Of a DNA stretch of 64,000 nt, positions 1 through 64,000 are shown one piece after another; the stretch's first letter is position 1, and every line of letters starts with the position of its first letter. The DNA lies in NCBI RefSeq assembly GCF_900187965.1, contig NZ_FZNL01000007.1:128405-192404 (forward strand), in the 5' to 3' direction. Origin of the DNA: Flavobacterium sp. ov086 (lineage in GTDB: Bacteria > Bacteroidota > Bacteroidia > Flavobacteriales > Flavobacteriaceae). Under the pieces are notes generated by a model that was given only the letters and a program-made list of their open reading frames with translations, was not told the DNA's origin and did not search any database. The position numbers and the translations under genes were made by a program.

Positions 1-1661
1 GCTTCCTGATTTTTATTCTGATATTTCAGACATAATCCTAAATTAAAATAAGCTTCACCTTCATAAGGATTTGGATTTCGTTGTGTCAATGTTTTTATAG
101 CCGCTCTAAAATAAGGTTCAGCTTCTTCAAATTTTGCTCTTCGCATCAACCATAATCCCATCGCATTGTTCGAACGAATATCTCCGGAATCACGTTTTAT
201 CGCTTCTTCGTAATACGGAATCGGACTGTAAGTAGCGTGTCTGTATTGTTCTAAATGCTGCGCTGTCAGGAACAATTGTTCGTTGTTTTCGATCTCTTCG
301 GGAGCAAGAGCTGGTTTTGCAGCTTCTGGAATTTCAGCTTCATTTGGACCTTCATAAATCCAATCTACCAAAACTTTATCATCAGCATCGGTTACAGAAA
401 TAGATAATCCTTCTAAAGATGTATTGTCAAAATCAATCGTTTCTTCAAATGAATTGTATGGCGAAGCATCATATTGTTTTTGGAATAAAACAGTATCATT
501 ATTCTTTAAAGTAACCGTAGTATTCGGATAAACGCCCGTTGTATAGGCTTTAATCACTAGTTTATTGTCAATACTTTCGAGATTTACCATTGCATTTTTG
601 GTAGCATTTTTCACGATTCCCAAATCACGATATGGCATAAAATACTGAGTAAAATCTTTTTGTTCACCTGGCATAATCCATGTAAAATCAGGCTGATTAT
701 CGGTATAAACTCCACACATCAATTCGATATACGGACCATCTTCATCGGTAAGGTTACGATCCCAGGCACGACCAAAATCGCCGTGACCCCAAGTCCATTG
801 TTTTTTCCCCGGAGAAACATGATGATTGGCTACGTGAAGCAATCCTCCTTTTGAATCATTTTCGTATCCGCCCACGAAATTATATTTGGATGCGATCGCC
901 ATATATGACGTTGGAACGGGAATATTTTTATAACGGGAAATATCTGTTCCCGGTGAATAATCTACTTTATAATAGGTTCCTTTTGCAATTGGAAAAGACG
1001 AAACATCACGTTTACCATGGTCAAAAACCGCATTTACATCCGGAGGAAAAACCGATTGATAATCATCATTTACCTTAACCGCAGGATTTGCCCACCATAA
1101 AAAGGTTTGAGGAAATGAGGTTCTGTTATATAATTGCGCTTTGATTTCCAGATACGCTTTGTCAGGATACAATCTGAAACCAGCCATACCTTTGGTTCTA
1201 AACATACGTTCGACTTCACTGCACCAAACTGTTGCGCTTCCGTCTTCGTGTTCTTCGATCGTAAAATCTACCGGATCAAAAGTGGTTGGTCTGTGGTGCT
1301 GTGGCCAGTTAAATTCGATTCCACCAGAAATCCACGGACCTGTAAGTCCTACCAAAGCCGGTTTAACAACCTGATTGTAATACACAAAATGACGTTCTTT
1401 GGTTTTGTCATACGCCATATGAACACGTCCGCCAAGTTCTGGCAAGATCATTATTTTAACAAACTCATTTTCAAGATAAACCGCCTGATATTCTTTGTCT
1501 ACTTTTTCGTCTGCGATTTTTTCAATAACCGGATATGGATATACAGATCCGTTACTTCCCTGATACACTCTTTTCTCAATAAATACAGGATTTTTTTCAG
1601 GTTTGCCCACCTCATAGGTTGGCAGGATTATTTTTTCCTTCCAAACATTTACTTTTTGCAT
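1..1661 (-). CDS. DUF5107 domain protein with TPR repeats (partial, runs off left edge)
   Basis: The reading frame starts at 1661 (MQKVNVWKEK) and is open to the window edge, giving about 553 residues with the C-terminus missing. The first ~350 residues look like the DUF5107 domain (YPYPVIEKI, WISGGIEFNWPQHHRP, GSATVWCSEVERM), which I recall as having a mutarotase-like sandwich fold. The far end has TPR-like helices (YYEEAIKRDSGDIRSNNAMG and AEPYFRAAIKTL). No signal peptide is visible, so it is probably cytoplasmic. It begins 18 bases after the sugar porter's stop on the same strand, so the two are probably one operon and the job concerns an imported sugar. The biochemical activity is not known to me; a carbohydrate-active enzyme is possible. 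Confidence 0.8.
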   Translation of the reverse strand, partial: MQKVNVWKEKIILPTYEVGKPEKNPVFIEKRVYQGSNGSVYPYPVIEKIADEKVDKEYQAVYLENEFVKIMILPELGGRVHMAYDKTKERHFVYYNQVVKPALVGLTGPWISGGIEFNWPQHHRPTTFDPVDFTIEEHEDGSATVWCSEVERMFRTKGMAGFRLYPDKAYLEIKAQLYNRTSFPQTFLWWANPAVKVNDDYQSVFPPDVNAVFDHGKRDVSSFPIAKGTYYKVDYSPGTDISRYKNIPVPTSYMAIASKYNFVGGYENDSKGGLLHVANHHVSPGKKQWTWGHGDFGRAWDRNLTDEDGPYIELMCGVYTDNQPDFTWIMPGEQKDFTQYFMPYRDLGIVKNATKNAMVNLESIDNKLVIKAYTTGVYPNTTVTLKNNDTVLFQKQYDASPYNSFEETIDFDNTSLEGLSISVTDADDKVLVDWIYEGPNEAEIPEAAKPALAPEEIENNEQLFLTAQHLEQYRHATYSPIPYYEEAIKRDSGDIRSNNAMGLWLMRRAKFEEAEPYFRAAIKTLTQRNPNPYEGEAYFNLGLCLKYQNKNQE

Positions 1662-1679
1662 GATGTAATGAAATTTAGA

Positions 1680-3089
1680 TTATTGAATATTCTTTGATTT
1701 TTTATCAGAAACCATTAGTTCTTCGATCTCTTCAAGACTTTTGTTTTTGGTTTCAGGAAGCTTTTTTAATACAAACACAAATCCTAAGGCGCAGATAATA
1801 CCGTACAACCAGAAAGTGCCGGATGTGCCCAGATATTCATTAAAAATTGGAAATGTTTGTACTAAAAGTGCAGAGGCAATCCAGAGTGCAAATGTGGCTA
1901 CAGACATCGCAACACCACGAATTCGGTTAGGGAAAATTTCAGATAAAATAACCCATGTAATAGGAGCGAGGGACATTGCGTAGATTGCAATGGCTAATAA
2001 TACCAGTAATAATAATGGGAAACCGGTAACATTGGTATAATAAAAATAACCCAATAAAGCATAGATTACAGCAAGTGCGGCTGAGCCAAAAAGCATTAGT
2101 TTTTTACGCCCAATTTTGTCTACAGTTCCCATCGCAACTAGTGTAAATACAAGATTAATACTTCCGGTAATTACAATATTCATAAATAAATCATTGATAC
2201 TATAACCCGCAGAAACAAAGATTTCCTGAGCATAATTAAAAATGATATTAATACCGCACCATTGTTGGAAAGCTGCCAAGACAATTCCGATAATTAATAT
2301 TGGAAGTGCTTTTTTATCCAACAGCATTTTGAAATCGGTTTTTTCAGTTTCGTGCGTGAATGTCTCTTTTATTTTTACGATTGCTTCTTTTCCATAAGCC
2401 AATCCGCCAATTTTGGTAAGTGTTTTTTCTGCTGTATCATGATTTCCTTTTTTAGCCAAATATCTTGGGCTTTCCGGAATTAAGAACATTAATACAAAGA
2501 AGAGAACCGCAGGGAAAAATCCTGCCCAAAACATCCATCTCCAACCGGTTTGGCCGTTCCATGAAGCCAGAATTTCAGCATGAGAATAACCAGCCGGAAT
2601 AACCTCGGTAATCAACATATTCGTGATTTGAGCGGCAAGAATACCAATAACTACGGTAAGTTGGTTGATTGAAACAAAAAGTCCGCGGGTTTCTTGTGGC
2701 GCGATTTCGGCTATATATAAAGGAGAAATTGTAGATGCAATCCCAATTCCGATTCCGCCAATAATTCTCCAGATAATAAAGATGGTAAAGGTTTCAGAAG
2801 CTCCGGTACCAAGTGCACATATAGAGAATAATACTGCGGCAACGATTAACATAGGACGTCTTCCATAGGTATCTGCCAGTTTTCCGGCAACGGCTGCTCC
2901 CGCAACACAGCCCAAAAGTGCACTACTCATTGCCCAGCCTTGTAAAGCCGGAGAATCTGAAATGCCAAAATAAATTTCGTAAAATGGTTTTGCACCACCT
3001 ATTACAACCCAGTCGTAACCAAAGAGTAAACCACCCAATGCTGCGACGAGGCTAATTGATAGTAAAAAGGTATAATTGTAATTTTTCAT
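1680..3089 (-). CDS. MFS sugar porter (XylE/GLUT-type sugar:H+ symporter)
   Basis: A 469-residue integral inner-membrane protein with about 12 hydrophobic segments and the marks of the sugar porter family: GGLLFGYDWVVIGGA in segment 1, KLADTYGRRP after segment 2, PESPRYLAKKG before the central loop, QQWCGIN in segment 7 and PETKNKSLEEIEE at the C-terminus. Family members import monosaccharides such as xylose, arabinose, glucose or galactose with protons; the sequence alone does not fix the sugar. It is followed by the DUF5107 gene and preceded by an AraC regulator on the same strand, with an aldose epimerase divergent beyond that, which together suggest a small monosaccharide uptake locus. 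Confidence 0.9.
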   Translation of the reverse strand: MKNYNYTFLLSISLVAALGGLLFGYDWVVIGGAKPFYEIYFGISDSPALQGWAMSSALLGCVAGAAVAGKLADTYGRRPMLIVAAVLFSICALGTGASETFTIFIIWRIIGGIGIGIASTISPLYIAEIAPQETRGLFVSINQLTVVIGILAAQITNMLITEVIPAGYSHAEILASWNGQTGWRWMFWAGFFPAVLFFVLMFLIPESPRYLAKKGNHDTAEKTLTKIGGLAYGKEAIVKIKETFTHETEKTDFKMLLDKKALPILIIGIVLAAFQQWCGINIIFNYAQEIFVSAGYSINDLFMNIVITGSINLVFTLVAMGTVDKIGRKKLMLFGSAALAVIYALLGYFYYTNVTGFPLLLLVLLAIAIYAMSLAPITWVILSEIFPNRIRGVAMSVATFALWIASALLVQTFPIFNEYLGTSGTFWLYGIICALGFVFVLKKLPETKNKSLEEIEELMVSDKKSKNIQ

Positions 3090-3217
3090 AAAAAGGTTTT
3101 AATAGCTTTTGTAAAATTAGCAGAATAGGAACCTTCGAATTATGGATATTTTTTTTGAATAGATGGATTATAATCTGATTTTATGATGCCCTGTGTTAAA
3201 ATACGAAATCAATTGCG

Positions 3218-4126
3218 CTATTGCTTGTATTCTGTGCGATATTGAATAGGTGAAGTACTCATTATTTTTTTGAACAAACGAGAGAAATACAACGGATCAT
3301 TAAACCCCAAAGTAAAGCTGATTTCCTTAATACTCATAGTGGTGAAGCTTAGATACTGACAGGCTTTCTGCATTTTTAAATAGTTGAAATAATGTATTGG
3401 TGAATAACCTGTTTGCTTCTTAAACAAGGTAAAAAAGTGCGATGATGAATAGTTAAAATAAGCCGCTACATCATTGATTTTTAAGGATAAATCCAAATGC
3501 TTTTTCATATAGTCAATTGCAGACTCAATAGTATTATCCTCTGAAAATTTCCTGTTTTTTTTGATAAAAAATCGCTCATATAAAAAAGCATTCAACAATT
3601 GCCACAAAGAGAGATTTGCATATTCGAGATTACTGGCACTATAACCGTCTTCCATAACATCGAGTATGTTTTCAAAAAGCTCGATACGCCTTTCTTCCAA
3701 AGATAATTGTGGAGCAGTTTCCGGATGTTCGGTTATGAATTTATCGTAGAAATGTGGCGCTTGTGGTCCCGTAAAATGCAGCCAGTAAATACTCCACGGA
3801 TTTTGCTTTAAAGCATAATAATCATGCGCAACTTCCGGAGGGATTATATAAAAGGTATTCGCCTTGAGCGTTATGGTTTTATTTTCTTTACTAATAATAC
3901 CTTCACCTTTATAACAATAAATCAAGATATATTGTTTACTTCCGTGTTTGCGTTTCATCGAGTGATGACTTGCATTTGGGAAAACGCCAATATCAGTAAA
4001 ATACAAAGTTGATATAAGTCCATTATTCTTTATTTCCGAAAGTATATTTTTAGGAATCACAATCATACGTTGTCCTAAAAAGCCTTCCTTAACTTTTGTT
4101 TTTTCCTTTTGTGATGAATTCTTCAT
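3218..4126 (-). CDS. AraC family transcriptional regulator
   Basis: 302 residues. The N-terminal half is an AraC-type cupin sensor (ILIYCYKGEGIIS, LKANTFYIIPPEVAHDYYA, WSIYWLHFTG). The last ~100 residues are a double helix-turn-helix DNA-binding domain (KINDVAAYFNYSSSHFFTLF and IKEISFTLGFNDPLYFSRLF). Such proteins usually bind a sugar in the cupin and activate neighbouring transport and catabolic genes. It lies between the sugar porter (same strand, 128 bases downstream) and the aldose epimerase (divergent, 136 bases away), so it probably controls both from the 4127-4262 gap. The inducer is unknown. Confidence 0.9.
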   Translation of the reverse strand: MKNSSQKEKTKVKEGFLGQRMIVIPKNILSEIKNNGLISTLYFTDIGVFPNASHHSMKRKHGSKQYILIYCYKGEGIISKENKTITLKANTFYIIPPEVAHDYYALKQNPWSIYWLHFTGPQAPHFYDKFITEHPETAPQLSLEERRIELFENILDVMEDGYSASNLEYANLSLWQLLNAFLYERFFIKKNRKFSEDNTIESAIDYMKKHLDLSLKINDVAAYFNYSSSHFFTLFKKQTGYSPIHYFNYLKMQKACQYLSFTTMSIKEISFTLGFNDPLYFSRLFKKIMSTSPIQYRTEYKQ

Positions 4127-4262
4127 TTTTTAGAATCTATTTTTCAAATATCGTAATTTAATCCATGTTTATAGAAAAAAAGTCCATTTTGATGCAAATA
4201 ATCAAAGTTACATTTGAAATACTATTATACAGATAGTGTTTTTATCATTTTTATAAAACAAT

Positions 4263-5303
4263 ATGAATCCCTCAGATATTATTACATATGAGCCTTTTGG
4301 TTCGTATAAAGGAAAAGAAATTTTTAAATTCCGATTAAAAAATGTTCAAGGAAATTACGTTGAACTACTTAATTATGGAGCCATAGTAAAATCCATAGTT
4401 GTGCCGGACAAAAACGGAAATAGAGAAAATGTGGTTCTTGGATTTCCAACTTTAGAAGGATATTTAAAAGACACGTCATATATAGGAGCAACGGTTGGAC
4501 GTTTTGCCAACAGAATAAATAATGCCGAATTTTCTATCGAAAATAAAACGTATTATCTAGATAAAAATGATGGCAAAAGCAACAATCACAGTGGTTCGGC
4601 GGGATTTAATACTAAAGTATTTGATTTTGTTGTAAACGAAGATTCGGTCGTTTTTGTTTTAGAAAGTAAAAATAAAGAAGGTGGTTTCCCTGGAAATTTA
4701 AGTACAAAAGTCATTTATAAATGGACGGATAAAAACGAACTTAAAATTGAATTTTTGGCTGTAGCCGATGAATCAACTCCACTAAATTTTACTAATCATT
4801 CGTATTTTAATTTATCTGCTTGCGCCGAAAAAATATACAATCATAAGCTGAATATTCAGGCGACTAAAATTCTCGAAAGTACTCCGGATTATATTCCGAC
4901 AGGAAAAACTATTCCGGCAGATAACTATTTGTTTTTTAATTACAAACTAACCGATGTCATGCAAAATAACGGACTAAATATCTATTATGTTTTTGATCGA
5001 AACTCGGTAAATGAAAATGCGGTCTGCGAATTGTTCGAAGAAAAATCAGGGCGATTAATGCGTGTTTATACCTCGTATCCGGGCGTGCAATTGTATACTG
5101 GAGATTATTTAAACAGCGCAACAATTGGTGAACATTCGAAGCATTATAAAGCTTTTGATGGACTTTGTTTAGAATGCCAATATTATCCGGATAGTCCTAA
5201 TCATGCTCATTTTCCAAATACAGTATTCGAAGCAGGACAAGTTTACAATCAAACGATTACATATGCTTTTGATATTATGATTTCAAAATATGCCACAGAT
5301 TAA
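4263..5303 (+). CDS. galM: Aldose 1-epimerase (mutarotase)
   Basis: 346 residues, the usual length for GalM, without a signal peptide. It interconverts alpha and beta anomers of aldoses. Recognisable stretches are LNYGAIVKSIVVPDK, YIGATVGRFANRI, the active-site histidine regions NNHSG and FTNHSYFNLS, and the C-terminal LCLECQYYPDSPNH, where the glutamate is the expected general base and histidine the acid. The start at 4263 (MNPSDIITYE) is the first ATG after the divergent promoter region shared with the AraC regulator. It fits a pathway that imports free sugar through the porter and presents the right anomer to a kinase or isomerase. Confidence 0.93.
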   Translation: MNPSDIITYEPFGSYKGKEIFKFRLKNVQGNYVELLNYGAIVKSIVVPDKNGNRENVVLGFPTLEGYLKDTSYIGATVGRFANRINNAEFSIENKTYYLDKNDGKSNNHSGSAGFNTKVFDFVVNEDSVVFVLESKNKEGGFPGNLSTKVIYKWTDKNELKIEFLAVADESTPLNFTNHSYFNLSACAEKIYNHKLNIQATKILESTPDYIPTGKTIPADNYLFFNYKLTDVMQNNGLNIYYVFDRNSVNENAVCELFEEKSGRLMRVYTSYPGVQLYTGDYLNSATIGEHSKHYKAFDGLCLECQYYPDSPNHAHFPNTVFEAGQVYNQTITYAFDIMISKYATD

Positions 5304-5315
5304 AAGATTTTTTTC

Positions 5316-5373
5316 GCCACGAATTTCACGAATCAGCACGAATTAATTTGTGAAAATTTGTGCAATTCGTGGC
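5316..5373. repeat. 58-bp imperfect palindrome, copy 1
   Basis: Begins GCCACGAATT and ends AATTCGTGGC, with further partly complementary sequence inside, so it can form a hairpin. A second copy differing at two bases lies at 5449-5506, and a partial relative (GGCCACGAATTGCACGAATT) near 46662. It lies downstream of the aldose epimerase; no T-run makes it a convincing terminator. Confidence 0.75.
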
Positions 5374-5448
5374 TAAAAAAACTTAGCGTAAAACAATGTT
5401 CACGTTATTTTTTTGCAACAGATTATAAAGATTAAAATGTTTTTTTTC

Positions 5449-5506
5449 GCCACGAATTTCACGAATCAATACGAATTAATTTGTGAAAATTTGTGCAATT
5501 CGTGGC
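5449..5506. repeat. 58-bp imperfect palindrome, copy 2
   Basis: Near-identical direct copy of 5316-5373, with the same GCCACGAATT / AATTCGTGGC ends. The 75 bases between the copies also partly repeat the preceding flank (CAGATTA and AAAGATT). The pair fills the gap between the epimerase and the GH97 gene. Confidence 0.75.
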
Positions 5507-5561
5507 TAAAAAACTTTACGAACCAATAAACTTTAAAAACTAATCTCTAAAAACTATATTA

Positions 5562-7490
5562 ATGAAAAAAATGTTTATTCATCGATCTTTAAGTTTGCTA
5601 ATACTTGCAATGTTTCTTGCGCAGGTCAGCGTTAAAGCACAAAACGAAGGACTTTCTCTGAAGTCAAAAGACAATCTAAATAAAATTGAATTGTCTTTAA
5701 CCGAAGGAGGAAAGTTGTCCTATAAGGTTACCCGAAAGGATAAGACGATAATTTTAGATTCTCCGCTTGGTCTGACTTTCGAAAACAATGATTTTACATC
5801 AGGTTTATCGGTTGTAAAAGTTTCGCCTGTTGAAGAAAAACATGAAAAGTATGAGCTTAAAGTAGCTAATAATAAAGTCGCAGATCATGTTTTTGAAACT
5901 AAAAGCATCACTTTTAAGAATCAACAAGGCGCTTTATTGACAATAGATTTAATTGCCGGCACTGAAGGCGTTGCTTTTAGATATAAATTCACTGAAAAGG
6001 AAAATCAAAAGAGAGTTCTTAAAAATGAAATTACAGGATTTCATATCGAACAAAATGCAAAAGGATGGCTTCAACCTTATAATAAAGCGGGAGATTATAC
6101 GCCGGGTTATGAAGATTTTTATGTTAATGTAAAGTCTGGTGATCCAATAAGTGGCGCACGAAATGAATCTGTGGGTTGGTGTATGCCAGCGCTTTTTAAT
6201 GTAAATAATACTAAAAATTGGGTTTTAATTGCAGAATCAGGAACGGATGGTTCATTCTCCGGATGTCATTTACAACCAGATTCTAAAGATGGAATTTACA
6301 GTATTGCATTTGCTAAAAAAGACGAAAAATTTACTTTGCCTTTGCCGGATAAAGACGCTTATCCTGAATCAAATTTGCCGTGGACAATGCCATGGAGAGT
6401 GATTATGATTGGTGATAAGGCGGGAGATATATTATTGTCGACTATGATTACGGATTTGGCTCCGGCTTCTAAAATTGAAGATACTTCGTGGATTGTACCA
6501 GGAAAAGCGGCTTGGTCTTGGTGGTCACATCCTGAAGATTTTACGCCAGAAATGTATAATAAGTTTACTGATGTTTCGGCTTCATTTGGTTTTCGATATA
6601 CACTTTTTGATGCAGGATGGGAAAAGGCGAATAAAGAAGGAAAAATTATTGATTATGCTTTGTCAAAAGGAGTTCAACCCTTAGTTTGGGGATATTCGGC
6701 AGAATATTTTGATTCGGAAAAAAGGAAGAAAAGATTCAAAGAATTGGCTCAAATGGGTGTAAAAGGTGTTAAAATAGACTTTTGGTGTTCAGATCGTCAA
6801 GAGGTTATGGCTGCGCTACAAGGCGTTTTTGAGGATGCTGCCAAAGAACATTTATTGGTAAACCTTCACGGTACAACAGTACCAAGAGGCTGGCACAGAA
6901 CTTGGCCCAATTTTGTAACGGCAGAAGCTATTTTAGGAACTGAAAGTTATTTTTATGAGCCAAGATTCCCAGAAAAAGCAGCAGAGCAAAATGCCGTATT
7001 ACCTTTTACAAGAAACGTAGCCGGACCTGCAGATTATACTCCGTTTGCACTGACTTTTAGAAAATATACACGTTTAAACACAGCAGTTCATGAATTGGCA
7101 ATGGCTATGATTTATACCTCGGGTGTTATTCATTTTGCTGATTCTGAAGAGGTTTTTAATTCACTTCCGGACGTACTTAAGACTTTATTAAAAGAAATGC
7201 CTGCAACTTGGGATAAAACAGATTATATAGTTGCGGAACCAGGTAAAGCAATAGTTTTATCCCGTCAGAAAGATAATCTTTCTTATATCGTCGGGATAAA
7301 TGGTACAAATACCGCATCGCCAGTTTTGATTGATCTTAAAAAATATGGTAAAGGTTTTTCAAAATTCAGAATTATCTCTGAAGGCGCAGATCCGTTAATG
7401 GAATTTAAAGTTGAAACGTATCCTTTAACTTCAAACTGGAAATATAATTTGGCTCCAAAAGGAGGATTTATTATTCAGTTTATAAAATAG
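5562..7490 (+). CDS. GH97 family glycoside hydrolase, secreted (alpha-galactosidase/alpha-glucosidase type)
   Basis: 642 residues with a signal peptide ending near VKAQ (residue 27). The N-terminal beta-sandwich is followed by a (beta/alpha)8 barrel (GKAAWSWWSHPED at ~314-326, FRYTLFDAGWE at ~344-354, GVKGVKIDFW at ~399-408, NLHGTTVPRGW at ~434-444) and a C-terminal beta domain, the GH97 layout. Asp406 in the KIDF stretch sits where retaining GH97 enzymes (the BT1871 alpha-galactosidase type) have their nucleophile. SusB-type inverting enzymes use glutamates instead, so a retaining alpha-galactosidase-like enzyme is the better guess. Probably periplasmic. It follows the epimerase on the same strand after a 258-base gap with two palindromes. 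Confidence 0.9.
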   Translation: MKKMFIHRSLSLLILAMFLAQVSVKAQNEGLSLKSKDNLNKIELSLTEGGKLSYKVTRKDKTIILDSPLGLTFENNDFTSGLSVVKVSPVEEKHEKYELKVANNKVADHVFETKSITFKNQQGALLTIDLIAGTEGVAFRYKFTEKENQKRVLKNEITGFHIEQNAKGWLQPYNKAGDYTPGYEDFYVNVKSGDPISGARNESVGWCMPALFNVNNTKNWVLIAESGTDGSFSGCHLQPDSKDGIYSIAFAKKDEKFTLPLPDKDAYPESNLPWTMPWRVIMIGDKAGDILLSTMITDLAPASKIEDTSWIVPGKAAWSWWSHPEDFTPEMYNKFTDVSASFGFRYTLFDAGWEKANKEGKIIDYALSKGVQPLVWGYSAEYFDSEKRKKRFKELAQMGVKGVKIDFWCSDRQEVMAALQGVFEDAAKEHLLVNLHGTTVPRGWHRTWPNFVTAEAILGTESYFYEPRFPEKAAEQNAVLPFTRNVAGPADYTPFALTFRKYTRLNTAVHELAMAMIYTSGVIHFADSEEVFNSLPDVLKTLLKEMPATWDKTDYIVAEPGKAIVLSRQKDNLSYIVGINGTNTASPVLIDLKKYGKGFSKFRIISEGADPLMEFKVETYPLTSNWKYNLAPKGGFIIQFIK

Positions 7491-7535
7491 TTCAAGCTTG
7501 ATTTTGGTTTAAATAAAACTGAAATAGTGCAAACA

Positions 7536-7571
7536 AAAAAAGGTGATTTCTTAATTGATTTCACCTTTTTT
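7536..7571 (+). terminator. Intrinsic terminator after GH97
   Basis: AAAAAAGGTGA (7536-7546) pairs with TCACCTTTTTT (7561-7571) around a 14-base loop. The stem has A-runs on one side and T-runs on the other, so it can act in both directions between the convergent GH97 and LRR genes. Confidence 0.8.
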
Positions 7572-7591
7572 ATTTTAATATTTTATAAAAA

Positions 7592-7615
7592 AAATCTCCA
7601 GAAAACTGGAGATTT
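7592..7615 (-). terminator. Hairpin downstream of the LRR lipoprotein gene
   Basis: AAATCTCCAG (7592-7601) pairs perfectly with CTGGAGATTT (7606-7615). On the minus strand it lies just past the LRR gene's stop and is followed by a T-rich run, so it is a likely terminator for that gene. Confidence 0.7.
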
Positions 7616-7640
7616 AATTAAATATGGTATTTACTTTTAC

Positions 7641-8609
7641 TTACAATACATAAGTTGAAGTTCCCTTATTTGGCCATGAAGTATTAGCCGATGATAAGAA
7701 AGTAGCATCAACATGGATTGCAGGAGATTTTGAATTAGACTGAAAACTTTGACCTGTAATAGCTGGATTATTACCGTTTTTCAAATTTATATCAGTCAAC
7801 AATGTACAATTAGTGATATATATGAAAGTAAGTTTTGAATTTGTCGTAAAGTTTAACGTAGTCCATTTGTTATACGAAAGGTTCGTTTGTTTTAGTTCCG
7901 TTAATGGAGTTGTACCTAATGTCGTTAATTGGTTGGTCTGACAGAACAAATCTGTTATTTTATTATTACCGTTCAGATTTAAGGTTGTCAAATTATTTCC
8001 ATAACACCAAACACCCCAAAGTGTAGTGGTATTTGCGGGAAGTGTTAAACTGGTTAATCCATTATTTTGACACCAAACTTGGTATAAGTTTGTGTTTGCG
8101 CTAACATTCAAAACAGATATTTGATTGTTTTGACATTCAAGCCAAGTTAAATTAGTCAAGGCAGAAATATTTAAAGTAGTTAGTGTATTATTGCTGACAA
8201 CTAATTGAGAAAGAGATGTAAATGCCTGAATTCCTGTTAAGTCTGATATACCAGCATTATTAAGATCCAGTCCTCCGCGTGTTTTATCGATGTTGATATA
8301 ATTGTCAGTTAGATTGGCATCTTCCTGACCAGCACCCAGACTAATCAACCTGTTTCTAAAAGCTAAATTAGGAACTAAAGTGTTAACCCATACTGCCGCA
8401 GTTTTTCCAATAACGGAACCTTTTTCAGATAATGATTTTTGATTTTCAATAAAACTTGGGTATTTTGCAATTCTGTAATCCTCTGGAGTAGGATTGGGAT
8501 TAAAGGTGCTCTCTTTTACTAAAGACAATTGATCAGAACTAGTCTCATTGTTGTCTGTTGAACAGGCAACAAAATTTAGCGCAAGGGCTACCAGGAAAAT
8601 TTTTTTCAT
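7641..8609 (-). CDS. Leucine-rich-repeat lipoprotein
   Basis: 322 residues starting with a lipoprotein signal (NFVAC, lipidated Cys16) and a Ser/Thr/Asp linker, so it is membrane-anchored, possibly at the cell surface. Residues ~115-280 carry short 20-22-residue leucine-rich repeats of internalin style (LTWLECQNNQISVLNVS, YQVWCQNNGLTSLTLP, LWGVWCYGNNLTTLNLN, ITDLFCQTNQLTTL), several with a conserved cysteine. These domains usually bind proteins or glycans; no catalytic domain is visible. It is convergent with GH97 and separated from it by two hairpins, so it is an independent unit. Its partner is unknown. Confidence 0.85.
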   Translation of the reverse strand: MKKIFLVALALNFVACSTDNNETSSDQLSLVKESTFNPNPTPEDYRIAKYPSFIENQKSLSEKGSVIGKTAAVWVNTLVPNLAFRNRLISLGAGQEDANLTDNYINIDKTRGGLDLNNAGISDLTGIQAFTSLSQLVVSNNTLTTLNISALTNLTWLECQNNQISVLNVSANTNLYQVWCQNNGLTSLTLPANTTTLWGVWCYGNNLTTLNLNGNNKITDLFCQTNQLTTLGTTPLTELKQTNLSYNKWTTLNFTTNSKLTFIYITNCTLLTDINLKNGNNPAITGQSFQSNSKSPAIHVDATFLSSANTSWPNKGTSTYVL

Positions 8610-8873
8610 AAATTTGGGTTTTAAAAAATTAATAAGTTATTTCCCAAATGTATGTAATAATTTTAATTGGAGTATTAAAATATTATAAATTTTCTCACAG
8701 TGTTTATTAATTTTATAATGTATTACTTATTTTTATTTTTAAAGAAGATAATTATTATTTAACGGCTTCAGAATCATTTTATATTATTAAAATCCCAACT
8801 GAAGCTTTAAAAGGAAGAACGTTCTTTTATTAAGTTTTATATCTTCGCAAAAAATATCTCAAATTAAGTAATT

Positions 8874-9584
8874 ATGAAGTTTTATTCAATTTCATTCGTT
8901 TTTTTCTTTTTCATGACATTAGCAAGTGCTCAACATCAACACAACAGTGTTAATACTGATGTACCTTCGACACATGGAATGTTGATTTTTGGAAAAGAAA
9001 AAATTTATGCTTCACACTTACCTATGTTTCATTCTCCACATGATTATCAAATTATTTTGGAGTTGGAATTGGATAATAATGCCAAGAAACTATTTATAGC
9101 CGATCAGGAAAATAATTCTGAATATAATACATACATGATTGAACCTGAAAAGTTCATTTTACCAAATATGATTCAGAATCCAAAACCATTTAAAGTAAAT
9201 CTTTACAGAGGTCATTTTGAAAGAGGTGGAAAAAAAATCGCTTCAGATATAGTGGTATCTATTAAGCAAGTGATTTTTTATAAAAAATTCAATGCAGCTG
9301 AAGCTAAGTCCAGTACTACCAATTTTATATTTTTTGGTAACACAAAAGAGCAGTTTATGGCGCATCAGATTACAAACAAACCTGATTTTGACCAGATTTT
9401 ACAAGTAAAAACAGCTTCGGATGCACTTGTAAAAAACGAAAAGTACAAATTAATCAATGTAAATAAATCCGAAAACAATTCAATTGGTGTAGCTGGAAAC
9501 GATATTCAGGTTGATGTTAATGGTACTAATTACGCTATTGCTGTTTTGAAACAATTGTATTTGGAATTTGATGATTTAAAATAA
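8874..9584 (+). CDS. Secreted protein of unknown function, His-rich N-terminus
   Basis: 236 residues with a clear signal peptide ending near LASAQ. The mature N-terminus begins HQHNSVN and continues with a histidine-rich stretch containing THGMLIFG and SHLPMFHSPHDYQ, which looks conserved and could bind a metal; that is an inference. The rest is predicted mostly beta strand, with alternating hydrophobic residues and no recognised catalytic motif. A candidate -7 element TATCTTCG lies at 8839-8846. The gene stands alone between the LRR lipoprotein and a palindromic element, so the neighbours give little help. I do not recognise the family. Confidence 0.7.
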   Translation: MKFYSISFVFFFFMTLASAQHQHNSVNTDVPSTHGMLIFGKEKIYASHLPMFHSPHDYQIILELELDNNAKKLFIADQENNSEYNTYMIEPEKFILPNMIQNPKPFKVNLYRGHFERGGKKIASDIVVSIKQVIFYKKFNAAEAKSSTTNFIFFGNTKEQFMAHQITNKPDFDQILQVKTASDALVKNEKYKLINVNKSENNSIGVAGNDIQVDVNGTNYAIAVLKQLYLEFDDLK

Positions 9585-9653
9585 TTCGAGATAATTATTT
9601 AACCATATAAGTTATTTACAAGGTTGGATTTTTTGCCACAAAATTAATTCAAG

Positions 9654-9950
9654 TTGCTAGTTTAAGCCAGATTAGGCATTAGAGATTTTGCTATTTTTTT
9701 GTTCCATCGGAACATTTCATTGGCAGAAAAAAATGTTTACGATTTGATATCATCCCTTAGGGATGTTTGATGAATTGTATGTCCATATATATTGGTTATG
9801 AAGCAAACGTTCCTACGGAACGTAAAAAAAACGCATTATTACTGGTCTACCGATGAAATGTTCCGATGGAATAAAAAGAAATAATTATTTGAAAATCAAT
9901 CAGTTGTATTTTAGTAATTCTCTAATGCTTAATCTGGCTTAAACGAGCAA
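9654..9950. mobile_element. MITE-like palindromic element with 32-bp terminal inverted repeats
   Basis: Ends 9654-9685 and 9919-9950 are inverted copies (GTTTAAGCCAGATTA followed by GCATTAGAGA) with two mismatches over 32 bases. Inside is another nested inverted pair (GTTCCATCGGAACATTTCAT near 9701, and its complement near 9850-9875) plus smaller palindromes (ACGTTCCTACGGAACGT, CATCCCTTAGGGATG). No open frame is present. The internal part belongs to the repeat family also found near 17954, 29199, 31727 and 54253. It fills the gap between the 8874 gene and the GNAT gene. Confidence 0.7.
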
Positions 9951-10016
9951 TTTCTACTAATTAATCTGCGTTATCTTCATTCCATTTTTAGGCAATGTAT
10001 GTTTAGCTTATTTACG

Positions 10017-10652
10017 TTACTTAACCACCGACGTATAAATACTATAAAGTTCCCACCCTAAAGTCTGGTAAAATAGTTTTCCTTCTTCTGTCGCAACCAA
10101 AAAATTATTGCGAACACCATTCGCTAAAGCAATCTTTTCAAGTTCTTTCATCAGTATAGTTGCAAGACCTTTTCTTCTATGATTAGTTTCGGTTGAAATC
10201 CTATCGTAAACAGCCAGGTCATCAACAAGAACCAAACGTCCTATTGAAGCTAATTCTCCATCTTTAGTAACAATTCGAACGACAAAAGTTGAATTATATT
10301 TTTCAAATTCTAATTTGTAGAGATCGTGCAAATAACTGTTCGGAATATCCATTTGATGAAAACAAAACATCATATAACCTTGAGGTTGAATAATCCATTT
10401 TGTAGATAGTATCCCTTTTAGTTCATCAGGAGAAGAGCAAATCTTTAGAAAAACTCCTGGTTCATCGATAGATTTTGATAATTGTATGAAATCATCGTTA
10501 AGTTCAGAAAAAACATAACGGCTTTTCTGGTTTTCATAACCCACATTAACCATAAGCCCTGATTTGTATTTAACAGGCAAAGGTAATTCTCTTGATAATG
10601 ACCACCCTTTAAGCCATTTCTCTACAATATCGAAAGAAACATTTTTTTTCAT
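10017..10652 (-). CDS. GNAT family N-acetyltransferase
   Basis: 211 residues. The C-terminal half has the GNAT acetyl-CoA signature: a strand (ASIGRLVLVDDLAVYDRIST), then HRRKGLATILMKELEKIA (the R-x-x-G-x-A pyrophosphate-binding loop), then FLVATEEGKLFYQTLGWE, the usual tyrosine-containing end of the fold. The N-terminal ~110 residues are not recognised and probably shape the substrate site. The acceptor is unknown. A -7-like element TATATTTG on the minus strand (10695-10702) lies about 45 bases upstream of the start, supporting separate transcription. Confidence 0.85.
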   Translation of the reverse strand: MKKNVSFDIVEKWLKGWSLSRELPLPVKYKSGLMVNVGYENQKSRYVFSELNDDFIQLSKSIDEPGVFLKICSSPDELKGILSTKWIIQPQGYMMFCFHQMDIPNSYLHDLYKLEFEKYNSTFVVRIVTKDGELASIGRLVLVDDLAVYDRISTETNHRRKGLATILMKELEKIALANGVRNNFLVATEEGKLFYQTLGWELYSIYTSVVK

Positions 10653-10694
10653 CGTATTACCATTGGTTTTAGAAGTTCTATTTTAAGAGATTGT

Positions 10695-10702
10695 CAAATA
10701 TA
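10695..10702 (-). promoter_or_regulatory. Bacteroidetes -7 element upstream of GNAT gene
   Basis: Reads TATATTTG on the minus strand, matching TAnnTTTG, about 45 bases before the GNAT start. A TTG lies roughly 16 bases further upstream, a little close for the usual -33 element. Confidence 0.5.
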
Positions 10703-10850
10703 AGACAATGAAAATTATCAATATTATGAGGTTTTTGAATTTTTATTACTACAAAATATTTAGAACTAATCTTAAAAATCTACTTCATAACAAATACTAA
10801 ATGAAATGTTAATACAATGTTTTATAATAAGACCTTTTTATTAATGTAAA

Positions 10851-10898
10851 CGTAACCTTGTTGACCTACCCTCATTTCTAATTTTGTAGACATATTAT
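10851..10898 (+). promoter_or_regulatory. Candidate ECF promoter block, copy 1 (upstream of sigma gene)
   Basis: CGTAACCTTGTTGACCTACC, then exactly 18 bases, then GACATATTAT. The same two blocks with identical 18-base spacing recur at 11623-11670 before the anti-sigma gene, differing at only two bases in the first block and one in the second. This suggests the sigma factor controls both its own gene and its anti-sigma gene. The flanking sequence 10653-11017 otherwise holds only the GNAT promoter and a short leader frame. Confidence 0.65.
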
Positions 10899-10917
10899 AA
10901 ACAACACACTGTAGAAT

Positions 10918-11025
10918 ATGTCATTTTTTAATTTAGGAATACATCGCAAGGAAACAATTGGAATTGGTGATTTGACAACCGCCATTCATTCTCTAAATAA
11001 TGCAAAAATAATGCGTTATGTATAA
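10918..11025 (+). CDS. Possible 35-residue leader ORF overlapping the ECF sigma start
   Basis: ATG at 10918 opens a frame of 35 codons (MSFFNLGIHRKETIG ... NNAKIMRYV) whose stop at 11023-11025 overlaps the sigma gene's ATG (11018). It begins 19 bases after promoter block 1; the anti-sigma ATG begins 21 bases after block 2. That matching distance argues it could be translated and couple into the sigma gene. The peptide has no recognised motif. It may be only a chance frame in a 5' leader. Confidence 0.35.
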   Translation: MSFFNLGIHRKETIGIGDLTTAIHSLNNAKIMRYV

Positions 11026-11575
11026 AAGGTTTACCGATGAAGAACTTGTTGAATTGTTGAAACAAGGCAAGGATAAAGCGTTTGATGAATTGTATTTTAG
11101 ATATCGGGATTTATTGGTTCGCTTCGTATATATAAGAATGAAATCAATTCCGGTTTCTGAAGAAATTGTTCAGGAAGTTTTCACCACAATCTGGGAGCGT
11201 CGGAAGACTCTGGTTATCCAAAAGAAATTTTCGGCTTATATCTATACTTCCGTTCGCTATGTAACTTTAGATTATATAAAATCACATACTGTAACTGATC
11301 AATATATTAAAGAAGTTATTGATAGAAATACTGTCGAATTCAGCAGCACTAATGCAACCGAAGATTCTATTTATTATGAAGAATTGCAGGAGGCGGTTGA
11401 TAAAGCGACTTTATTACTTCCCAAAAAATCCAAAGAAGTTTTTATTCTAAGCAGGATTAAGCATTACACCAACAAAGAAATAGCCGAAGAATTGAATGTT
11501 TCGCACGAAACCGTAAAGTATCATATTGCTTATGCATTAAAATTTATGCGAAGCTATTTGGGCGAATTCAACTGA
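11018..11575 (+). CDS. ECF sigma factor (FecI/RpoE-like, sigma-70 family)
   Basis: 185 residues with both ECF domains. Region 2 is DELYFRYRDLLVRFVYIRM, SEEIVQEVFTTIWERR and SAYIYTSVRYVTLDYIKSH. Region 4 is VDKATLLLPKKSKEVFILSRI followed by the helix-turn-helix TNKEIAEELNVSHETVKYHI. It should direct RNA polymerase to a small regulon when released by the FecR-type anti-sigma factor encoded 116 bases downstream. The following SusC carries an STN signalling domain, so the standard model is outer-membrane substrate binding, then FecR, then sigma release. Two identical-spacing promoter blocks upstream of this gene and of the anti-sigma gene are its likely targets. Confidence 0.92.
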   Translation: MYKRFTDEELVELLKQGKDKAFDELYFRYRDLLVRFVYIRMKSIPVSEEIVQEVFTTIWERRKTLVIQKKFSAYIYTSVRYVTLDYIKSHTVTDQYIKEVIDRNTVEFSSTNATEDSIYYEELQEAVDKATLLLPKKSKEVFILSRIKHYTNKEIAEELNVSHETVKYHIAYALKFMRSYLGEFN

Positions 11576-11622
11576 CGATAAATTTCTAAATTGTGATTAA
11601 GGTTTTGTTTTCTTAACAAAAG

Positions 11623-11670
11623 CGTAACCTTATCGACCTACCTGAAATTAACATTTCTAAGACATACTAT
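11623..11670 (+). promoter_or_regulatory. Candidate ECF promoter block, copy 2 (upstream of anti-sigma gene)
   Basis: CGTAACCTTATCGACCTACC, 18 bases, then GACATACTAT, ending 21 bases before the anti-sigma ATG at 11692. It is near-identical in sequence and identical in spacing to 10851-10898. Confidence 0.65.
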
Positions 11671-11691
11671 TAAAGAGATAAACAAATTATA

Positions 11692-12612
11692 ATGCCTGAA
11701 AAATTACATCGAGATATAAAACTTTTTTTAGAAGGAAAACCAACTTCAAAAGGAGAAGAATTATGGAATAACTGGTACAATCATCCGGAAGAAATATTGA
11801 ATAGTATCGATACTATTAAATCTGATCGTTCTAAATTAAAAAAAGAAATCCGTCATATAAAGAAATCAAACAAAGTTATTTTTCTTCAGAATAGAAATTG
11901 GTCAATCGCAGCTTCTCTATTGGTTTTAATGGGTTTGTCTTGTTTCTTTTACTTATCATCAGAAGAAGTTATTAGCAAACAGTACGCTACAAAATCAGGA
12001 GAACACGCAAAAGTTGTTTTGAGTGATGGAACAGAAATATGGCTTAACGCTGGAAGCCAATTAAAATATCCTGCCGAATTTAAAGGAGATACAAGAGAAG
12101 TTTATTTAAGTGGAGAAGCTTTTTTTGATGTTGCCAAAGACAAAAAACATCCTTTTATCATTCATACCCATAAAATGGATACCAAAGTTCTGGGAACCAG
12201 TTTTAACGTTCAGGCCTATCCGGATCATGCCACGCAAGAAGTTTCGGTTTTAACCGGAAGAGTAAATGTAAAATCGACCGTTACAGAAGAAAATGTATAT
12301 GTAACTCCGGGACAAAAAGTGGTTTTTAAATCGAAATGCAACAAGATGCAAGCCTTTACAGATATTCCGATGAATTCTATTTCGCTATGGCGAAAAAATA
12401 TCATTGTTTTTGAAGATGCTCCTTTACCGGAAGTAATTGCAACAATTAATCGCAATTATAATGTGAACATCCAACTTGAAAATAAGAATTTAAATAATCT
12501 GAAGATTAGCGCTTATTTCAAAGAACTTCCTGTTGATCAGGTGGTTGCTTTGGTATGCAATATCATAAATGCCAATTATAAACAAGAATCAGGAAATTAT
12601 ATCATACGATAA
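11692..12612 (+). CDS. FecR family anti-sigma factor
   Basis: 306 residues. A cytoplasmic N-terminal segment (~1-80) is followed by one membrane span (WSIAASLLVLMGLSCFFYL, about 86-104). The periplasmic FecR domain comes next (KVVLSDGTEIWLNAGSQLKYP, YLSGEAFFDVAKDKKHPFII, VLGTSFNVQAY, VSVLTGRVNV), then a C-terminal STN-like domain (LPEVIATINRNYNVNIQLEN). FecR proteins hold the ECF sigma factor and relay the signal from the TonB-dependent receptor. Neighbours on both sides (sigma factor, SusC with STN) complete the circuit. It has its own candidate promoter at 11623-11670. Confidence 0.92.
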   Translation: MPEKLHRDIKLFLEGKPTSKGEELWNNWYNHPEEILNSIDTIKSDRSKLKKEIRHIKKSNKVIFLQNRNWSIAASLLVLMGLSCFFYLSSEEVISKQYATKSGEHAKVVLSDGTEIWLNAGSQLKYPAEFKGDTREVYLSGEAFFDVAKDKKHPFIIHTHKMDTKVLGTSFNVQAYPDHATQEVSVLTGRVNVKSTVTEENVYVTPGQKVVFKSKCNKMQAFTDIPMNSISLWRKNIIVFEDAPLPEVIATINRNYNVNIQLENKNLNNLKISAYFKELPVDQVVALVCNIINANYKQESGNYIIR

Positions 12613-12633
12613 GTTGACAAAAAGAAATTAACA

Positions 12634-12697
12634 CATAGAAACATAGCTTTAGAATTAAAGCCAAAGACCATTTTACACGCCCTAAAAGCTATGTTTC
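12634..12697. repeat. 16-bp inverted repeat before the SusC gene
   Basis: ATAGAAACATAGCTTT near 12634-12649 is complementary to AAAGCTATGTTTCTAT near 12682-12697, giving a 16-base-pair stem. It lies between the anti-sigma stop and the SusC start. The CTATGTTTCTATGTG-type core also appears near 18276 and 20250. A stem-loop in the leader or a repeat element are both possible. Confidence 0.6.
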
Positions 12698-12798
12698 TAT
12701 ACGTTAGAGCTAATAAAAATAGCAGATTACAAAATTAAATTAAAAAAAAAGCTACGTAGAAAACCAATCATAATCAAGAACAATTAAAACTCAAAAAC

Positions 12799-15700
12799 AT
12801 GACTAAAAAGCAAATGCGGTTTATCCAAAACTGTCAGAGCATTAAAAAATCTGTATTGAAGAAAGCACTTCTTTTTGCTGCCTTATTCTTTATCGGATTA
12901 ACAGCAAAAGCGGCCAGCGTAGATATCGGCAAAAGAGTTACTCTAAAAGTTGAAAATGAAAGTATTAAAAATGTTTTTCAGAAGATAGAAAAACAAGTAG
13001 ATGTACATTTTATGTACGAAACGAATCAGGTTAATACCAATCAGAAAATTAGTTTAAAACTAAGTAATGTTACCCTTGAACAGGCATTAGATAAAATATG
13101 CAGCAATTTTTTCCTTAAATATGAAATTGTGAGCAATAATATTGTTATCAAAAAAAGTCAAAAAGTTTCAGATGCTGATCAGAATAAAATCAACATTTCG
13201 GGAACGGTTTATGGTGGAAATGACGGAATGCCTTTACCAGGTGTAGGTATAAAAGATAAAGGTTCTGATGCTGCGGCAACAACAGATTTTGACGGAACTT
13301 TTAAAATTGAAATCAACTCATCTGAGGCCATTCTTGTTTTTTCGTATGTTGGTTATGTTGATCAGGAAGTTAAAGTAACTTCAGCTGATAAAAACATCAC
13401 GATCAAATTAGTAGCTGATATGAAACAACTGCAGGAAGTTGTAGTTATGGGTTATGGAAGTGTAAAAAAGAATGAAGTTTTAGGATCTGTAGGATCTGTT
13501 TCTATGAAAGAAACTTCAAGCAGAACATACAATAGCGCTGCCGAATTATTGCAAGGTACAGTTGCGGGGGTTACTGTGATTAATAATGGTGGAGATCCAA
13601 CGGCGGAACCTACAATTAATATTCGTGGAATTGGTTCTTTGAATGCCGAAACGCCTTTAATCGTTTTGGACGGAATTATTTACAGCGGTTCTTTGAATAC
13701 TTTAAATCCAAATGATATTGCTTCGATAAGTGTTTTGAAAGATGCGGCTTCGGCAGCAATTTACGGAGCGAGAGCTTCTGGAGGTGTAATTTTAATTACG
13801 TCCAAAAAAGGAGTTTCTGAGAAGATTAATATAAATGTAAATTATCAGGGAGGTTTCCAGAATGTAGCCAAAAAACTGGATGTTCTTAACGCTGCCGAAT
13901 ATGCCGATGCTATGAACTTAGCCAGAGATAATGCAGGTATGCCAAGAATTCCGGCTTTTGATCCGGCATTTGAACCAACGGCAAGAACTACAAAAACTAA
14001 CTGGATGGATGAGATTTTCCATACAGGAGAAATTCAGGATTTGTCCCTTTCTATAAACGGTAAAACAGAAAAATCTAATTTCTTTGTTTCAGGAAGTTAT
14101 AGAAAAAACGAAGGGATTTTATTAAATACTTTTGGTGAGCGTTATACAGCAAGAGCAAACTCCTCTTTTAAATTAGCGCCAAATTTCACCATTGGAGAAA
14201 ATTTATCTTATTCGTTAACTAACGGTCAGAGTGCGAATACAACAAGTGGTTATACCGGAGCAATTTTGGCAGCCATTTTTTATCCTCCAAATGCAACGAT
14301 ATATAGAGAAGATGGTTCAGGACAATTTGGTGGAGTTCCGGAAAAATATATTGGTTCTTATGGAGATGTTATCAATCCTGTTGCTTATTTGAAAAGACTG
14401 GATAATAGAAATCCTGTGTCGACTATTTTGATCAATCCTTATGCAGAATGGGAAATAGTAAAAGGTTTGAAAGTAAAAACAAACTGGGGTTACACGAGAA
14501 TCCAGGATAATGCAAAAGATTTTGCAGTAAAAATTACAGAGCCGGGAAAAATATTTGACTTTAACCGTTTAACACAAAAGTCACTTACAACTACTGATTT
14601 ATTAGGGGAACAAACCATTTCTTATGAAACATCTTTAGGAAAACACAATTTCAAAGCTTTAGCCGGATATACATATCAGGAGACAAAGAGAGAATTTTAT
14701 ACGATCGAAGGAACAGGTTTTGATAACGAAGATCCATCGCAACGTTATTTGCTAAATGCGAAATTAATTCAGCAAACGGCAGCAGGATTATCTGATGAAA
14801 TTATTTCATCTTACGTGGGAAGGTTAAATTACGATTTCAATCAAAAATATTTATTCTCAGGAATTATTCGTCGTGACGGAACTTCAAAACTTTTATCAGA
14901 GAATCGTTGGAAAGTTTATCCTTCTATTTCTGCAGGATGGTTAATTTCTGAAGAAGAATTTATGAAAAACATCAGCCCAATCGTAAGTAATTTAAAATTA
15001 CGTGCAAGCTGGGGACAAATAGGAAATTTAGGTAATCTTGGACCATACCAATTTAGTGTTCCTTTGAATCAGACTCAGGCTTTGATTGGTTCAACTCCAA
15101 CAATTAATTATGGTTATGCCGAAGGTGAATTATCAAATCCTAACTTAAAATGGGAAAGTTCAGAACAGACAAATGTTGGTTTGGATTTCACAATGTTGAA
15201 CAACACCCTGATTGGATCTGTAGATGCCTATATTAAAAAGAACAAAGACATGTTGGTTCGTGATCAGCTTCCGGGTGTTTCAGGAACTCCACAAGGTCGA
15301 ATTGTAAACTCTGGAGATGTTGAAAATAAAGGTATTGAAGCTAGTTTGACGTATCAAAAAACGCGTGGAGAATTCAAGTTTGATGTAACTGCAAATGCAG
15401 CATTTTTAAGCAACAAAATTATCTCTATCAAAGATGGTTTAACTTCTCTTGAACCTTTAAACATTAGCCGAGTTCGTAGTTTGCCTTTAGCGAATATTTA
15501 TCAGGTTGGAAGCCCGGTTGGTGCTTATTACGGATATGCTACAGACGGATTGTTTCAGAGTACTGCCGAAGCAAAAGCATATAAAAACAGTTCTGGTACA
15601 GTGTATCAGCCAAATGCAGTTGCAGGAGATATTAAATTTAAAGATGTAAACGGAGATGGTGTTATCAATAACAACGACAGAGTAGTACTTGGAAATCCGT

Positions 15701-16188
15701 TTCCAAAAACCACTTACAGCTTAAATGCCAACTTTAGATATAAAGGTTTTGATATGAATGTCTTTTTTAACGCAGTAGCAGGAAATAAAATGTTTAATGC
15801 CGTAAAATATACAGGTCTAAACGCTTCTTTCCCTGGATATAATTTGTTGGCTGATTCTAAAAATGCTTGGTCGCCAACCAATACTGATACCAATATTCCA
15901 GTGCTTTCTTCAACAGACAATAACAATAACTTCGGAAGAATTTCTGATTTTTATATCGAAGATGCTTCATTCATAAGATTAAAAAATGTTTCGATTGGTT
16001 ATACAGTTAAAGATAATTGGTTAAACGGAAAAGCAAAACTTAGATTCTTTATTTCGGGACAAAATTTATTTACAATCACAAAGTACTCAGGAATGGATCC
16101 TGAAGTTGGTCTTAGCAACTTTGGTCTTGACTTAGGTAAATATCCACTTTCTCGTATTTATATGACGGGTGTAAATGCTACTTTTTAA
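12799..16188 (+). CDS. SusC-family TonB-dependent transporter with STN signalling domain
   Basis: 1129 residues: signal peptide (LLFAALFFIGLTAKA), STN domain about 50-120 (VTLKVENESIKNVFQKIEKQ, KICSNFFLKYEIVSNNIVI), carboxypeptidase-like beta domain about 130-215 (ISGTVYGGNDGMPLPGVGI), the TonB-box-like DMKQLQEVVVMGYGSV, plug (AAELLQGTVAGV, PTINIRGIGSLNAETPLIVL) and a long beta-barrel ending GVNATF. It forms the outer-membrane channel that imports ligand held by its SusD partner, powered by TonB. The STN domain is what lets it signal to the adjacent FecR. The SusD gene starts 20 bases downstream. The downstream phosphatase suggests a phosphorylated substrate, which is inference. Confidence 0.95.
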   Translation: MTKKQMRFIQNCQSIKKSVLKKALLFAALFFIGLTAKAASVDIGKRVTLKVENESIKNVFQKIEKQVDVHFMYETNQVNTNQKISLKLSNVTLEQALDKICSNFFLKYEIVSNNIVIKKSQKVSDADQNKINISGTVYGGNDGMPLPGVGIKDKGSDAAATTDFDGTFKIEINSSEAILVFSYVGYVDQEVKVTSADKNITIKLVADMKQLQEVVVMGYGSVKKNEVLGSVGSVSMKETSSRTYNSAAELLQGTVAGVTVINNGGDPTAEPTINIRGIGSLNAETPLIVLDGIIYSGSLNTLNPNDIASISVLKDAASAAIYGARASGGVILITSKKGVSEKININVNYQGGFQNVAKKLDVLNAAEYADAMNLARDNAGMPRIPAFDPAFEPTARTTKTNWMDEIFHTGEIQDLSLSINGKTEKSNFFVSGSYRKNEGILLNTFGERYTARANSSFKLAPNFTIGENLSYSLTNGQSANTTSGYTGAILAAIFYPPNATIYREDGSGQFGGVPEKYIGSYGDVINPVAYLKRLDNRNPVSTILINPYAEWEIVKGLKVKTNWGYTRIQDNAKDFAVKITEPGKIFDFNRLTQKSLTTTDLLGEQTISYETSLGKHNFKALAGYTYQETKREFYTIEGTGFDNEDPSQRYLLNAKLIQQTAAGLSDEIISSYVGRLNYDFNQKYLFSGIIRRDGTSKLLSENRWKVYPSISAGWLISEEEFMKNISPIVSNLKLRASWGQIGNLGNLGPYQFSVPLNQTQALIGSTPTINYGYAEGELSNPNLKWESSEQTNVGLDFTMLNNTLIGSVDAYIKKNKDMLVRDQLPGVSGTPQGRIVNSGDVENKGIEASLTYQKTRGEFKFDVTANAAFLSNKIISIKDGLTSLEPLNISRVRSLPLANIYQVGSPVGAYYGYATDGLFQSTAEAKAYKNSSGTVYQPNAVAGDIKFKDVNGDGVINNNDRVVLGNPFPKTTYSLNANFRYKGFDMNVFFNAVAGNKMFNAVKYTGLNASFPGYNLLADSKNAWSPTNTDTNIPVLSSTDNNNNFGRISDFYIEDASFIRLKNVSIGYTVKDNWLNGKAKLRFFISGQNLFTITKYSGMDPEVGLSNFGLDLGKYPLSRIYMTGVNATF

Positions 16189-16208
16189 AAAAATATAAAA
16201 CAAATAAA

Positions 16209-17744
16209 ATGAAAAATTTAAGTCTTTTATTATTGAGTTTTGTGCTTTTACTAGGCACTTCGGCTTGCGAAAGTGAACTTGATGTGATTCCGCAAGGAGC
16301 GCCGTCAAGCGGAAATTTCTGGAAAACGCCTGCTGATGCAAAAGCAGGAGTAAATGCGATTTATGCCTTATATTCTGATGATAACATGTACGGTCGTGGT
16401 TTTTTCTGGCTGAATAATGCGAGTGACGATATAGGAACCAAACCAAGACAAAATGCAGAACGTATCAAGAATTTTATTGTTGATGGAGCAGAGTCTGATA
16501 CTAAAGATATTTGGAGATTGCACTACGAAGTAATGAAACGTTGTAATGATGTGATCCGTAATATTCCGAAGATTTCGCTTGACGAAAAAACGAAAAACAT
16601 GATGCTTGGTGAAGCTTATTTTAATCACGCTGTAATGCATTTAGAATTAGCCTATCATTATGGAGACGATCGCGCGGGAATTCCAATTCAGGACAGAGCA
16701 GATCCAACAAATGTATATGTACCTCGTGCCAAAAACGTAGCAGAAAACTACGCTTATATCGCTGCAGATTTAGTTAAAGCTGCCGATTTATTGCCTTATT
16801 TTAATGAGCTTACACCAGACAATTACGGGCGTGCTCATAAAACTGCTGCCTGGGGATATTTAGTGCGTACGTATTTGTATGCAAAGGATTGGGACAATGC
16901 TATTAAATACGCAAACATGATCGTGAATAGCGGAAAACACAAATTACTTGATGATTTTGCTGATGTGTTTAAAATTAAAAACAATTGGTCATCAGAGTAT
17001 ATTTGGTCTGTAACTTCAAGTTCAGAAAACACAGGATTAGGTTCTATTTTTCCGGGAGTTTGTCTGGAAGATAAAGGCTGGGGAGTTTACAACGGTTGGG
17101 GAAATTTTTATCCTACCAAAGAATTGTTTGATGCGTATGATCCTGCTGATAAAAGACGAAGCGCTACAATTTTGCAAAAAGGAGATAAGTTCATGTATTT
17201 TGGTGAATTAGTAACTTTTAACGAAGGAAAATATGTTGTAAGTTCAAGTAACAGAACAGGATATCAGTTCAATAAATATATGGAGCCATTTGGTTACCCA
17301 AAAACAACTTCGGGCGGAATCGATATCCGTTATGTAAATGCAAATGGTGACAAACCTTCGACAGCTTTAAACGTACCTCTTTTACGTTATGCCGATGTGA
17401 TTTTGATGTTGGCAGAAGCCAAATTAATGAAAGGTCTAAGCGCTGATACCGAAATAAACATGATTCGTAATCGTGCTGGTTTACCAAGTATTTCAGGAGC
17501 AACATTAACAGATTTAAAAAGAGAAAGACGTTGCGAATTGGCAGGAGAATGGACAGATCGTCATTTTGATTTAGTACGTTGGGGCGATGCCCAGGCGACT
17601 TATGCAAAACCTTTACACCATTATAATGGAACCGTGATTTATCCTGCCCGTAATTTTAACCCTGCAGTTCATCATGTTTGGCCAATACCACCAGATGAAA
17701 TCGCAGTGAGCAAAGGTGCGCTTACACAGAATAAAGGCTGGTAG
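16209..17744 (+). CDS. SusD/RagB-family substrate-binding lipoprotein
   Basis: 511 residues with a lipoprotein signal (LLLGTSAC, lipidated Cys20). The SusD fold is shown by GNFWKTPADAKAGVNAIYALY, DIWRLHYEVMKRCNDVIRNI, AYFNHAVMHLELAYHYGD, AAWGYLVRTYLYAKDWDNAI, LRYADVILMLAEAKL and the C-terminal ERRCELAGEWTDRHFDLVRWGD ... WPIPPDEIAVSKGALTQNKGW. It sits on the cell surface as the lid of the SusC channel and binds the substrate. It is co-transcribed with the SusC gene (20-base gap) and followed by two terminators. The ligand is not evident. Confidence 0.95.
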   Translation: MKNLSLLLLSFVLLLGTSACESELDVIPQGAPSSGNFWKTPADAKAGVNAIYALYSDDNMYGRGFFWLNNASDDIGTKPRQNAERIKNFIVDGAESDTKDIWRLHYEVMKRCNDVIRNIPKISLDEKTKNMMLGEAYFNHAVMHLELAYHYGDDRAGIPIQDRADPTNVYVPRAKNVAENYAYIAADLVKAADLLPYFNELTPDNYGRAHKTAAWGYLVRTYLYAKDWDNAIKYANMIVNSGKHKLLDDFADVFKIKNNWSSEYIWSVTSSSENTGLGSIFPGVCLEDKGWGVYNGWGNFYPTKELFDAYDPADKRRSATILQKGDKFMYFGELVTFNEGKYVVSSSNRTGYQFNKYMEPFGYPKTTSGGIDIRYVNANGDKPSTALNVPLLRYADVILMLAEAKLMKGLSADTEINMIRNRAGLPSISGATLTDLKRERRCELAGEWTDRHFDLVRWGDAQATYAKPLHHYNGTVIYPARNFNPAVHHVWPIPPDEIAVSKGALTQNKGW

Positions 17745-17776
17745 TTTGTAGTTTCAGTTTGTTTGTTTTTTTTACG

Positions 17777-17803
17777 CTGCAAGCTTTGTTGTGGAGCTTG
17801 CAG
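17777..17803 (+). terminator. Hairpin after SusD gene
   Basis: CTGCAAGCT (17777-17785) pairs with AGCTTGCAG (17795-17803). It lies 33 bases after the SusD stop but lacks a strong T-run, so it is a weaker candidate than the next hairpin. Confidence 0.5.
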
Positions 17804-17838
17804 TTGTAAAGAAAAAATCAGATAAATTATTAGATATA

Positions 17839-17876
17839 ATAAACCAGTCTTTTTACAAGACTGGTTTATGTTTTTT
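17839..17876 (+). terminator. Intrinsic terminator of the sigma/SusCD unit
   Basis: ATAAACCAGTCTT (17839-17851) pairs perfectly with AAGACTGGTTTAT (17857-17869) and is followed by GTTTTTT. A 13-bp stem, 5-base loop and T-run make a strong terminator, implying that the phosphatase gene at 18359 is transcribed separately. Confidence 0.85.
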
Positions 17877-17953
17877 AGACACAGATTAAAGGACTTTTGA
17901 AATCAAAGATAGTTAGCCAAGATAGCCTGATAAGATATTGTCAATAACAATTT

Positions 17954-18142
17954 GTTCCATCGGAACATCTCATTGGTAGAAAAAAAAATAGATCGTGAGA
18001 AATATCATCCTGTAAGGACGTTTGACAAATTGTGTGTCTAATCTGTATGTGTTTTTACCGTTATTATTTATAAAATCAAACGTTCCTACGAACGTAAAAA
18101 ATGCCATATTTATTTGACTACCGATGAGATGTTCCGATAAAA
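17954..18142. repeat. Palindromic intergenic element, copy B
   Basis: Starts GTTCCATCGGAACATCTCAT and ends with the inverted CTACCGATGAGATGTTCCGA (18118-18137). In between are a damaged CATCCTGTAAGGACG and AAACGTTCCTACGAACGT. It is in the reverse orientation to the copies at 31727 and 54253. Together with the terminators it accounts for most of the 614-base gap 17745-18358. Confidence 0.7.
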
Positions 18143-18240
18143 CAAAAAATAATTGATATAAATGTTGCATTCCTCCGGAACTTTAATAATTGAATTACAT
18201 ACGAAGTAACCACAACAAACTACACGAGCTATGGTTGTAT

Positions 18241-18293
18241 AAAAAAGTGAAACGCCTTTTTTTAGCCCCAATAAACTATTGTTTCTATGTGTT
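18241..18293. repeat. Short intergenic repeat, upstream copy flanking phosphatase gene
   Basis: AAAGTGAAACGCCTTTTT followed by TAGC and GTTTCTATGTG. A related copy (AAAGTGAAATACCTTTTT, then ACTATGTTTCTATGTG) lies in the same orientation at 20211-20258, just past the phosphatase gene, so the gene is bracketed by direct repeats. Confidence 0.5.
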
Positions 18294-18358
18294 AAATTAA
18301 GCTCAACGATATAAAAATAAAATTACCTAGCAGTTTTAAAAAATAACCCCAATTTACA

Positions 18359-20182
18359 ATGAAAAAATTAATCACCCTTTTTTGTCTCCAATTTTTCCTG
18401 TTTGTACAAGCGCAGGAATACAGTTCTTCAAACATTCATTCGCATAATGATTATGCGAGTAAATTGCCTTTTTATGAGGCTTATTCTAATGAAGCCGGCG
18501 TTATTGAAGCCGATGTTTTTTTGGTAAATAATGATTTGCCTGTTGCGCATACTTCAAAAGAAATTACGACTTATAACACGCTTAGAAGTATGTATTTGGA
18601 TCCTTTATCTAATAAATTAAAGACTTTGGGCGGAAAAGCATATCCAAGTAATAAGCCTTTAATTTTAATGATCGACATAAAAACAGAAGCAGAGCCGACT
18701 TTGAAATTAATCGTTCAGCAATTAAAAATGTATCCGGATTTGATTTCGAATAAAAATCTAAAAGTGGTTATTTCCGGAAGTCGACCTTCTCCGGCAAACT
18801 GGAAAGATTATCCTGAGTTTATTTATTTTGATGGAAGACTGAATGAAAATTATACTCCGGAACAATTATCCCGTGTAGAAATGATTAGCGAGGATTTGAA
18901 AGAAATCACAATTTGGAATGGTAAAGGTGTAATGACACAAGCGGATGCTGAGAAAGTACAAGCGATTATTAAGAAAGTTCACGATCAGAATAAAAAAATC
19001 AGATTCTGGGGAACTCAGGATAATGTGAATACGTGGATGACTTTGATGAATTTAAAAGTCGATTATATCGCAACAGATAATGTTCCGACATTGACACAAT
19101 TCATCAATAATATCAAAACGACTTTTTATCAAAATACCGAGTTTCATCAGGCTTATGTTCCTAAAAGCGGATTGTCATTTTCTAAAAAGAAACCTAAAAA
19201 TGTAATTCTGTTAATTGGCGACGGAATGGGATTAACGCAGATTTACGCAGGTTATACAGCGAATAAAGGTCAGTTGAGTTTATTCAATATTCCAACTCAG
19301 GGATTGTCTATCACTAAATCTTCAGATAGTTATATTACAGATTCGGCAGCAGGAGCAACGGCAATGGCAACGGGACATAAAACTAATAATAGATTTATTA
19401 GTGTTGACGAAAACGGAAAACCTCTGGAATTAATCACGCAACAATTAATTAAAAAAAATTATAAAACAGCAATAATCTCAGCAGGAAATATTACTGATGC
19501 TACTCCGGCGGCTTTTTATGCACATCAATCTGATAGAAGTTATAGCGAACCTATTGCAGCAGATTTTCTGTCAAATCTATCAGATATTTTGATTGGAGGA
19601 GGGCAAAAAGAGTTTTATTCCAGAAAAGACGGTAAAGATTTATCTAAAATATTGATCGAAAAAGGATATACTTTTTCGGATAAATTCAGCAGTTTAGATA
19701 CGATTAAGAACAGCAAATTTGTAGTTTTAGAAGATGCTTCGGTAGTTTCTATGAAAGCGGGTAGAGGTGAATTTTTAACTAAATCTTTGGCGAAAGCAAC
19801 ATCAACATTTGCCAAAACAAAGAATCCGTTTTTCATCATGGCGGAAGGTGCGCAAATTGATTACGGCGGACATCAAAACAATGTGGAATATGTAGTGCGT
19901 GAAATGCTGGATTTTGATAAAGCAGTGGGACAGGCAATGGAATTTGTAGACAAAAATCCAGAAACTTTACTAATCGTGACAGCAGATCATGAAACTGGCG
20001 GACTTTCTTTAATCGACGGAAGTACAGAAAAAGGATTTGTACACGGAAGTTTTAGTACAAACGATCATACAGCTGTTCCGGTTCCTGTTTTTGCTTATGG
20101 ACCAGGTGCGCAGAATTTTATGGGAGTTTACCAAAATACAGAGATTTACACGAAGATAATGGAAGCTCTTTCTACAAAATAA
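18359..20182 (+). CDS. Secreted fusion: GDPD/PI-PLC-like domain plus alkaline phosphatase
   Basis: 607 residues with a signal peptide ending near FVQAQ (residue 19). Residues ~25-250 resemble the glycerophosphodiesterase/PI-PLC-like barrel of the AIM6 type (HSHNDYASKLPFYEA, VIEADVFL, LPVAHTS, LILMIDIKTE, YIATDNVPT). Residues ~280-607 are a PhoA-type alkaline phosphatase: VILLIGDGMG (metal ligand Asp288), TDSAAGATAMATGHKT (nucleophile Ser329), AEGAQIDYGGH and TADHETGG (metal ligands). A plausible role is to cut phosphodiesters and remove the resulting monoester phosphate in the periplasm or outside the cell. It follows the ECF/SusCD unit on the same strand, after a terminator. Substrate specificity is inference. 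Confidence 0.88.
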   Translation: MKKLITLFCLQFFLFVQAQEYSSSNIHSHNDYASKLPFYEAYSNEAGVIEADVFLVNNDLPVAHTSKEITTYNTLRSMYLDPLSNKLKTLGGKAYPSNKPLILMIDIKTEAEPTLKLIVQQLKMYPDLISNKNLKVVISGSRPSPANWKDYPEFIYFDGRLNENYTPEQLSRVEMISEDLKEITIWNGKGVMTQADAEKVQAIIKKVHDQNKKIRFWGTQDNVNTWMTLMNLKVDYIATDNVPTLTQFINNIKTTFYQNTEFHQAYVPKSGLSFSKKKPKNVILLIGDGMGLTQIYAGYTANKGQLSLFNIPTQGLSITKSSDSYITDSAAGATAMATGHKTNNRFISVDENGKPLELITQQLIKKNYKTAIISAGNITDATPAAFYAHQSDRSYSEPIAADFLSNLSDILIGGGQKEFYSRKDGKDLSKILIEKGYTFSDKFSSLDTIKNSKFVVLEDASVVSMKAGRGEFLTKSLAKATSTFAKTKNPFFIMAEGAQIDYGGHQNNVEYVVREMLDFDKAVGQAMEFVDKNPETLLIVTADHETGGLSLIDGSTEKGFVHGSFSTNDHTAVPVPVFAYGPGAQNFMGVYQNTEIYTKIMEALSTK

Positions 20183-20210
20183 TTAATTCTTAACTCGTGA
20201 AGTGTAATAA

Positions 20211-20258
20211 AAAGTGAAATACCTTTTTGAGCGTGCAGAGACTATGTTTCTATGTGCT
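20211..20258. repeat. Short intergenic repeat, downstream copy flanking phosphatase gene
   Basis: AAAGTGAAATACCTTTTTGA followed by ACTATGTTTCTATGTG. It is related to 18241-18293 in the same orientation. Confidence 0.5.
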
Positions 20259-20323
20259 GGAACAATTACACTCAATGGTTGTTTCTTAATATACTATTTT
20301 AAGCTTCTCTAATTATTAAGTAA

Positions 20324-20361
20324 AAAAAAACAGCAGTAAAGTATTTTACTGCTGTTTTTTT
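20324..20361. terminator. Bidirectional intrinsic terminator between phosphatase and YceI genes
   Basis: AAAAAAACAGCAGTAAA (20324-20340) pairs perfectly over 17 bases with TTTACTGCTGTTTTTTT (20345-20361) around a 4-base loop. A- and T-runs on either side let it work for both convergent genes. Confidence 0.9.
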
Positions 20362-20420
20362 GTAGTTGTACTTTTAGTACTTTTTCAATATTAAGGTATT
20401 GAGAATAACAATTTTAGTTT

Positions 20421-20966
20421 TTACATTTTTGCAAGCGATAAATTAAAACTTACTTTGATTTTATCCGCTACTTTTTTGCTAACCAGTTTTGGAATTTCGA
20501 TATCAAAATCTTCCGGTTTTATATCAAAATTTCCTGTTACCGTAATCTTGTCACCTGATTTTGAAATTTTGGCATTTGCAATTATTTTTACTGTTTTTCC
20601 GTGAAGGGTTAAATCTCCCGAAATCTTTGCTGCTTTAGCCGTAGCCGAAAGCTTTGATACGTCAAAATCTTCAACTTTTCCTTTAAATGTTGCTTTAGGA
20701 AATTTGTCTGATTCTACATAATTTTCATTAAAGTGTTCTTCCATTAAGGCTACTTTAAAGCGAAACCCTTTCATGAGCGTTAAAACGGCAATTTCTCCAG
20801 TTGATGATTCTAAAATTGCAGATGTGTTTTTATTTTCTGCGGCAACTTCTTCAACCGCTTCAACAGAAGCTTCAAATTTTAAACTACCTGTTTTTGTCGC
20901 ATATTTTTGAGCTGAAACAGGTACTATACCAGCAAACAAAAATAGGAGTACGATTATATTTTTCAT
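20421..20966 (-). CDS. YceI-like periplasmic protein
   Basis: 181 residues with a signal peptide ending near PVSAQ. The YceI lipocalin-like fold is suggested by TGSLKFEASVE, NTSAILESSTGEIAVLTLMKGFRFKVALMEEHFNENY, FPKATFKGKVEDF, ISGDLTLHGKTVKI and GNFDIKPEDFDI. YceI proteins bind long isoprenoids, such as quinone-like molecules, in the periplasm. It is the last gene of a five-gene minus-strand operon, 12 bases after the cytochrome gene, so a link to redox chemistry at the envelope is reasonable, though not shown by the sequence. A strong bidirectional terminator follows. Confidence 0.85.
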   Translation of the reverse strand: MKNIIVLLFLFAGIVPVSAQKYATKTGSLKFEASVEAVEEVAAENKNTSAILESSTGEIAVLTLMKGFRFKVALMEEHFNENYVESDKFPKATFKGKVEDFDVSKLSATAKAAKISGDLTLHGKTVKIIANAKISKSGDKITVTGNFDIKPEDFDIEIPKLVSKKVADKIKVSFNLSLAKM

Positions 20967-20978
20967 TTTAGTGTCGAT

Positions 20979-21329
20979 TTAATTTTCTAATAATCCGTCC
21001 GAATTCCATTTTAGAATTGCATCTATTTTATCCTGAGGCATTCTTCCAGCTTTTGGCATTTGTCCCGGAGATCCGTTTTGTCGCTGTATTCTATCTAAGA
21101 AATCAGTATTTAGTACAGCGTCTTTTACCTGATCATAGGTTTCTAAAGGTATAAGGGTTGAACCGCCACCATGGCAGGCAGTGCAATTTGCATCAACAAT
21201 TGATTTAACATTTGCTTTGTAAGTGACTTTGCCAACAATTACTTTAGATTCTTGCAGGCTCTCGTAAGTAGCAGATTCACAGCTATATAATGATAGTATA
21301 ATGCCGGATAGGTAAATGTATTTTTTCAT
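20979..21329 (-). CDS. Mono-haem cytochrome c lipoprotein
   Basis: 116 residues. A lipoprotein signal (LSLYSC, Cys17) is followed by one haem-binding motif CTACH (Cys49, Cys52, His53) inside VKSIVDANCTACHGGG. Met91 in GQMPKAG or Met97 is the likely second axial ligand, and the end PQDKIDAILKWNSDGLLEN is typical of small class I cytochrome domains. It should be a membrane-anchored electron carrier facing the periplasm or outside. It lies between the DUF5777 gene (11-base gap) and the YceI gene (12-base gap), so these are clearly co-transcribed. Confidence 0.88.
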   Translation of the reverse strand: MKKYIYLSGIILSLYSCESATYESLQESKVIVGKVTYKANVKSIVDANCTACHGGGSTLIPLETYDQVKDAVLNTDFLDRIQRQNGSPGQMPKAGRMPQDKIDAILKWNSDGLLEN

Positions 21330-21340
21330 ATTTAATACTT

Positions 21341-22186
21341 TTAAAAAACTCTATATAAATTAAACCCAAAGAAAAAATCGCCTTTACCCCAATTGCCGGC
21401 AGCACTTGTTAGATAGCCACTTTCGGTCATTGATTGTGAGTTTGTAAAAAGCAACTGAAAAATATGTCCTCCGGTGTCTATGTCCAGCCCAACAGATAGT
21501 GGATTGTTATAGAAACTTGGCTTGTCAAAATTCTGAGCATATTCTAAATTAAGAGAAAGTCTTTTGGTTAATTTCAATCGTCCTCCGGCGCCCAAAGTAA
21601 ATTGGTTGTCGTTTTCTATAGCAGGATTGTATAGGTTTTTGTGGATAAAAGAAGGCGCTAATTCTAAAGATATTCTCTCCGAAATTTTTCTTGAAATCAA
21701 AATTTGATTAATATAACTCAATCGGTCAGAAAACTCGATTTTAGGATAATCGTCCTTTTTTAATCCACTGTTAAAATCTATTGTACTATACCCTACAACA
21801 TCAAGAGGAAACTCATTGCTTTGTCTTAGAAGTCTAAATTTTACCGATGCTTCGTTTATTTTTAGTAAAGTATGATGTGATGCGCTTACCGAAAGCCAAT
21901 CAGTTACACCATAAATACCTCCAATTTTTGTAGTTGCATCATCAAAGCCAAAAAACTCAGAGATTCCACCTTTTACTGATCCAAATCGATGAGATATTAC
22001 CATGTAAAACTCTTTTTTGGCCGCTAACTTTGTAGATTGCAGAGTTATAATCTGTAAAGCTTTAAATGTAGCAGTTACGTTTTTGTCAGCCACTTGTGTC
22101 GAATCCAGACCAGACAGCAAATCCTCTTGTGCATTACTATATAGACAGATTAGTAAACTGGCTATTAAGATTATTTTTTTTTTCAT
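21341..22186 (-). CDS. DUF5777 family beta-barrel-like protein
   Basis: About 281 residues from the start at 22186 (MKKKIILIASLLI). This was preferred to an upstream ATG at 22210 because it gives a clean signal peptide ending SNAQ and does not overlap the preceding gene. Motifs of the DUF5777 family are FKALQIITLQSTKLAAKKEF, ISHRFGSVKGGISEFFGFDD, GIYGVTDWLSVSASH and the closing GDFFFGFNLYRVF. Alternating strands and a terminal Phe suggest an outer-membrane barrel. No function is established to my knowledge; its place in the operon beside a cytochrome suggests a channel or scaffold for a redox system. Confidence 0.82.
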   Translation of the reverse strand: MKKKIILIASLLICLYSNAQEDLLSGLDSTQVADKNVTATFKALQIITLQSTKLAAKKEFYMVISHRFGSVKGGISEFFGFDDATTKIGGIYGVTDWLSVSASHHTLLKINEASVKFRLLRQSNEFPLDVVGYSTIDFNSGLKKDDYPKIEFSDRLSYINQILISRKISERISLELAPSFIHKNLYNPAIENDNQFTLGAGGRLKLTKRLSLNLEYAQNFDKPSFYNNPLSVGLDIDTGGHIFQLLFTNSQSMTESGYLTSAAGNWGKGDFFFGFNLYRVF

Positions 22187-22188
22187 AT

Positions 22189-22584
22189 TTAGTTTTGTTG
22201 AATACTGCATTGATCAAATTTTACGACTGAGAACAAATCATCAAAACCAATACATCGTCCTTTTATATTGATCTGCTTGTTTAGGAAAGTTTTGGATGCT
22301 TTTTCATTCATTTTGCAAAATACTTTACGATCTATTACCATAGAAGAATCTGTAACTTCAGAAACTTTTCCTTCAATTTCGATTGTTTTGTTTAAGTATT
22401 TAGTGTCTGCCTTTAATGGATTGAGATTGTATTCGTTCTCTATACGTTCGGCGGTAATTGTAAGTGCTGATTTTTCATTATTGATGTCTCTGGCATCTTT
22501 ATATAAAACATTCTGATAGATATAATAGGGGCCAAAACTTATTAATAATAAAACCATTACAATCTTGATTCGTGTTTTATTCAT
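22189..22584 (-). CDS. Membrane-anchored OB-fold protein (tRNA_anti-like)
   Basis: 131 residues: one N-terminal membrane anchor (IKIVMVLLLISFGPYYIY), a short linker, then an OB-fold-like domain (YLNKTIEIEGKVSEVTDSSMVI, NKQINIKGRCIGFDDLFSVVKFDQCSI) as in the family named tRNA_anti-like. Despite the name these envelope versions are not known to bind tRNA. It sits directly before the DUF5777 gene, with 2 bases between stop and start, and after the COG4315-type lipoprotein gene in the same operon. Function unknown. Confidence 0.78.
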   Translation of the reverse strand: MNKTRIKIVMVLLLISFGPYYIYQNVLYKDARDINNEKSALTITAERIENEYNLNPLKADTKYLNKTIEIEGKVSEVTDSSMVIDRKVFCKMNEKASKTFLNKQINIKGRCIGFDDLFSVVKFDQCSIQQN

Positions 22585-22686
22585 CTTGATTTTTGATTTT
22601 AAATTTTACTATAGTGTAGCAGAATCTTTTTTTATTATTTCAGATTAGCTCAATTTTACGGGAGCTAATCTGAAATTTTAGAATTC

Positions 22687-23592
22687 TTATATTGCCAGTG
22701 GCATGTCTTTTACAGGTACTGGCCAAACAGCCGGACTTGGGAAACTAATTCCTTTATTTGAACCTCTTACATTGGCATCCTGACCAAAATAATACAAAGG
22801 CCAACCGTTGTAAACCAGTTGCGATTTACCAAATACTGTAATAACACTAAATTTTGATTTATCAAGAATTGACGGAACAACAATTTTATCTGTTTCATAG
22901 ATTGGCCAAACAGCGTTATTTGAAAAATCTGATTTCGTAAAATTGTTCTTTTTGAAGTTATCATTCTTAAAAGTATACAATGTTAATCCTTTAGCGTCTG
23001 TAAAATAGGTAGTTAAGCCATCGCCAACAGTATAGTCTGATTTGTAGTTTTTACCGTCATGTCCCACAAGCTGACTTCTAACAATCATAATCGAATAGTC
23101 TGGTTTTGCAATAAACCAAATACCGCCAACTCCGTCACCAGTTGTTTTTCCGGCAGCTTCCAGTGTGTTTTTACCTCCGTTGCCATATGCATCGCTTCCA
23201 GAAACTGGTGCATAGTAGTACAATGGCCAACCTTTATAGGTTACTTGTTTTTTACCAGATGTAGTAGTTATGGTTCCAAAATCTGAGAATGTTAGTCCTG
23301 CACCTAATTTATCTGCAGTTAAATTATCTACAACAAAAGCAGGCCATAAGGCTTCACATCCTCCTGTGCAAGATGCCTGTCCGTTTGCATCAGTTGCGAA
23401 AACATATAACGAACGTCCGGATTTATCAGAAAGATAAGTTCCCAATGTCGCACTTGTAGAAAGATTAACTTCTGTTTTTAATTCGGGAGGAGCAGGAGTA
23501 GTAGTGGGGTCACTGCTATTATCACTACTACAGCTTACGAAAAAGGTTGTTACAAAAGCAACTAAGGCGAATTTAATTTGTTTTAATTTCAT
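22687..23592 (-). CDS. COG4315-type lipoprotein with two Yx(F/W/Y)xxD repeats
   Basis: 301 residues with a lipoprotein signal (TFFVSC, Cys21) and a Ser/Thr/Pro linker. Two copies of the 'secreted repeat of unknown function' (Lipoprotein_15) follow. The first has LGTYLSDKSGRSLYVFATD and CTGGCEALWPAF, then KQVTYKGWPLYYYA. The second has LTTYFTDAKGLTLYTFKND and NAVWPIYE, then SQLVYNGWPLYYFGQD. The first repeat keeps two cysteines (CTGGC) that the second has lost. It heads the five-gene operon that includes a cytochrome c. Function is not established; a role in electron transfer is inferred from context. A candidate ECF-type promoter lies at 23812-23840. Confidence 0.85.
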   Translation of the reverse strand: MKLKQIKFALVAFVTTFFVSCSSDNSSDPTTTPAPPELKTEVNLSTSATLGTYLSDKSGRSLYVFATDANGQASCTGGCEALWPAFVVDNLTADKLGAGLTFSDFGTITTTSGKKQVTYKGWPLYYYAPVSGSDAYGNGGKNTLEAAGKTTGDGVGGIWFIAKPDYSIMIVRSQLVGHDGKNYKSDYTVGDGLTTYFTDAKGLTLYTFKNDNFKKNNFTKSDFSNNAVWPIYETDKIVVPSILDKSKFSVITVFGKSQLVYNGWPLYYFGQDANVRGSNKGISFPSPAVWPVPVKDMPLAI

Positions 23593-23811
23593 TGTTTCTT
23601 TGATTAGATTAATTATAGAAAAGGGAAAAAAGATACTTTACATAAGCAGTAAAGCATATTGTTGTATTGATTGCACATCAAGAAGTGATTCAAGTTTTGA
23701 TGAGTAGTTCATTCAATAATCAGAAAGGTTATTGCTACGAACTGTCATAAAAATAGAGTATCAGGTTTTTTAAGGGAGTCATCTCTTTACTGTTTTGATA
23801 GGATTCAATAG

Positions 23812-23840
23812 TAAAACAGCCTTGACGTAGATTACCCTAC
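23812..23840 (-). promoter_or_regulatory. Candidate ECF operator/promoter, site 3 (upstream of COG4315-type operon)
   Basis: On the minus strand GTAGGGTAA, 12 bases, CTGTTTTA. The spacing equals that of the sites at 27366-27394 and 27960-27988. It lies ~220 bases upstream of the lipoprotein start, in the 320-base gap after the TonB receptor gene. The rest of that gap shows nothing else clear. Confidence 0.6.
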
Positions 23841-23912
23841 CAAAGAATTGTTATTTTATGAAAAAAAATAAGAAAAGAGGCAATGTTTTTTTCTAATCTT
23901 GCTAAAATAGCT

Positions 23913-26447
23913 TTAAAGTGAAACTCTAAAACTCACATTTGGAGTTCTTTGCAATGCAAATGTTTCAACTTCCTCTATAGAATTAGTTAAAGAACTTATT
24001 CTATAATATTCGCTGATTTCATTTTTTCGGTTCAGGATATTTAAGATAGATATCCCTAATTTGTACTGAATTCCCTTTGTAGTTTCCCACTTGTAAGTCG
24101 AGGAAAAGTTAACCTGCGAAAAAATATGTAAATTGGTATTATTAGGTTTGTTGTAAACCAATACAGGATTCGAATTATCTATTTGGGAGTTATCCGGAGA
24201 GGTTTTTGGCCTTCCCGAAGACCATTTTGTCCCCAAAGCAATTTTGAAATTGTTTTTTTCATAAATCCCTGCCCATGAAACCGTATGCATTACCTCAAAG
24301 TTGTTGGGGAAACTTGGGTATTCATAACTGGCAAAATGATAATTGTTATGGTTATAAGTATAACTTAGCCAAGTCAAAAAGTGATTCATTTTTTTCTGAA
24401 CGAGCATTTCGGTTCCCCAAACTTCATAATCGCCGGTTATACGTACAAATTCTAACTGGTTCTGAAAACCCTGGCTTGAGGTTGTAATTCCGGATACTTT
24501 TTTATAAAAATTTTCGACATCCAATAACCAGTCATTCTTTTTGTAGAATAAGTTTAAAGATATTTGCTTACTTCTTTGAATAGGAATTGTTGTGTTATTA
24601 GAGATAATCCAGCGTCTTTTTTCAATGCCAAAATAATCTTTTTGCAAATCAATAGTTTGTTGTGAATTTTGACTTTTAAGTTCCCCCAGAAGCTCTAAAT
24701 TAAGATTTTTATTAATGCCATAGTTAAACTGAATACGCGGTTCTACGATATATTTTTTAAACTTTTCGATATAATTAATTCGCGTTCCCACCTTAAAATA
24801 TATCCTCGAAATGGTATCGTTGTATTTTCCTTCTAAAATTAAAGCATGAGTTCGAAGCACGTCTTTGACTTTACGATAGAAATCAGGATTTTGTACCTGT
24901 TCTAAATTAGTAATGCCAATTTCGTTGAACTGATAGCCATCGTTAAAACTAAATAGGGAGGTAATAGTATGGTTGTTTTCTAAATTGAATCCATTATTAT
25001 TTACCGTGTTTTCCTGAATGACGATTTGGTTCTCAAAGGTTGTTTTTTGATTGGCTAAAAGCTCATAAGAAGAATTATAAATATTGACTTTAGTTGTATT
25101 AAAGGCATTCCAGTTTCTTCTCCACGACAAGTTTCCACCATAATTTTGTTGACGCAAAACATTATTTTCCGATCTGTTCATATCATAAAATGTGGCACTT
25201 TGAAAAACTTCAAGATTGTCTTTAATAGTAATTAAATCCAGTATCAATTGATCTTTATTTCCAATTTTTTGAGCATATTTTAGGGTAGCATCATAAAAAC
25301 CAAATTTCTTGTCACTTTGGTAGTTGACATTTTGTTTGTCTGAAAAATCAGTTATGGTCGTGTTTTGAAATACTTTATTGAAATATTCTTTATATGTAGG
25401 GGTTTCTACAAAATCAGTAATGGATTTACGTGCCGAAATTTCGATCGAACTCTTTTTCGAAAGATTATATTTCGCATAAATATCAGCATTAATCATATTT
25501 ATTCCCGCACTAAACGAATTTTTTTCAGCAGTTTCAGGAGTAGAAGAAATTGCAACTACGCTAGAGACACTTTCTCCATAAAAAGCAGAGCTTCCGTTTT
25601 TATAAATTGAAATGGTGTGCGCCAAATTAGGATTGAAAACAGATATTAAACCAAAAAAATGTCCTGTTTGAAACATTCTTATTCCGTTCCATGAAAATAA
25701 ATTCTGATCGTGTGTACCACCGCGAACATTGATACTCGATACACTTTCGTCGATGCTGTTTACACCTGGTATTTGCTGCATGGTTTGCAAAGCATCCGGT
25801 TCGATAAGTCCGGGAAGAATACTAAACTTTTTAGGTTTTATTTCAAATGAGCCATCTTTGTTCTTGGAAATTCCCGAAGCTAAAATAGCACTGGTTTTAA
25901 TTTCTGCGAGCTCAGTAATTTCAGGGTCTAATTGTATTTGAAGGCAATTTTTAGAGTCAGAATTATTTGCCACAATCCTTTTAGTCAGGAATCCAACGTG
26001 GCTAATCAAAAATACATTTTCATTTTCTTTTTGAAATTCAAAATAACCGTTTGAATCCGTTGTAACCTGAGTTTTGTCAGATAAACTAATATTGGCGTTT
26101 TCAATGGGTTTTTTATCCATGTTCGAAAAGACGTATCCGCAAATTATTGGGGATTGATTTTCCTTCTTATAAATATTAATGAATTTATTGCCTATGTTTT
26201 CAAAAGACAAATTGGTGTTTTTTGCCAGATATTGCAGTTTTTGATCTAAAGAAATTGATCTCTTTGGAGGACTTAATCGCAGATCCTTAATGTTATCCTC
26301 CGTATAATTAAAAGTAACCTGATGTTGTTGCTCTATATTATTTATAATTTTTTTAAAAGGCATGAGTTTCCCTTTGTCCTGAGCAAAAAGATTCAGGGCA
26401 AGGAAAAAAAGAAAAAACAAAAAATGAAATTGTTTGGGGAGCAACAT
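23913..26447 (-). CDS. TonB-dependent receptor with STN-like and carboxypeptidase-like N-terminal domains
   Basis: 844 residues. After a signal peptide (FFLFFLALNLFAQ) comes an STN-type domain (~30-95: FKKIINNIEQQHQVTFNYTE, KLQYLAKNTNLSFENIGN). Next are a carboxypeptidase-like domain (~102-175: ICGYVFSNMDKKPIENANIS), the plug (~205-310: ALQTMQQIPGVNSI, INVRGGTHDQNLFSWNGIRM) and a beta-barrel ending NVSFRVSL. The length and the absence of a SusD gene point to a FecA-like receptor rather than a SusC. The FecR gene is immediately upstream (start and stop adjacent), so the STN domain probably signals to it. The ligand is unknown; a metal chelate or haem-type compound is one option. Confidence 0.92.
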   Translation of the reverse strand: MLLPKQFHFLFFLFFLALNLFAQDKGKLMPFKKIINNIEQQHQVTFNYTEDNIKDLRLSPPKRSISLDQKLQYLAKNTNLSFENIGNKFINIYKKENQSPIICGYVFSNMDKKPIENANISLSDKTQVTTDSNGYFEFQKENENVFLISHVGFLTKRIVANNSDSKNCLQIQLDPEITELAEIKTSAILASGISKNKDGSFEIKPKKFSILPGLIEPDALQTMQQIPGVNSIDESVSSINVRGGTHDQNLFSWNGIRMFQTGHFFGLISVFNPNLAHTISIYKNGSSAFYGESVSSVVAISSTPETAEKNSFSAGINMINADIYAKYNLSKKSSIEISARKSITDFVETPTYKEYFNKVFQNTTITDFSDKQNVNYQSDKKFGFYDATLKYAQKIGNKDQLILDLITIKDNLEVFQSATFYDMNRSENNVLRQQNYGGNLSWRRNWNAFNTTKVNIYNSSYELLANQKTTFENQIVIQENTVNNNGFNLENNHTITSLFSFNDGYQFNEIGITNLEQVQNPDFYRKVKDVLRTHALILEGKYNDTISRIYFKVGTRINYIEKFKKYIVEPRIQFNYGINKNLNLELLGELKSQNSQQTIDLQKDYFGIEKRRWIISNNTTIPIQRSKQISLNLFYKKNDWLLDVENFYKKVSGITTSSQGFQNQLEFVRITGDYEVWGTEMLVQKKMNHFLTWLSYTYNHNNYHFASYEYPSFPNNFEVMHTVSWAGIYEKNNFKIALGTKWSSGRPKTSPDNSQIDNSNPVLVYNKPNNTNLHIFSQVNFSSTYKWETTKGIQYKLGISILNILNRKNEISEYYRISSLTNSIEEVETFALQRTPNVSFRVSL

Positions 26448-27347
26448 TTATTTTTCGTCAAAGATTATTTTATTTTTGGAGACTTTTTTAGCCTCTAAAT
26501 GATACGTTGTACTAATAATTTGCAGGGCCACATCCAGGTTTTTGGCAGGTAATTTTCCTGTAAATGCTGAGATAGTATCTTTCGAGTTTAATTCGATGGT
26601 AACATTATATTGTCTTTCAACTTCATCTAATAGTGTTCTGATATTTTCTTTATAAAAACATATTTGATCTTCCGTCCATTCTGGTTTTAATGAATTTATG
26701 ATCATTTTTGTTTGTTTTCCGTTTTCGTAACTAACACCTTGACCGTGGGTTAATAAAATCTCATTGTTCGCGTAATTTACTTTTACACGTCCTTCATAAC
26801 AAACAACATCAAACCTGTTTTTTCTAACTTTTACGTTAAATTGAGTTCCCAAAACAGATACTTTCCCAAGATTAGTACGCACTTCAAATCGTCGGCCTTT
26901 GGATACCCTGAAATAGGCTTCACCTTTTAATTCCAAACGTCTGTTATTGTCCCAGTTCCATTTTTTATAATTTATTTCAGAACCAGAATTTAGTACCACT
27001 TCAGATTTATCAGGTAATGAAAAAGCTGTTTTTTCGCCATAATTTGCTCTTTCGGTTTGGGTAACATAAAACTTCATTGCAAATGTAATTCCAAGAGCCA
27101 ATACAAGAATTGCCGCCGCCTTAAACACCCATTTTTTGTATAAAGGAATTACTTTCGGAGCTTCTTTCTTTTGTTTAAGAATGTTGGATAATATAGCATT
27201 TTCATCCAAATCATCTATCTCTAGATGTTCTGTATAATTCTTTATCTTTTGGTATTTTTCAAAATCGGGACTTGCTTCAAATTCAGCCAATTCATCTTGC
27301 GATAAATCATTGTTAAGCCATTTTGCTAATAAGCGATTTTTTTTCAT
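26448..27347 (-). CDS. FecR family anti-sigma factor
   Basis: About 299 residues from the start at 27347 (MKKNRLLAKWLNNDLSQDEL). This start was preferred to an ATG at 27407, which would overlap the sigma gene and add a non-homologous extension. A cytoplasmic sigma-binding segment precedes a membrane span (WVFKAAAILVLALGITFAM). The FecR domain follows (AFSLPDKSEVVLNSGSEINY, RLELKGEAYFRVSKGRRFEV, VLGTQFNVKV, VCYEGRVKV), then an STN-like C-terminus (VERQYNVTIEL). It pairs with the sigma gene 49 bases upstream and the receptor gene immediately downstream. A candidate promoter lies in the 49-base gap. Confidence 0.92.
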   Translation of the reverse strand: MKKNRLLAKWLNNDLSQDELAEFEASPDFEKYQKIKNYTEHLEIDDLDENAILSNILKQKKEAPKVIPLYKKWVFKAAAILVLALGITFAMKFYVTQTERANYGEKTAFSLPDKSEVVLNSGSEINYKKWNWDNNRRLELKGEAYFRVSKGRRFEVRTNLGKVSVLGTQFNVKVRKNRFDVVCYEGRVKVNYANNEILLTHGQGVSYENGKQTKMIINSLKPEWTEDQICFYKENIRTLLDEVERQYNVTIELNSKDTISAFTGKLPAKNLDVALQIISTTYHLEAKKVSKNKIIFDEK

Positions 27348-27365
27348 TGTACTAGTATTATATAT

Positions 27366-27394
27366 TAAAACAATTGGAACTAAATTTACCCTAC
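27366..27394 (-). promoter_or_regulatory. Candidate ECF operator/promoter, site 1 (between sigma and anti-sigma genes)
   Basis: On the minus strand GTAGGGTAA, 12 bases, TTGTTTTA, then the AT-rich ATATATAATA. It starts 2 bases past the sigma gene's stop and ends 18 bases before the FecR start, so it would drive fecR and the receptor gene. Confidence 0.65.
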
Positions 27395-27396
27395 TT

Positions 27397-27924
27397 TTAT
27401 AAATCAATTTCTTTGCGCAGACTTATCAAAGCCAAATGAATGCGCTTTTCTACTGCCTTTACACTAATGTTTAACTCGAGGGCAATTTCGCTGTATTTTT
27501 TTCCGTCAATTCGGTGCATTAAAAAAGCAATGCGTTGTTTTTCGTTTAAGTTTTCAATTGCCTTTAGTAGTTTTGACTGAAATTGTTTTTCCTCCAGAAT
27601 ATATTCGGGACTTTCGTTTGTTTTGTCTAAACCCGTGAAGTTTTTTTCATATCTGAGAACAACTTTCTGATGCGCAATTGCGTTGAGACTGCTATTGTTT
27701 GCAATGGTATAAATATATGATTTTGCTTTTTCAAGCGGTACCGAAGCACAATTTTGCCAAAGTTTGACAAATGCTTCCTGTGCGACATCTTCTGCCTGAT
27801 CGAGATTGCCAAATTTGTAGAAAAGAAAATTCCGAAGTGCTTTTACATGACTTTTGAAAAAAGAAGAAAAAATTATTTCGTCGCAAGTATTCGATTGGTT
27901 TTTATTTGGCATTTGGATTTTCAA
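27397..27924 (-). CDS. ECF sigma factor (FecI-like)
   Basis: 175 residues (a start four codons later is also possible). Region 2: FFKSHVKALRNFLFYKFGNL, AEDVAQEAFVKLWQNC, SYIYTIANNSSLNAIAHQKV. Region 4: KAIENLNEKQRIAFLMHRIDG, KYSEIALELNISVKAVEKRI. It completes a FecI-FecR-TonB receptor triad transcribed on the minus strand. The likely recognition motif (GTAGGGTAA-N12-YTGTTTTA) is found before fecR, before the COG4315-type operon and in the region divergent to this gene, but not correctly oriented for the sigma gene itself. Confidence 0.92.
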   Translation of the reverse strand: MKIQMPNKNQSNTCDEIIFSSFFKSHVKALRNFLFYKFGNLDQAEDVAQEAFVKLWQNCASVPLEKAKSYIYTIANNSSLNAIAHQKVVLRYEKNFTGLDKTNESPEYILEEKQFQSKLLKAIENLNEKQRIAFLMHRIDGKKYSEIALELNISVKAVEKRIHLALISLRKEIDL

Positions 27925-27959
27925 TTTGTACGTAGCAAAAGTATTTGTTTTTATTTTAA

Positions 27960-27988
27960 GTAGGGTAAAAGCAAAGCTGATTGTTTTA
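27960..27988 (+). promoter_or_regulatory. Candidate ECF operator/promoter, site 2 (divergent from sigma gene)
   Basis: GTAGGGTAA, 12 bases, TTGTTTTA on the plus strand, 35 bases outside the sigma gene's start and ~123 bases upstream of the lipoprotein gene at 28112. Confidence 0.55.
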
Positions 27989-28090
27989 TAGAAGTATAAA
28001 ATCTTATTACCTTTTGATGATTTAGTATAGAAGAAGGGTGTGAAACCTTCTGATGCCGAATTTATTAAATAACAATTTCTTTTAATTTAT

Positions 28091-28098
28091 TACCTTTG
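28091..28098 (+). promoter_or_regulatory. Bacteroidetes -7 element upstream of the 28112 lipoprotein
   Basis: TACCTTTG matches TAnnTTTG 13 bases before the ATG. No clear TTG at -33. It would give a very short leader. Confidence 0.45.
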
Positions 28099-28111
28099 TA
28101 AAAATATAAAT

Positions 28112-29131
28112 ATGCTCTCCTTAAAAAAATATTTATCAATAGCAGTATTTTTGTTCCTGTTGTCTTGCCAGAGCGAAATGGATGAGCAAACTAATACTGC
28201 ACAGGGAACAATTAGTAATGTTTCCCCGCTTACTACTTATCTGCAAAGGGTTGCGATGGTACAAACCGTGCAGGATAATATAATCGACAGGTCTAGTTAT
28301 TGTACCATAAAACTCCCATATACAGTTACTGTTAATAATGCAAAAATTGCAGTAAATACTACCGCTGACTATCAAAAAGTAATCGATAATATTAATGCAA
28401 ATAATTATGATGATGATATTGTCAAAATAGATTTTCCGGTGACAATGGTGTACTATAATTACATTGAAAAAGATATTCCGAATGAAGCCGATTTCAATTC
28501 CTTAATCGATTACTGGAATCTTTATCCTGATCTTTTATCAAAAATAAACGGACTAAATATCGATTATCCTATCACGATTAATATCTATAACAGCGCAAAT
28601 CAAGTTGCGAGTTCAGCATCGATTACAGATGATCAGGCATTTTTTAATTTTATAAAAAACTTGAACGCCAGTCAGTATATTTCACTAAAATATCCAATTT
28701 CTGTACTGGATTATAACAATCAGACAAAAGTGATTTCGAATAATCTGGATTTCGAAAATGCAATAAAATATGCCATTGATTATTGTCCGGAAAATAATAT
28801 TGTAGCGCTCGATTTTGTAACTGCAATAACAAATGGCTCTTGGGGAATACCTTATTATTTTACAGATTCAGATAAAACTTCGTCTTATAGTGGATATTCA
28901 TTTGTTTTTAAAAGCGATAAGTCAGTAGTTGCTACCAAAGGGTCAACCACAGAAACAGGGACATGGGAAACTATAGTGCAGAATAATGTTAGAGAATTGC
29001 AGCTAAATTTCAGTTCAGAATTACTAAGTAAGCTAAATACGAATTGGAAACTTTTTGAATTTAATAATTCGCAAATTAGATTGCGTACAGTAAGCAACAG
29101 TACTAATTATCTTTATTTTGAAAAAAACTAG
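28112..29131 (+). CDS. Lipoprotein with four ~42-residue repeats and a lipocalin-like C-terminus (unknown function)
   Basis: 339 residues with a lipoprotein signal (FLFLLSC, Cys19). Four beta-rich repeats of 40-44 residues follow, each opening with a hydrophobic-x-Y/F/L-P-hydrophobic-T/S pattern: IKLPYTVTV (Pro69), IDFPVTMVYY (Pro109), IDYPITINIY (Pro153), LKYPISVLDY (Pro195). The last ~100 residues (WGIPYYFTD, YSGYSFVFKSDKSVVATKG, GTWETIV, YLYFEKN) look like a lipocalin-type beta-barrel. I know similar lipoproteins only as hypothetical. It is divergent from the FecI gene and may share its regulon through the site at 27960. Confidence 0.75.
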   Translation: MLSLKKYLSIAVFLFLLSCQSEMDEQTNTAQGTISNVSPLTTYLQRVAMVQTVQDNIIDRSSYCTIKLPYTVTVNNAKIAVNTTADYQKVIDNINANNYDDDIVKIDFPVTMVYYNYIEKDIPNEADFNSLIDYWNLYPDLLSKINGLNIDYPITINIYNSANQVASSASITDDQAFFNFIKNLNASQYISLKYPISVLDYNNQTKVISNNLDFENAIKYAIDYCPENNIVALDFVTAITNGSWGIPYYFTDSDKTSSYSGYSFVFKSDKSVVATKGSTTETGTWETIVQNNVRELQLNFSSELLSKLNTNWKLFEFNNSQIRLRTVSNSTNYLYFEKN

Positions 29132-29198
29132 GTTCTGTTAAAAATGATTATTTCATTTTCTTTTCTGTTGCCGTTTTTACCAATATTATTTATAAAAT

Positions 29199-29443
29199 CA
29201 AACGTTTCTACAGAACGTAAAAAAGTGCTGTAATTATTGGGCTAACGATGAAATGTTCCGATGGAACAAAACCAATAAATATAAATATATTTGTTAATGA
29301 TGACAGTGATATTTATTTTCTAATAATCATAATTAACAAACAAGATGATGAGATATTGTCCACAACAATTTGTTCCATCGGAACATTTTATCGGTAGAAA
29401 AAAATGTATCGTGAGAAATATCGTCCCATTGGGACGTTTGAGA
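29199..29443. repeat. Palindromic intergenic element, copy C (two halves in swapped order)
   Basis: 29199-29277 matches the right half of copy B (AAACGTTTCTACAGAACGT, then AACGATGAAATGTTCCGATG). 29372-29443 matches its left half (GTTCCATCGGAACATTTTAT, then CGTCCCATTGGGACG at 29422-29436). The halves are thus permuted, as if left from two tandem copies. This fills most of the gap 29132-29555. Confidence 0.65.
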
Positions 29444-29494
29444 AATTGTATGCGTAATATGATGTATTTATTTTCCCCAATATTATTTAATTAA

Positions 29495-29530
29495 AAAGAA
29501 GAATAGCCTTTTTACAGACTATTCTTCTTT
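29495..29530. terminator. Bidirectional terminator between 28112 gene and NagB fusion gene
   Basis: AAAGAAGAATAG (29495-29506) pairs with CTATTCTTCTTT (29519-29530) over 12 bases, with A/T-runs on both sides. The two flanking genes converge here. Confidence 0.8.
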
Positions 29531-29555
29531 TGTTTATAATTTTAATCTTAGAATG

Positions 29556-31484
29556 TTAGTAATGCCATCTCACAAAAGCTTCCATTGCAGCATAATGTGA
29601 CAATCCTAGTTGATTGTATAATTGAGCAGTTTCGCTATTTCTGTCTTCGGCTCTTTGCCAAAATTCTCGAGCATCAGTTCCCTGAAAAACAACTCCGTCC
29701 TTTTGAGATTGGTGTTTAAAGATTCCATGACGTTTTGCCAAAACCTGATCCGGACTCATTGGTACCGCCATTTCGACCTCGTCAATTCCCCATTCCTGCC
29801 AAGCTCCACGGTACAACCATAACCAGCAATCGTCCATAAATGATTTAGGTTTTAAAGCTTTTACGGCTTCAAAAACAGCGTCAAGACAAACTTTATGCGT
29901 TCCGTGTGGATCTGCTAAATCTCCCGCGGCGTAAATTTGATGCGGTTTAATTTTTTCGATTAAGTCCATTGTCAATTGCACATCTTCAGGACCTAAAGGT
30001 TTCTTTTCGATCGCACCGGTTTCATAGAAAGGCAATTCCATAAAATGAATTTGTTCATCCGGTAAACCCACAAAATAACTGGTGGAACGTGCTTCTCCTT
30101 TTCTAATTAAACCTTTTAGATATCTAACTTCGGGAATATCAATTTCGCTTGCTTTTTTATTTTTTAGAAATACAATTGCCTTTTTATAAATAACTTCAGC
30201 TTCAGGACTTTTAATTCCGAATTTTTCATTGTAATCACAAACAAAACTAGCAAAGCGCAACGCTTCATCATCCGCTACAGCGATATTTCCTGAGGTTTGA
30301 TACGCAACATGTACTTCGTGCCCTTGTTCTTGCAAACGCATAAAAGTTCCTCCCATGCTGATAATATCATCATCAGGATGAGGACTGAAAATCAAGACAC
30401 GTTTTCTCGCCGGTTCAGCTCTTTCAGGACGATTGGTGTCGTCAGCATTTGGTTTTCCGCCTGGCCAACCTGTGATTGTATTTTGAAGTTTATTGAATAT
30501 TTTGATATTGATGTCGTAAGCCGGACCAGAATCGGCTAATAAATCGCTCATTCCGTTTTCGATATAATCAGCATCTGTCAACATTAAAATTGGTTTTTTT
30601 AGTTGAAGGGCCAATCCTAAAACTGCTTTTCTAATTAGTTTATCCGTCCATGTAATTTTCTCCACCAACCAAGGTCTGTTGATTCTCGTTAGTTTTGAAG
30701 AAGCTTCTTTATCCAAAACAAAAACCGCATTATTATGTTCCTGTAAAAACGAAGCCGGAATTTGATTAGTCACTTCACCTTCTACAGATTTTTTAATAAT
30801 ATCTGATTTTCCTTCGCCCCAAGCCATTAAAATAACTTGTTTGGCTTCCATAATTTTCTTTACTCCAAGCGTGATTGCTGTTCTTGGCGTATTGCTCAAA
30901 CCAGAGAAATCACCACTTGCAGCAACTCTTGTAATATGATCTAGCGCCACTAATCTTGTCTTTGAATTTTGCAACGATCCCGATTCATTAAAACCAATAT
31001 GTCCGTTACCGCCAATTCCCAGAATTTGAAGATCGATTCCGCCCAAAGCTTCAATTTTAGCTTCATAATCGTGGCAATAATCGGCGATTTGTTCTTTTGT
31101 TAAAAGTCCGTCCGGAACATGATAATTTTCAGGCAGAATATCGATATGATCGAACAATAATTCTTTCATAAAACGAACATAACTGTTGATCGAATTGGGT
31201 TCCATTGGATAATATTCATCCAAATTAAAACTAATTACATTCTTGAAACTTAAACCTTCTTCTTTATGCAAACGCACCAATTCGGCATATAACCCTTTCG
31301 GGGAAGAACCAGTTGCAAGTCCTAAAATGCAGGATTCGTTGTTTTCCTGTTTTGATTTGATAAGCGTTGCGATTTGTTGTGCAACAGCTTTAGAAGCTTC
31401 AGCGGAGTTTTCGAAAACAACGGTATTGATATTTTCAAATCGTTTTTCGAATCCGGTTGCTTTATCTATTGTACTTTTTATCAT
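29556..31484 (-). CDS. nagB: Glucosamine-6-phosphate deaminase fused to a PIG-L/LmbE deacetylase-like domain
   Basis: 642 residues, about 2.5 times the length of plain NagB. Residues ~20-270 are NagB: ATGSSPKGLYAEL, SFNLDEYYP (catalytic Asp), ILGIGGNGHIGFNESGS and the active-site SNTPRTAITLG. Residues ~365-640 are PIG-L-type: VLIFSPHPDDDIISMGG with the zinc-binding H-P-D-D, and DPHGTHKVCLDAVF with the third ligand. NagB converts glucosamine 6-phosphate to fructose 6-phosphate and ammonia; the second domain may deacetylate the N-acetyl form. Similar fusions are known in Bacteroidetes. It is cytoplasmic and sits at the downstream end of the glycosaminoglycan PUL, consistent with hexosamine catabolism. 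Confidence 0.92.
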   Translation of the reverse strand: MIKSTIDKATGFEKRFENINTVVFENSAEASKAVAQQIATLIKSKQENNESCILGLATGSSPKGLYAELVRLHKEEGLSFKNVISFNLDEYYPMEPNSINSYVRFMKELLFDHIDILPENYHVPDGLLTKEQIADYCHDYEAKIEALGGIDLQILGIGGNGHIGFNESGSLQNSKTRLVALDHITRVAASGDFSGLSNTPRTAITLGVKKIMEAKQVILMAWGEGKSDIIKKSVEGEVTNQIPASFLQEHNNAVFVLDKEASSKLTRINRPWLVEKITWTDKLIRKAVLGLALQLKKPILMLTDADYIENGMSDLLADSGPAYDINIKIFNKLQNTITGWPGGKPNADDTNRPERAEPARKRVLIFSPHPDDDIISMGGTFMRLQEQGHEVHVAYQTSGNIAVADDEALRFASFVCDYNEKFGIKSPEAEVIYKKAIVFLKNKKASEIDIPEVRYLKGLIRKGEARSTSYFVGLPDEQIHFMELPFYETGAIEKKPLGPEDVQLTMDLIEKIKPHQIYAAGDLADPHGTHKVCLDAVFEAVKALKPKSFMDDCWLWLYRGAWQEWGIDEVEMAVPMSPDQVLAKRHGIFKHQSQKDGVVFQGTDAREFWQRAEDRNSETAQLYNQLGLSHYAAMEAFVRWHY

Positions 31485-31726
31485 TTTGAGTTTATTTTAT
31501 CTGTTGAGTATGATTAATTCTAAACACATAGATTCTGTGTTGATTTCTAAATAGAACTATATTTTTTATAATTAAAAGCTCCGGAGGGTTGCAATATTTA
31601 TAGCTAACAGAACACGTTCGCTCCATTAGCTCCAGCGGAGCGATATCTTTGTTTTTCTTGTGATTTCTATAAATATTACGTCCCGATAGGACTTATGTCA
31701 TTAAATTAAGGATAAACCCAATGGAA

Positions 31727-31986
31727 CAATTTGTTAAGGATAATATCTCATCACTTTGTTTTTGTTCCATCGGAACATTTCATCGGTAGCCCAATAAATA
31801 GGGCGTTTTTTTACGTTCCGTAGGAACGTTTGATTTTATAAATAATAATAATTGGTAAAAACAGATACAGATTACATATATAATTTCTCAAACGTCCCAA
31901 TGGGACGATGTTTCTCACGATGCATTTTTTTTCTACCGATGGGGTGTTCCGATGGAACACAATCTAAAATATCTTAACTTAATGTC
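31727..31986. repeat. Palindromic intergenic element, copy D (~260 bp)
   Basis: Contains GTTCCATCGGAACATTTCAT at 31764, the palindromes ACGTTCCGTAGGAACGT (31813-31829) and CGTCCCAATGGGACG (31893-31907), and the inverted end CTACCGATGGGGTGTTCCGA at 31933. It matches copy E (54253-54511) in order, spacing and most bases. It occupies the second half of the gap 31485-32002. The first half contains unrelated short palindromes (such as CTCCATTAGCTCCAGCGGAG) and nothing coding. Confidence 0.75.
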
Positions 31987-32002
31987 ATTTTACAAATTAC
32001 CT

Positions 32003-33283
32003 TCAAAGGGATTGCTTTTTATTAATGGTTAAAAAATGCATAACAATCCATGCTAATAAATAGGCAGAACCACACATAATGAAGATGATATTGTAACCTG
32101 CGGTGATGTTTCCTAAAAGTTTATAATGATCGAGAATCATCCCAATGGCTAACGGAAAAAGGATTCCACCAACAGAACCCGCCATTCCGCCAATACCTAC
32201 AACGGAACTAATGTCTTTTTTAGGAAAATAATCAGATACAGTCGTAAATATATTAGCACTCCAAGCCTGATGTGCCGCTGCTGCCAAACTAATTAATCCA
32301 ACTGCAACCCATATATTTTTGGTAAACTGTGCCAGCATAATTGGCAACACACAAAGCGCAATAATAAACATGGTTGTTTTGCGGGCTCTTTGTACATTCC
32401 ATCCTTTTTTTATGAGATAAGAAGATAAAAATCCGCCGCCAATACTGCCAATCGTAGTTGCGGTATAAACAATTACCAAAGGCAAACTTGGCTTTTTTAA
32501 ATCGAGATTAAAGGTTTCGGAGAAATAAGAAGGCAACCAGAATAGGAAAAACCACCAAACCGGATCTGTCAATAATTTCCCGAAGATGAAAGCCCAGGTT
32601 TGCTTTATTTTGAATAATGCAGTCCATTTTACCGGAACTTCTGTTGCCAAAACAACTTCATTATCACTGTGGATATAATCGAATTCTTCTTTGGATATTT
32701 TTTTGTGTCGGGCGGGAGTTTCATAGAACTTCCACCAAAAAATCAACCAGATAAAACCAACCGCTCCCGTAATAACAAAAGCTTCCTGCCAACCGTAAGC
32801 GCCCAGAATTGCCGGAACCATAATAGGGGCAACCACAGCGCCAACATTGGCTCCTGAATTGAATATTCCTGTAGCAAGAGCACGTTCTTTTTTAGGAAAC
32901 CATTCGGCTACGGATTTTATTGCAGCGGGAAAATTTCCTGCTTCTGCAACTCCTAAGCCAACTCGGGCTAAACCAAATCCAAAAGTACTTTTTGCAAATG
33001 CATGTGCTACGGCAGCAATACTCCAAAAGAACACAGATACGGAGTATCCCAGTTTTGTTCCTATTTTGTCAATCCATCTCCCAAAACCCATAAGACCAAT
33101 GGCGTAGGCTGCCGAAAAAGCCATAACGATATTGCTGTAATCTGTTTCTGTCCAGTTGAATTCTTTTTCTAATGTGGGTTTTAATAATCCAATTACCTGT
33201 CTGTCGATATAGTTTATGGTTGTACCAAAAAACAATAAGGCAAGAATGCCGTATCGAACTCTTTTTTGTGAAGCTATATTCAT
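32003..33283 (-). CDS. exuT: MFS transporter, ACS family (ExuT-like hexuronate transporter)
   Basis: 426 residues with about 12 membrane segments. Anion:cation symporter family marks: FGTTINYIDRQVIGLLKPTL, MGFGRWIDKIGTKLGYS, FGLARVGLGVAEAGNFPAAI and EWFPKKERALATGIFNSGAN. ExuT-type members import hexuronates such as glucuronate or galacturonate across the inner membrane. It follows the KDPG aldolase gene with one base between, and sits with KDG kinase and the dehydrogenase. In this PUL it probably imports unsaturated uronate or its isomerised form released in the periplasm by the GH88 enzyme, rather than plain hexuronate. That substrate is inferred. Confidence 0.88.
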   Translation of the reverse strand: MNIASQKRVRYGILALLFFGTTINYIDRQVIGLLKPTLEKEFNWTETDYSNIVMAFSAAYAIGLMGFGRWIDKIGTKLGYSVSVFFWSIAAVAHAFAKSTFGFGLARVGLGVAEAGNFPAAIKSVAEWFPKKERALATGIFNSGANVGAVVAPIMVPAILGAYGWQEAFVITGAVGFIWLIFWWKFYETPARHKKISKEEFDYIHSDNEVVLATEVPVKWTALFKIKQTWAFIFGKLLTDPVWWFFLFWLPSYFSETFNLDLKKPSLPLVIVYTATTIGSIGGGFLSSYLIKKGWNVQRARKTTMFIIALCVLPIMLAQFTKNIWVAVGLISLAAAAHQAWSANIFTTVSDYFPKKDISSVVGIGGMAGSVGGILFPLAIGMILDHYKLLGNITAGYNIIFIMCGSAYLLAWIVMHFLTINKKQSL

Positions 33284-33284
33284 T

Positions 33285-33950
33285 TTAAGAGTTTTTACAA
33301 GATTGGATTAAAAGCATCACTTTTGAGATATAATCTGAAGATGCTTCAGAATTGTTTTCCTCAATCAGGTTGGATTTTATGAGTTTACTTCCCATACCTA
33401 CAGCCGAAACGCCTGCACCAAACCATGATTTTAGATTTTGTCTTTCCGGTTCAACTCCGCCGGTTGGCATAAACAAAAGATCCGGAAAAATGTCTTTTAT
33501 GGTTTGTATATAAGAAGAACCCACTAAATTACCCGGAAATATCTTAACCAATTTTGCTCCCAATTCCTGCGCCTGATGAATTTCTGTAGGCGTTAAACAA
33601 CCGGGAATCCATGCTAAATTGTGATCCGAAACTACTTTTGCAACTTCGGGAGAAACAATTGGACTTACGATAAAATCGGCTCCAAGAGCTATAAAATCTT
33701 TGGCTTGTTCGGCTGTTTTTATAGTACCAATTCCTAATAGTAAATCAGGCATTTCTTGTTGTGCAGTTGTCTTTAATGCCTTGAAATTTTCCAAGGCATT
33801 TTCACCTCGATTTGTATATTCTAAAACTCTAATACCAGATTGATATAAAGCTTTTAATATATTTATACTTAAATCTTTACTTTCATTATAATATAAAGGC
33901 AACAAACCCGATTGAGTGATTTGTTGAATAACATTTTCTGTCTTATTCAT
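33285..33950 (-). CDS. eda: KDPG aldolase (2-dehydro-3-deoxy-phosphogluconate aldolase)
   Basis: 221 residues, class I aldolase barrel. VLEYTNRGENAL holds the catalytic Glu44 and the phosphate-linked Arg48, GIGTI and ADFIVSPIVS form strands of the barrel, and LVKIFPGN contains the Schiff-base Lys136; MPTGGV is near the phosphate site. It splits KDPG to pyruvate and glyceraldehyde 3-phosphate. Its start overlaps the KDG kinase stop by 8 bases, indicating translational coupling, and the hexuronate transporter follows at once. It is the last step of the uronate branch of the PUL. Confidence 0.93.
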   Translation of the reverse strand: MNKTENVIQQITQSGLLPLYYNESKDLSINILKALYQSGIRVLEYTNRGENALENFKALKTTAQQEMPDLLLGIGTIKTAEQAKDFIALGADFIVSPIVSPEVAKVVSDHNLAWIPGCLTPTEIHQAQELGAKLVKIFPGNLVGSSYIQTIKDIFPDLLFMPTGGVEPERQNLKSWFGAGVSAVGMGSKLIKSNLIEENNSEASSDYISKVMLLIQSCKNS

Positions 33951-34953
33951 TTTGCTTTATTAACTGTTCGATTTCTTCGACTTTGGATGTTGTTGCATCT
34001 CCTTTTATGAATAATTTTTGATAGGCCGCTCTTGCTGCAAAATCTACTATTTGTTGTGATTCTTTTTGATGTAGGATTCCGTAAATAAGTCCTGCCATAA
34101 AACAGTCTCCGGTTCCTACTTTGTCAATGGTATTTGTCGCAAAAAGAGTTTCGCTTTTGTAGATAGCTCCGTTTTGATATAAAGCTGCAAAATACTTTAC
34201 GCTTTCTCCTTCGCTAAAGCGAAAGGTGTTTGCAACCGTTTTACAATTCGAATATTTTGACAAAATTTCTTCGGAAGTAATTTGGGCTTGCTTCACTAAA
34301 TCAAGATCATTTTCAGATTCGGTTAATTTTGGATCAATAGCAATTCCCAACATTTTTTCGGCAGACCAGATATTTCCCATAATTACGTGGGCATAACTCG
34401 CCAGTTTTGGCATTACTTCTTTAGGATTTAAACCATATTTCCAGAGTTTTTCTCTGTAGTTTAAGTCCAATGAAATTGTTATCCCTTTTTCTGCAGCTGC
34501 AATTAAAGCTTCTTCGCAAAGTGCTGCAACATCTGTATTTAAAGCAGGAGCAATTGCGGTAAAATGAAACCAGGAAACGCCTTCAAAAACTTTGTCCCAG
34601 TTGATACTTGACGGTTCTAATTCTGAAAAAGAAGAATATTTGCGATCATAAATTACGCTGGCATTCTTAACATCAGCGCCTTGATTAAGATAATAAGTCC
34701 CAATTCTTTCTCCGGATTTAATTACGGAAGTTGTATCAACGCCCATTTTATTATAATATTCAAGAATCGTATCTGACAAAAAATAATCGGGCAGGGCAGT
34801 ACAATACCCAACCGGAACATTCCATTTTGCCAATGCTAACGCAACATTACTCTCGGCACCGCCTATATAAGCCGACATATCTTGCTGCTGAGGGAAATTT
34901 TCCCCCATACTGTATCTCAAAAGGATTTCGCCAAAACAAAGAACTTTACCCAT
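33943..34953 (-). CDS. kdgK: 2-dehydro-3-deoxygluconate (KDG) kinase, PfkB family
   Basis: 336 residues of the ribokinase/PfkB family. The N-terminal substrate region is GEILLRYSMG and AYIGGAESNVALALAKWNV; the C-terminal signature DKVGTGDCFMAGLIYG holds the catalytic Asp and the anion hole. It phosphorylates KDG to KDPG for the adjacent aldolase. The assignment to KDG rather than another sugar rests mainly on its position between the KduD-like dehydrogenase (6-base gap) and eda (8-base overlap), and on the overall resemblance to KdgK. Confidence 0.9.
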   Translation of the reverse strand: MGKVLCFGEILLRYSMGENFPQQQDMSAYIGGAESNVALALAKWNVPVGYCTALPDYFLSDTILEYYNKMGVDTTSVIKSGERIGTYYLNQGADVKNASVIYDRKYSSFSELEPSSINWDKVFEGVSWFHFTAIAPALNTDVAALCEEALIAAAEKGITISLDLNYREKLWKYGLNPKEVMPKLASYAHVIMGNIWSAEKMLGIAIDPKLTESENDLDLVKQAQITSEEILSKYSNCKTVANTFRFSEGESVKYFAALYQNGAIYKSETLFATNTIDKVGTGDCFMAGLIYGILHQKESQQIVDFAARAAYQKLFIKGDATTSKVEEIEQLIKQNE

Positions 34954-34959
34954 GATAAA

Positions 34960-35754
34960 TTAGTCTTCGTTTGATGGTTTTCCTATTGTAGCCAGAATTC
35001 CTCCATCGACATAAACAATATGTCCGTTTACGAAATCACTTGCTTTTGAACTCAAAAATATCGCCGCACCTTGCAAATCCTCAGGATCTCCCCAACGACC
35101 TGCTGGAGTTCTTCCAATAATAAATTCATTAAATGGGTGTCCGTTTACTCTAATTGGTGCCGTTTGACTTGTCGCAAAATATCCCGGACCAATTCCGTTT
35201 GTCTGGATGTTGAATTTTGCCCATTCCGTTGCCATGTTTTTAGTTAGCATTTTTAGTCCTCCTTTTGCAGAAGCGTAAGCACTTACAGAGTCTCTGCCAA
35301 GTTCACTCATCATAGAACACATATTGATGATTTTTCCACCTCCTCGGCTGATCATTCCTTTGGCAACATTTTTAGAAACTATAAAAGGTCCTGTTAAGTC
35401 TACTTTTATTACCGCTTCAAAATCGGCAACTTCCATTTCTATTATTGGAGTTCTCTTGATGATTCCAGCGTTGTTGATTAAGATATCGATTGGGCCAACT
35501 TCGGCTTCGATTTTGTTTATTGCAGCGATTACAGCGGCTTCATCGGTAACATCAAAAATATATCCGTAGGCTTCGATTCCCACAGAATTGTATTCTGCAA
35601 CAGCATTATTTACTGCTTCTTGTGAAGAGTGATCGTTTACAACAATTTTTGCTCCGGCATGTCCAAGTCCTTTTGCCATTGCCATTCCCAAGCCATGAAC
35701 TCCGCCCGTAATAAGTGCTGTTTTTCCAGTTAAATCAAATAAGTTAATTGACAT
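34960..35754 (-). CDS. kduD: SDR dehydrogenase, KduD/gluconate 5-dehydrogenase type
   Basis: 264 residues, classical short-chain dehydrogenase: TGGVHGLGMAMAKGL (nucleotide loop), NNAGI, Ser near 147-150 and the Y160-x-x-x-K164 catalytic pair in SAYASAKGG, ending DFVNGHIVYVDGGILATIG. The sequence is close to proteins named gluconate 5-dehydrogenase, but the context (KduI, KdgK, Eda) favours reduction of 3-deoxy-D-glycero-2,5-hexodiulosonate to KDG, the KduD reaction. Cytoplasmic. First gene of the tight kduD-kdgK-eda-exuT run. Confidence 0.85.
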   Translation of the reverse strand: MSINLFDLTGKTALITGGVHGLGMAMAKGLGHAGAKIVVNDHSSQEAVNNAVAEYNSVGIEAYGYIFDVTDEAAVIAAINKIEAEVGPIDILINNAGIIKRTPIIEMEVADFEAVIKVDLTGPFIVSKNVAKGMISRGGGKIINMCSMMSELGRDSVSAYASAKGGLKMLTKNMATEWAKFNIQTNGIGPGYFATSQTAPIRVNGHPFNEFIIGRTPAGRWGDPEDLQGAAIFLSSKASDFVNGHIVYVDGGILATIGKPSNED

Positions 35755-35875
35755 TTTTTTCTTTTTTTTTGGTTAATAGTAATCTGATATTTTTATTGAA
35801 TTGTCTCCTATTGTAGCTCAGTGTGACACAATCCCTTTGTAATCTTAAAGCAAAGCGTAATTCATAAAACTTCAA

Positions 35876-35949
35876 GTCCCGAGGCTTCGGGATGCGGTAA
35901 AATTTTCTTTGTCGAGTTACTTACGAGGCTTCTCCCGAAGCCTCGGGAC
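35876..35949. repeat. 17-bp inverted repeat in the gap between DUF4861 and kduD genes
   Basis: GTCCCGAGGCTTCGGGA (35876-35892) is the exact complement of TCCCGAAGCCTCGGGAC (35933-35949), and each arm is itself partly palindromic. GC-rich against its surroundings. It is the only clear structure in the gap 35755-36069 and could form a large hairpin between the kduI-DUF4861 and kduD operons. Confidence 0.65.
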
Positions 35950-36069
35950 GCTCAGCCTGACAAGCAGTACATTCTTTTCAAAAAAGACATGACTATGGCT
36001 ATCAACTACAATTTAATGTGCTGATTAAGTATTTTTATCTAAAGTTTTTATTTATCTATGAGCGAAGCT

Positions 36070-37206
36070 TTATTCTACTTTTACAACAAGCGGATTCTTC
36101 ACTTTTTGATAGAAATTATCCAAATAATTGAACCATTGTTTAGCATCAGTAATTTTTCCGGCTTTGTTCCATGCAGCTCCTGTGTAGTACACAATAGGTT
36201 CATTATTGGTCACAGTAGCTTTGGCTAATATTTGTGTATTGGTTGCAAACATATTTTTTACAGGCGTCGTTAATATAGATCCAACTCCTGTAGTTCCATC
36301 TTCGCCAAATGTTGGTTCCCAATACCCCATAATCCCTTGTTGTTCGTTTAGCGAAATAACTCCGGCTTCGGCTCTTTTGCTTAAACCAACTACAACATCA
36401 AGAGATTTTACGCCTTCAAAAGTATAAGTGTTTTCAACTCGATTAAGCTGAGAACCTGCATCAATAGAAATAACTTTTATAGCTTTTACTTTGATTCCGC
36501 CTGCATCCCAAGCATCATAAGACAGTTGAAATGTACTTCTTAAAGGACCATTGTCAAACACTTTCCATTGGTGATAATTCGCCGAATAACGAATGCTGTC
36601 TTTTACAAATGGTGCCATATTTCCTGCGCCTAAAGTTGGGCCAACATGATAATAATCCATTCCGTCACCAGCATCTACATGATAATTTCCTCGTTTGTAG
36701 CGGTCGTTAATCACCATTTTATTGGTTCTTTTTACCCAAACATCAAAACCTGAAGCGTCTTCACTAGTTTTCTCTATGGCTTTTCCATAAGCGCGAAAAG
36801 CTATTTGGTCATTTTCCCAGGCAAAGTCATCTTTGCGTTCCGGAACATAACGCGCATAGGTTTTGGTTGCAAAAGTTTCCGGTTTTCCTTTTTGAATTGT
36901 TAGTGTAAGCGTTGCTTTTGCTTTAGCATCAACCTGAACCAATAAATTTTGAATTGTAGCATTCCCGCGATGCTCTAACTGAAAAGGAATTTGCTTTTTT
37001 GTAGCCTGATTAATCACCACAAAATTGGCAGTATCGATTTGCGGATAACGCGCTAAAATAGTTTCCCATTTTATAGCTACTACTGCTTCTTTGCGTTCCA
37101 ATGCTGAGTTATTCTGAATTGTAACAGTAGCTTTTGTTTGTGCCAAAATGCTCAATGGTAATAGAAAAGCAAGGCAAATGAAGAGTTTTATAATTTTCAT
37201 ATTCAA
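36070..37206 (-). CDS. DUF4861 family secreted protein
   Basis: 378 residues with a signal peptide ending near LAQ. Family-like features are VTIQNNSALERKEAVVAI, TIQNLLVQVDAKAKATLTLT, WENDQIAFRAYG, HVGPTLGAGNMAPFVKDS, YHQWKVFDNGPLRSTFQLSY and a C-terminal YYTGAAWNKAG. The fold is predicted beta-rich. DUF4861 proteins recur in PULs that produce unsaturated uronates, but I know of no settled activity. It begins one base after the KduI stop, so the two are co-translated. A role with unsaturated uronate or its oligosaccharides in the periplasm is plausible. Confidence 0.8.
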   Translation of the reverse strand: MNMKIIKLFICLAFLLPLSILAQTKATVTIQNNSALERKEAVVAIKWETILARYPQIDTANFVVINQATKKQIPFQLEHRGNATIQNLLVQVDAKAKATLTLTIQKGKPETFATKTYARYVPERKDDFAWENDQIAFRAYGKAIEKTSEDASGFDVWVKRTNKMVINDRYKRGNYHVDAGDGMDYYHVGPTLGAGNMAPFVKDSIRYSANYHQWKVFDNGPLRSTFQLSYDAWDAGGIKVKAIKVISIDAGSQLNRVENTYTFEGVKSLDVVVGLSKRAEAGVISLNEQQGIMGYWEPTFGEDGTTGVGSILTTPVKNMFATNTQILAKATVTNNEPIVYYTGAAWNKAGKITDAKQWFNYLDNFYQKVKNPLVVKVE

Positions 37207-38049
37207 TTATTTTAAATCGTTAATAGCGCAGTGGTCCATATCTCCATAATCTAAATTTTCACCCGCCATTCCCCAGATAAAAGTATAATTTGAAGTTCCT
37301 GCTCCGGAATGAATCGACCAGTTTGGCGAGATTACGGCTTGCTCGTTTTGCATCCAGATATGTCTGGTTTCCTGCGGTTGTCCCATAAAATGGCAAACAC
37401 TTTGGTTTTGTGGCACTTCAAAATAAAAATAGGCTTCCATGCGTCTGTCGTGCGTGTGTGCTGGCATCGTATTCCAAACACTTCCTGATTTTAATTCTGT
37501 CATTCCCATTTGAACCTGACAAGTTTGTACCACACTGTTTACGATTAGTTTGTTGATAATGCGGTGGTTTGCCGTTTCCATTGTTCCTAATTCTACAATT
37601 TCGGCGTCAGCTTTTGTTATTTTCTTGGAAGGATAAGTGTGGTGTGCAGGAGCAGAGTTTAGATAGAATTTTGCTGGAGAGTTTGCATCTATAGATTCAA
37701 ATGCAACTTCTTTTGTGCCTTTTCCTAGATATAAAGCTTCTTTAAAATCCAGTTCAAATTTTTCTCCATCAGCGGTGATAATCCCTTTTCCGCCTACGTT
37801 GATTATTCCTAATTCTCTTCTTTCAAGAAAATATTGTGCTTTTAAATCATCAGGATTTGGTAAGCTTATTTTTTGATTGATTGGCATTGCACCGCCAATA
37901 ATATATCGGTCGTAATGTGATAAAGTTAGTTTTACCTGATCTGCGATAAAAATAGTTTCGATTAAAAAATTCTCTCGTAATTCTTCGGTATTCATTTGTT
38001 TTGCTTCTTTTGGACTGACTGCAAAACGACTTTCAAAATTGGTATTCAT
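37207..38049 (-). CDS. kduI: 5-keto-4-deoxyuronate isomerase
   Basis: 280 residues, standard KduI length. Cupin-type isomerase with RFAVSPKEAKQMNTEELREN at the N-terminus, HYDRYIIGGAMPINQKISL, the metal-binding MPAHTHDRRMEAYFYFEVP (two His and a Glu) and the closing GTSNYTFIWGMAGENLDYGD. It converts 4-deoxy-L-threo-5-hexosulose uronate, formed from the unsaturated uronate, to the diketo sugar used by KduD. Cytoplasmic. It lies just downstream of the hybrid regulator gene (47 bases) and abuts the DUF4861 gene. Confidence 0.94.
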   Translation of the reverse strand: MNTNFESRFAVSPKEAKQMNTEELRENFLIETIFIADQVKLTLSHYDRYIIGGAMPINQKISLPNPDDLKAQYFLERRELGIINVGGKGIITADGEKFELDFKEALYLGKGTKEVAFESIDANSPAKFYLNSAPAHHTYPSKKITKADAEIVELGTMETANHRIINKLIVNSVVQTCQVQMGMTELKSGSVWNTMPAHTHDRRMEAYFYFEVPQNQSVCHFMGQPQETRHIWMQNEQAVISPNWSIHSGAGTSNYTFIWGMAGENLDYGDMDHCAINDLK

Positions 38050-38096
38050 AATTATTTGGTTTATTGTAATTTCAGTTTTTAGACTGTATTTATATA

Positions 38097-41000
38097 TTAA
38101 TTTTCATCATTTAATTTTGCCAGATATTCGCTTGGCATACAGCCGTAATGTTGCTTGAATGCCGTAGAGAAATAGGACGGCGAGTTAAAACCACACATAT
38201 ACGTGATTTGTGCAATTGTATAACGTTTGCTTTGCATGAGTTCTACAGCTTTTTTAAATCGGATTCTCTTTATGAAATCCATTGCAGATTCTCCCGTAAT
38301 GGCTTTTAGTTTCAGATATAAATTAGACCTGCTCATTCCGATTTCTTTACTAAACTGATCGACTGAAAACTCTGAATCTGCCAAATGATCTTCGACAATT
38401 TGAATTGCGTGTTTCAGGAATTCTTCGTCTAGCGTATTAAAAGCAATATTCTCCGGAACCATTTCTTTTCCAACAGAATAATACTCTTTTAAGCGTTTAC
38501 GAGAACGTAACAAGTTTGTAATTTTTGCGGCTAATAATGGTGTCGAAAATGGTTTTGTGATATAATCATCGGCACCCATTTCGAGCCCTTTTAATTGCTG
38601 ACTGGTTTCATTTCGAGCGGTTAAAAGCATCAACGGAATATGCGATGTATTGATGTTTTGTTTTACTTTTTTACAGAAGTGTAAACCGTCTAATTCCGGC
38701 ATCATAACGTCGCTGATAATAAGATCAAACGGCTGAACTTCTAAAAGATCCAGCGCCATCTGACCATCAAAAGCCACGGTAACATCATATATTTTGCTGA
38801 AATAATCCTGTAAATAATCCAGAATTTCTTTGTTATCGTCTACAATTAAAAGCTTAACTGGCTGATCTCTTTCGATTATTTCATTTTCTTCCGGTAATAA
38901 AGAATCGTCTGTTTCAAGTTCATTATCAGAGATAATCGATAAGTCATAAGCAGATTCTTCAACGTGCTGATCGTTTTTATAAACCTGATCTGACATTGGA
39001 ATCGTTACGGTAAAAATACTTCCTTCCTGCATGGTACTTTCGGCAGTAATTTCGCCATGATGCAATTCGACCAAACGTTTTGTAAAGGCCAATCCAACAC
39101 CGGAACCCAAATTCATCTCGCGATTATTTACCTGATAGAAACGGTCGAAAACCTTAGACAAATCTTCTTCGCTAATTCCGACACCCGTGTCAGCGACCTT
39201 AATTTGTACCATATCATTTTTCTTAATCAGCTCAACGTGAATTGTCTGACCTGCTTTGGTATATTTAAAAGCATTTGATAAAAGATTGAATAGAATTTTT
39301 TCCATTGCATCTTTATCAAAATAAAATAACAATTGTGGTTCTTCTGAATGATACGTATAATGAATGCTGTTTTTCTCTGAAAGCGGCTTAAACGATTCAA
39401 AAATTTCCTGTGTAAAACTTACAATATCGCCTTTGCCCACTTTAAGTTGTCGGGTTCCCATTTCGGTTTTTCTAAACTCAAATAATTGGTCAACTAAGTT
39501 GTAAAGTCTTTTGGCATTAATGAACATTAATTCGTGTTTCTTTTTGGATATCTTATCCGCAAAGGGCATTTTTAATAATTCTTCTAATGGTGCTAAAATC
39601 AAGGTCAAAGGTGTTCTTAGTTCATGTGATACATTAGTAAAAAAGTCCATTTTTACCTGATTGATATAACTCACACGTTCTTTGTCAATTCGCTCCAGTT
39701 TTAATTGCTGAACGGCATTTATTCTTTCTTTTATAATTTTAAAACCAATATATGCCGCTGTACCAATGATTGTAAGCAATAATAGAGAAAACCATATTGT
39801 TTTGTACCAAGGTGCAAGAATGATAATTTTCAGGCTTCGAACAGCGCTCATTTCACCATTTGGACCAATGGCTTTGATCTGGAAATTGTATTTTCCGGCT
39901 GGTAAATTACTGTAACTAACTTTCAATTCGTCCGTTCGCTGCCAGTCTTTGTCGATTCCTTCTAATTGATAATAGTAATGTGTTCTATTGGAAGAAATGT
40001 AATTGAATGTATTAAAAAAGATGCTGAATTGTTTGTATTCCGGACCAATTTCCAATTCACTGGTTTGATCGATATGTTCTTCGAGAATGTCTGTTTCATC
40101 AGCAACGGCGACGTTTTTATTTAAAACTTCTAAAGCTGTAAAACTCAATTTTAGCGGAAGCGGACGTTGTTTTACCATCGAAGGATAGAAATAAGAAACC
40201 CCTTTGATTCCGCCAAAAAGTAGCATTCCGTCTTTTGCTTTATAGAAAGAATAATCGTTGAATTGCTTGTTTTGTAAACCGTCACTTTCGTCAAAAGTCT
40301 GAACAGAACCTTTGTCAGGATTAAATTTGATTAAGCCACTGTTGGTCGAGATCCATAGGTTTCCATCGTCATCAGGAAGTATTCCGTAGATGGTTTCTTT
40401 AACGAAATCTTTTCTGGCACTAAAACTAATAAAGGATTCCTGTGTTTCGTCATACAATCGCAAACCTTCTCTGGTACCAATCCAGATTCTTTGCTTTTGA
40501 TCTTCGGTAACACAATTTACAATATCATCACTTTGTTTTCCATGTCCAATGTTTCCAAATAACATTGTATCGGGATAAAAAAGCGTTACTCCGTTTGTGG
40601 TTCCAATCCAGATACGATGTCTGCTGTCTTCAAAAAGAAACGTAATATCATCAGATGTAGGACGTTTTCCGGCTTTGTCTAAATGAATATGTGTAAAAGA
40701 TTTTGTTTCCGGATGAAACTGATCTAAACCAGATCTTGTTCCTACCCAAATGCGGCCTTTTGAATCTTTTAATAAGCTGTAAACTAAATCTCCTGCAATT
40801 GTATTTGGATTGTTTTCGTCGTGGCGAAAGCGTTGTGCAGAGCCTGTATTTGGATTCAGTAAATTCAATCCGCCGTTATGAGTTCCTATTAAAACATTTC
40901 CGTTATCGTCAAATTCAATGGCTTTTATATTGTTCGAACTTAAACTGTTTGGGTTGTTTTCGCTATTCGAATAATAACTAATTGTATTGGCATTTTTGTT

Positions 41001-42137
41001 CCAATAATTCACGCCTTTGTCATTACTTCCAATCCAGAAATTGCCTTTTGCATCTTGTTTAATAACGCCAATTACTTCGTCATTCAAGGATGGTTTTCCC
41101 GAGTTTTGACTTAAAAGATTGAACTTAATATCGTTTTTATGGTAGTAATTTAAACCTCCATAATACGTTCCCAACCAGATTCCGTTTTGTTTGTCTTTAA
41201 AAAAACAACGAACCGAATTTTGACTAATCGTATAAGGTTGAGATATTTGATGGTAATAATTTGTGAATGAATTTTGGCTCGGATTAAAAATAGAAAGCCC
41301 TCTAAAAGTTCCCATCCAGATATTTCCTTCTGTGTCTTTTCCAACACATCTGATATTATTGTCGGCAATACTATTGTTTCCGGCGCTGTGAAGTAGGGAA
41401 GTCGTCTGTCCGTTTTCAGGATTGTATTGAATTACTCCTTCGCCTTCGGTGGCAACCCATAATTTTTTCCCGTCTACATAAACATCATTGATATAAGGTC
41501 TTTTTGCACCTAAATTAATTTTTATCAGTTGATGATTTTTGGCTTGCAATTTAAAAAGACCGACATCTGTACCCAGGATTATTTGCTTTTGCCAAAGTCC
41601 TATATAAGCGATTTTTTTAATCTCGTGTGAAGAAGCGCTAAACCTGATTGCTGTAAAATTTTGACTTTCGGGAGAAAGAACAAATACTTCGCCCGTAATC
41701 GAGGTTGCCCAGATTTTATGCGTGCTGTCTTCGGTTATCGATGAAATATACCATTCGCCAATACTACGCGGAAGCTGATAATTTGTAAAACTGTCTGTAT
41801 TGTAATTGTAAACGCTGATTCCCTGATTGCCGCCAACCCATAATTGTCCTTTATGATCGGTAAACAAGCTTCGAATGTAATAGGATTGCAAACTGTTTTT
41901 GACATTTTTGATTGGTCGATAAACTTTGAAACCCTTGCTGTCGTAGCGATTTAGTCCGTCCTGGGTTCCAATCCAGATAAAACCAAGTGTGTCTTGCTGA
42001 ATGGCAAAAACGGAACTTTGGGACAAGCCTTTATCGACCGAAATAGTACGAAAATAACGGTCTTGTACTTGTCCCTGGCTTTTTATTGTAAAAAAGACGG
42101 TTAACAAAAGTGCTATTATTGCAATCTTTTTTCTCAT
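38097..42137 (-). CDS. Hybrid two-component system regulator (HTCS)
   Basis: 1346 residues in the standard HTCS order: signal peptide, a periplasmic double beta-propeller of two-component-propeller repeats (~30-660; GFIWIGTQDGLNRYD, QLWVGGNQGISVY, NIWMGTFRGLSIFNP), Y_Y_Y domain (~700-770; YYYQLEGIDKDW), membrane span (~778-800), histidine kinase with phospho-His in NVSHELRTPL (~838) and ATPase motif ADTGVGIS, receiver with phospho-Asp in LIISDVMMPELDG (~1143), and a C-terminal AraC helix-turn-helix (~1240-1340). HTCS proteins bind a breakdown product of the PUL's glycan in the periplasm and activate its genes. For this PUL an unsaturated glycosaminoglycan disaccharide is the likely signal, by analogy with the Bacteroides heparin regulator. 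Confidence 0.95.
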   Translation of the reverse strand: MRKKIAIIALLLTVFFTIKSQGQVQDRYFRTISVDKGLSQSSVFAIQQDTLGFIWIGTQDGLNRYDSKGFKVYRPIKNVKNSLQSYYIRSLFTDHKGQLWVGGNQGISVYNYNTDSFTNYQLPRSIGEWYISSITEDSTHKIWATSITGEVFVLSPESQNFTAIRFSASSHEIKKIAYIGLWQKQIILGTDVGLFKLQAKNHQLIKINLGAKRPYINDVYVDGKKLWVATEGEGVIQYNPENGQTTSLLHSAGNNSIADNNIRCVGKDTEGNIWMGTFRGLSIFNPSQNSFTNYYHQISQPYTISQNSVRCFFKDKQNGIWLGTYYGGLNYYHKNDIKFNLLSQNSGKPSLNDEVIGVIKQDAKGNFWIGSNDKGVNYWNKNANTISYYSNSENNPNSLSSNNIKAIEFDDNGNVLIGTHNGGLNLLNPNTGSAQRFRHDENNPNTIAGDLVYSLLKDSKGRIWVGTRSGLDQFHPETKSFTHIHLDKAGKRPTSDDITFLFEDSRHRIWIGTTNGVTLFYPDTMLFGNIGHGKQSDDIVNCVTEDQKQRIWIGTREGLRLYDETQESFISFSARKDFVKETIYGILPDDDGNLWISTNSGLIKFNPDKGSVQTFDESDGLQNKQFNDYSFYKAKDGMLLFGGIKGVSYFYPSMVKQRPLPLKLSFTALEVLNKNVAVADETDILEEHIDQTSELEIGPEYKQFSIFFNTFNYISSNRTHYYYQLEGIDKDWQRTDELKVSYSNLPAGKYNFQIKAIGPNGEMSAVRSLKIIILAPWYKTIWFSLLLLTIIGTAAYIGFKIIKERINAVQQLKLERIDKERVSYINQVKMDFFTNVSHELRTPLTLILAPLEELLKMPFADKISKKKHELMFINAKRLYNLVDQLFEFRKTEMGTRQLKVGKGDIVSFTQEIFESFKPLSEKNSIHYTYHSEEPQLLFYFDKDAMEKILFNLLSNAFKYTKAGQTIHVELIKKNDMVQIKVADTGVGISEEDLSKVFDRFYQVNNREMNLGSGVGLAFTKRLVELHHGEITAESTMQEGSIFTVTIPMSDQVYKNDQHVEESAYDLSIISDNELETDDSLLPEENEIIERDQPVKLLIVDDNKEILDYLQDYFSKIYDVTVAFDGQMALDLLEVQPFDLIISDVMMPELDGLHFCKKVKQNINTSHIPLMLLTARNETSQQLKGLEMGADDYITKPFSTPLLAAKITNLLRSRKRLKEYYSVGKEMVPENIAFNTLDEEFLKHAIQIVEDHLADSEFSVDQFSKEIGMSRSNLYLKLKAITGESAMDFIKRIRFKKAVELMQSKRYTIAQITYMCGFNSPSYFSTAFKQHYGCMPSEYLAKLNDEN

Positions 42138-42156
42138 GTTTATTCTTGTTTTTCAT

Positions 42157-42183
42157 CCTGCAAGGTTTTCTAAACCTTGCAGG
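42157..42183. repeat. 27-bp palindrome, copy 1
   Basis: CCTGCAAGGTTTTCTAAACC then TTGCAGG. A near-copy at 42257-42283 has the same orientation. Both lie in the 211-base gap between the PL15-like lyase and HTCS genes. A related palindrome is at 54185. Confidence 0.7.
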
Positions 42184-42256
42184 TATTACAATCGTACTTT
42201 TTTCGTTTTTCAATTTTCTGAAATTAGACTTGCTTTTCTTTGTCTTGAAATCTATA

Positions 42257-42283
42257 CCTACAAGGTTTTGAAAACCTTGCAGG
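42257..42283. repeat. 27-bp palindrome, copy 2
   Basis: CCTACAAGGTTTTGAAAACC then TTGCAGG; differs from 42157-42183 at the fourth base and in the loop. It may act as a hairpin downstream of the lyase gene or in the HTCS leader. Confidence 0.7.
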
Positions 42284-42348
42284 AGAGAAATCCTATTTAA
42301 AAGCAAAATCAGCTCTAATTTAAATAAAAACTAAACATCTTTTTTGGT

Positions 42349-45033
42349 TTAATTTTTATCGTATTTCGCAACATCCGGCAATTCGTCGATTGCTTCTTGT
42401 TTGTTCACTTTTGAACCGTTCATTTCTAATAGTACAGAGCTTCCGACAATTTTAGGTGAATATGTTTTTCCTTCAAATTTAATTGGCAGATTTCCATAGC
42501 TAAACAACGATTTGGCAGTTTTACCATTGATTTGTAATCCCGCAGGTTTTTCACCGTCTAATTGTGCTTGAATATTCCAATCTCCAACCTGAAAATGTGA
42601 TAAACCATTGTTATCTAAGATCGTTTTAATGACTTCTGTTTTACTGTCTTTAATTTGAATTATGGTCAAATATCTGAATTTTTGTTTTGCTTCAGAAGTG
42701 ATTCCGGCGTGCCATTGATCTTTAAAATCTTTGATCTGACCTTCGTCATTAGTAACTTTGTTCCAGTTTACAGCAGCTTCATAAAATTTATTGTGTACAG
42801 CCATTTTCAGCGGACTATTGGCAAAAACACTTGCATTTACATTTCCTAAATCTGTTTTTACAATGAAGTTTTGTTGTTTGGCATTTGCCGAATTTTCTCC
42901 TTCAATTGTATAATACGGACAATGAAATTGAGTCGTCCATTTTACTGGAGTTTTAGCTTCTAATTCGTCGTATAGAATAATATACCCGCCTTCTAATTGC
43001 AACATGTGTCTGCGGTATAAAGTTACGCCAGATTCTCCATAACCATTTGCTTTGCTTGGTACAACATTGATTTGTTTGAATCTGTCTAACCAGAATTCAC
43101 TTTTAATTTCTCCATAAGCATTACTAGCATCTCCTAAAGCATACTGAATACGTTGTCCCGAAATGGCTCTCGGAATCCATCCGTAACCTTCTTCGCCAAG
43201 TTTCTGATTTAAACTATCAGCTAAAATCGTGTTGTAAGCTTTTGAAGTTCTATAGTATAAAAGATTGTGTTTGTCGCTAAAGTTGCTGTAATATCCTGTT
43301 CCGCCAAAGATCACTTTTCCTTTGTAATTAATGGTAAAAGCATTTTGAGAAGCGTGTCCGTGTCCGGAAGATCCAAACGGACTGCTGAACAGATAACTGC
43401 TTAGGGTTTTATCGGCTTTAGCCAAATCTTCATGCATGGCGACTACACCAACATCGCCAAATTTGCGTGTTTTAGGCAGGTTTTCAGGCGAAGTTGTGGG
43501 TAAATTTCTGTTTGGTTTATAGTTTAATAATCTAAAGAATAAGAAATCATCTGTACCGTGATAATAGCTTGGGTAATCTCTTTTTATTTCGCCAACATAC
43601 CAGTTTAAGTACGGATTATTTATTCTGTAAGTAAGTGCATCTGCAAACCAGGCTTCGCCTTTTACGATATACGGAATATTCTCCCACATGTCCCCAATTG
43701 CGGTACTTGCAGCGCCACTTGGATGTGTGTACATCATATAATACGGAAGGTTTTCCATCCAGGGTAATTTGAAATAATCGACTCCGCTAAAATCACCAAA
43801 CATTTGAGATAAGTAAACAATCGACTTAAAGTTAACTCTGAAATAGCCATTTCCTTCGTGCCAGCCACCGTCTGTGGTACCTAAAACCGGGAATCGTGCT
43901 GACCAAACTTCGTACATATACGTAAGCCATTCTTTTGCCTCAGGAACATCATTAATTACGGCTACTGTTGCGATTGCAAGGTTTCGCAATGTGATTTGCC
44001 AAACGTGATTATCACTTACGTGGAGTTCAAAACGATTTGGTAAGTGATTGTAAACTCTTTTGGCTCGAATAGTAATGATGTTTTTGAATTGTTCTTTTTC
44101 CTCAGGAGTTAAAAACTCATATCCCGCATCATAAAACCAACCTAATGCTTCGAGTACGGCGCCGCTTGTAAAATCGTCGCCTGTGGCTAATCCGTCAGGA
44201 TTCATGTTAGCGATATTTAAAGCTCTGCGTTTTGCATCGAGGATAAAACGTTTGTCTTTTGTAAGTTGATAGGCGATACAAAGATTGCGAACCGGATTTC
44301 CGACAGCATCACCAAAACCGTGATACATTCTCTCGATAATGATCTTTTTCTCTAGTTTGTTTTTGCCTGTTGTATCAATTACTCGTTGTGGTTTTTCTGT
44401 TGGAAGTGGGGCTTCCATTAGCTTTTCTGCGAAAGCAATAAATTTTTTAGCTTCGGGATTATCCAGATTATTGCGATAAAAATCTTCACCAATACGGTTC
44501 ATATCCCACAAAAGCGGATGTGAGCCTTCGTTTCTTTTTAAAACGGCACTTATTGGCGGTGAAACTTTTTGACCGGCATATTTTGCATCAACCACAAAAT
44601 CGTAAACAGATGACCATGTCCATTGGCTGCTTCCTTTTAAAGCGTAAGCATATTTCCAATACCATTTTCCGACTTTTAATGCCTGATGTAACGGATAAAC
44701 CGCCCAACGCTGTTCTGGGCTGGTAAGCAAATCTTTAGTAAAACTTTTGTCGCTTGCCAACATTATTTTATATCGGACATTGCCAATATTTGGATCTTCG
44801 GGAACTTCGCTGCCGCTTTCCATTGGTTTAACCATTTCCTTACCATTTGTTGCTGGCCAAAGCAGGGCAGGAGCATTGGTTGGAACCGTTATTCCGTTTA
44901 CCGGATAAGGCCATTCACGAACTCTTGAATGTAGTTTTTCTGCCGTCAGCTTTATAGTTGCCGATTGTTGTTGGCTGAAAACAGACAAGCTTATAATGGT
45001 GAATACTAACGTGAATATTTTTTTATTGATCAT
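42349..45033 (-). CDS. Heparinase II/III-type polysaccharide lyase (DUF4962 N-terminal domain, PL15-like)
   Basis: 894 residues with a signal peptide ending near SVFSQ. An N-terminal beta domain (~35-150; HSRVREWPYPVNGITVPTNA) is followed by an alpha/alpha toroid (~170-500; VSDNHVWQITLRNLAIAT with Asn342-His343, TDGGWHEGNGYF with Tyr397) and a C-terminal heparinase II/III beta-sheet domain (~520-890; GSSGHGHASQNAFTINYKGK with His558/His560). Length and layout match PL15 enzymes such as the exolytic lyase of the Bacteroides thetaiotaomicron heparin PUL. It would cleave heparin/heparan sulfate oligosaccharides in the periplasm. It starts 22 bases after the sulfatase stop. Exact family and bond preference are inference. 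Confidence 0.85.
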   Translation of the reverse strand: MINKKIFTLVFTIISLSVFSQQQSATIKLTAEKLHSRVREWPYPVNGITVPTNAPALLWPATNGKEMVKPMESGSEVPEDPNIGNVRYKIMLASDKSFTKDLLTSPEQRWAVYPLHQALKVGKWYWKYAYALKGSSQWTWSSVYDFVVDAKYAGQKVSPPISAVLKRNEGSHPLLWDMNRIGEDFYRNNLDNPEAKKFIAFAEKLMEAPLPTEKPQRVIDTTGKNKLEKKIIIERMYHGFGDAVGNPVRNLCIAYQLTKDKRFILDAKRRALNIANMNPDGLATGDDFTSGAVLEALGWFYDAGYEFLTPEEKEQFKNIITIRAKRVYNHLPNRFELHVSDNHVWQITLRNLAIATVAVINDVPEAKEWLTYMYEVWSARFPVLGTTDGGWHEGNGYFRVNFKSIVYLSQMFGDFSGVDYFKLPWMENLPYYMMYTHPSGAASTAIGDMWENIPYIVKGEAWFADALTYRINNPYLNWYVGEIKRDYPSYYHGTDDFLFFRLLNYKPNRNLPTTSPENLPKTRKFGDVGVVAMHEDLAKADKTLSSYLFSSPFGSSGHGHASQNAFTINYKGKVIFGGTGYYSNFSDKHNLLYYRTSKAYNTILADSLNQKLGEEGYGWIPRAISGQRIQYALGDASNAYGEIKSEFWLDRFKQINVVPSKANGYGESGVTLYRRHMLQLEGGYIILYDELEAKTPVKWTTQFHCPYYTIEGENSANAKQQNFIVKTDLGNVNASVFANSPLKMAVHNKFYEAAVNWNKVTNDEGQIKDFKDQWHAGITSEAKQKFRYLTIIQIKDSKTEVIKTILDNNGLSHFQVGDWNIQAQLDGEKPAGLQINGKTAKSLFSYGNLPIKFEGKTYSPKIVGSSVLLEMNGSKVNKQEAIDELPDVAKYDKN

Positions 45034-45055
45034 GATATTTTTTCTTTTATGCGAA

Positions 45056-46435
45056 TTATAATCCTGAATTGAATCTGTCTCCGTTGTTTTTACACCATTG
45101 TTTTAAATAACGACGCATGGCTAGTAATTCTTTTTTGTATGTTTTGTTTATCGCCAGATTGATTATTTCGCCAGGATCTGTAGTTAAATTGAAAAGCTGT
45201 TCTTTTAATTCGCCTTTGTTGTAAACAATGTATTTATAATCTTTTGTGATTACGGCACGTCCGCTAATGTTTAGGAGTTCTTCGTTATCGGCAAAATCAG
45301 TTTCGATCACTAATGTATCTCGCAGTTTTTCGGTTGGATTTTCTATTTTTTTGCTGATGTCAATTCCTCTTAAATAAGAAGGTTTTGGAACTCCCGTAAA
45401 ACCACAAATCGTTGGGATAATATCGGTGCCGTTGCAAACTAATAAATCATCTGTTCTTGGTTTCCATTCGCCAATTTTCGAAATAATAAAAGGAATTTTA
45501 GCTGATTCTTCGTATAATATTTGCTTCTGATTCCAGCTGTGTCCTGCATAACCGTCTCCGTGATCTGCTGTAAAAATGATAATGGTGTTTTTCTCGATGT
45601 TGTACTTTTGTAAAGAAGCAAGAACCATTTCGATATAACTGTCTACTTTTTCTACCAATCGGTTGTACGCCCAGCGGTATTGTCGCCATTGATCCCGATT
45701 CCAGTTTACCGTTGGATACGTTCTAAAACTTACTTTTTGCTGATCGCGAACAATTTTTGGTTCATTGTCTGGAATTTTCCAGTTGGCTGGTAATTGAGGA
45801 CATTGATCTGCGGGAGGTGCTTTTTCTAAAACATCCATTTTTAGATCTTCGTCACGTGCCCATTCGCAAATATCATGTGGATTCAAAAAGGAAGCTACGA
45901 GTAAAAATGGTGTGTTTTTATTTTCTTTAATAAATCTGGCACAGAAAGAAGGTGTTGCCGCATCATTATAATCCTGAAAATTGGTGTTTTCGATGTATTC
46001 AAAACCATGCTGGTTTTTCTTTGTGGTAGGAACGGGAAGATGCCATTTGCCTACATAACCGGTTTTGTATCCTCCGTTTTGGAAAATTTTTCCCATCATT
46101 AATAAATCTTCCGGCCATTGTCCGTCTTTTTCGGGAGCGTTACCTATAAATCCTGTTTGGAAAGGCATTTTTCCGCTCATTATGGCAGAACGTGACGGAG
46201 AACATAATGGCTGAGCACAATAAGCTTTTGTAAAACGTACTCCGTTTTGTGCCAGTTTGTCCATTGCGGGCGTGTGCAAATCAGTGTTTCCGGCAATGCT
46301 CATTGCATCAGCGGTTTGCTGATCGGTCATGATGATTAGAATATTAGGACGCGCAGTGGTTTGTGCGTTACTTAATACCGGAATATTTAGTACTCCTAAT
46401 AGACATAGAATTATTATGTTTTTTTGAAACATCAT
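45056..46435 (-). CDS. Sulfatase (formylglycine-dependent, S1 family)
   Basis: 459 residues with a signal peptide ending near SNAQ. The N-terminal metal site is RPNILIIMTDQQT. The maturation motif C78-S-P-S-R82 (in CAQPLCSPSRSAIMSGKMP) supplies the formylglycine, and GYVGKWHLP and FTADHGDGYAGH complete the active site. The C-S-P-S-R motif is read by the anaerobic-type maturase or a formylglycine generator; neither is in the window. The layout resembles GlcNAc-6-O-sulfatases of heparan PULs, but the position of the sulfate removed cannot be read from sequence. It heads an operon with the PL15-like lyase; a shared 17-base motif lies 85 bases upstream. Confidence 0.92.
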   Translation of the reverse strand: MMFQKNIIILCLLGVLNIPVLSNAQTTARPNILIIMTDQQTADAMSIAGNTDLHTPAMDKLAQNGVRFTKAYCAQPLCSPSRSAIMSGKMPFQTGFIGNAPEKDGQWPEDLLMMGKIFQNGGYKTGYVGKWHLPVPTTKKNQHGFEYIENTNFQDYNDAATPSFCARFIKENKNTPFLLVASFLNPHDICEWARDEDLKMDVLEKAPPADQCPQLPANWKIPDNEPKIVRDQQKVSFRTYPTVNWNRDQWRQYRWAYNRLVEKVDSYIEMVLASLQKYNIEKNTIIIFTADHGDGYAGHSWNQKQILYEESAKIPFIISKIGEWKPRTDDLLVCNGTDIIPTICGFTGVPKPSYLRGIDISKKIENPTEKLRDTLVIETDFADNEELLNISGRAVITKDYKYIVYNKGELKEQLFNLTTDPGEIINLAINKTYKKELLAMRRYLKQWCKNNGDRFNSGL

Positions 46436-46519
46436 ATCTACCTAATTTTAATAGATTGGTTTTTGGTTTTGTAAAGTCTTAAATGCAAGAACGAATTTAC
46501 TCAACAACCTTTTATTAAG

Positions 46520-46544
46520 GTTTTGAATTTGTGTAAAATGATAT
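46520..46544 (-). promoter_or_regulatory. Candidate regulator site shared with the GH88 upstream region
   Basis: TTACACAAATTCAAAAC (minus strand, 46520-46536) is identical to a stretch at 62165-62181 upstream of the GH88 gene. It lies 85 bases before the sulfatase start, against 99 bases in the GH88 case, and could be an HTCS binding site. Confidence 0.4.
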
Positions 46545-46584
46545 TAATTTTAGCTAAAAGCCTTTGAAATAGGTATAGTTGAGG

Positions 46585-46994
46585 AATAATCTCGCAATCC
46601 CGATAGCTATCGGGAGCGAAGTCGCAAAGTTTTTTTACGCAGATTGTGTAGATTTTTTTTTGGCCACGAATTGCACGAATTTTTTTAATTCAATATGATT
46701 ATCGTGTTGTTTTGTCATTTCGAACGAGAAATCTCCACGAGAAGCTCGACAAAGATTGGATTCACATTACGGAGTTACTTGCGGAGATTTCTCGTTCGAA
46801 ATGACAGAAACATACAGATTCGCCTTAATTACCAGAACACAGTTGAAAAAAATTCGTGCAGATTCGTACAATTACTTCGTCTGTTCGCTCTTTCAGGCTC
46901 GGGTCGTGGCAGAAATAACCACAAAAAAAGACGCAAAGAATATAAAAAACTTTGCGTCTTTGCTCCCGATAGCTATCGGGATTGCGAGATTATT
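46585..46994. mobile_element. Intergenic element with perfect 33-bp inverted ends
   Basis: 46585-46617 and 46962-46994 are exact inverted copies (AATAATCTCGCAATCC then CGATAGCTATCGGGAGC). Inside, 46713-46736 and 46783-46806 form a perfect 24-bp inverted pair (TGTCATTTCGAACGAGAAAT then CTCC). Short overlapping frames here are in repeat sequence and do not look real. It fills most of the gap between the sulfatase and ROK genes. Confidence 0.7.
46922..46959 (-). terminator. Intrinsic terminator after ROK kinase gene
   Basis: AGACGCAAAG (46929-46938) pairs with CTTTGCGTCT (46950-46959). On the minus strand the stem is followed by TTTTTTT. It lies 45 bases past the ROK stop, inside the larger inverted element. 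Confidence 0.8.
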
Positions 46995-47004
46995 CTATTA
47001 TTTA

Positions 47005-47955
47005 TTAAGCGTTTTTAAACTTTTGAAATGCATTCGCGCAAGCACCCAATAATCCGGCTTTGTTCCCTAATTCTGCTGCTACAATTTTGCTGTGGGCAAA
47101 AGAAATAGGAAGCGCACCTGTTTTAACTCTTTGGGTTAATTCATCAATGTAAAACTGACCTGCTTCACTTATTCCTCCGCCAATAATTACTTTCTGCGGA
47201 CTAAATATGTTTACAAAATTGACGATTCCGGCAGCTAAATAATCGAAATGATGCTGCATGGTTTTCACCGCATGATCTTCTCCCGAAAGGTATTTTTCGA
47301 TAATGGTTTTGCCATCGATATTTTCTTCAGCTGCTGTGTTTTGAGTTTTGTAATAGTTGATTAATGCCGTAACAGATGCGTAGGTTTCTAAACATCCTCG
47401 TCCGCCGCAATTGCATAATATTCCGTTTTGCTGAATTACAGTATGTCCTAATTCACCGCCACGATTTTTGAAACCGCTGTAAAGTCCTTTATTAATCATA
47501 ATTGCTCCGCCAATTCCTGTGCCAATGGTTAGAAAAACAGCATCGGTACTGTCCTTTGCTGCGCCGTAAATTAATTCGGCAAGACCCATTAAGTTCGCAT
47601 CATTATCAATTACAATATTATGTCCTGTACGATCTTTTAGAATTTTACCTAATGGTAATTGCTCAAAACCGGGTAAATTAACACCTCCGCCAATAATAAC
47701 ATCATCTTCGATGAGACCGGGAAAGCCAATTCCGATACCTACAATTGGTTCTTTTAATTGATCTGTACATTGTTTAATGGCGTCAATCATCAAGTTGATG
47801 ATTTCAGCTTCGGTTTTAGCTTCTTTTAAGGATACTATAAACGAAAATAAAATTTCTCCCAATTCATTAACAACACCACATTTAAGTGAAGTACCACCAA
47901 TATCTATCCCAATTGCATGTGATTTTGACATTTGTGTATCATTTTTGGCAACCAT
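47005..47955 (-). CDS. ROK family sugar kinase
   Basis: 316 residues. ATP-binding IGIDIGGTSLKCGVV, catalytic Asp in VIDNDANLMGLAE, HTVIQQNG and the ROK zinc motif CNCGGRGCLETYAS. ROK kinases phosphorylate glucose, N-acetylglucosamine, N-acetylmannosamine or fructose. In a heparan PUL that also encodes a NagB fusion, glucosamine or N-acetylglucosamine is the likely substrate. The ATG at 47955 is preceded by AAGGAG, which supports it over an in-frame ATG at 47931. It lies 186 bases downstream of the SusD gene. Confidence 0.9.
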   Translation of the reverse strand: MVAKNDTQMSKSHAIGIDIGGTSLKCGVVNELGEILFSFIVSLKEAKTEAEIINLMIDAIKQCTDQLKEPIVGIGIGFPGLIEDDVIIGGGVNLPGFEQLPLGKILKDRTGHNIVIDNDANLMGLAELIYGAAKDSTDAVFLTIGTGIGGAIMINKGLYSGFKNRGGELGHTVIQQNGILCNCGGRGCLETYASVTALINYYKTQNTAAEENIDGKTIIEKYLSGEDHAVKTMQHHFDYLAAGIVNFVNIFSPQKVIIGGGISEAGQFYIDELTQRVKTGALPISFAHSKIVAAELGNKAGLLGACANAFQKFKNA

Positions 47956-47999
47956 AATACTCCTTTTTATTTTATTGTTTCTTTTCTCTTACAAACGAT

Positions 48000-48024
48000 T
48001 AATGCAGAACTATGTTCTGCATTA
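48000..48024. other. 11-bp perfect hairpin between SusD and ROK genes
   Basis: TAATGCAGAAC (48000-48010) pairs with GTTCTGCATTA (48014-48024) around TAT. No T-run follows on the minus strand, so it is more likely an RNA-stability or attenuation structure than a full terminator. Confidence 0.5.
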
Positions 48025-48141
48025 ACGTCCATAAACTTATTCATTTCTAAATAAATTCCAATCATTTTTTTAGGTCTTTTTGATCTTTATTGTTAAAAAA
48101 GTAAGATTGTCTTTTTTCAGTGCTTATGACTTTTATAAGTT

Positions 48142-50028
48142 TTAATAGTTTGGATTTTGGCGTGTAATATTTCTATTTACATCTGTTTCATTTTGTGGAT
48201 AAGGATATAATTCATGTTTACCGATAACAAAATTGTTAATTGATGGATAGAAGTAGTTGGAACGGATTAATTTAACCGCCGCATTTGTTTCGATTATTTT
48301 ATCAGACAAAATTCCCCATCTAATTAAATCTGCTCTGCGTAATCCTTCTCCGGAAAGTTCCATGGCTCTTTCTTTTTGTAAAGCTTTAAGAAATTCGGCT
48401 TTGCTTAATCCTGATTTAAGATTAATTTGGGTTTGCGTTGGTTTTGTTAAAAGTCTTGCTGTTGCTGTTGCTCCAGACCCTTTTCCGTTTGTGCTGGTAA
48501 TAGTTACTGTTGGTACAGAAGTGTATCCGTCACCAGAACGCAACATTGCAGTTGTACCAATACTGCCACTTGCAAGTGTTACTACCGCTGCCGAAGCATC
48601 AGAACCACCACCGCCTGTAATTGTTATTAAAACATTTGCTGCTGCAGTATATCCGGTACCTTTATCTACAATATCAATAGCAATTCCGCTTCCTTGAATA
48701 TCTGCTCCAAAACCTCTTCTTCTTACTTGATTTATAGCATCATAAGCAATTGGATTTGGACCTTCATTTAATTCATTTTCTACTTCAGCTCGCATTAAAA
48801 GCAAATCAGAATAACGCATAACAACCCAATTAATATGTGTGTAAACTCGTTCTGCAGTTGCATTAGTCTGATATTCACGGCTCCATTTAGCAACCGTCCA
48901 ACTTTCATCTTGTCTTGCCGTTAAAAGTGCAACTTTATTTCCTAACGCATTTATGGAATAGGTTGCAATCGAAAAATCTCTTCTTTGATCTTGCGGATCA
49001 AAACTATTATAAAATGGTTTTGGAACTAAACATCTTGCAATATTCGACGGATAAAAACCATTTGCTGTAGTTGGTCCGTTGAAATTTCCAACCCACGATG
49101 CATTTCCTATGTTTCCTGACGGATTGTAAAACGCAACCTGAAAAATGTTTTCAGTTGGTTCTAAAACATGCTGACATTGGTTTTTAAATACTTTAGCATA
49201 AGACGGATTTAATTTATACGGATTTTGAGCCATAACGTCATTAATTTGCTGTTGTGCTAATCTGTAATAGTCTTTATAGTTTTCAGGACGTTTCATGGTT
49301 CCATCTGTATTTAAAGAATATCCTCCGGCAAATAAAGCAACTCTTGCCAGCATTGATTTGGCTGCCCATTTGTTGATACGTTCATCTGTAGGTGTTGACT
49401 CAGGTAAAACAAGAGCAGCTTCCTGCATGTCTTTTATAATTTGAGTGTATATTTCTTTACGATCCACAAGTGCTCCTTTTAGATTATCACCTGATTGTGA
49501 ACTTTTGGTTTTAAAAGGAACATCGCCCCATAAACGAACAAGTTCAGAATAATAAAACCCGCGCAAGAATTTAGCTTCACCAATTAATCGGTTTAATTGC
49601 TCTTTTTGATTATCAGTTCCATTGCCATAAAGTGTCATTTGAGGTATTTTCTCAATGACTACGTTTGCTCTGTCAATTCCTTCATAAAGTTTGCTCCATG
49701 AATTGTAAAAAGCGATCGTTTGAGAGATTCCCTGATAATGCGCGATTGCTCTCCAATCGTCAGCGCCTTCTCCGCTCATTTGTACAATATCAGTATCTGC
49801 ATCAAACATTAATGAAATATTCCATCCATAACTATCCATCGACGACATTGATTCGTAAACGCCCAATGTAGCCATGGTAGCTTCGTCTACATTTTTGAAA
49901 AAATTAGCTGTCGTGAAATAAGAATAAGGTGTTACTTCGATTTCTTTATCACAGGAATTAAGAGGCAATAGGAGACAGGCAATACCTGCTGCAACAATGG
50001 CTCTGCGAGAAAATATATTATTTTTCAT
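48142..50028 (-). CDS. SusD/RagB-family lipoprotein with an inserted glycine-rich double repeat
   Basis: 628 residues, lipoprotein signal (LLPLNSC, Cys26). SusD features: FTTANFFKNVDEATMATLGVYE, YEGIDRANVVIEKI, GEAKFLRGFYYSELVRLWGD, MRYSDLLLMRAEVENEL and the C-terminal KERAMELSGEGLRRADLIRWG. Between NQVRRRGFGAD and SKAEFLKALQKERA, where most SusD proteins have a short loop, lie about 85 extra residues (~447-530) with two ~30-residue repeats: GTGYTAAANVLITITGGGG and GDGYTSVPTVTITSTNGKG. It is the surface glycan-binding partner of the SusC encoded 16 bases upstream. Confidence 0.93.
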   Translation of the reverse strand: MKNNIFSRRAIVAAGIACLLLPLNSCDKEIEVTPYSYFTTANFFKNVDEATMATLGVYESMSSMDSYGWNISLMFDADTDIVQMSGEGADDWRAIAHYQGISQTIAFYNSWSKLYEGIDRANVVIEKIPQMTLYGNGTDNQKEQLNRLIGEAKFLRGFYYSELVRLWGDVPFKTKSSQSGDNLKGALVDRKEIYTQIIKDMQEAALVLPESTPTDERINKWAAKSMLARVALFAGGYSLNTDGTMKRPENYKDYYRLAQQQINDVMAQNPYKLNPSYAKVFKNQCQHVLEPTENIFQVAFYNPSGNIGNASWVGNFNGPTTANGFYPSNIARCLVPKPFYNSFDPQDQRRDFSIATYSINALGNKVALLTARQDESWTVAKWSREYQTNATAERVYTHINWVVMRYSDLLLMRAEVENELNEGPNPIAYDAINQVRRRGFGADIQGSGIAIDIVDKGTGYTAAANVLITITGGGGSDASAAVVTLASGSIGTTAMLRSGDGYTSVPTVTITSTNGKGSGATATARLLTKPTQTQINLKSGLSKAEFLKALQKERAMELSGEGLRRADLIRWGILSDKIIETNAAVKLIRSNYFYPSINNFVIGKHELYPYPQNETDVNRNITRQNPNY

Positions 50029-50044
50029 TTTTCTAAACTTTAAA

Positions 50045-53000
50045 TTATAGCGAAATATTTAATCCTGTCAAAAAGGATTTACTTCTGGGATAAGCACTAA
50101 AATCTACTCCTCTGGTTATGGCATTATTAAGTACACTTACTTCTGGATCATATCCTGAATATTTGGTAAATACATATAAATTATAGGCGGTAAAATAGAT
50201 TCTCAGGTTTGAGATTTTCGATTTCTTTAGCCATTCTTTTGGTAATGTATAACCAAGGCTTATATTGTTGATTCTTAAAAACGAACCATCTTCGATAATA
50301 TCACTGTACAAACGTCCGGTAGCATTACCTGCATAAGACGGATTTGTTTTACCAACATTTGCGGCAGCTAATTCAGTAGGGTCTGTAATGCGTTGTCCCG
50401 CTGCATTTATAGTTGTCCATCGATCTGCATAGATTGCAAATGTGTTTAAGTTTTCAAAGTTTAACCTTGAATTGTTTAATACGTTTGCGTTGTAAATATC
50501 ATTGCCCACTGTAAAATCAAGAAATATACTCAGATCAATTCCTTTATAGCTAAAAGTATTGTTTAAACCTCCTGTAAATTTAGGACTAGCATTACCAATT
50601 GCAGTTCTGTCAAGATCATTGATTACACCATCAGGAGTTCCGTTTGGACCACTAATATCTTTAAACTTAATGAATCCCGGCTGTACAGCAACATTATCCT
50701 TAACAACACCTGTTTTTAAAGTATAAGCGCTTGTCGCTGGGTTATAATCAAAATCACTTACCTGATACAATCCATCACGAACATATCCGTACATTACACC
50801 AACTGGTTTGCCTACTTGTAAAATATAATCACTCTTATCGGTGTAACTATTTGTTATTAGTGAATTTTCGCCTTCGCTTAAGGAAAGTACTTTTGTTTTA
50901 TTAAATGCTATATTAAAACTTGTATTCCAATTGAAATTATCGGTTTTAATGTTTGTAGTATTTAATGTAAACTCTATTCCGCGGTTTGAAGTAGCTCCAA
51001 TATTCTGAAATTGTTTCTTGAATCCGGAACTTGAAGGAATACGGGTGTTATAAAGTAAATCCTGAGAACGGTTTTCATAAAGTTCTGTTGTAAGTGAAAT
51101 TCTTTGTTTGAAGAATCCTAAATCTAAACCAAGGTTGGTTGATTTTGTAGCTTCCCATTTCAGGTATGGATTAGGCAGATTGTTTTGAAATGCCGTAATG
51201 TTTACCTGATTGTTTAGCGGATAAGATCCTGAATTGAAAATACCTAATGCAGCATAATTTGCGATTCTGTTATTTCCTGCTTCTCCATAACTAAAACGGA
51301 ACTTCAAATCAGAGAATACTGGTAATTGCCTCATGAAATCTTCCTCGATAACTCTCCACGCCAAAGATACTGACGGAAAATATCCCCATCGGTTTTCGGT
51401 ACCAAATTTAGAAGAACCATCGGCTCTGATACTTGCCGAAACTAAATATCTGTTTTTGAATGAGTAGTTTGCTTTTCCAAAGAAAGATAATAGTTTATCA
51501 TCTTCGGCAAATGTTGTAGGGATTCCGGCAATGGTTCCTAATTGCAGTTTGTCCCATCCTAAATTAACATCAGGAAAAGCAGATGCAGAAGCAGTAATTC
51601 CTTCGGCATAATTATAAATATATTCTTGTCCTGCAGTTACATCAAACTTGTGATTGTTTAAAGTTTTGCTGTACGTTAAGACGTTGTTGTAGTTTAAACG
51701 AGTCGAAATATTTTGTGTAACGCCACCATTTGCACCTCCGGATCTAATTGCCTGTATACCATCGGCACCATTAAAATATTTGTTTTTCTCGCTGTTATCA
51801 GTATAACTAATTAATCCCGAGTACACTAAATCTGGAGTAATGTTGTATTTAAGCTGCATACTCATGTTTATCGATCTTGTAACCGCTTCTCTTTTTTGAT
51901 TTTCGATCGTAACAAGCGGACTCTGAAGCGCTGGTGAAGCCTGATTGTCTAATGGATCAACCGTTAAATACTTCAAATCTTCATCAGATCCTGTACTTCC
52001 AATCGTTGGTCGGTATTGCAATACGTTTTGCAACATGCTTAATCTCGCATTTCCACCATCTGCCGGAGATAATCCGGTTACTTTTTGATTCGAAAAATTG
52101 ACAATTGCATTAACCGAAAGTTTATTAGTCAAATTATGAGTTACAGAAAGTTTTGCAATATTTTTGACAGATTCGCTTCCTAACATAATTCCCTGATCGT
52201 TATTTACAGAATAAAACGCGTTGAATCTGGTGTCATTCTCGCCTCCGTTAATGCCTATTTTGTGGTATTGACTTACTACGGCATTTCCAAAAACTTCGTC
52301 TTGCCAATTGATACCTTTTCTGTTTTTGTAAAGACCTTCCAGCTGATCGTAAGTGCCGTAATTATCTTCAAATTTCTGTTGTCTTACAGCATCTGTAATT
52401 GCTCCTTCATACATTAATTGCGTATATTGATACGGATTCATCATCGGAAGTTCTTTTGCAATTGTTTTTATTCCTCCGTAAGTATCGTAACTCAATTGTA
52501 GTTTTCCACCTTTTGCTCTTTTGGTAGTTACTAAAACGACACCGTTTGCACCTTGCGCACCATAAATAGAAGTTGATGATGCATCTTTTAAAACATCAAT
52601 AGTTTCAATATCTGTAGGATCCAGAAAGTTCAATCCGCCAGTTTGGGCAACACCGTCAACAACGTACAAAGGCTCGTTACTTTGCGTGATAGAAGTTCCT
52701 CCACGAATTCTTAACGATGGCTGCGCACCCGGAGTTCCGTCAGGCATTGTAACCTGCATACCTGCAATACGTCCTTGTAATGCCTGAGCTACGTTTTGCA
52801 CCGGAACTTTTGCAATTTCTTCTCCTTTAACAGAGGAAACTGCTCCGGTAATATTTTTTCTGGCTTTTGTTCCGTAACCTACCACAACTACCTCATCAAG
52901 ATTATTGGTGTCATCGACCAATTTGGTATTGATAAGCGTTCTGTTTTTAACTTGTTCTTCTTTTGGTTTGGTACCAATATAAGTAAAAACCAAAGTTGCA

Positions 53001-53197
53001 TTCGGTTTTACCTTAATTTGATATTCACCATCAATAGAAGTAACGGTGCTGTTTTTTGTTCCTTTTTCAGAAACTGTCGCTCCCGGCATTGGCATGCTTT
53101 GCGCATCTGTTACTATACCTTTTACGGTGATAGCGTCCTGGCCGTACATAACTGTACAAGCGGTGAGCAATAAAAATAAAAATAGAGTCCTTTTCAT
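50045..53197 (-). CDS. SusC-family TonB-dependent transporter of the glycosaminoglycan PUL
   Basis: 1050 residues. Signal peptide (LFLFLLLTACTVMYGQ), carboxypeptidase-like domain ~23-95 (VKGIVTDAQSMPMPGATVS), the DEVVVVGYGTKARKNITGAV box, plug (VAQALQGRIAGMQV, LRIRGGTSITQSNEPLYVV, ASSTSIYGAQGANGVVLVTT) and a 22-strand-type barrel ending FLTGLNISL. There is no STN domain, as expected for a PUL controlled by a HTCS rather than by an ECF sigma factor. It forms the outer-membrane import channel with the SusD encoded 16 bases downstream. Probable cargo is heparan or chondroitin oligosaccharide. Confidence 0.95.
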   Translation of the reverse strand: MKRTLFLFLLLTACTVMYGQDAITVKGIVTDAQSMPMPGATVSEKGTKNSTVTSIDGEYQIKVKPNATLVFTYIGTKPKEEQVKNRTLINTKLVDDTNNLDEVVVVGYGTKARKNITGAVSSVKGEEIAKVPVQNVAQALQGRIAGMQVTMPDGTPGAQPSLRIRGGTSITQSNEPLYVVDGVAQTGGLNFLDPTDIETIDVLKDASSTSIYGAQGANGVVLVTTKRAKGGKLQLSYDTYGGIKTIAKELPMMNPYQYTQLMYEGAITDAVRQQKFEDNYGTYDQLEGLYKNRKGINWQDEVFGNAVVSQYHKIGINGGENDTRFNAFYSVNNDQGIMLGSESVKNIAKLSVTHNLTNKLSVNAIVNFSNQKVTGLSPADGGNARLSMLQNVLQYRPTIGSTGSDEDLKYLTVDPLDNQASPALQSPLVTIENQKREAVTRSINMSMQLKYNITPDLVYSGLISYTDNSEKNKYFNGADGIQAIRSGGANGGVTQNISTRLNYNNVLTYSKTLNNHKFDVTAGQEYIYNYAEGITASASAFPDVNLGWDKLQLGTIAGIPTTFAEDDKLLSFFGKANYSFKNRYLVSASIRADGSSKFGTENRWGYFPSVSLAWRVIEEDFMRQLPVFSDLKFRFSYGEAGNNRIANYAALGIFNSGSYPLNNQVNITAFQNNLPNPYLKWEATKSTNLGLDLGFFKQRISLTTELYENRSQDLLYNTRIPSSSGFKKQFQNIGATSNRGIEFTLNTTNIKTDNFNWNTSFNIAFNKTKVLSLSEGENSLITNSYTDKSDYILQVGKPVGVMYGYVRDGLYQVSDFDYNPATSAYTLKTGVVKDNVAVQPGFIKFKDISGPNGTPDGVINDLDRTAIGNASPKFTGGLNNTFSYKGIDLSIFLDFTVGNDIYNANVLNNSRLNFENLNTFAIYADRWTTINAAGQRITDPTELAAANVGKTNPSYAGNATGRLYSDIIEDGSFLRINNISLGYTLPKEWLKKSKISNLRIYFTAYNLYVFTKYSGYDPEVSVLNNAITRGVDFSAYPRSKSFLTGLNISL

Positions 53198-54184
53198 AAT
53201 TTTTTTTAAATTGGAATAAGTGTGAGCTTAATTCCTATTGATATTATTTAAGTTTAGTTTTCGTCTTGTTATATAAATTGTCCGCTTTCTTGGTGCAATA
53301 TCAAATGATGAATATTATATCATTTGCGCAAGATTATGAGTAAAATTTCAAAACTACATTGGTAGTAAAAATGATTTTAATGTTACTTATCAGTTTCATT
53401 ATATCAATCGCTCAATTGTTGTTTGCGGAGAAAATTATAACAATAAATTAACTTACAAAAGGGGCTGGGGAATTTTCCGTTTAAAAAATAAAAGAAGATT
53501 CTGTTGCGGTTGGTTCATTTTCTTTGGATTGGTCATGTTTTTTTTGATTTAATAAAAACAAATATAGAAATCGACTATATATGACAGTTTTGAAAATGTC
53601 CAAATTAGTATTGATTTTGATTAATTGTACTTTTAAAACCCTTGAAATTACTGGTGCAAACAAGGTTTTGAGTTCTTTTTATAGTTTCGATTCTATGCAG
53701 AAAGCACCGTTTTTACTGAACATTTTTGAAATAGTTTGCGCAGCATAATTGTTAAATTAAAGTGAGTTCATTGTTAACGAAAACGATGTAAATTTTAGCA
53801 AATTTATACTAAATGAAGAGTTGTTTTTTTTGATTTTTCAGATAAAACTGATAAAAGTATTTTAAGGAATTAGTTTTAAGATTCGTTGTGAAAAGAGATT
53901 TGTAGAAGATTTGAAGTTTAACGGAAGTTTAAGTGGAAGAAGTTATGGGAATGGAGCAATTTTCAAGAGAAAAATATACACGGCTTTGTCATTTCAAGAC
54001 AAGAGACCCGAGCGATAGTGAACAGACGAAGTAAATCTCCGTAAGTAACTCGACAGAGCTTGGTCTTTGCGAGGAACGAAGCAATCACACGAAGCATAGT
54101 TATTAATTGATTAAGTAAATGAGATTGCTTCGTTCCTCGCAAAGACAGGATTGGGTTAGGATTGTGAATGTCTTTAACAAAAAG
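53198..54184. other. Long intergenic leader region upstream of the PUL SusC gene
   Basis: No convincing gene is seen in this part of the 1332-base gap. A -7-like TAGTTTTG lies on the minus strand at 53349-53356 and CATTTGCGCAAGAT at 53321-53334 loosely resembles the GH88/sulfatase upstream motif. A perfect 24-bp inverted pair, GTCTTTGCGAGGAACGAAGC plus AATC, is at 54063-54086 and 54123-54146. A small RNA or long 5' leader cannot be excluded. Confidence 0.4.
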
Positions 54185-54217
54185 AAACCCGACAGGTTTC
54201 TAAAACCTGTCGGGTTT
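54185..54217. repeat. Perfect 15-bp palindrome
   Basis: AAACCCGACAGGTTT, loop CTA, AAACCTGTCGGGTTT. It resembles the CAAGGTTTT-type palindromes at 42157 and 42257 in design. It may serve as a hairpin in the intergenic region after the heparinase III gene. Confidence 0.7.
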
Positions 54218-54252
54218 GCTATATAATTAAGTTAAGGAAAAATCTAAAGGAC

Positions 54253-54511
54253 CAATTTGTTACGGAAAATATTTCATCACTTTGTTTTTGTTCCATCGGA
54301 ACATTTCATTGGTAACCCAATAAATTAGGCGTTTTTTCTACGTTCCATAGGAACGTTTGAATTTTTAAATAATATTGGTAAAAACAGATAAAGATTACAT
54401 ATACAATTTCTCAAACGTCCCAATGGGACGATGTTTCTCACGATGCATTTTTTTTCTGCCAATGAGGTGTTCCAATGGAACAGAATCTAAAAATATCTTA
54501 GCTTAAATGTC
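54253..54511. repeat. Palindromic intergenic element, copy E (~260 bp)
   Basis: Same order of parts as copy D: GTTCCATCGGAACATTTCAT (54290), ACGTTCCATAGGAACGT (54340-54356), CGTCCCAATGGGACG (54416-54430) and the inverted end at 54456-54481. It ends 18 bases before the heparinase III stop codon. Confidence 0.75.
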
Positions 54512-54529
54512 TAAAATCTAAAAACTTCT

Positions 54530-56524
54530 TTAATCTTTTAAATTTGTTTTTATTTCGCTTTTTTTGCCATCAATGGTAATGTTTAAGCTAATATTTCCTT
54601 TCTCATAATCATTGTCTTTATTTGGCTTAATGTTTATTTTTGGGGTTTTATTTCCGTTAAACGGATATAATATTGTTATGAATTGCTGGGTTGTATCGTC
54701 ACTTTTAGACTTTTCGAAAACAAAGGCAGGGCGGGAAATTTCTTTGGCATAAACATACGATACTTTTCCTTCTTCTTCCTTTAGGGTTACTTTATCAGTA
54801 TTTAAAGATTGTATCAAAAGGTTATTACCATCTTCGTAAGTCGTGTAAACTTTATCATTGCTTTTATCATAAACAGGTTTGCTGTCTTCTTTCAATTGAA
54901 AATGAATACCAAGGTTTCCGGTAGCTTTTCCAATGGCTTTATCAATGATTAGAAAGTACTTTTGATCTATAAAAAACACACTGCGTTGATGGTTTAAATC
55001 TGTATAACTTGGATTTGTATAGGTTAATAAATCAAGGTTTTTGCTGGTTTTCCACTTGTTTTGTTCAGCTTTGGTAATAACCATATTCTGATTGTCTAAT
55101 GTCAAAGTGCTATGAATTCTGGTTTGACGAAACCAATTTCTCATCTTAGTAACTTCGGCATCACCACTATAAATATAACAACCGGTATCTGGTGTAAAAT
55201 TGCGTCCTTTTATCCAAAGCTCAAAAGTTCCGTTGTCCGGTTGCGCGTGAAATTCGGCAGGAGGTCCGGCTTTCATAATCATTACTGTTGATTTCTCGTT
55301 CCAACCATTTCTAAAAGTATAGAAACCGCCATTTGGCAACTCGTGTGAGGTATAATTTGGCAATGAACCTTCTTTACCTTCAGTAGCAAAATATTTAATT
55401 GAGTTGTTGTCAGGAAAGGTTTTCGACCAGCTTAAATATTGTTTCATTCTGCCGCTTTTATCAAATATCCATGCATCGCCAAACATTGGAGTGCTATAGT
55501 CCGGGAAAGATATATTGGCTATAGCCGAAATCATTTTTTCAATCGTTTTGCTATAACTATCAGGAAATTCTTTTTCCATACCCGCCATTTTTGCTGAGTT
55601 ATAAGCTTTCATAAAGATATCAATACTGGCAACGTGGTAAATAGGAGAGAGTTCCCATTGAACGCCATCTGCAAGAACCTGCAGTTTTATTTCGCGATTC
55701 AAAACTTCGATACCACTTTTACGCCATTGTTCTGCTTGTTTAAGTTCAGGAAAAGAAGCACCTGCACCTAAAACGCGCTGCGCTTCAAACAGTAAATGAT
55801 TACCGTCTTTAGTATAGTTTTTAGGGATATAATCGGCTTGTTTATTATAACTTTCCAAAAATTCCATTAAAAAAGCTGGAGTGAAGTTGGGAGAAACTAC
55901 AAATAAATTGAATGTTCCAACAAGGCTTTGAATACGATCGGATACTTCGAGAGGTCTCCAGGCTATTCCATCATTTTCTTTAGAACGTCCTAAGTAATTT
56001 TTCTTATTCCAATCGCGAAATTGAGAAATCCATTCTTTGGCATATTTTTCATCACCCGTGCTGCGATACGCCATTCCCATTGGTTGCCACCAGGTTACGC
56101 GGTGCAATTGCCAGCGGACTTCATTGTCTTTTACCGGCCAATAATCCCAATTGATGTCTTGTCCGTAATCAAAAAAGCCATATCCCTTTTGAGGTTGAAA
56201 TTTATGAAGTAAAGCATTATCTGCTTTTTCAAGATTGGATTTCCCAATATCTTTTCCTTTAAATCTCGCTTCGTCACCTACATTAAATTCAGGATTTTTG
56301 ATGCTTTTTCGGTTGCGATAATAATTCAGTAATTCTTTGGCTGCAGCCTCATATTGTGCGGTTTTAAAAAGAGAGTTGACTTTTTCTAAGCCCGGATATT
56401 CAAGATTAATAATGTCGAAGCTTTCTTTTTTTACCGAAGCTTCCTGAGCTTCAGAAAAACAGACTGTCAGTAGCATAAAAAACAGCGCTGTCGTTTTTTT
56501 TAAATTTTTCATTTGGTTTTTCAT
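54530..56524 (-). CDS. hepC: Heparinase III / heparan-sulfate lyase (PL12)
   Basis: 664 residues with a signal peptide ending near FSEAQ. It resembles, as I recall it, Pedobacter heparinus heparinase III over its whole length: LEYPGLEKVN, KGYGFFDYGQDINW, WPVKDNEVRWQLHRV, WRPLEVSDRIQSL, DGNHLLFEAQR, YSTPMFGDAWI, EFHAQPDNGTFELWIKGRNF and RIHSTLTLDNQNMVITKA. The catalytic residues correspond to Asn242, Tyr296 and His426, two ahead of those in the known enzyme. An N-terminal alpha/alpha toroid is followed by a beta-sandwich. It cleaves the glucosamine-uronate bond of low-sulfated heparan sulfate by elimination in the periplasm. It follows the PL8-like gene, with a hairpin between them. Confidence 0.95.
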   Translation of the reverse strand: MKNQMKNLKKTTALFFMLLTVCFSEAQEASVKKESFDIINLEYPGLEKVNSLFKTAQYEAAAKELLNYYRNRKSIKNPEFNVGDEARFKGKDIGKSNLEKADNALLHKFQPQKGYGFFDYGQDINWDYWPVKDNEVRWQLHRVTWWQPMGMAYRSTGDEKYAKEWISQFRDWNKKNYLGRSKENDGIAWRPLEVSDRIQSLVGTFNLFVVSPNFTPAFLMEFLESYNKQADYIPKNYTKDGNHLLFEAQRVLGAGASFPELKQAEQWRKSGIEVLNREIKLQVLADGVQWELSPIYHVASIDIFMKAYNSAKMAGMEKEFPDSYSKTIEKMISAIANISFPDYSTPMFGDAWIFDKSGRMKQYLSWSKTFPDNNSIKYFATEGKEGSLPNYTSHELPNGGFYTFRNGWNEKSTVMIMKAGPPAEFHAQPDNGTFELWIKGRNFTPDTGCYIYSGDAEVTKMRNWFRQTRIHSTLTLDNQNMVITKAEQNKWKTSKNLDLLTYTNPSYTDLNHQRSVFFIDQKYFLIIDKAIGKATGNLGIHFQLKEDSKPVYDKSNDKVYTTYEDGNNLLIQSLNTDKVTLKEEEGKVSYVYAKEISRPAFVFEKSKSDDTTQQFITILYPFNGNKTPKINIKPNKDNDYEKGNISLNITIDGKKSEIKTNLKD

Positions 56525-56550
56525 TAATAGATAAAGTTTTAAAATAAAAT

Positions 56551-56594
56551 AAGAAGCTATTAAAATTGACTTTTAGGATCAAAAATAGCTTCTT
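56551..56594 (-). terminator. Hairpin between PL8-like and heparinase III genes
   Basis: AAGAAGCTATT (56551-56561) pairs with AATAGCTTCTT (56584-56594). On the minus strand it is followed by ATTTTATTTT. It lies 37 bases past the PL8-like stop and 26 bases before the hepC start, so it may terminate or attenuate. Confidence 0.6.
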
Positions 56595-56631
56595 AAGTTT
56601 TTATTGTGGTATTAAAGGCATCAAAGTTTAA

Positions 56632-59600
56632 TTATTGTTTTATAAGTTTTACGATTCTCTTAATGTAGCCTTGAGATATTTCAGCCAGATAAATCCCGGG
56701 ACGTAAGTTGTTTCCGAACGAAATTGTTTGTCCGTAATCTGATTTTGTAGCACAAATTCGTCTTCCTAAAATATCAAATACAGTAATTTGAATAGCTTGT
56801 GTAGTATCGCCTCCGGTTATGTTTAATTGAAATACTGTTTTTGTTGGGTTTGGAGAAACAACAACTGTGAAAATATTTAAATCTAAAATATTCCTGCTTT
56901 CTGTATTCTCGCAAGAACCCAAGTAACAACCGTGAGCCAAATGACTTGAAATAGCATTTGTAGAAATGCAGAGACTATTATTGTTATGACATATTGTTAT
57001 TTTGTTCGAAGCGCAACGAACATCAGTTACTGTTATTTGTTTTGCTATTGTGCTATTACAACCTAGAGCATCTGTAATTGTCACGGTATAAATGTGTGTT
57101 CCCGTTGCTGACGGATTTACAGTAGTGCTTTGCGTTGTAGCTCCGTTGCTCCATAAATAAGTGTAAGGCACTATACCATTTGCAGGTGTTGCGGTCAATG
57201 TTAGTGAAGAAGCGCCATAACCCAAATAAATAGTATTAGCTTTTCCTCCTGGATTTACAGCATAGACATCAGCAATGCTTCCCGAAACAGGATTGTTTAT
57301 GGTTACTGTTGTTATTGCTTTTTTGTTGTTTTCTGCAATATCAGTAATAGTCCAAGTTATTGTTGATGTTCCCGTATTGAAATTTCCACTTGCATCCAAT
57401 CCGTTTCCAGTTCTTGTAGTTGCGCCGGTTATTTCGTAGATAATAGATTTTATCGTACAATTATCATTGGCTGTTGCCAAAGGAATAGTATAATTTGCGT
57501 TTGCATCATAACAAAGAGAAACCGAAGCAGTAGAACTTACCGTTGGAGTTTCAGAATCTGTAACGGTAACGGTTTGTGTAGCATTGCTGATATTACTATT
57601 TTCATCTTCTGCCTTCCAGTTTACGATCGTAGAACCTACGGGAAATATTGCAGGAGCATCATTTGTGATACTTGCAATACCACAGTTGTCAGTTACAATT
57701 GGATTTGTTAGCGTTAACGTTTTTCCACATTGACCTGAATCATTGCTTAATGTTATATCAATTGGCGTAGTGAAAACTGGTTTTTCCTCGTCTTTAACCG
57801 TAACTGTAAAAGTCAATGTCAAAGTATTGCAGGCATCACTTGCATTCCACGTTACAGTTGTAACTCCTTTATTGAAAACTACATTTTGTAATGTTGTACT
57901 TCCTGTTGCGATTGTTGCTCCGCTTAAAGCGTAATTTAAAGTCGAGTCTCCGCAATTGCTGGTTAATGCAGCATCAAATTCATTGCCAACAACAGTATAA
58001 CTGCAAACACCTGAAGTGGTATTTACAGAAGCATTATCTTTTGGTTTAATAGTCGAAGACGGTTTTACCAGTTCGGTTTGTATGGTTAATCCGTTAATGG
58101 TTTTAAAAGCTATTTTGGTATTATTTCCATCAAAAGTGGTCGATACATTATTTGCAGGAGATGCTAGAACCCATTTCCCAACAATTGTAAGTGTTACGGT
58201 TTCAGTTTGTGGAGCTCTGTTCAAAATCGAGTTTTGACCGCTAATCTGATTCCAGGTATAAGTTTCATTTGCAGTCAATAATCCTAAGTTTGGATTGGTA
58301 AGACTTACTTTTAGTTTGTTTCCGCCATCTACTTTTTGAGTCATTATTGTAGCCTGTTTGTCTACGCTTACCACAACATCATAAGTAAAAACCGTTGCAG
58401 GATTGAAGATTACATATCCAAATATAGATTCGGGAACATATTCGACAATATGCGCCTGACTGTTTTGATGGTAAATCTTGAAATAAGACGAAAAGTTATT
58501 TGCCAATTGTTGCGTAGTCGTTTGTCCGCCTTGCATTACAATTGCGTATTGAAATTTTGCCTGAGCCGGTGCAATTCCGTGATTGATATATGCTGTTGTA
58601 AAATTTCCTGTAGTATTGACTGTGTTGCTGTTATTTCTGGAATTTTGAACAACTCTATTAATGGTAATTGCATCTGTATTGGAAGAATTTGCAGGAACTA
58701 CATAACCATTTCCTGTGGCGTCTGTTGCCCAAAAACCTCCGCCAGTCTGTGAAAAATTATAGCTGGTTCCCGTTGCAGTATTACCATTTACATAAGTTGG
58801 AGTATTGATATCTGTAAGATTGGTTTGAAATAAAGTAGTCTGAATAGGATAAGTTCCGTTTGTGTCCCTGATATTAGAACCAAGACAAAGAATCATGTCT
58901 TTAAAAAAGAAATTAGATTTTAAAGCTGTCATTCCGGTAGCAGAATTATAATCTTTATAATCAATCCCAAAAACACCATTATTATCCAATGAAGCATGCG
59001 TTAGAAAAGGTTTCCCGTTCATTTCACGCATTTTGCCTGTACTAAGAATATTTAGCGGAAGATAAGCAACCGTAGTTCCTGGAACATGTGACCAGTCCCA
59101 GCCATTTTCTGTAAAACCGTTTGAATTTCCTGATGTAAGTAATTCTATGGCTCCTGCAGAAGTATATCGTCCGAAAACATTCTCTGTAGCCGAATTTTCG
59201 AAATGCCAGATATTTTTGCTTGTTCCTTTTGCACTTGCCTGAAATCCGTTGTATTTATGAACACTTAAACCTGCGTATGGAAAATTAAATTGTCCTTCGG
59301 CTATTTCGGGTTGTGCAGTAAGTCCTGAATTTAAAGTCTGCAAAATGTCCATTACGCCACCGGGAGTATAGACCATGGTAATCGAAATTACATTTTGTCT
59401 CAGTAAATTGAGGTTTGCTGTAGCAGAAATATTCCAAAGTCTCAGAAACTCTCTTCCCGCATCTGCATTAGCAACAGGATCCGTCACATATAAAAAAGCC
59501 AAAGCTGGTCGTAGATCATTATAAGAATCTGTATTGGTTGGAAATCTTCCGGCAAGACTAAGCGGCATTTCAAAGCCTTTGCTGAATTTACTGTAGTTTA

Positions 59601-60549
59601 AAATGGCTTTCTTTAAATTGTTTTGGGCTTCTGTATTTAATTCATAAGCCGTATTTTTTAGCATCATATTCATGATCGAAGATTGATGTAAAGCATCTAC
59701 ACCGTAAGAATTTGAATATGCTCCTCTATGATGATAGGTTATAAAATCAGGTTTAATGCAATCATTCCATCCATTGCTGATTTTTAAGGCATTGTCAATA
59801 TATCTTTTTAGGAAATCCATATTGGCAATTTTTGTAGTATCAGAATCTTCCTGAGCCAATATGTAACAAAGTCTTTGCTGAATTGAAGAACGGATAATAT
59901 CAGTATTAAAACCGGGATTGGTAAAATGAAAATCAGGATAATCCGGTGATATAAAAGTGGTTAATGTCTTTAATGCTCCCATGTGATGATCAAATTCTCC
60001 GGCAGCAATCAATTCGTCTTTCATTAAAAGTACTGAAGTAGCATAAGCAGACGATCGCAAACAAATTCCGTGACCGCTTGTGATAACTTCTTCTGTGGCG
60101 GGAATTGCGAGATAGGCAAAATCTGTAGTACTGCTAATGCCTTTTGCTTTCATATAATTAAAAAGCGAAAGTATGGTATCTCTTAAAGTCGGACTGTGAT
60201 AATCCGGATTGGGATTGGTGGCGGAACCTTTTAATTGATACAGGAAAACCAATCTGATAAGCTTTTGTTCAACAATTACCTGATAGGCAGTTTGGTCAGC
60301 AGTTACCGTAAAATTCCAAAGAGCGCCGGGATTGTTGAAATCATAAGCCGACAGGTTTTTTGCTGCTATTCCGTTGGTGAGATACCGACTGTATCGCTCA
60401 TTAACTTGTGAATTCGAATAATCAAGATTTTCTCCCGTGAGCCAATTTCGATACTTTGTTTTAATGTTATTGATGTCGCTCAATTGCGCATACGAAAAAT
60501 TGAATACTAAGGCGATTAGCCATGCGGATAAAAGTAATTTTTTACACAT
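56632..60549 (-). CDS. Secreted PL8-like lyase with HYR domains and T9SS sorting domain
   Basis: About 1305 residues from the start at 60549 (MCKKLLLSAWLIALVF), chosen because it gives a proper signal peptide (NFSYAQ); an ATG 22 codons upstream does not. An alpha/alpha toroid holds the likely catalytic patch FITYHHRGAYSNSYG (~270-283), and the super-sandwich domain KSNFFFKDMILCLGSNI is typical of PL8 chondroitin/hyaluronan lyases. Then come two or three HYR-type repeats (VTVKDEEKPVFTTP, VTVTDSETPTVSS), a PKD-like segment (YTYLWSNGATTQSTTV) and a Cys-rich module ending HGCYLGSCE. The C-terminus is a type IX secretion domain (VVSPNPTKTVFQLNI ... GIYLAEI). Probably exported to the cell surface to start depolymerisation. 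Substrate is inferred. Confidence 0.87.
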   Translation of the reverse strand: MCKKLLLSAWLIALVFNFSYAQLSDINNIKTKYRNWLTGENLDYSNSQVNERYSRYLTNGIAAKNLSAYDFNNPGALWNFTVTADQTAYQVIVEQKLIRLVFLYQLKGSATNPNPDYHSPTLRDTILSLFNYMKAKGISSTTDFAYLAIPATEEVITSGHGICLRSSAYATSVLLMKDELIAAGEFDHHMGALKTLTTFISPDYPDFHFTNPGFNTDIIRSSIQQRLCYILAQEDSDTTKIANMDFLKRYIDNALKISNGWNDCIKPDFITYHHRGAYSNSYGVDALHQSSIMNMMLKNTAYELNTEAQNNLKKAILNYSKFSKGFEMPLSLAGRFPTNTDSYNDLRPALAFLYVTDPVANADAGREFLRLWNISATANLNLLRQNVISITMVYTPGGVMDILQTLNSGLTAQPEIAEGQFNFPYAGLSVHKYNGFQASAKGTSKNIWHFENSATENVFGRYTSAGAIELLTSGNSNGFTENGWDWSHVPGTTVAYLPLNILSTGKMREMNGKPFLTHASLDNNGVFGIDYKDYNSATGMTALKSNFFFKDMILCLGSNIRDTNGTYPIQTTLFQTNLTDINTPTYVNGNTATGTSYNFSQTGGGFWATDATGNGYVVPANSSNTDAITINRVVQNSRNNSNTVNTTGNFTTAYINHGIAPAQAKFQYAIVMQGGQTTTQQLANNFSSYFKIYHQNSQAHIVEYVPESIFGYVIFNPATVFTYDVVVSVDKQATIMTQKVDGGNKLKVSLTNPNLGLLTANETYTWNQISGQNSILNRAPQTETVTLTIVGKWVLASPANNVSTTFDGNNTKIAFKTINGLTIQTELVKPSSTIKPKDNASVNTTSGVCSYTVVGNEFDAALTSNCGDSTLNYALSGATIATGSTTLQNVVFNKGVTTVTWNASDACNTLTLTFTVTVKDEEKPVFTTPIDITLSNDSGQCGKTLTLTNPIVTDNCGIASITNDAPAIFPVGSTIVNWKAEDENSNISNATQTVTVTDSETPTVSSTASVSLCYDANANYTIPLATANDNCTIKSIIYEITGATTRTGNGLDASGNFNTGTSTITWTITDIAENNKKAITTVTINNPVSGSIADVYAVNPGGKANTIYLGYGASSLTLTATPANGIVPYTYLWSNGATTQSTTVNPSATGTHIYTVTITDALGCNSTIAKQITVTDVRCASNKITICHNNNSLCISTNAISSHLAHGCYLGSCENTESRNILDLNIFTVVVSPNPTKTVFQLNITGGDTTQAIQITVFDILGRRICATKSDYGQTISFGNNLRPGIYLAEISQGYIKRIVKLIKQ

Positions 60550-60623
60550 AAGATTAATTGTTAATAGACTAGTTAGTAGAATTATTTTGGTGTGGTTATT
60601 CTGTATTCTTAGCAATTATTTCA

Positions 60624-60688
60624 AATAGTATTCTTAAAGTATTTATTGCGATAAAGTCATTTATAATATTTTAAATTAGAATACTATT
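60624..60688. repeat. 11-bp inverted repeat upstream of PL8-like gene
   Basis: AATAGTATTCT (60624-60634) and AGAATACTATT (60678-60688) are exact inverted copies 43 bases apart, 75-139 bases before the PL8-like start. It could be an operator. Nothing else stands out in the gap 60550-60863. Confidence 0.45.
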
Positions 60689-60863
60689 GGTTTTTTAAAT
60701 CAAGCTATAAGGCCAGGAATTCTTTAGTGTACACAGTACTTCAAATGTTTTTTGGCAAACTATTTATCATTCGAACAAGTACAATACTTTTTGTAATCCC
60801 TAACCTGATAAGCTTCATTTATTGTGTTTCTTCCGCTGGCTGAAAATCAAAAAAAGGAATTGG

Positions 60864-62066
60864 TTAGATTTCAATTTTTTTGATTGTAGCGTATCTTTTC
60901 AAAGCTTCCAGATAATAATAATCGGCATAATCAAGTGGCGTATCAATCTCTGAATTGTATAAAAAAGCACCAACGCTGTGTTTCAAAATGAAATAATTAT
61001 TCTCACCCGGTTTTGCTAAATAAGTATCTGACGAAAGAGATTTTAAAATATCTTCGGCATAATCAGCATATTTTTTTCCGTCTTTTACCTGAGTACTTAA
61101 ATCCAATAAAGCCGAAGCTATAACGGCTGCTGCCGAAGCATCTCTTGGAGCCAGTTCTGCGGTATCTAAAGCATTATGAACATCAAAATCCCAAACCGGT
61201 ACTTTGTCTTTTGGCATTCGGGGATGATTCATGATAAAAGAAGCGATATGTTCTGCTTGTTGCAAAAACTTTGGATTTTTGGTATTGGCATAACACATCG
61301 TATAACCGTATAATCCCCAAGCTTGTCCGCGTGCCCAAGCCGAATCGTCGGTAACGCCCTGATGTGTTCCTTTGCGCAATACTTTGCCCGTTTTAGGATC
61401 ATAATCTACCAAGTGATACGAACTATAATCTTTTCTATAATGATTTTTCATTGTAGTCAAAGCATGCGTACTGGCAGCATTAGTATATTCAGGTTTATTA
61501 AATTGAAGTGCACTCCAGTATAAATACTCCAGATTCATCATGTTATCGATAATAACCGGATAATGCAACCAAGGGAAATTCCAGGAACGTATTGTTCCAA
61601 CAGTTGGGCTAAAACGTGCATAAAGATTTGCAGCACCATCTGCCAATACCGGAAGATAAATTTTGTCTCCTGTAATTCTGTACGCATTTCCATAAGAACA
61701 ATACAACATGAAACCAACATCATGTGTATTTTTTATATTTCGAATAGAATCTAGTGCAAGGGTGAATTTTTTGGCTTCTTCGGCCAATGTTTTATCTCCC
61801 GTAAGTTCATAGCCATACCAAAGACTTCCGGGAAAGAAACCCGTAGTCCAGTCTGTCAAACCGGCAAGTCTTACAGTTCCATCAGGATTTACCGAACGCG
61901 GATTTTTTCCGGGTTTATAAGTTTGAGCAGCTTTGTTTAATTGAAATTGAACTACTTCAGTTGTTTTTTTAAACCAAAGCAAAGATGGATCATCCTGAAC
62001 AGGTTTAGCAAAAGCACTAAAAGTAATGGTGGAAAGGACTAGAAATAAGTTGAAGGTTTTTTTCAT
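60864..62066 (-). CDS. GH88 unsaturated glucuronyl hydrolase
   Basis: 400 residues with a signal peptide ending near FSAFA. The (alpha/alpha)6 barrel is shown by LTDWTTGFFPGSLWYGYELT, THDVGFMLYCSYGNAYRITG (Asp116), VIIDNMMNLEYLYWSA (catalytic Asp174), HQGVTDDSAWARGQAWGLYG and PRDASAAAVIASALLDLS. The two aspartates match the pair seen in characterised enzymes. It hydrates and releases the 4,5-unsaturated uronate from the ends of lyase products. This feeds KduI. It is the most upstream gene of the PUL on the minus strand and has the 17-base candidate site 99 bases upstream. Confidence 0.93.
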   Translation of the reverse strand: MKKTFNLFLVLSTITFSAFAKPVQDDPSLLWFKKTTEVVQFQLNKAAQTYKPGKNPRSVNPDGTVRLAGLTDWTTGFFPGSLWYGYELTGDKTLAEEAKKFTLALDSIRNIKNTHDVGFMLYCSYGNAYRITGDKIYLPVLADGAANLYARFSPTVGTIRSWNFPWLHYPVIIDNMMNLEYLYWSALQFNKPEYTNAASTHALTTMKNHYRKDYSSYHLVDYDPKTGKVLRKGTHQGVTDDSAWARGQAWGLYGYTMCYANTKNPKFLQQAEHIASFIMNHPRMPKDKVPVWDFDVHNALDTAELAPRDASAAAVIASALLDLSTQVKDGKKYADYAEDILKSLSSDTYLAKPGENNYFILKHSVGAFLYNSEIDTPLDYADYYYLEALKRYATIKKIEI

Positions 62067-62164
62067 CGTTTAATCGTTTATATGAATATTCGGTTTGGTT
62101 GAATATTTTATAAAGCGAATTTAAACGGGAGTTAGAAAATGGGCTTTCAGTTTTTATTATAAAT

Positions 62165-62181
62165 GTTTTGAATTTGTGTAA
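62165..62181 (-). promoter_or_regulatory. Candidate regulator site upstream of GH88 gene
   Basis: TTACACAAATTCAAAAC on the minus strand, identical over 17 bases to 46520-46536 upstream of the sulfatase gene. Confidence 0.4.
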
Positions 62182-62242
62182 TGACTATATTTTAAGGGGT
62201 TAATATGGTCATTTGAATTCTTATAATGCTGAAAATTGACAG

Positions 62243-62593
62243 TTATACTGTAGCATTGTTTTCTTTGTTCTTAATATGTTCCCGATGAGATATTCCCCAG
62301 TTAATCATTTCGGTGATAATAGGACCAAATGATTTACAGTAATCTGTAGATTCATAAAGTATCGGTATTATTGCATCTCTGTCTTCTGTTCTTTTGACAA
62401 GATTGTTGAGTTCCATATCTTTTAATTCTTTCGAAAGCATTCGTGAAGTAATTCCCGGAATACTTTGCTGAATTTCTTTAAATCGGGTATTTCCATTACA
62501 GATGGAATTGATAATAGGCAATTTCCATTTACCGCCTAAAACATATATAGTATCCTGAAGTGCGCGAACTTCTTCTTGTTGATTTCTTGCCAT
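62243..62593 (-). CDS. HxlR family transcriptional regulator
   Basis: About 116 residues from 62593 (MARNQQEEVRALQDTIYVLG). An ATG 11 codons earlier is open but would run through a palindrome that looks like an operator. Winged helix-turn-helix of the HxlR type: GGKWKLPIINSICNGNTRFKEI, SIPGITSRMLSKELKDMEL, LVKRTEDRD and the closing FGPIITEMINWGISHREHI. These regulators usually control a divergent redox or detoxification gene, here the SDR gene at 62831 and perhaps the hydrolase at 63819. The inducer is unknown. Confidence 0.9.
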   Translation of the reverse strand: MARNQQEEVRALQDTIYVLGGKWKLPIINSICNGNTRFKEIQQSIPGITSRMLSKELKDMELNNLVKRTEDRDAIIPILYESTDYCKSFGPIITEMINWGISHREHIKNKENNATV

Positions 62594-62602
62594 TGGTAAA
62601 TA

Positions 62603-62622
62603 TTTTATACTAAGGTATAAAA
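62603..62622. promoter_or_regulatory. Candidate HxlR operator
   Basis: TTTTATAC (62603-62610), TAAG, GTATAAAA (62615-62622): a perfect 8-bp inverted repeat ending 10 bases upstream of the HxlR start. Suits binding by a dimeric winged-helix protein and autoregulation. Confidence 0.5.
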
Positions 62623-62798
62623 ACATTTTATAATTTTTTCCAATGTAAGTTGTGCACCGTATAAGTCATATAAGAAAATATAAGTTATTCGTTTACTAAG
62701 CATCTCAACTCAAATGAACTTCAACAACTTACATGGTTTAACTTTTTTAAGCCAGTATACTCAATGATACCGCTGAAAAAGTAATATGTTCTGCGTTT

Positions 62799-62806
62799 TA
62801 ACTTTG
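62799..62806 (+). promoter_or_regulatory. Bacteroidetes -7 element upstream of SDR gene
   Basis: TAACTTTG fits TAnnTTTG, 24 bases before the SDR start. No clear -33 TTG. Confidence 0.5.
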
Positions 62807-62830
62807 TACCGTTAATTTAAAACATAGAAA

Positions 62831-63574
62831 ATGGACAATTTAAAAAATAAAGTTGCGGTAATAACAGGCGGAAATAGCGGTATTGGTTATGCCACTGCAA
62901 AACAATTAAAAGAACAAGGAGCTACAGTTATTATTACCGGAAGAAGAAAAGAAGCAATTGAAAAAGCAGCCTCAGATATGGGTGTTACGGCTATTGTTGC
63001 AAATCAATCAAGTGTTTTGGATATTGATCGTTTAGCTTTAAAAGTAAAAGAAGATTTTGGACCAATTGATATTCTTTTTATCAATGCAGGAATTGCAGGA
63101 TTAGGAACTATTGAGCAAGCAACAGAAGCTTTATATGATGATATTATGAATATAAATCTTAAAGGAGCCTATTTTACTTTAAGCAAATTTATTCCAATTT
63201 TGAAAGACGGTGCTTCAGTAGTATTTCTTTCTTCTAATACTGCAAGTATGAGCGGACAAGGTTCATCAATTTATTCTTCGAGCAAGACGGCTCTTAATGC
63301 TATAATGAAAATTGCGGCGCTTGAATTGGCTCCAAGAAAAATCAGAGTAAATTCAGTAAGTCCGGGTCCAACAGAAACCGAAGTAATGAAAAAAGTAGGT
63401 TTAGACGAAGAAACTGTAAAATCGATAATGGATGTTGTTGTTGACAGAATTCCACTAAAACAAATGGGAACTGCAGCCGATGTTGCAAAAATGATTTCGT
63501 ACATAAGCAGTGAAGCTTCTGTATTTATTACAGGCGCAGATATTATTATGGATGGCGGAATGGTTTTGGCTTAA
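62831..63574 (+). CDS. SDR family NAD(P)-dependent oxidoreductase
   Basis: 247 residues, classical short-chain dehydrogenase. TGGNSGIGYATAKQL binds the nucleotide and TGRRKEA follows the second strand, where the arginines suggest a preference for NADP. INAGIAG replaces the usual NNAG; FLSSNTASM holds the catalytic Ser region and Y148-x-x-x-K152 lies in SSIYSSSKTAL. It ends TGADIIMDGGMVLA. The substrate is unknown. It is divergent from the HxlR regulator and upstream of a hydrolase, an arrangement typical of small stress-response units. Confidence 0.9.
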   Translation: MDNLKNKVAVITGGNSGIGYATAKQLKEQGATVIITGRRKEAIEKAASDMGVTAIVANQSSVLDIDRLALKVKEDFGPIDILFINAGIAGLGTIEQATEALYDDIMNINLKGAYFTLSKFIPILKDGASVVFLSSNTASMSGQGSSIYSSSKTALNAIMKIAALELAPRKIRVNSVSPGPTETEVMKKVGLDEETVKSIMDVVVDRIPLKQMGTAADVAKMISYISSEASVFITGADIIMDGGMVLA

Positions 63575-63818
63575 GCCGAAGATTTAAGTGAGATGTTTTT
63601 AAGTGAGATGTTAAATGTGAATATTCACAATTGACATCTCACTTTGATTTTGGAAAAGTTATCATTAATCTGGTGCGCTAAATTTTTCAAGTTTGAGAAT
63701 GTCCGTTTGGGCATCAACTTCGCCTGTTTGAGATATTTCTTGATTTTAAAAGGCTTGTTATCGGAATACTTTTGATGAAGAAATTAACTGATAAACAAAT
63801 AATTTAAAATCAAAAACA

Positions 63819-64000
63819 ATGGAAACAATTCAAACAAACAAAAGAAGCATTGCAAATATTTTTGCTGTAGGTGCTTTTATGTTGCTTACCACAACGGGTT
63901 TTGCACAAAAGAATTTGGAGAAAAGCAAAATAAATTCAGAAGCGATTCGTCCTTATCACATTAGTATTTCAGAAAAAGCAATCACAGAACTTCGTGAGCG
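63819..64000 (+). CDS. Epoxide-hydrolase-like protein, N-terminus (partial)
   Basis: Starts at 63819 (METIQTNKRSIANIFAVG) and runs off the window after about 60 residues. A signal peptide ends near TTGFAQ. The mature start IRPYHISISEKAITELRER resembles the N-terminal cap segment of the epoxide hydrolase/alpha-beta hydrolase family (EHN). Catalytic residues are outside the window, so the assignment is tentative. It lies 244 bases after the SDR gene on the same strand. Confidence 0.6.
   Translation, partial: METIQTNKRSIANIFAVGAFMLLTTTGFAQKNLEKSKINSEAIRPYHISISEKAITELRE

Follow-up and report, generated by a model that had tools for sequence, protein, structure and literature searches.

A two-block promoter-like motif around a FecI-type sigma factor gene in Flavobacterium sp. 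ov086

We have studied a window of 64 kb (the whole stretch of DNA analysed, to which all positions refer) in the genome of Flavobacterium sp. ov086. A motif with two blocks, GTAGGG and TGTTTTA, is found there at three sites around the gene of an ECF sigma factor. It is very likely that these three sites are promoters read by the local sigma factor and that they form one regulon. Judged from the sequence (the motif, its conservation, spacing and position, its co-occurrence with the sigma gene and its covariation with a paralogue), the locus is probably a cell-surface-signalling regulon of the FecI/FecR type. A preliminary description of this DNA had already proposed recognition by the local sigma factor and a single regulon, and our results support it: the sites track the sigma gene, keep one spacing and lie at a narrow range of distances from the anti-sigma start, relocated targets carry sites of their own, and one -10 base is altered at a paralogous sigma.

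The three sites and the genes around them

The motif has the form GTAGGGTAA-N12-YTGTTTTA and occurs at 27366-27394 and 23812-23840 on the minus strand and at 27960-27988 on the plus strand, all within 4.2 kb; the 12-base spacers differ. These positions and strands and the different spacers had been given in the preliminary description, which was exact. Site 1 (27366-27394, with GTAGGG at 27394-27389, 16 bases and TGTTTTA at 27372-27366) stands before the genes of an anti-sigma factor and a TonB-dependent receptor. The sigma gene ends with its stop codon at 27397-27399, and the likely fecR start is an ATG with its first base at 27347, 18 bases past the motif. Site 2 (27960-27988) is directed toward a divergent lipoprotein gene at 28112, with 123 bases between them. 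Site 3 (23812-23840) lies between the receptor gene and the gene of a COG4315-type lipoprotein, 219 bases from the ATG of the latter.

A scan of the whole genome, which the preliminary description had suggested, confines the exact motif to these three sites: there is no other match in 6,214,810 bases and none in the reversed control. In the 64-kb window there are three exact matches and four with at most three mismatches, against a shuffled mean of 0.65. With up to two mismatches the genome has 12 sites (3 exact, 2 at the paralogous sigma and 7 others) against 12 in the reversed control, so that loose matches are uninformative by themselves and we claim no additional members of the regulon. 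The sole site with one mismatch (C23:58584) is antisense within an ORF of 148 aa and we take it as chance; a site with two mismatches at C40 was also set aside, where the sole ORF of at least 80 aa in the surrounding 3 kb overlaps the site on the opposite strand.

The fecI-like sigma factor (27397-27912, minus strand, 171 aa) has matches to Pfam Sigma70_r2 and r4. With only regions 2 and 4 and about 170 aa it is an ECF (group IV) sigma factor; its score against NCBIfam TIGR02985, a Bacteroides-type ECF subfamily, is 120.8 bits, below the cut-off of 126.4, and we do not assign it to that subfamily. Adjoining it, as in cell-surface signalling, is a FecR-like anti-sigma factor or sigma regulator (26448-27347, minus strand; Pfam FecR, 1.1e-17 with a translation that carried one extra codon, and FecR_C). 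The TonB-dependent receptor (23913-26447, minus strand, 844 aa) matches Pfam Plug, CarbopepD_reg_2, which gives it a carboxypeptidase-like domain, and FecR_C, the latter in its N-terminal part with 24.7 bits, barely above the cut-off of 24.4; a search of solved structures by sequence, up to E 0.1, gave no match. The divergent gene (28112-29131, plus strand) codes for a probable lipoprotein which matches no Pfam or NCBIfam family. Its model has a pLDDT of 83.2 and its top structural match is 4qrl (Z 11.0, rmsd 2.4, 92 residues): the C-terminal domain is probably lipocalin-like.

Five genes on the minus strand follow site 3. They code for the COG4315-type lipoprotein (22687-23592; Lipoprotein_15 repeats, and a match to SCO0930 under the cut-off), a small OB-fold protein (22189-22584; tRNA_anti-like in Pfam), a DUF5777 protein (21341-22186; Pfam), a small c-type cytochrome (20979-21329; heme motif CTACH, Pfam Cytochrome_CBB3 with 25.4 bits, under the cut-off of 27) and a YceI-domain protein (20421-20966; Pfam YceI, 1.3e-15). 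The AlphaFold2 model of the DUF5777 protein (pLDDT 73.4) finds barrels as its best PDB matches, among them KdgM (Z 18.1, 166 residues, rmsd 2.0) and FapF (Z 18.1, 206 residues, rmsd 3.1), and we predict an outer-membrane beta barrel; families missing from the match lists of this protein and of the 28112 lipoprotein may still apply. Our literature search on DUF5777 and COG4315 found nothing useful. A redox role of the operon is suggested by the cytochrome, the YceI protein and the CXXCH lipoproteins.

The motif does not precede the sigma gene itself, a point absent from the preliminary description. Upstream of it, at 27936-27943 on the minus strand, we find TACTTTTG, which matches TAnnTTTG, given as the -7 consensus of the primary sigma factor of Bacteroidetes in excerpts of two papers (PMC7366714, PMC9723704). 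The box is conserved: of the 79 named loci examined among the best 80 of 489 orthologous loci, 52 have it in the 70 bases before the sigma gene, whereas shuffled sequences gave a mean of 1.66 and a maximum of 6. The sigma factor is thus probably made by the housekeeping enzyme, its gene being transcribed separately from a housekeeping-type promoter.

Promoters of the ECF type have two blocks about 16-17 bases apart. At the sequence level our motif has this form, with a spacing of 16, a position upstream of a gene start and a variant at a paralogous sigma. In the mechanism which we propose RNA polymerase with the 27397-27912 sigma would use GTAGGG as its -35 element and, after a spacer of 16 bases, TGTTTTA as its -10 element. 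The sigma factor, made separately from its housekeeping-type promoter, would be held by the FecR-like protein until a signal engages the TonB receptor; it could then act at the three sites. Site 1 would drive fecR and the receptor, with feedback as the amounts of anti-sigma and sensor rise, site 2 the divergent lipoprotein and site 3 the COG4315/OB/DUF5777/cytochrome/YceI operon, which would be the output. Direct binding, transcription starts, operon structure and the sign of the feedback are inferred here from the features described; the flow of the signal is taken from established knowledge of FecI/FecR systems.

Conservation of the motif and its link to the sigma gene

For comparison we have used a named set of orthologous loci, the best 80 of 489, which come from named genomes and were chosen by alignment of the sigma proteins, not by the motif. 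A site in this set has at least 12 of the 13 core bases at spacing 16; the best general description across relatives is GTAGGG-N16-TGTTHWA. Every one of these best 80 of 489 (80 of 80 loci) has a site between sigma and anti-sigma, downstream of the sigma stop codon, and all 77 loci long enough to test also have one on the divergent side that faces away from sigma. The spacing is constant: in 1,224,076 bases of the same best 80 of 489 there are 194 perfect GTAGGG/TGTTHWA matches, all of them with spacing 16 and none with any other spacing from 10 to 22. Matches with spacing 18 (6 gap and 38 divergent loci at 12/13) are read as self-overlap of GTTTTATA; at 13/13 there are none.

When the loci are thinned to those less than 70% identical outside the blocks (15-27 loci in each set), GTAGGG has 2.0 bits per base, the -10 block 1.63-1.80 and the spacer 0.62-0.71, block values which are inflated by picking the best match; the thinned gap set, with 27 loci, has 2.0, 1.63 and 0.62. 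The anti-sigma ATG follows the -10 block at 15-23 bases, most often 18 or 19, in 140 of 151 loci, and many distant orthologues have the TAG stop codon of the sigma gene within GTAGGG. The gap site is found in 152, the divergent site in 154 and both in 146 of 168 loci, counts which are not independent, since many loci belong to close relatives and some genomes are in both collections and appear twice. Base 4 of the -10 block is identical between the two sites in 144 of these 146 loci and differs in 2. A clear gap site is absent in L088 and in L090, which is a second sigma copy of genome G060.

The named sigma orthologues with at least 90% identity are all from the genus Flavobacterium with one exception ([Flexibacter] sp.), among the matches listed. 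Outside the genus the motif is kept in several relatives (L241, L243, L245, L251), and a GTAGGA variant is present in L243, L246, L248 and L252; a comparison of G and A at base 6 of the -35 block has just four loci with A, too few for claims about residues. The gap site is absent in L242, L244, L247, L249 and L250, all five of which keep the divergent site, while L248 has no divergent site. Loci L256-L259 have neither site (gap level 10/13, divergent 11/13), except for a 10/13 gap match in L256.

The third site accompanies the envelope operon. In all 57 named loci (among the best 80 of 489) where the receptor is followed by a COG4315 or OB gene, the stretch between them has a site with at least 12/13 bases; 48 of these sites are perfect. 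Among the 29 congeneric loci with the OB operon (L034-L091) 24 have such a site within 700 bases before the OB or COG4315 gene; the others (L061, L068, L083, L085 and L089, all distant) have none at this level within 700 bases before the OB operon. The sites are also present at targets which have changed place. In L034-L037 the COG4315 gene and the OB operon have separate sites, and the COG4315 gene of L038, which is inverted, carries a site of its own. In G062 (L058), a draft genome, the OB-DUF5777-cytochrome-YceI operon and two divergent sites are found on a contig without the sigma gene; this operon adjoins a lipoprotein with weak, sub-cut-off matches to CXXCH-type cytochromes. Other sites precede a gene which matches DUF4382 weakly (19.2 bits against a cut-off of 25) on another contig of G065 (L072) and a GTP cyclohydrolase II gene in G079 (L074).

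The motif also goes together with the sigma gene among 121 congeneric genomes, drawn alike. Of these 51 have the sigma gene, defined by a best match of at least 200 bits. The exact 16-base motif has 71 sites in 34 genomes and none in the reversed control; it is present in 33 of the 51 genomes with the sigma and in 1 of the 70 without it (Fisher p 1.5e-15, with phylogeny ignored). In the 18 sigma-bearing genomes without the exact motif its sequence has drifted (GTAGGGTTT, TGTTATA, TGTTTAA). According to the preliminary description, many copies inside coding regions or at random places would speak against its reading. Among the 121 genomes, 68 of the 71 exact sites are intergenic and 3 within ORFs, in stretches which are 83% ORF, and 66 are intergenic with an ORF start on the same strand within 350 bases. 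Two intergenic sites differ: in L059 a lipoprotein starts just downstream after all, overlooked by the ORF picker, and in L071 there is no ORF start within 350 bases. The exact sites within ORFs we take as chance: they lie in what we recognise by eye as pdxH-like genes of G040 and G048, with an identical spacer in both, and an argS-like gene of G073. A sigma orthologue was not found in G048, whose genome is 91% complete.

A paralogous sigma factor and other readings

Bacteroidetes have up to dozens of ECF sigma factors, and this genome has 29 TIGR02985-type matches. One of them is a second sigma, fecI2, with 47% identity and its own lipoprotein, fecR and receptor (L053). Its locus contains two sites, ATAGGGTAA-N13-TGTCTTA, in the same layout as at fecI. 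In the own genome the TGTCTTA pattern has 2 sites, both at fecI2, and 1 in the reversed control. All 12 loci of the fecI2 group have TGTCTTA at the gap site, and most of them have GTAGGG; the main difference is one -10 base. The gap site is absent from the 7 loci of a third sigma group (45-53% identity), and around the other 27 of the 29 ECF loci of the genome the motif is absent in about 3.5 kb. When the 52 sigma proteins of the first group are compared with the 12 of the second, 20 positions differ while being at least 80% conserved within each group. They include 58, 59, 63 and 65, which we take to be in the region-2 loop, and 151, 158 and 159, presumably in region 4. In ECF sigma factors the region-2 loop reads the -10 element.

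The two conserved half-blocks could also be contacts of a dimer. The motif would then serve as operator for a DNA-binding regulator, such as a one-component activator, that relies on the primary sigma factor, with the sigma gene as a mere neighbour. Our neighbourhood maps had the window's own genes as queries and leave room for an unlabelled regulator gene. However the two blocks do not repeat one another in direct or inverted orientation, their 16-base spacing fits -35 and -10 elements, the motif goes with the sigma gene, and the -10 block changes at the paralogous sigma alongside residues of the region-2 loop: we consider an operator quite improbable. Chance coincidence, or the remnant of a dispersed repeat, might be suspected from just three copies, all of them so close together, but it is practically negligible given a reversed control of 0 in the whole genome and spacers which differ within the genome and change from one species to the next, though the blocks remain.

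Somewhat less improbable, though still unlikely, is a situation in which the sites are true promoters shared by several ECF sigmas of overlapping specificity, so that the units are not one dedicated regulon. The 29 ECF matches favour it, as does fecI2, whose sites retain GTAGGG in most loci and depart chiefly at a single -10 base; such overlap is also suggested for Flavobacterium psychrophilum in excerpts of PMC9723704. Yet 27 of the 29 ECF loci are without such a motif nearby, and at the gap site each -10 variant keeps to its own sigma group. Promoters read by the local sigma factor remain our preferred reading.

Relation to known systems

The locus resembles the Fec system of Escherichia coli, in which an ECF sigma, a FecR-type regulator and a TonB-dependent receptor form the sensing module, as described in excerpts of PMC9249621. 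According to the same source the receptor has a sigma-dependent promoter there, and fecIR is controlled by Fur and not autoregulated, while fecA has its own promoter. In contrast, a promoter-like site is found here between sigma and anti-sigma and the sigma gene has its own box, so that the anti-sigma would belong to the regulon and the sigma would be outside it. The output also differs from Fec, since it would include the cytochrome/beta-barrel/YceI operon.

In Bacteroides thetaiotaomicron, TGTT is reported, in partial text, near -10 of two SigW-1-linked promoters, in a motif which its authors call non-significant, and it recalls our TGTTTTA. The PM2 motif of this species forms a near-palindrome whose elements have their centres at -10 and -30, and GTAGGG is not found in the excerpts which describe it (PMC7366714). 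A closer species is F. psychrophilum, of the same genus, in which the motif SM6 has been attributed to ECF sigmas; according to the excerpts its -10 region contains a CGT box and its genes include several T9SS components (PMC9723704), whereas our motif has TGTTTTA and envelope genes including a cytochrome. As of 2020 the recognition motif was known for no alternative ECF of B. thetaiotaomicron, while that of EcfO of B. fragilis was known, according to excerpts of PMC7366714; in 2025 non-canonical promoters were proposed for two ECFs of B. thetaiotaomicron (excerpts of PMC12596196). Our motif is undescribed in the open-licence titles and abstracts found; the texts of several papers, outside that comparison, contain the letters GTAGGG.

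A wider interpretation, which we offer tentatively and consider doubtful as a whole, is that a GTAGGG -35 element is shared by the FecI-type sigmas of Flavobacteriaceae, that the -10 element (TGTTTTA or TGTCTTA), read by the region-2 loop, sets their specificity, and that the receptor-sensed regulon of this branch builds an outer-membrane redox conduit with lipoproteins (CXXCH-bearing in some lineages), the DUF5777 barrel, cytochrome c and YceI. What the comparison provides is one motif which can be assigned to one sigma factor by sequence, examined across many species and set against that of a paralogue from the same cell, and with it a ready test of specificity. The probable regulon joins a TonB-receptor sensor to a cytochrome/beta-barrel/YceI module.

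Further systems and related sequences

The genome of Flavobacterium sp. ov086 has a further FecI/FecR/TonB/lipoprotein system (contig C44, 22000–41900), whose layout is identical to that of the first. It has its own variant of the probable promoter, which ends in TGTCTTA. An additional ECF gene is found at C15:298604–299065; the gap 3' of this gene starts with TAGGAAC and includes TTGTTATA. This gap possibly contains a related promoter, in which both the −35 block and the spacing are different. In the window, the intergenic region 3' of the lipoprotein gene (29240–29440) appears by eye to contain short repeated and inverted pieces, of the GATGGAACA / TGTTCCATC type.

The system is present twice in one genome in F. 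cupreum (L194, L166) and in F. circumlabens (L195, L161). No recognised lipoprotein neighbour was found at L194 or L195.

Neighbouring genes in other loci

In locus L061 a gene whose product carries a type IX secretion tail (3991–5571) is placed between sigma and fecR, preceded by a motif copy with one mismatch. Lipoproteins adjoin the DUF5777 operon in L056 (13607–14788) and L058 (5088–5672), separated from it by divergent motif copies; their CXXCH-type cytochrome matches are weak.

Motif copies away from the sigma gene

Genome G097 has an intergenic exact copy on a different contig (L071, 7516); no ORF begins less than 350 bases from it. In G079 an exact copy (L074, near 7027), on a different contig from the sigma gene, lies about 70 bases 5' of a GTP cyclohydrolase II gene; this position suggests a possible link to flavin synthesis.
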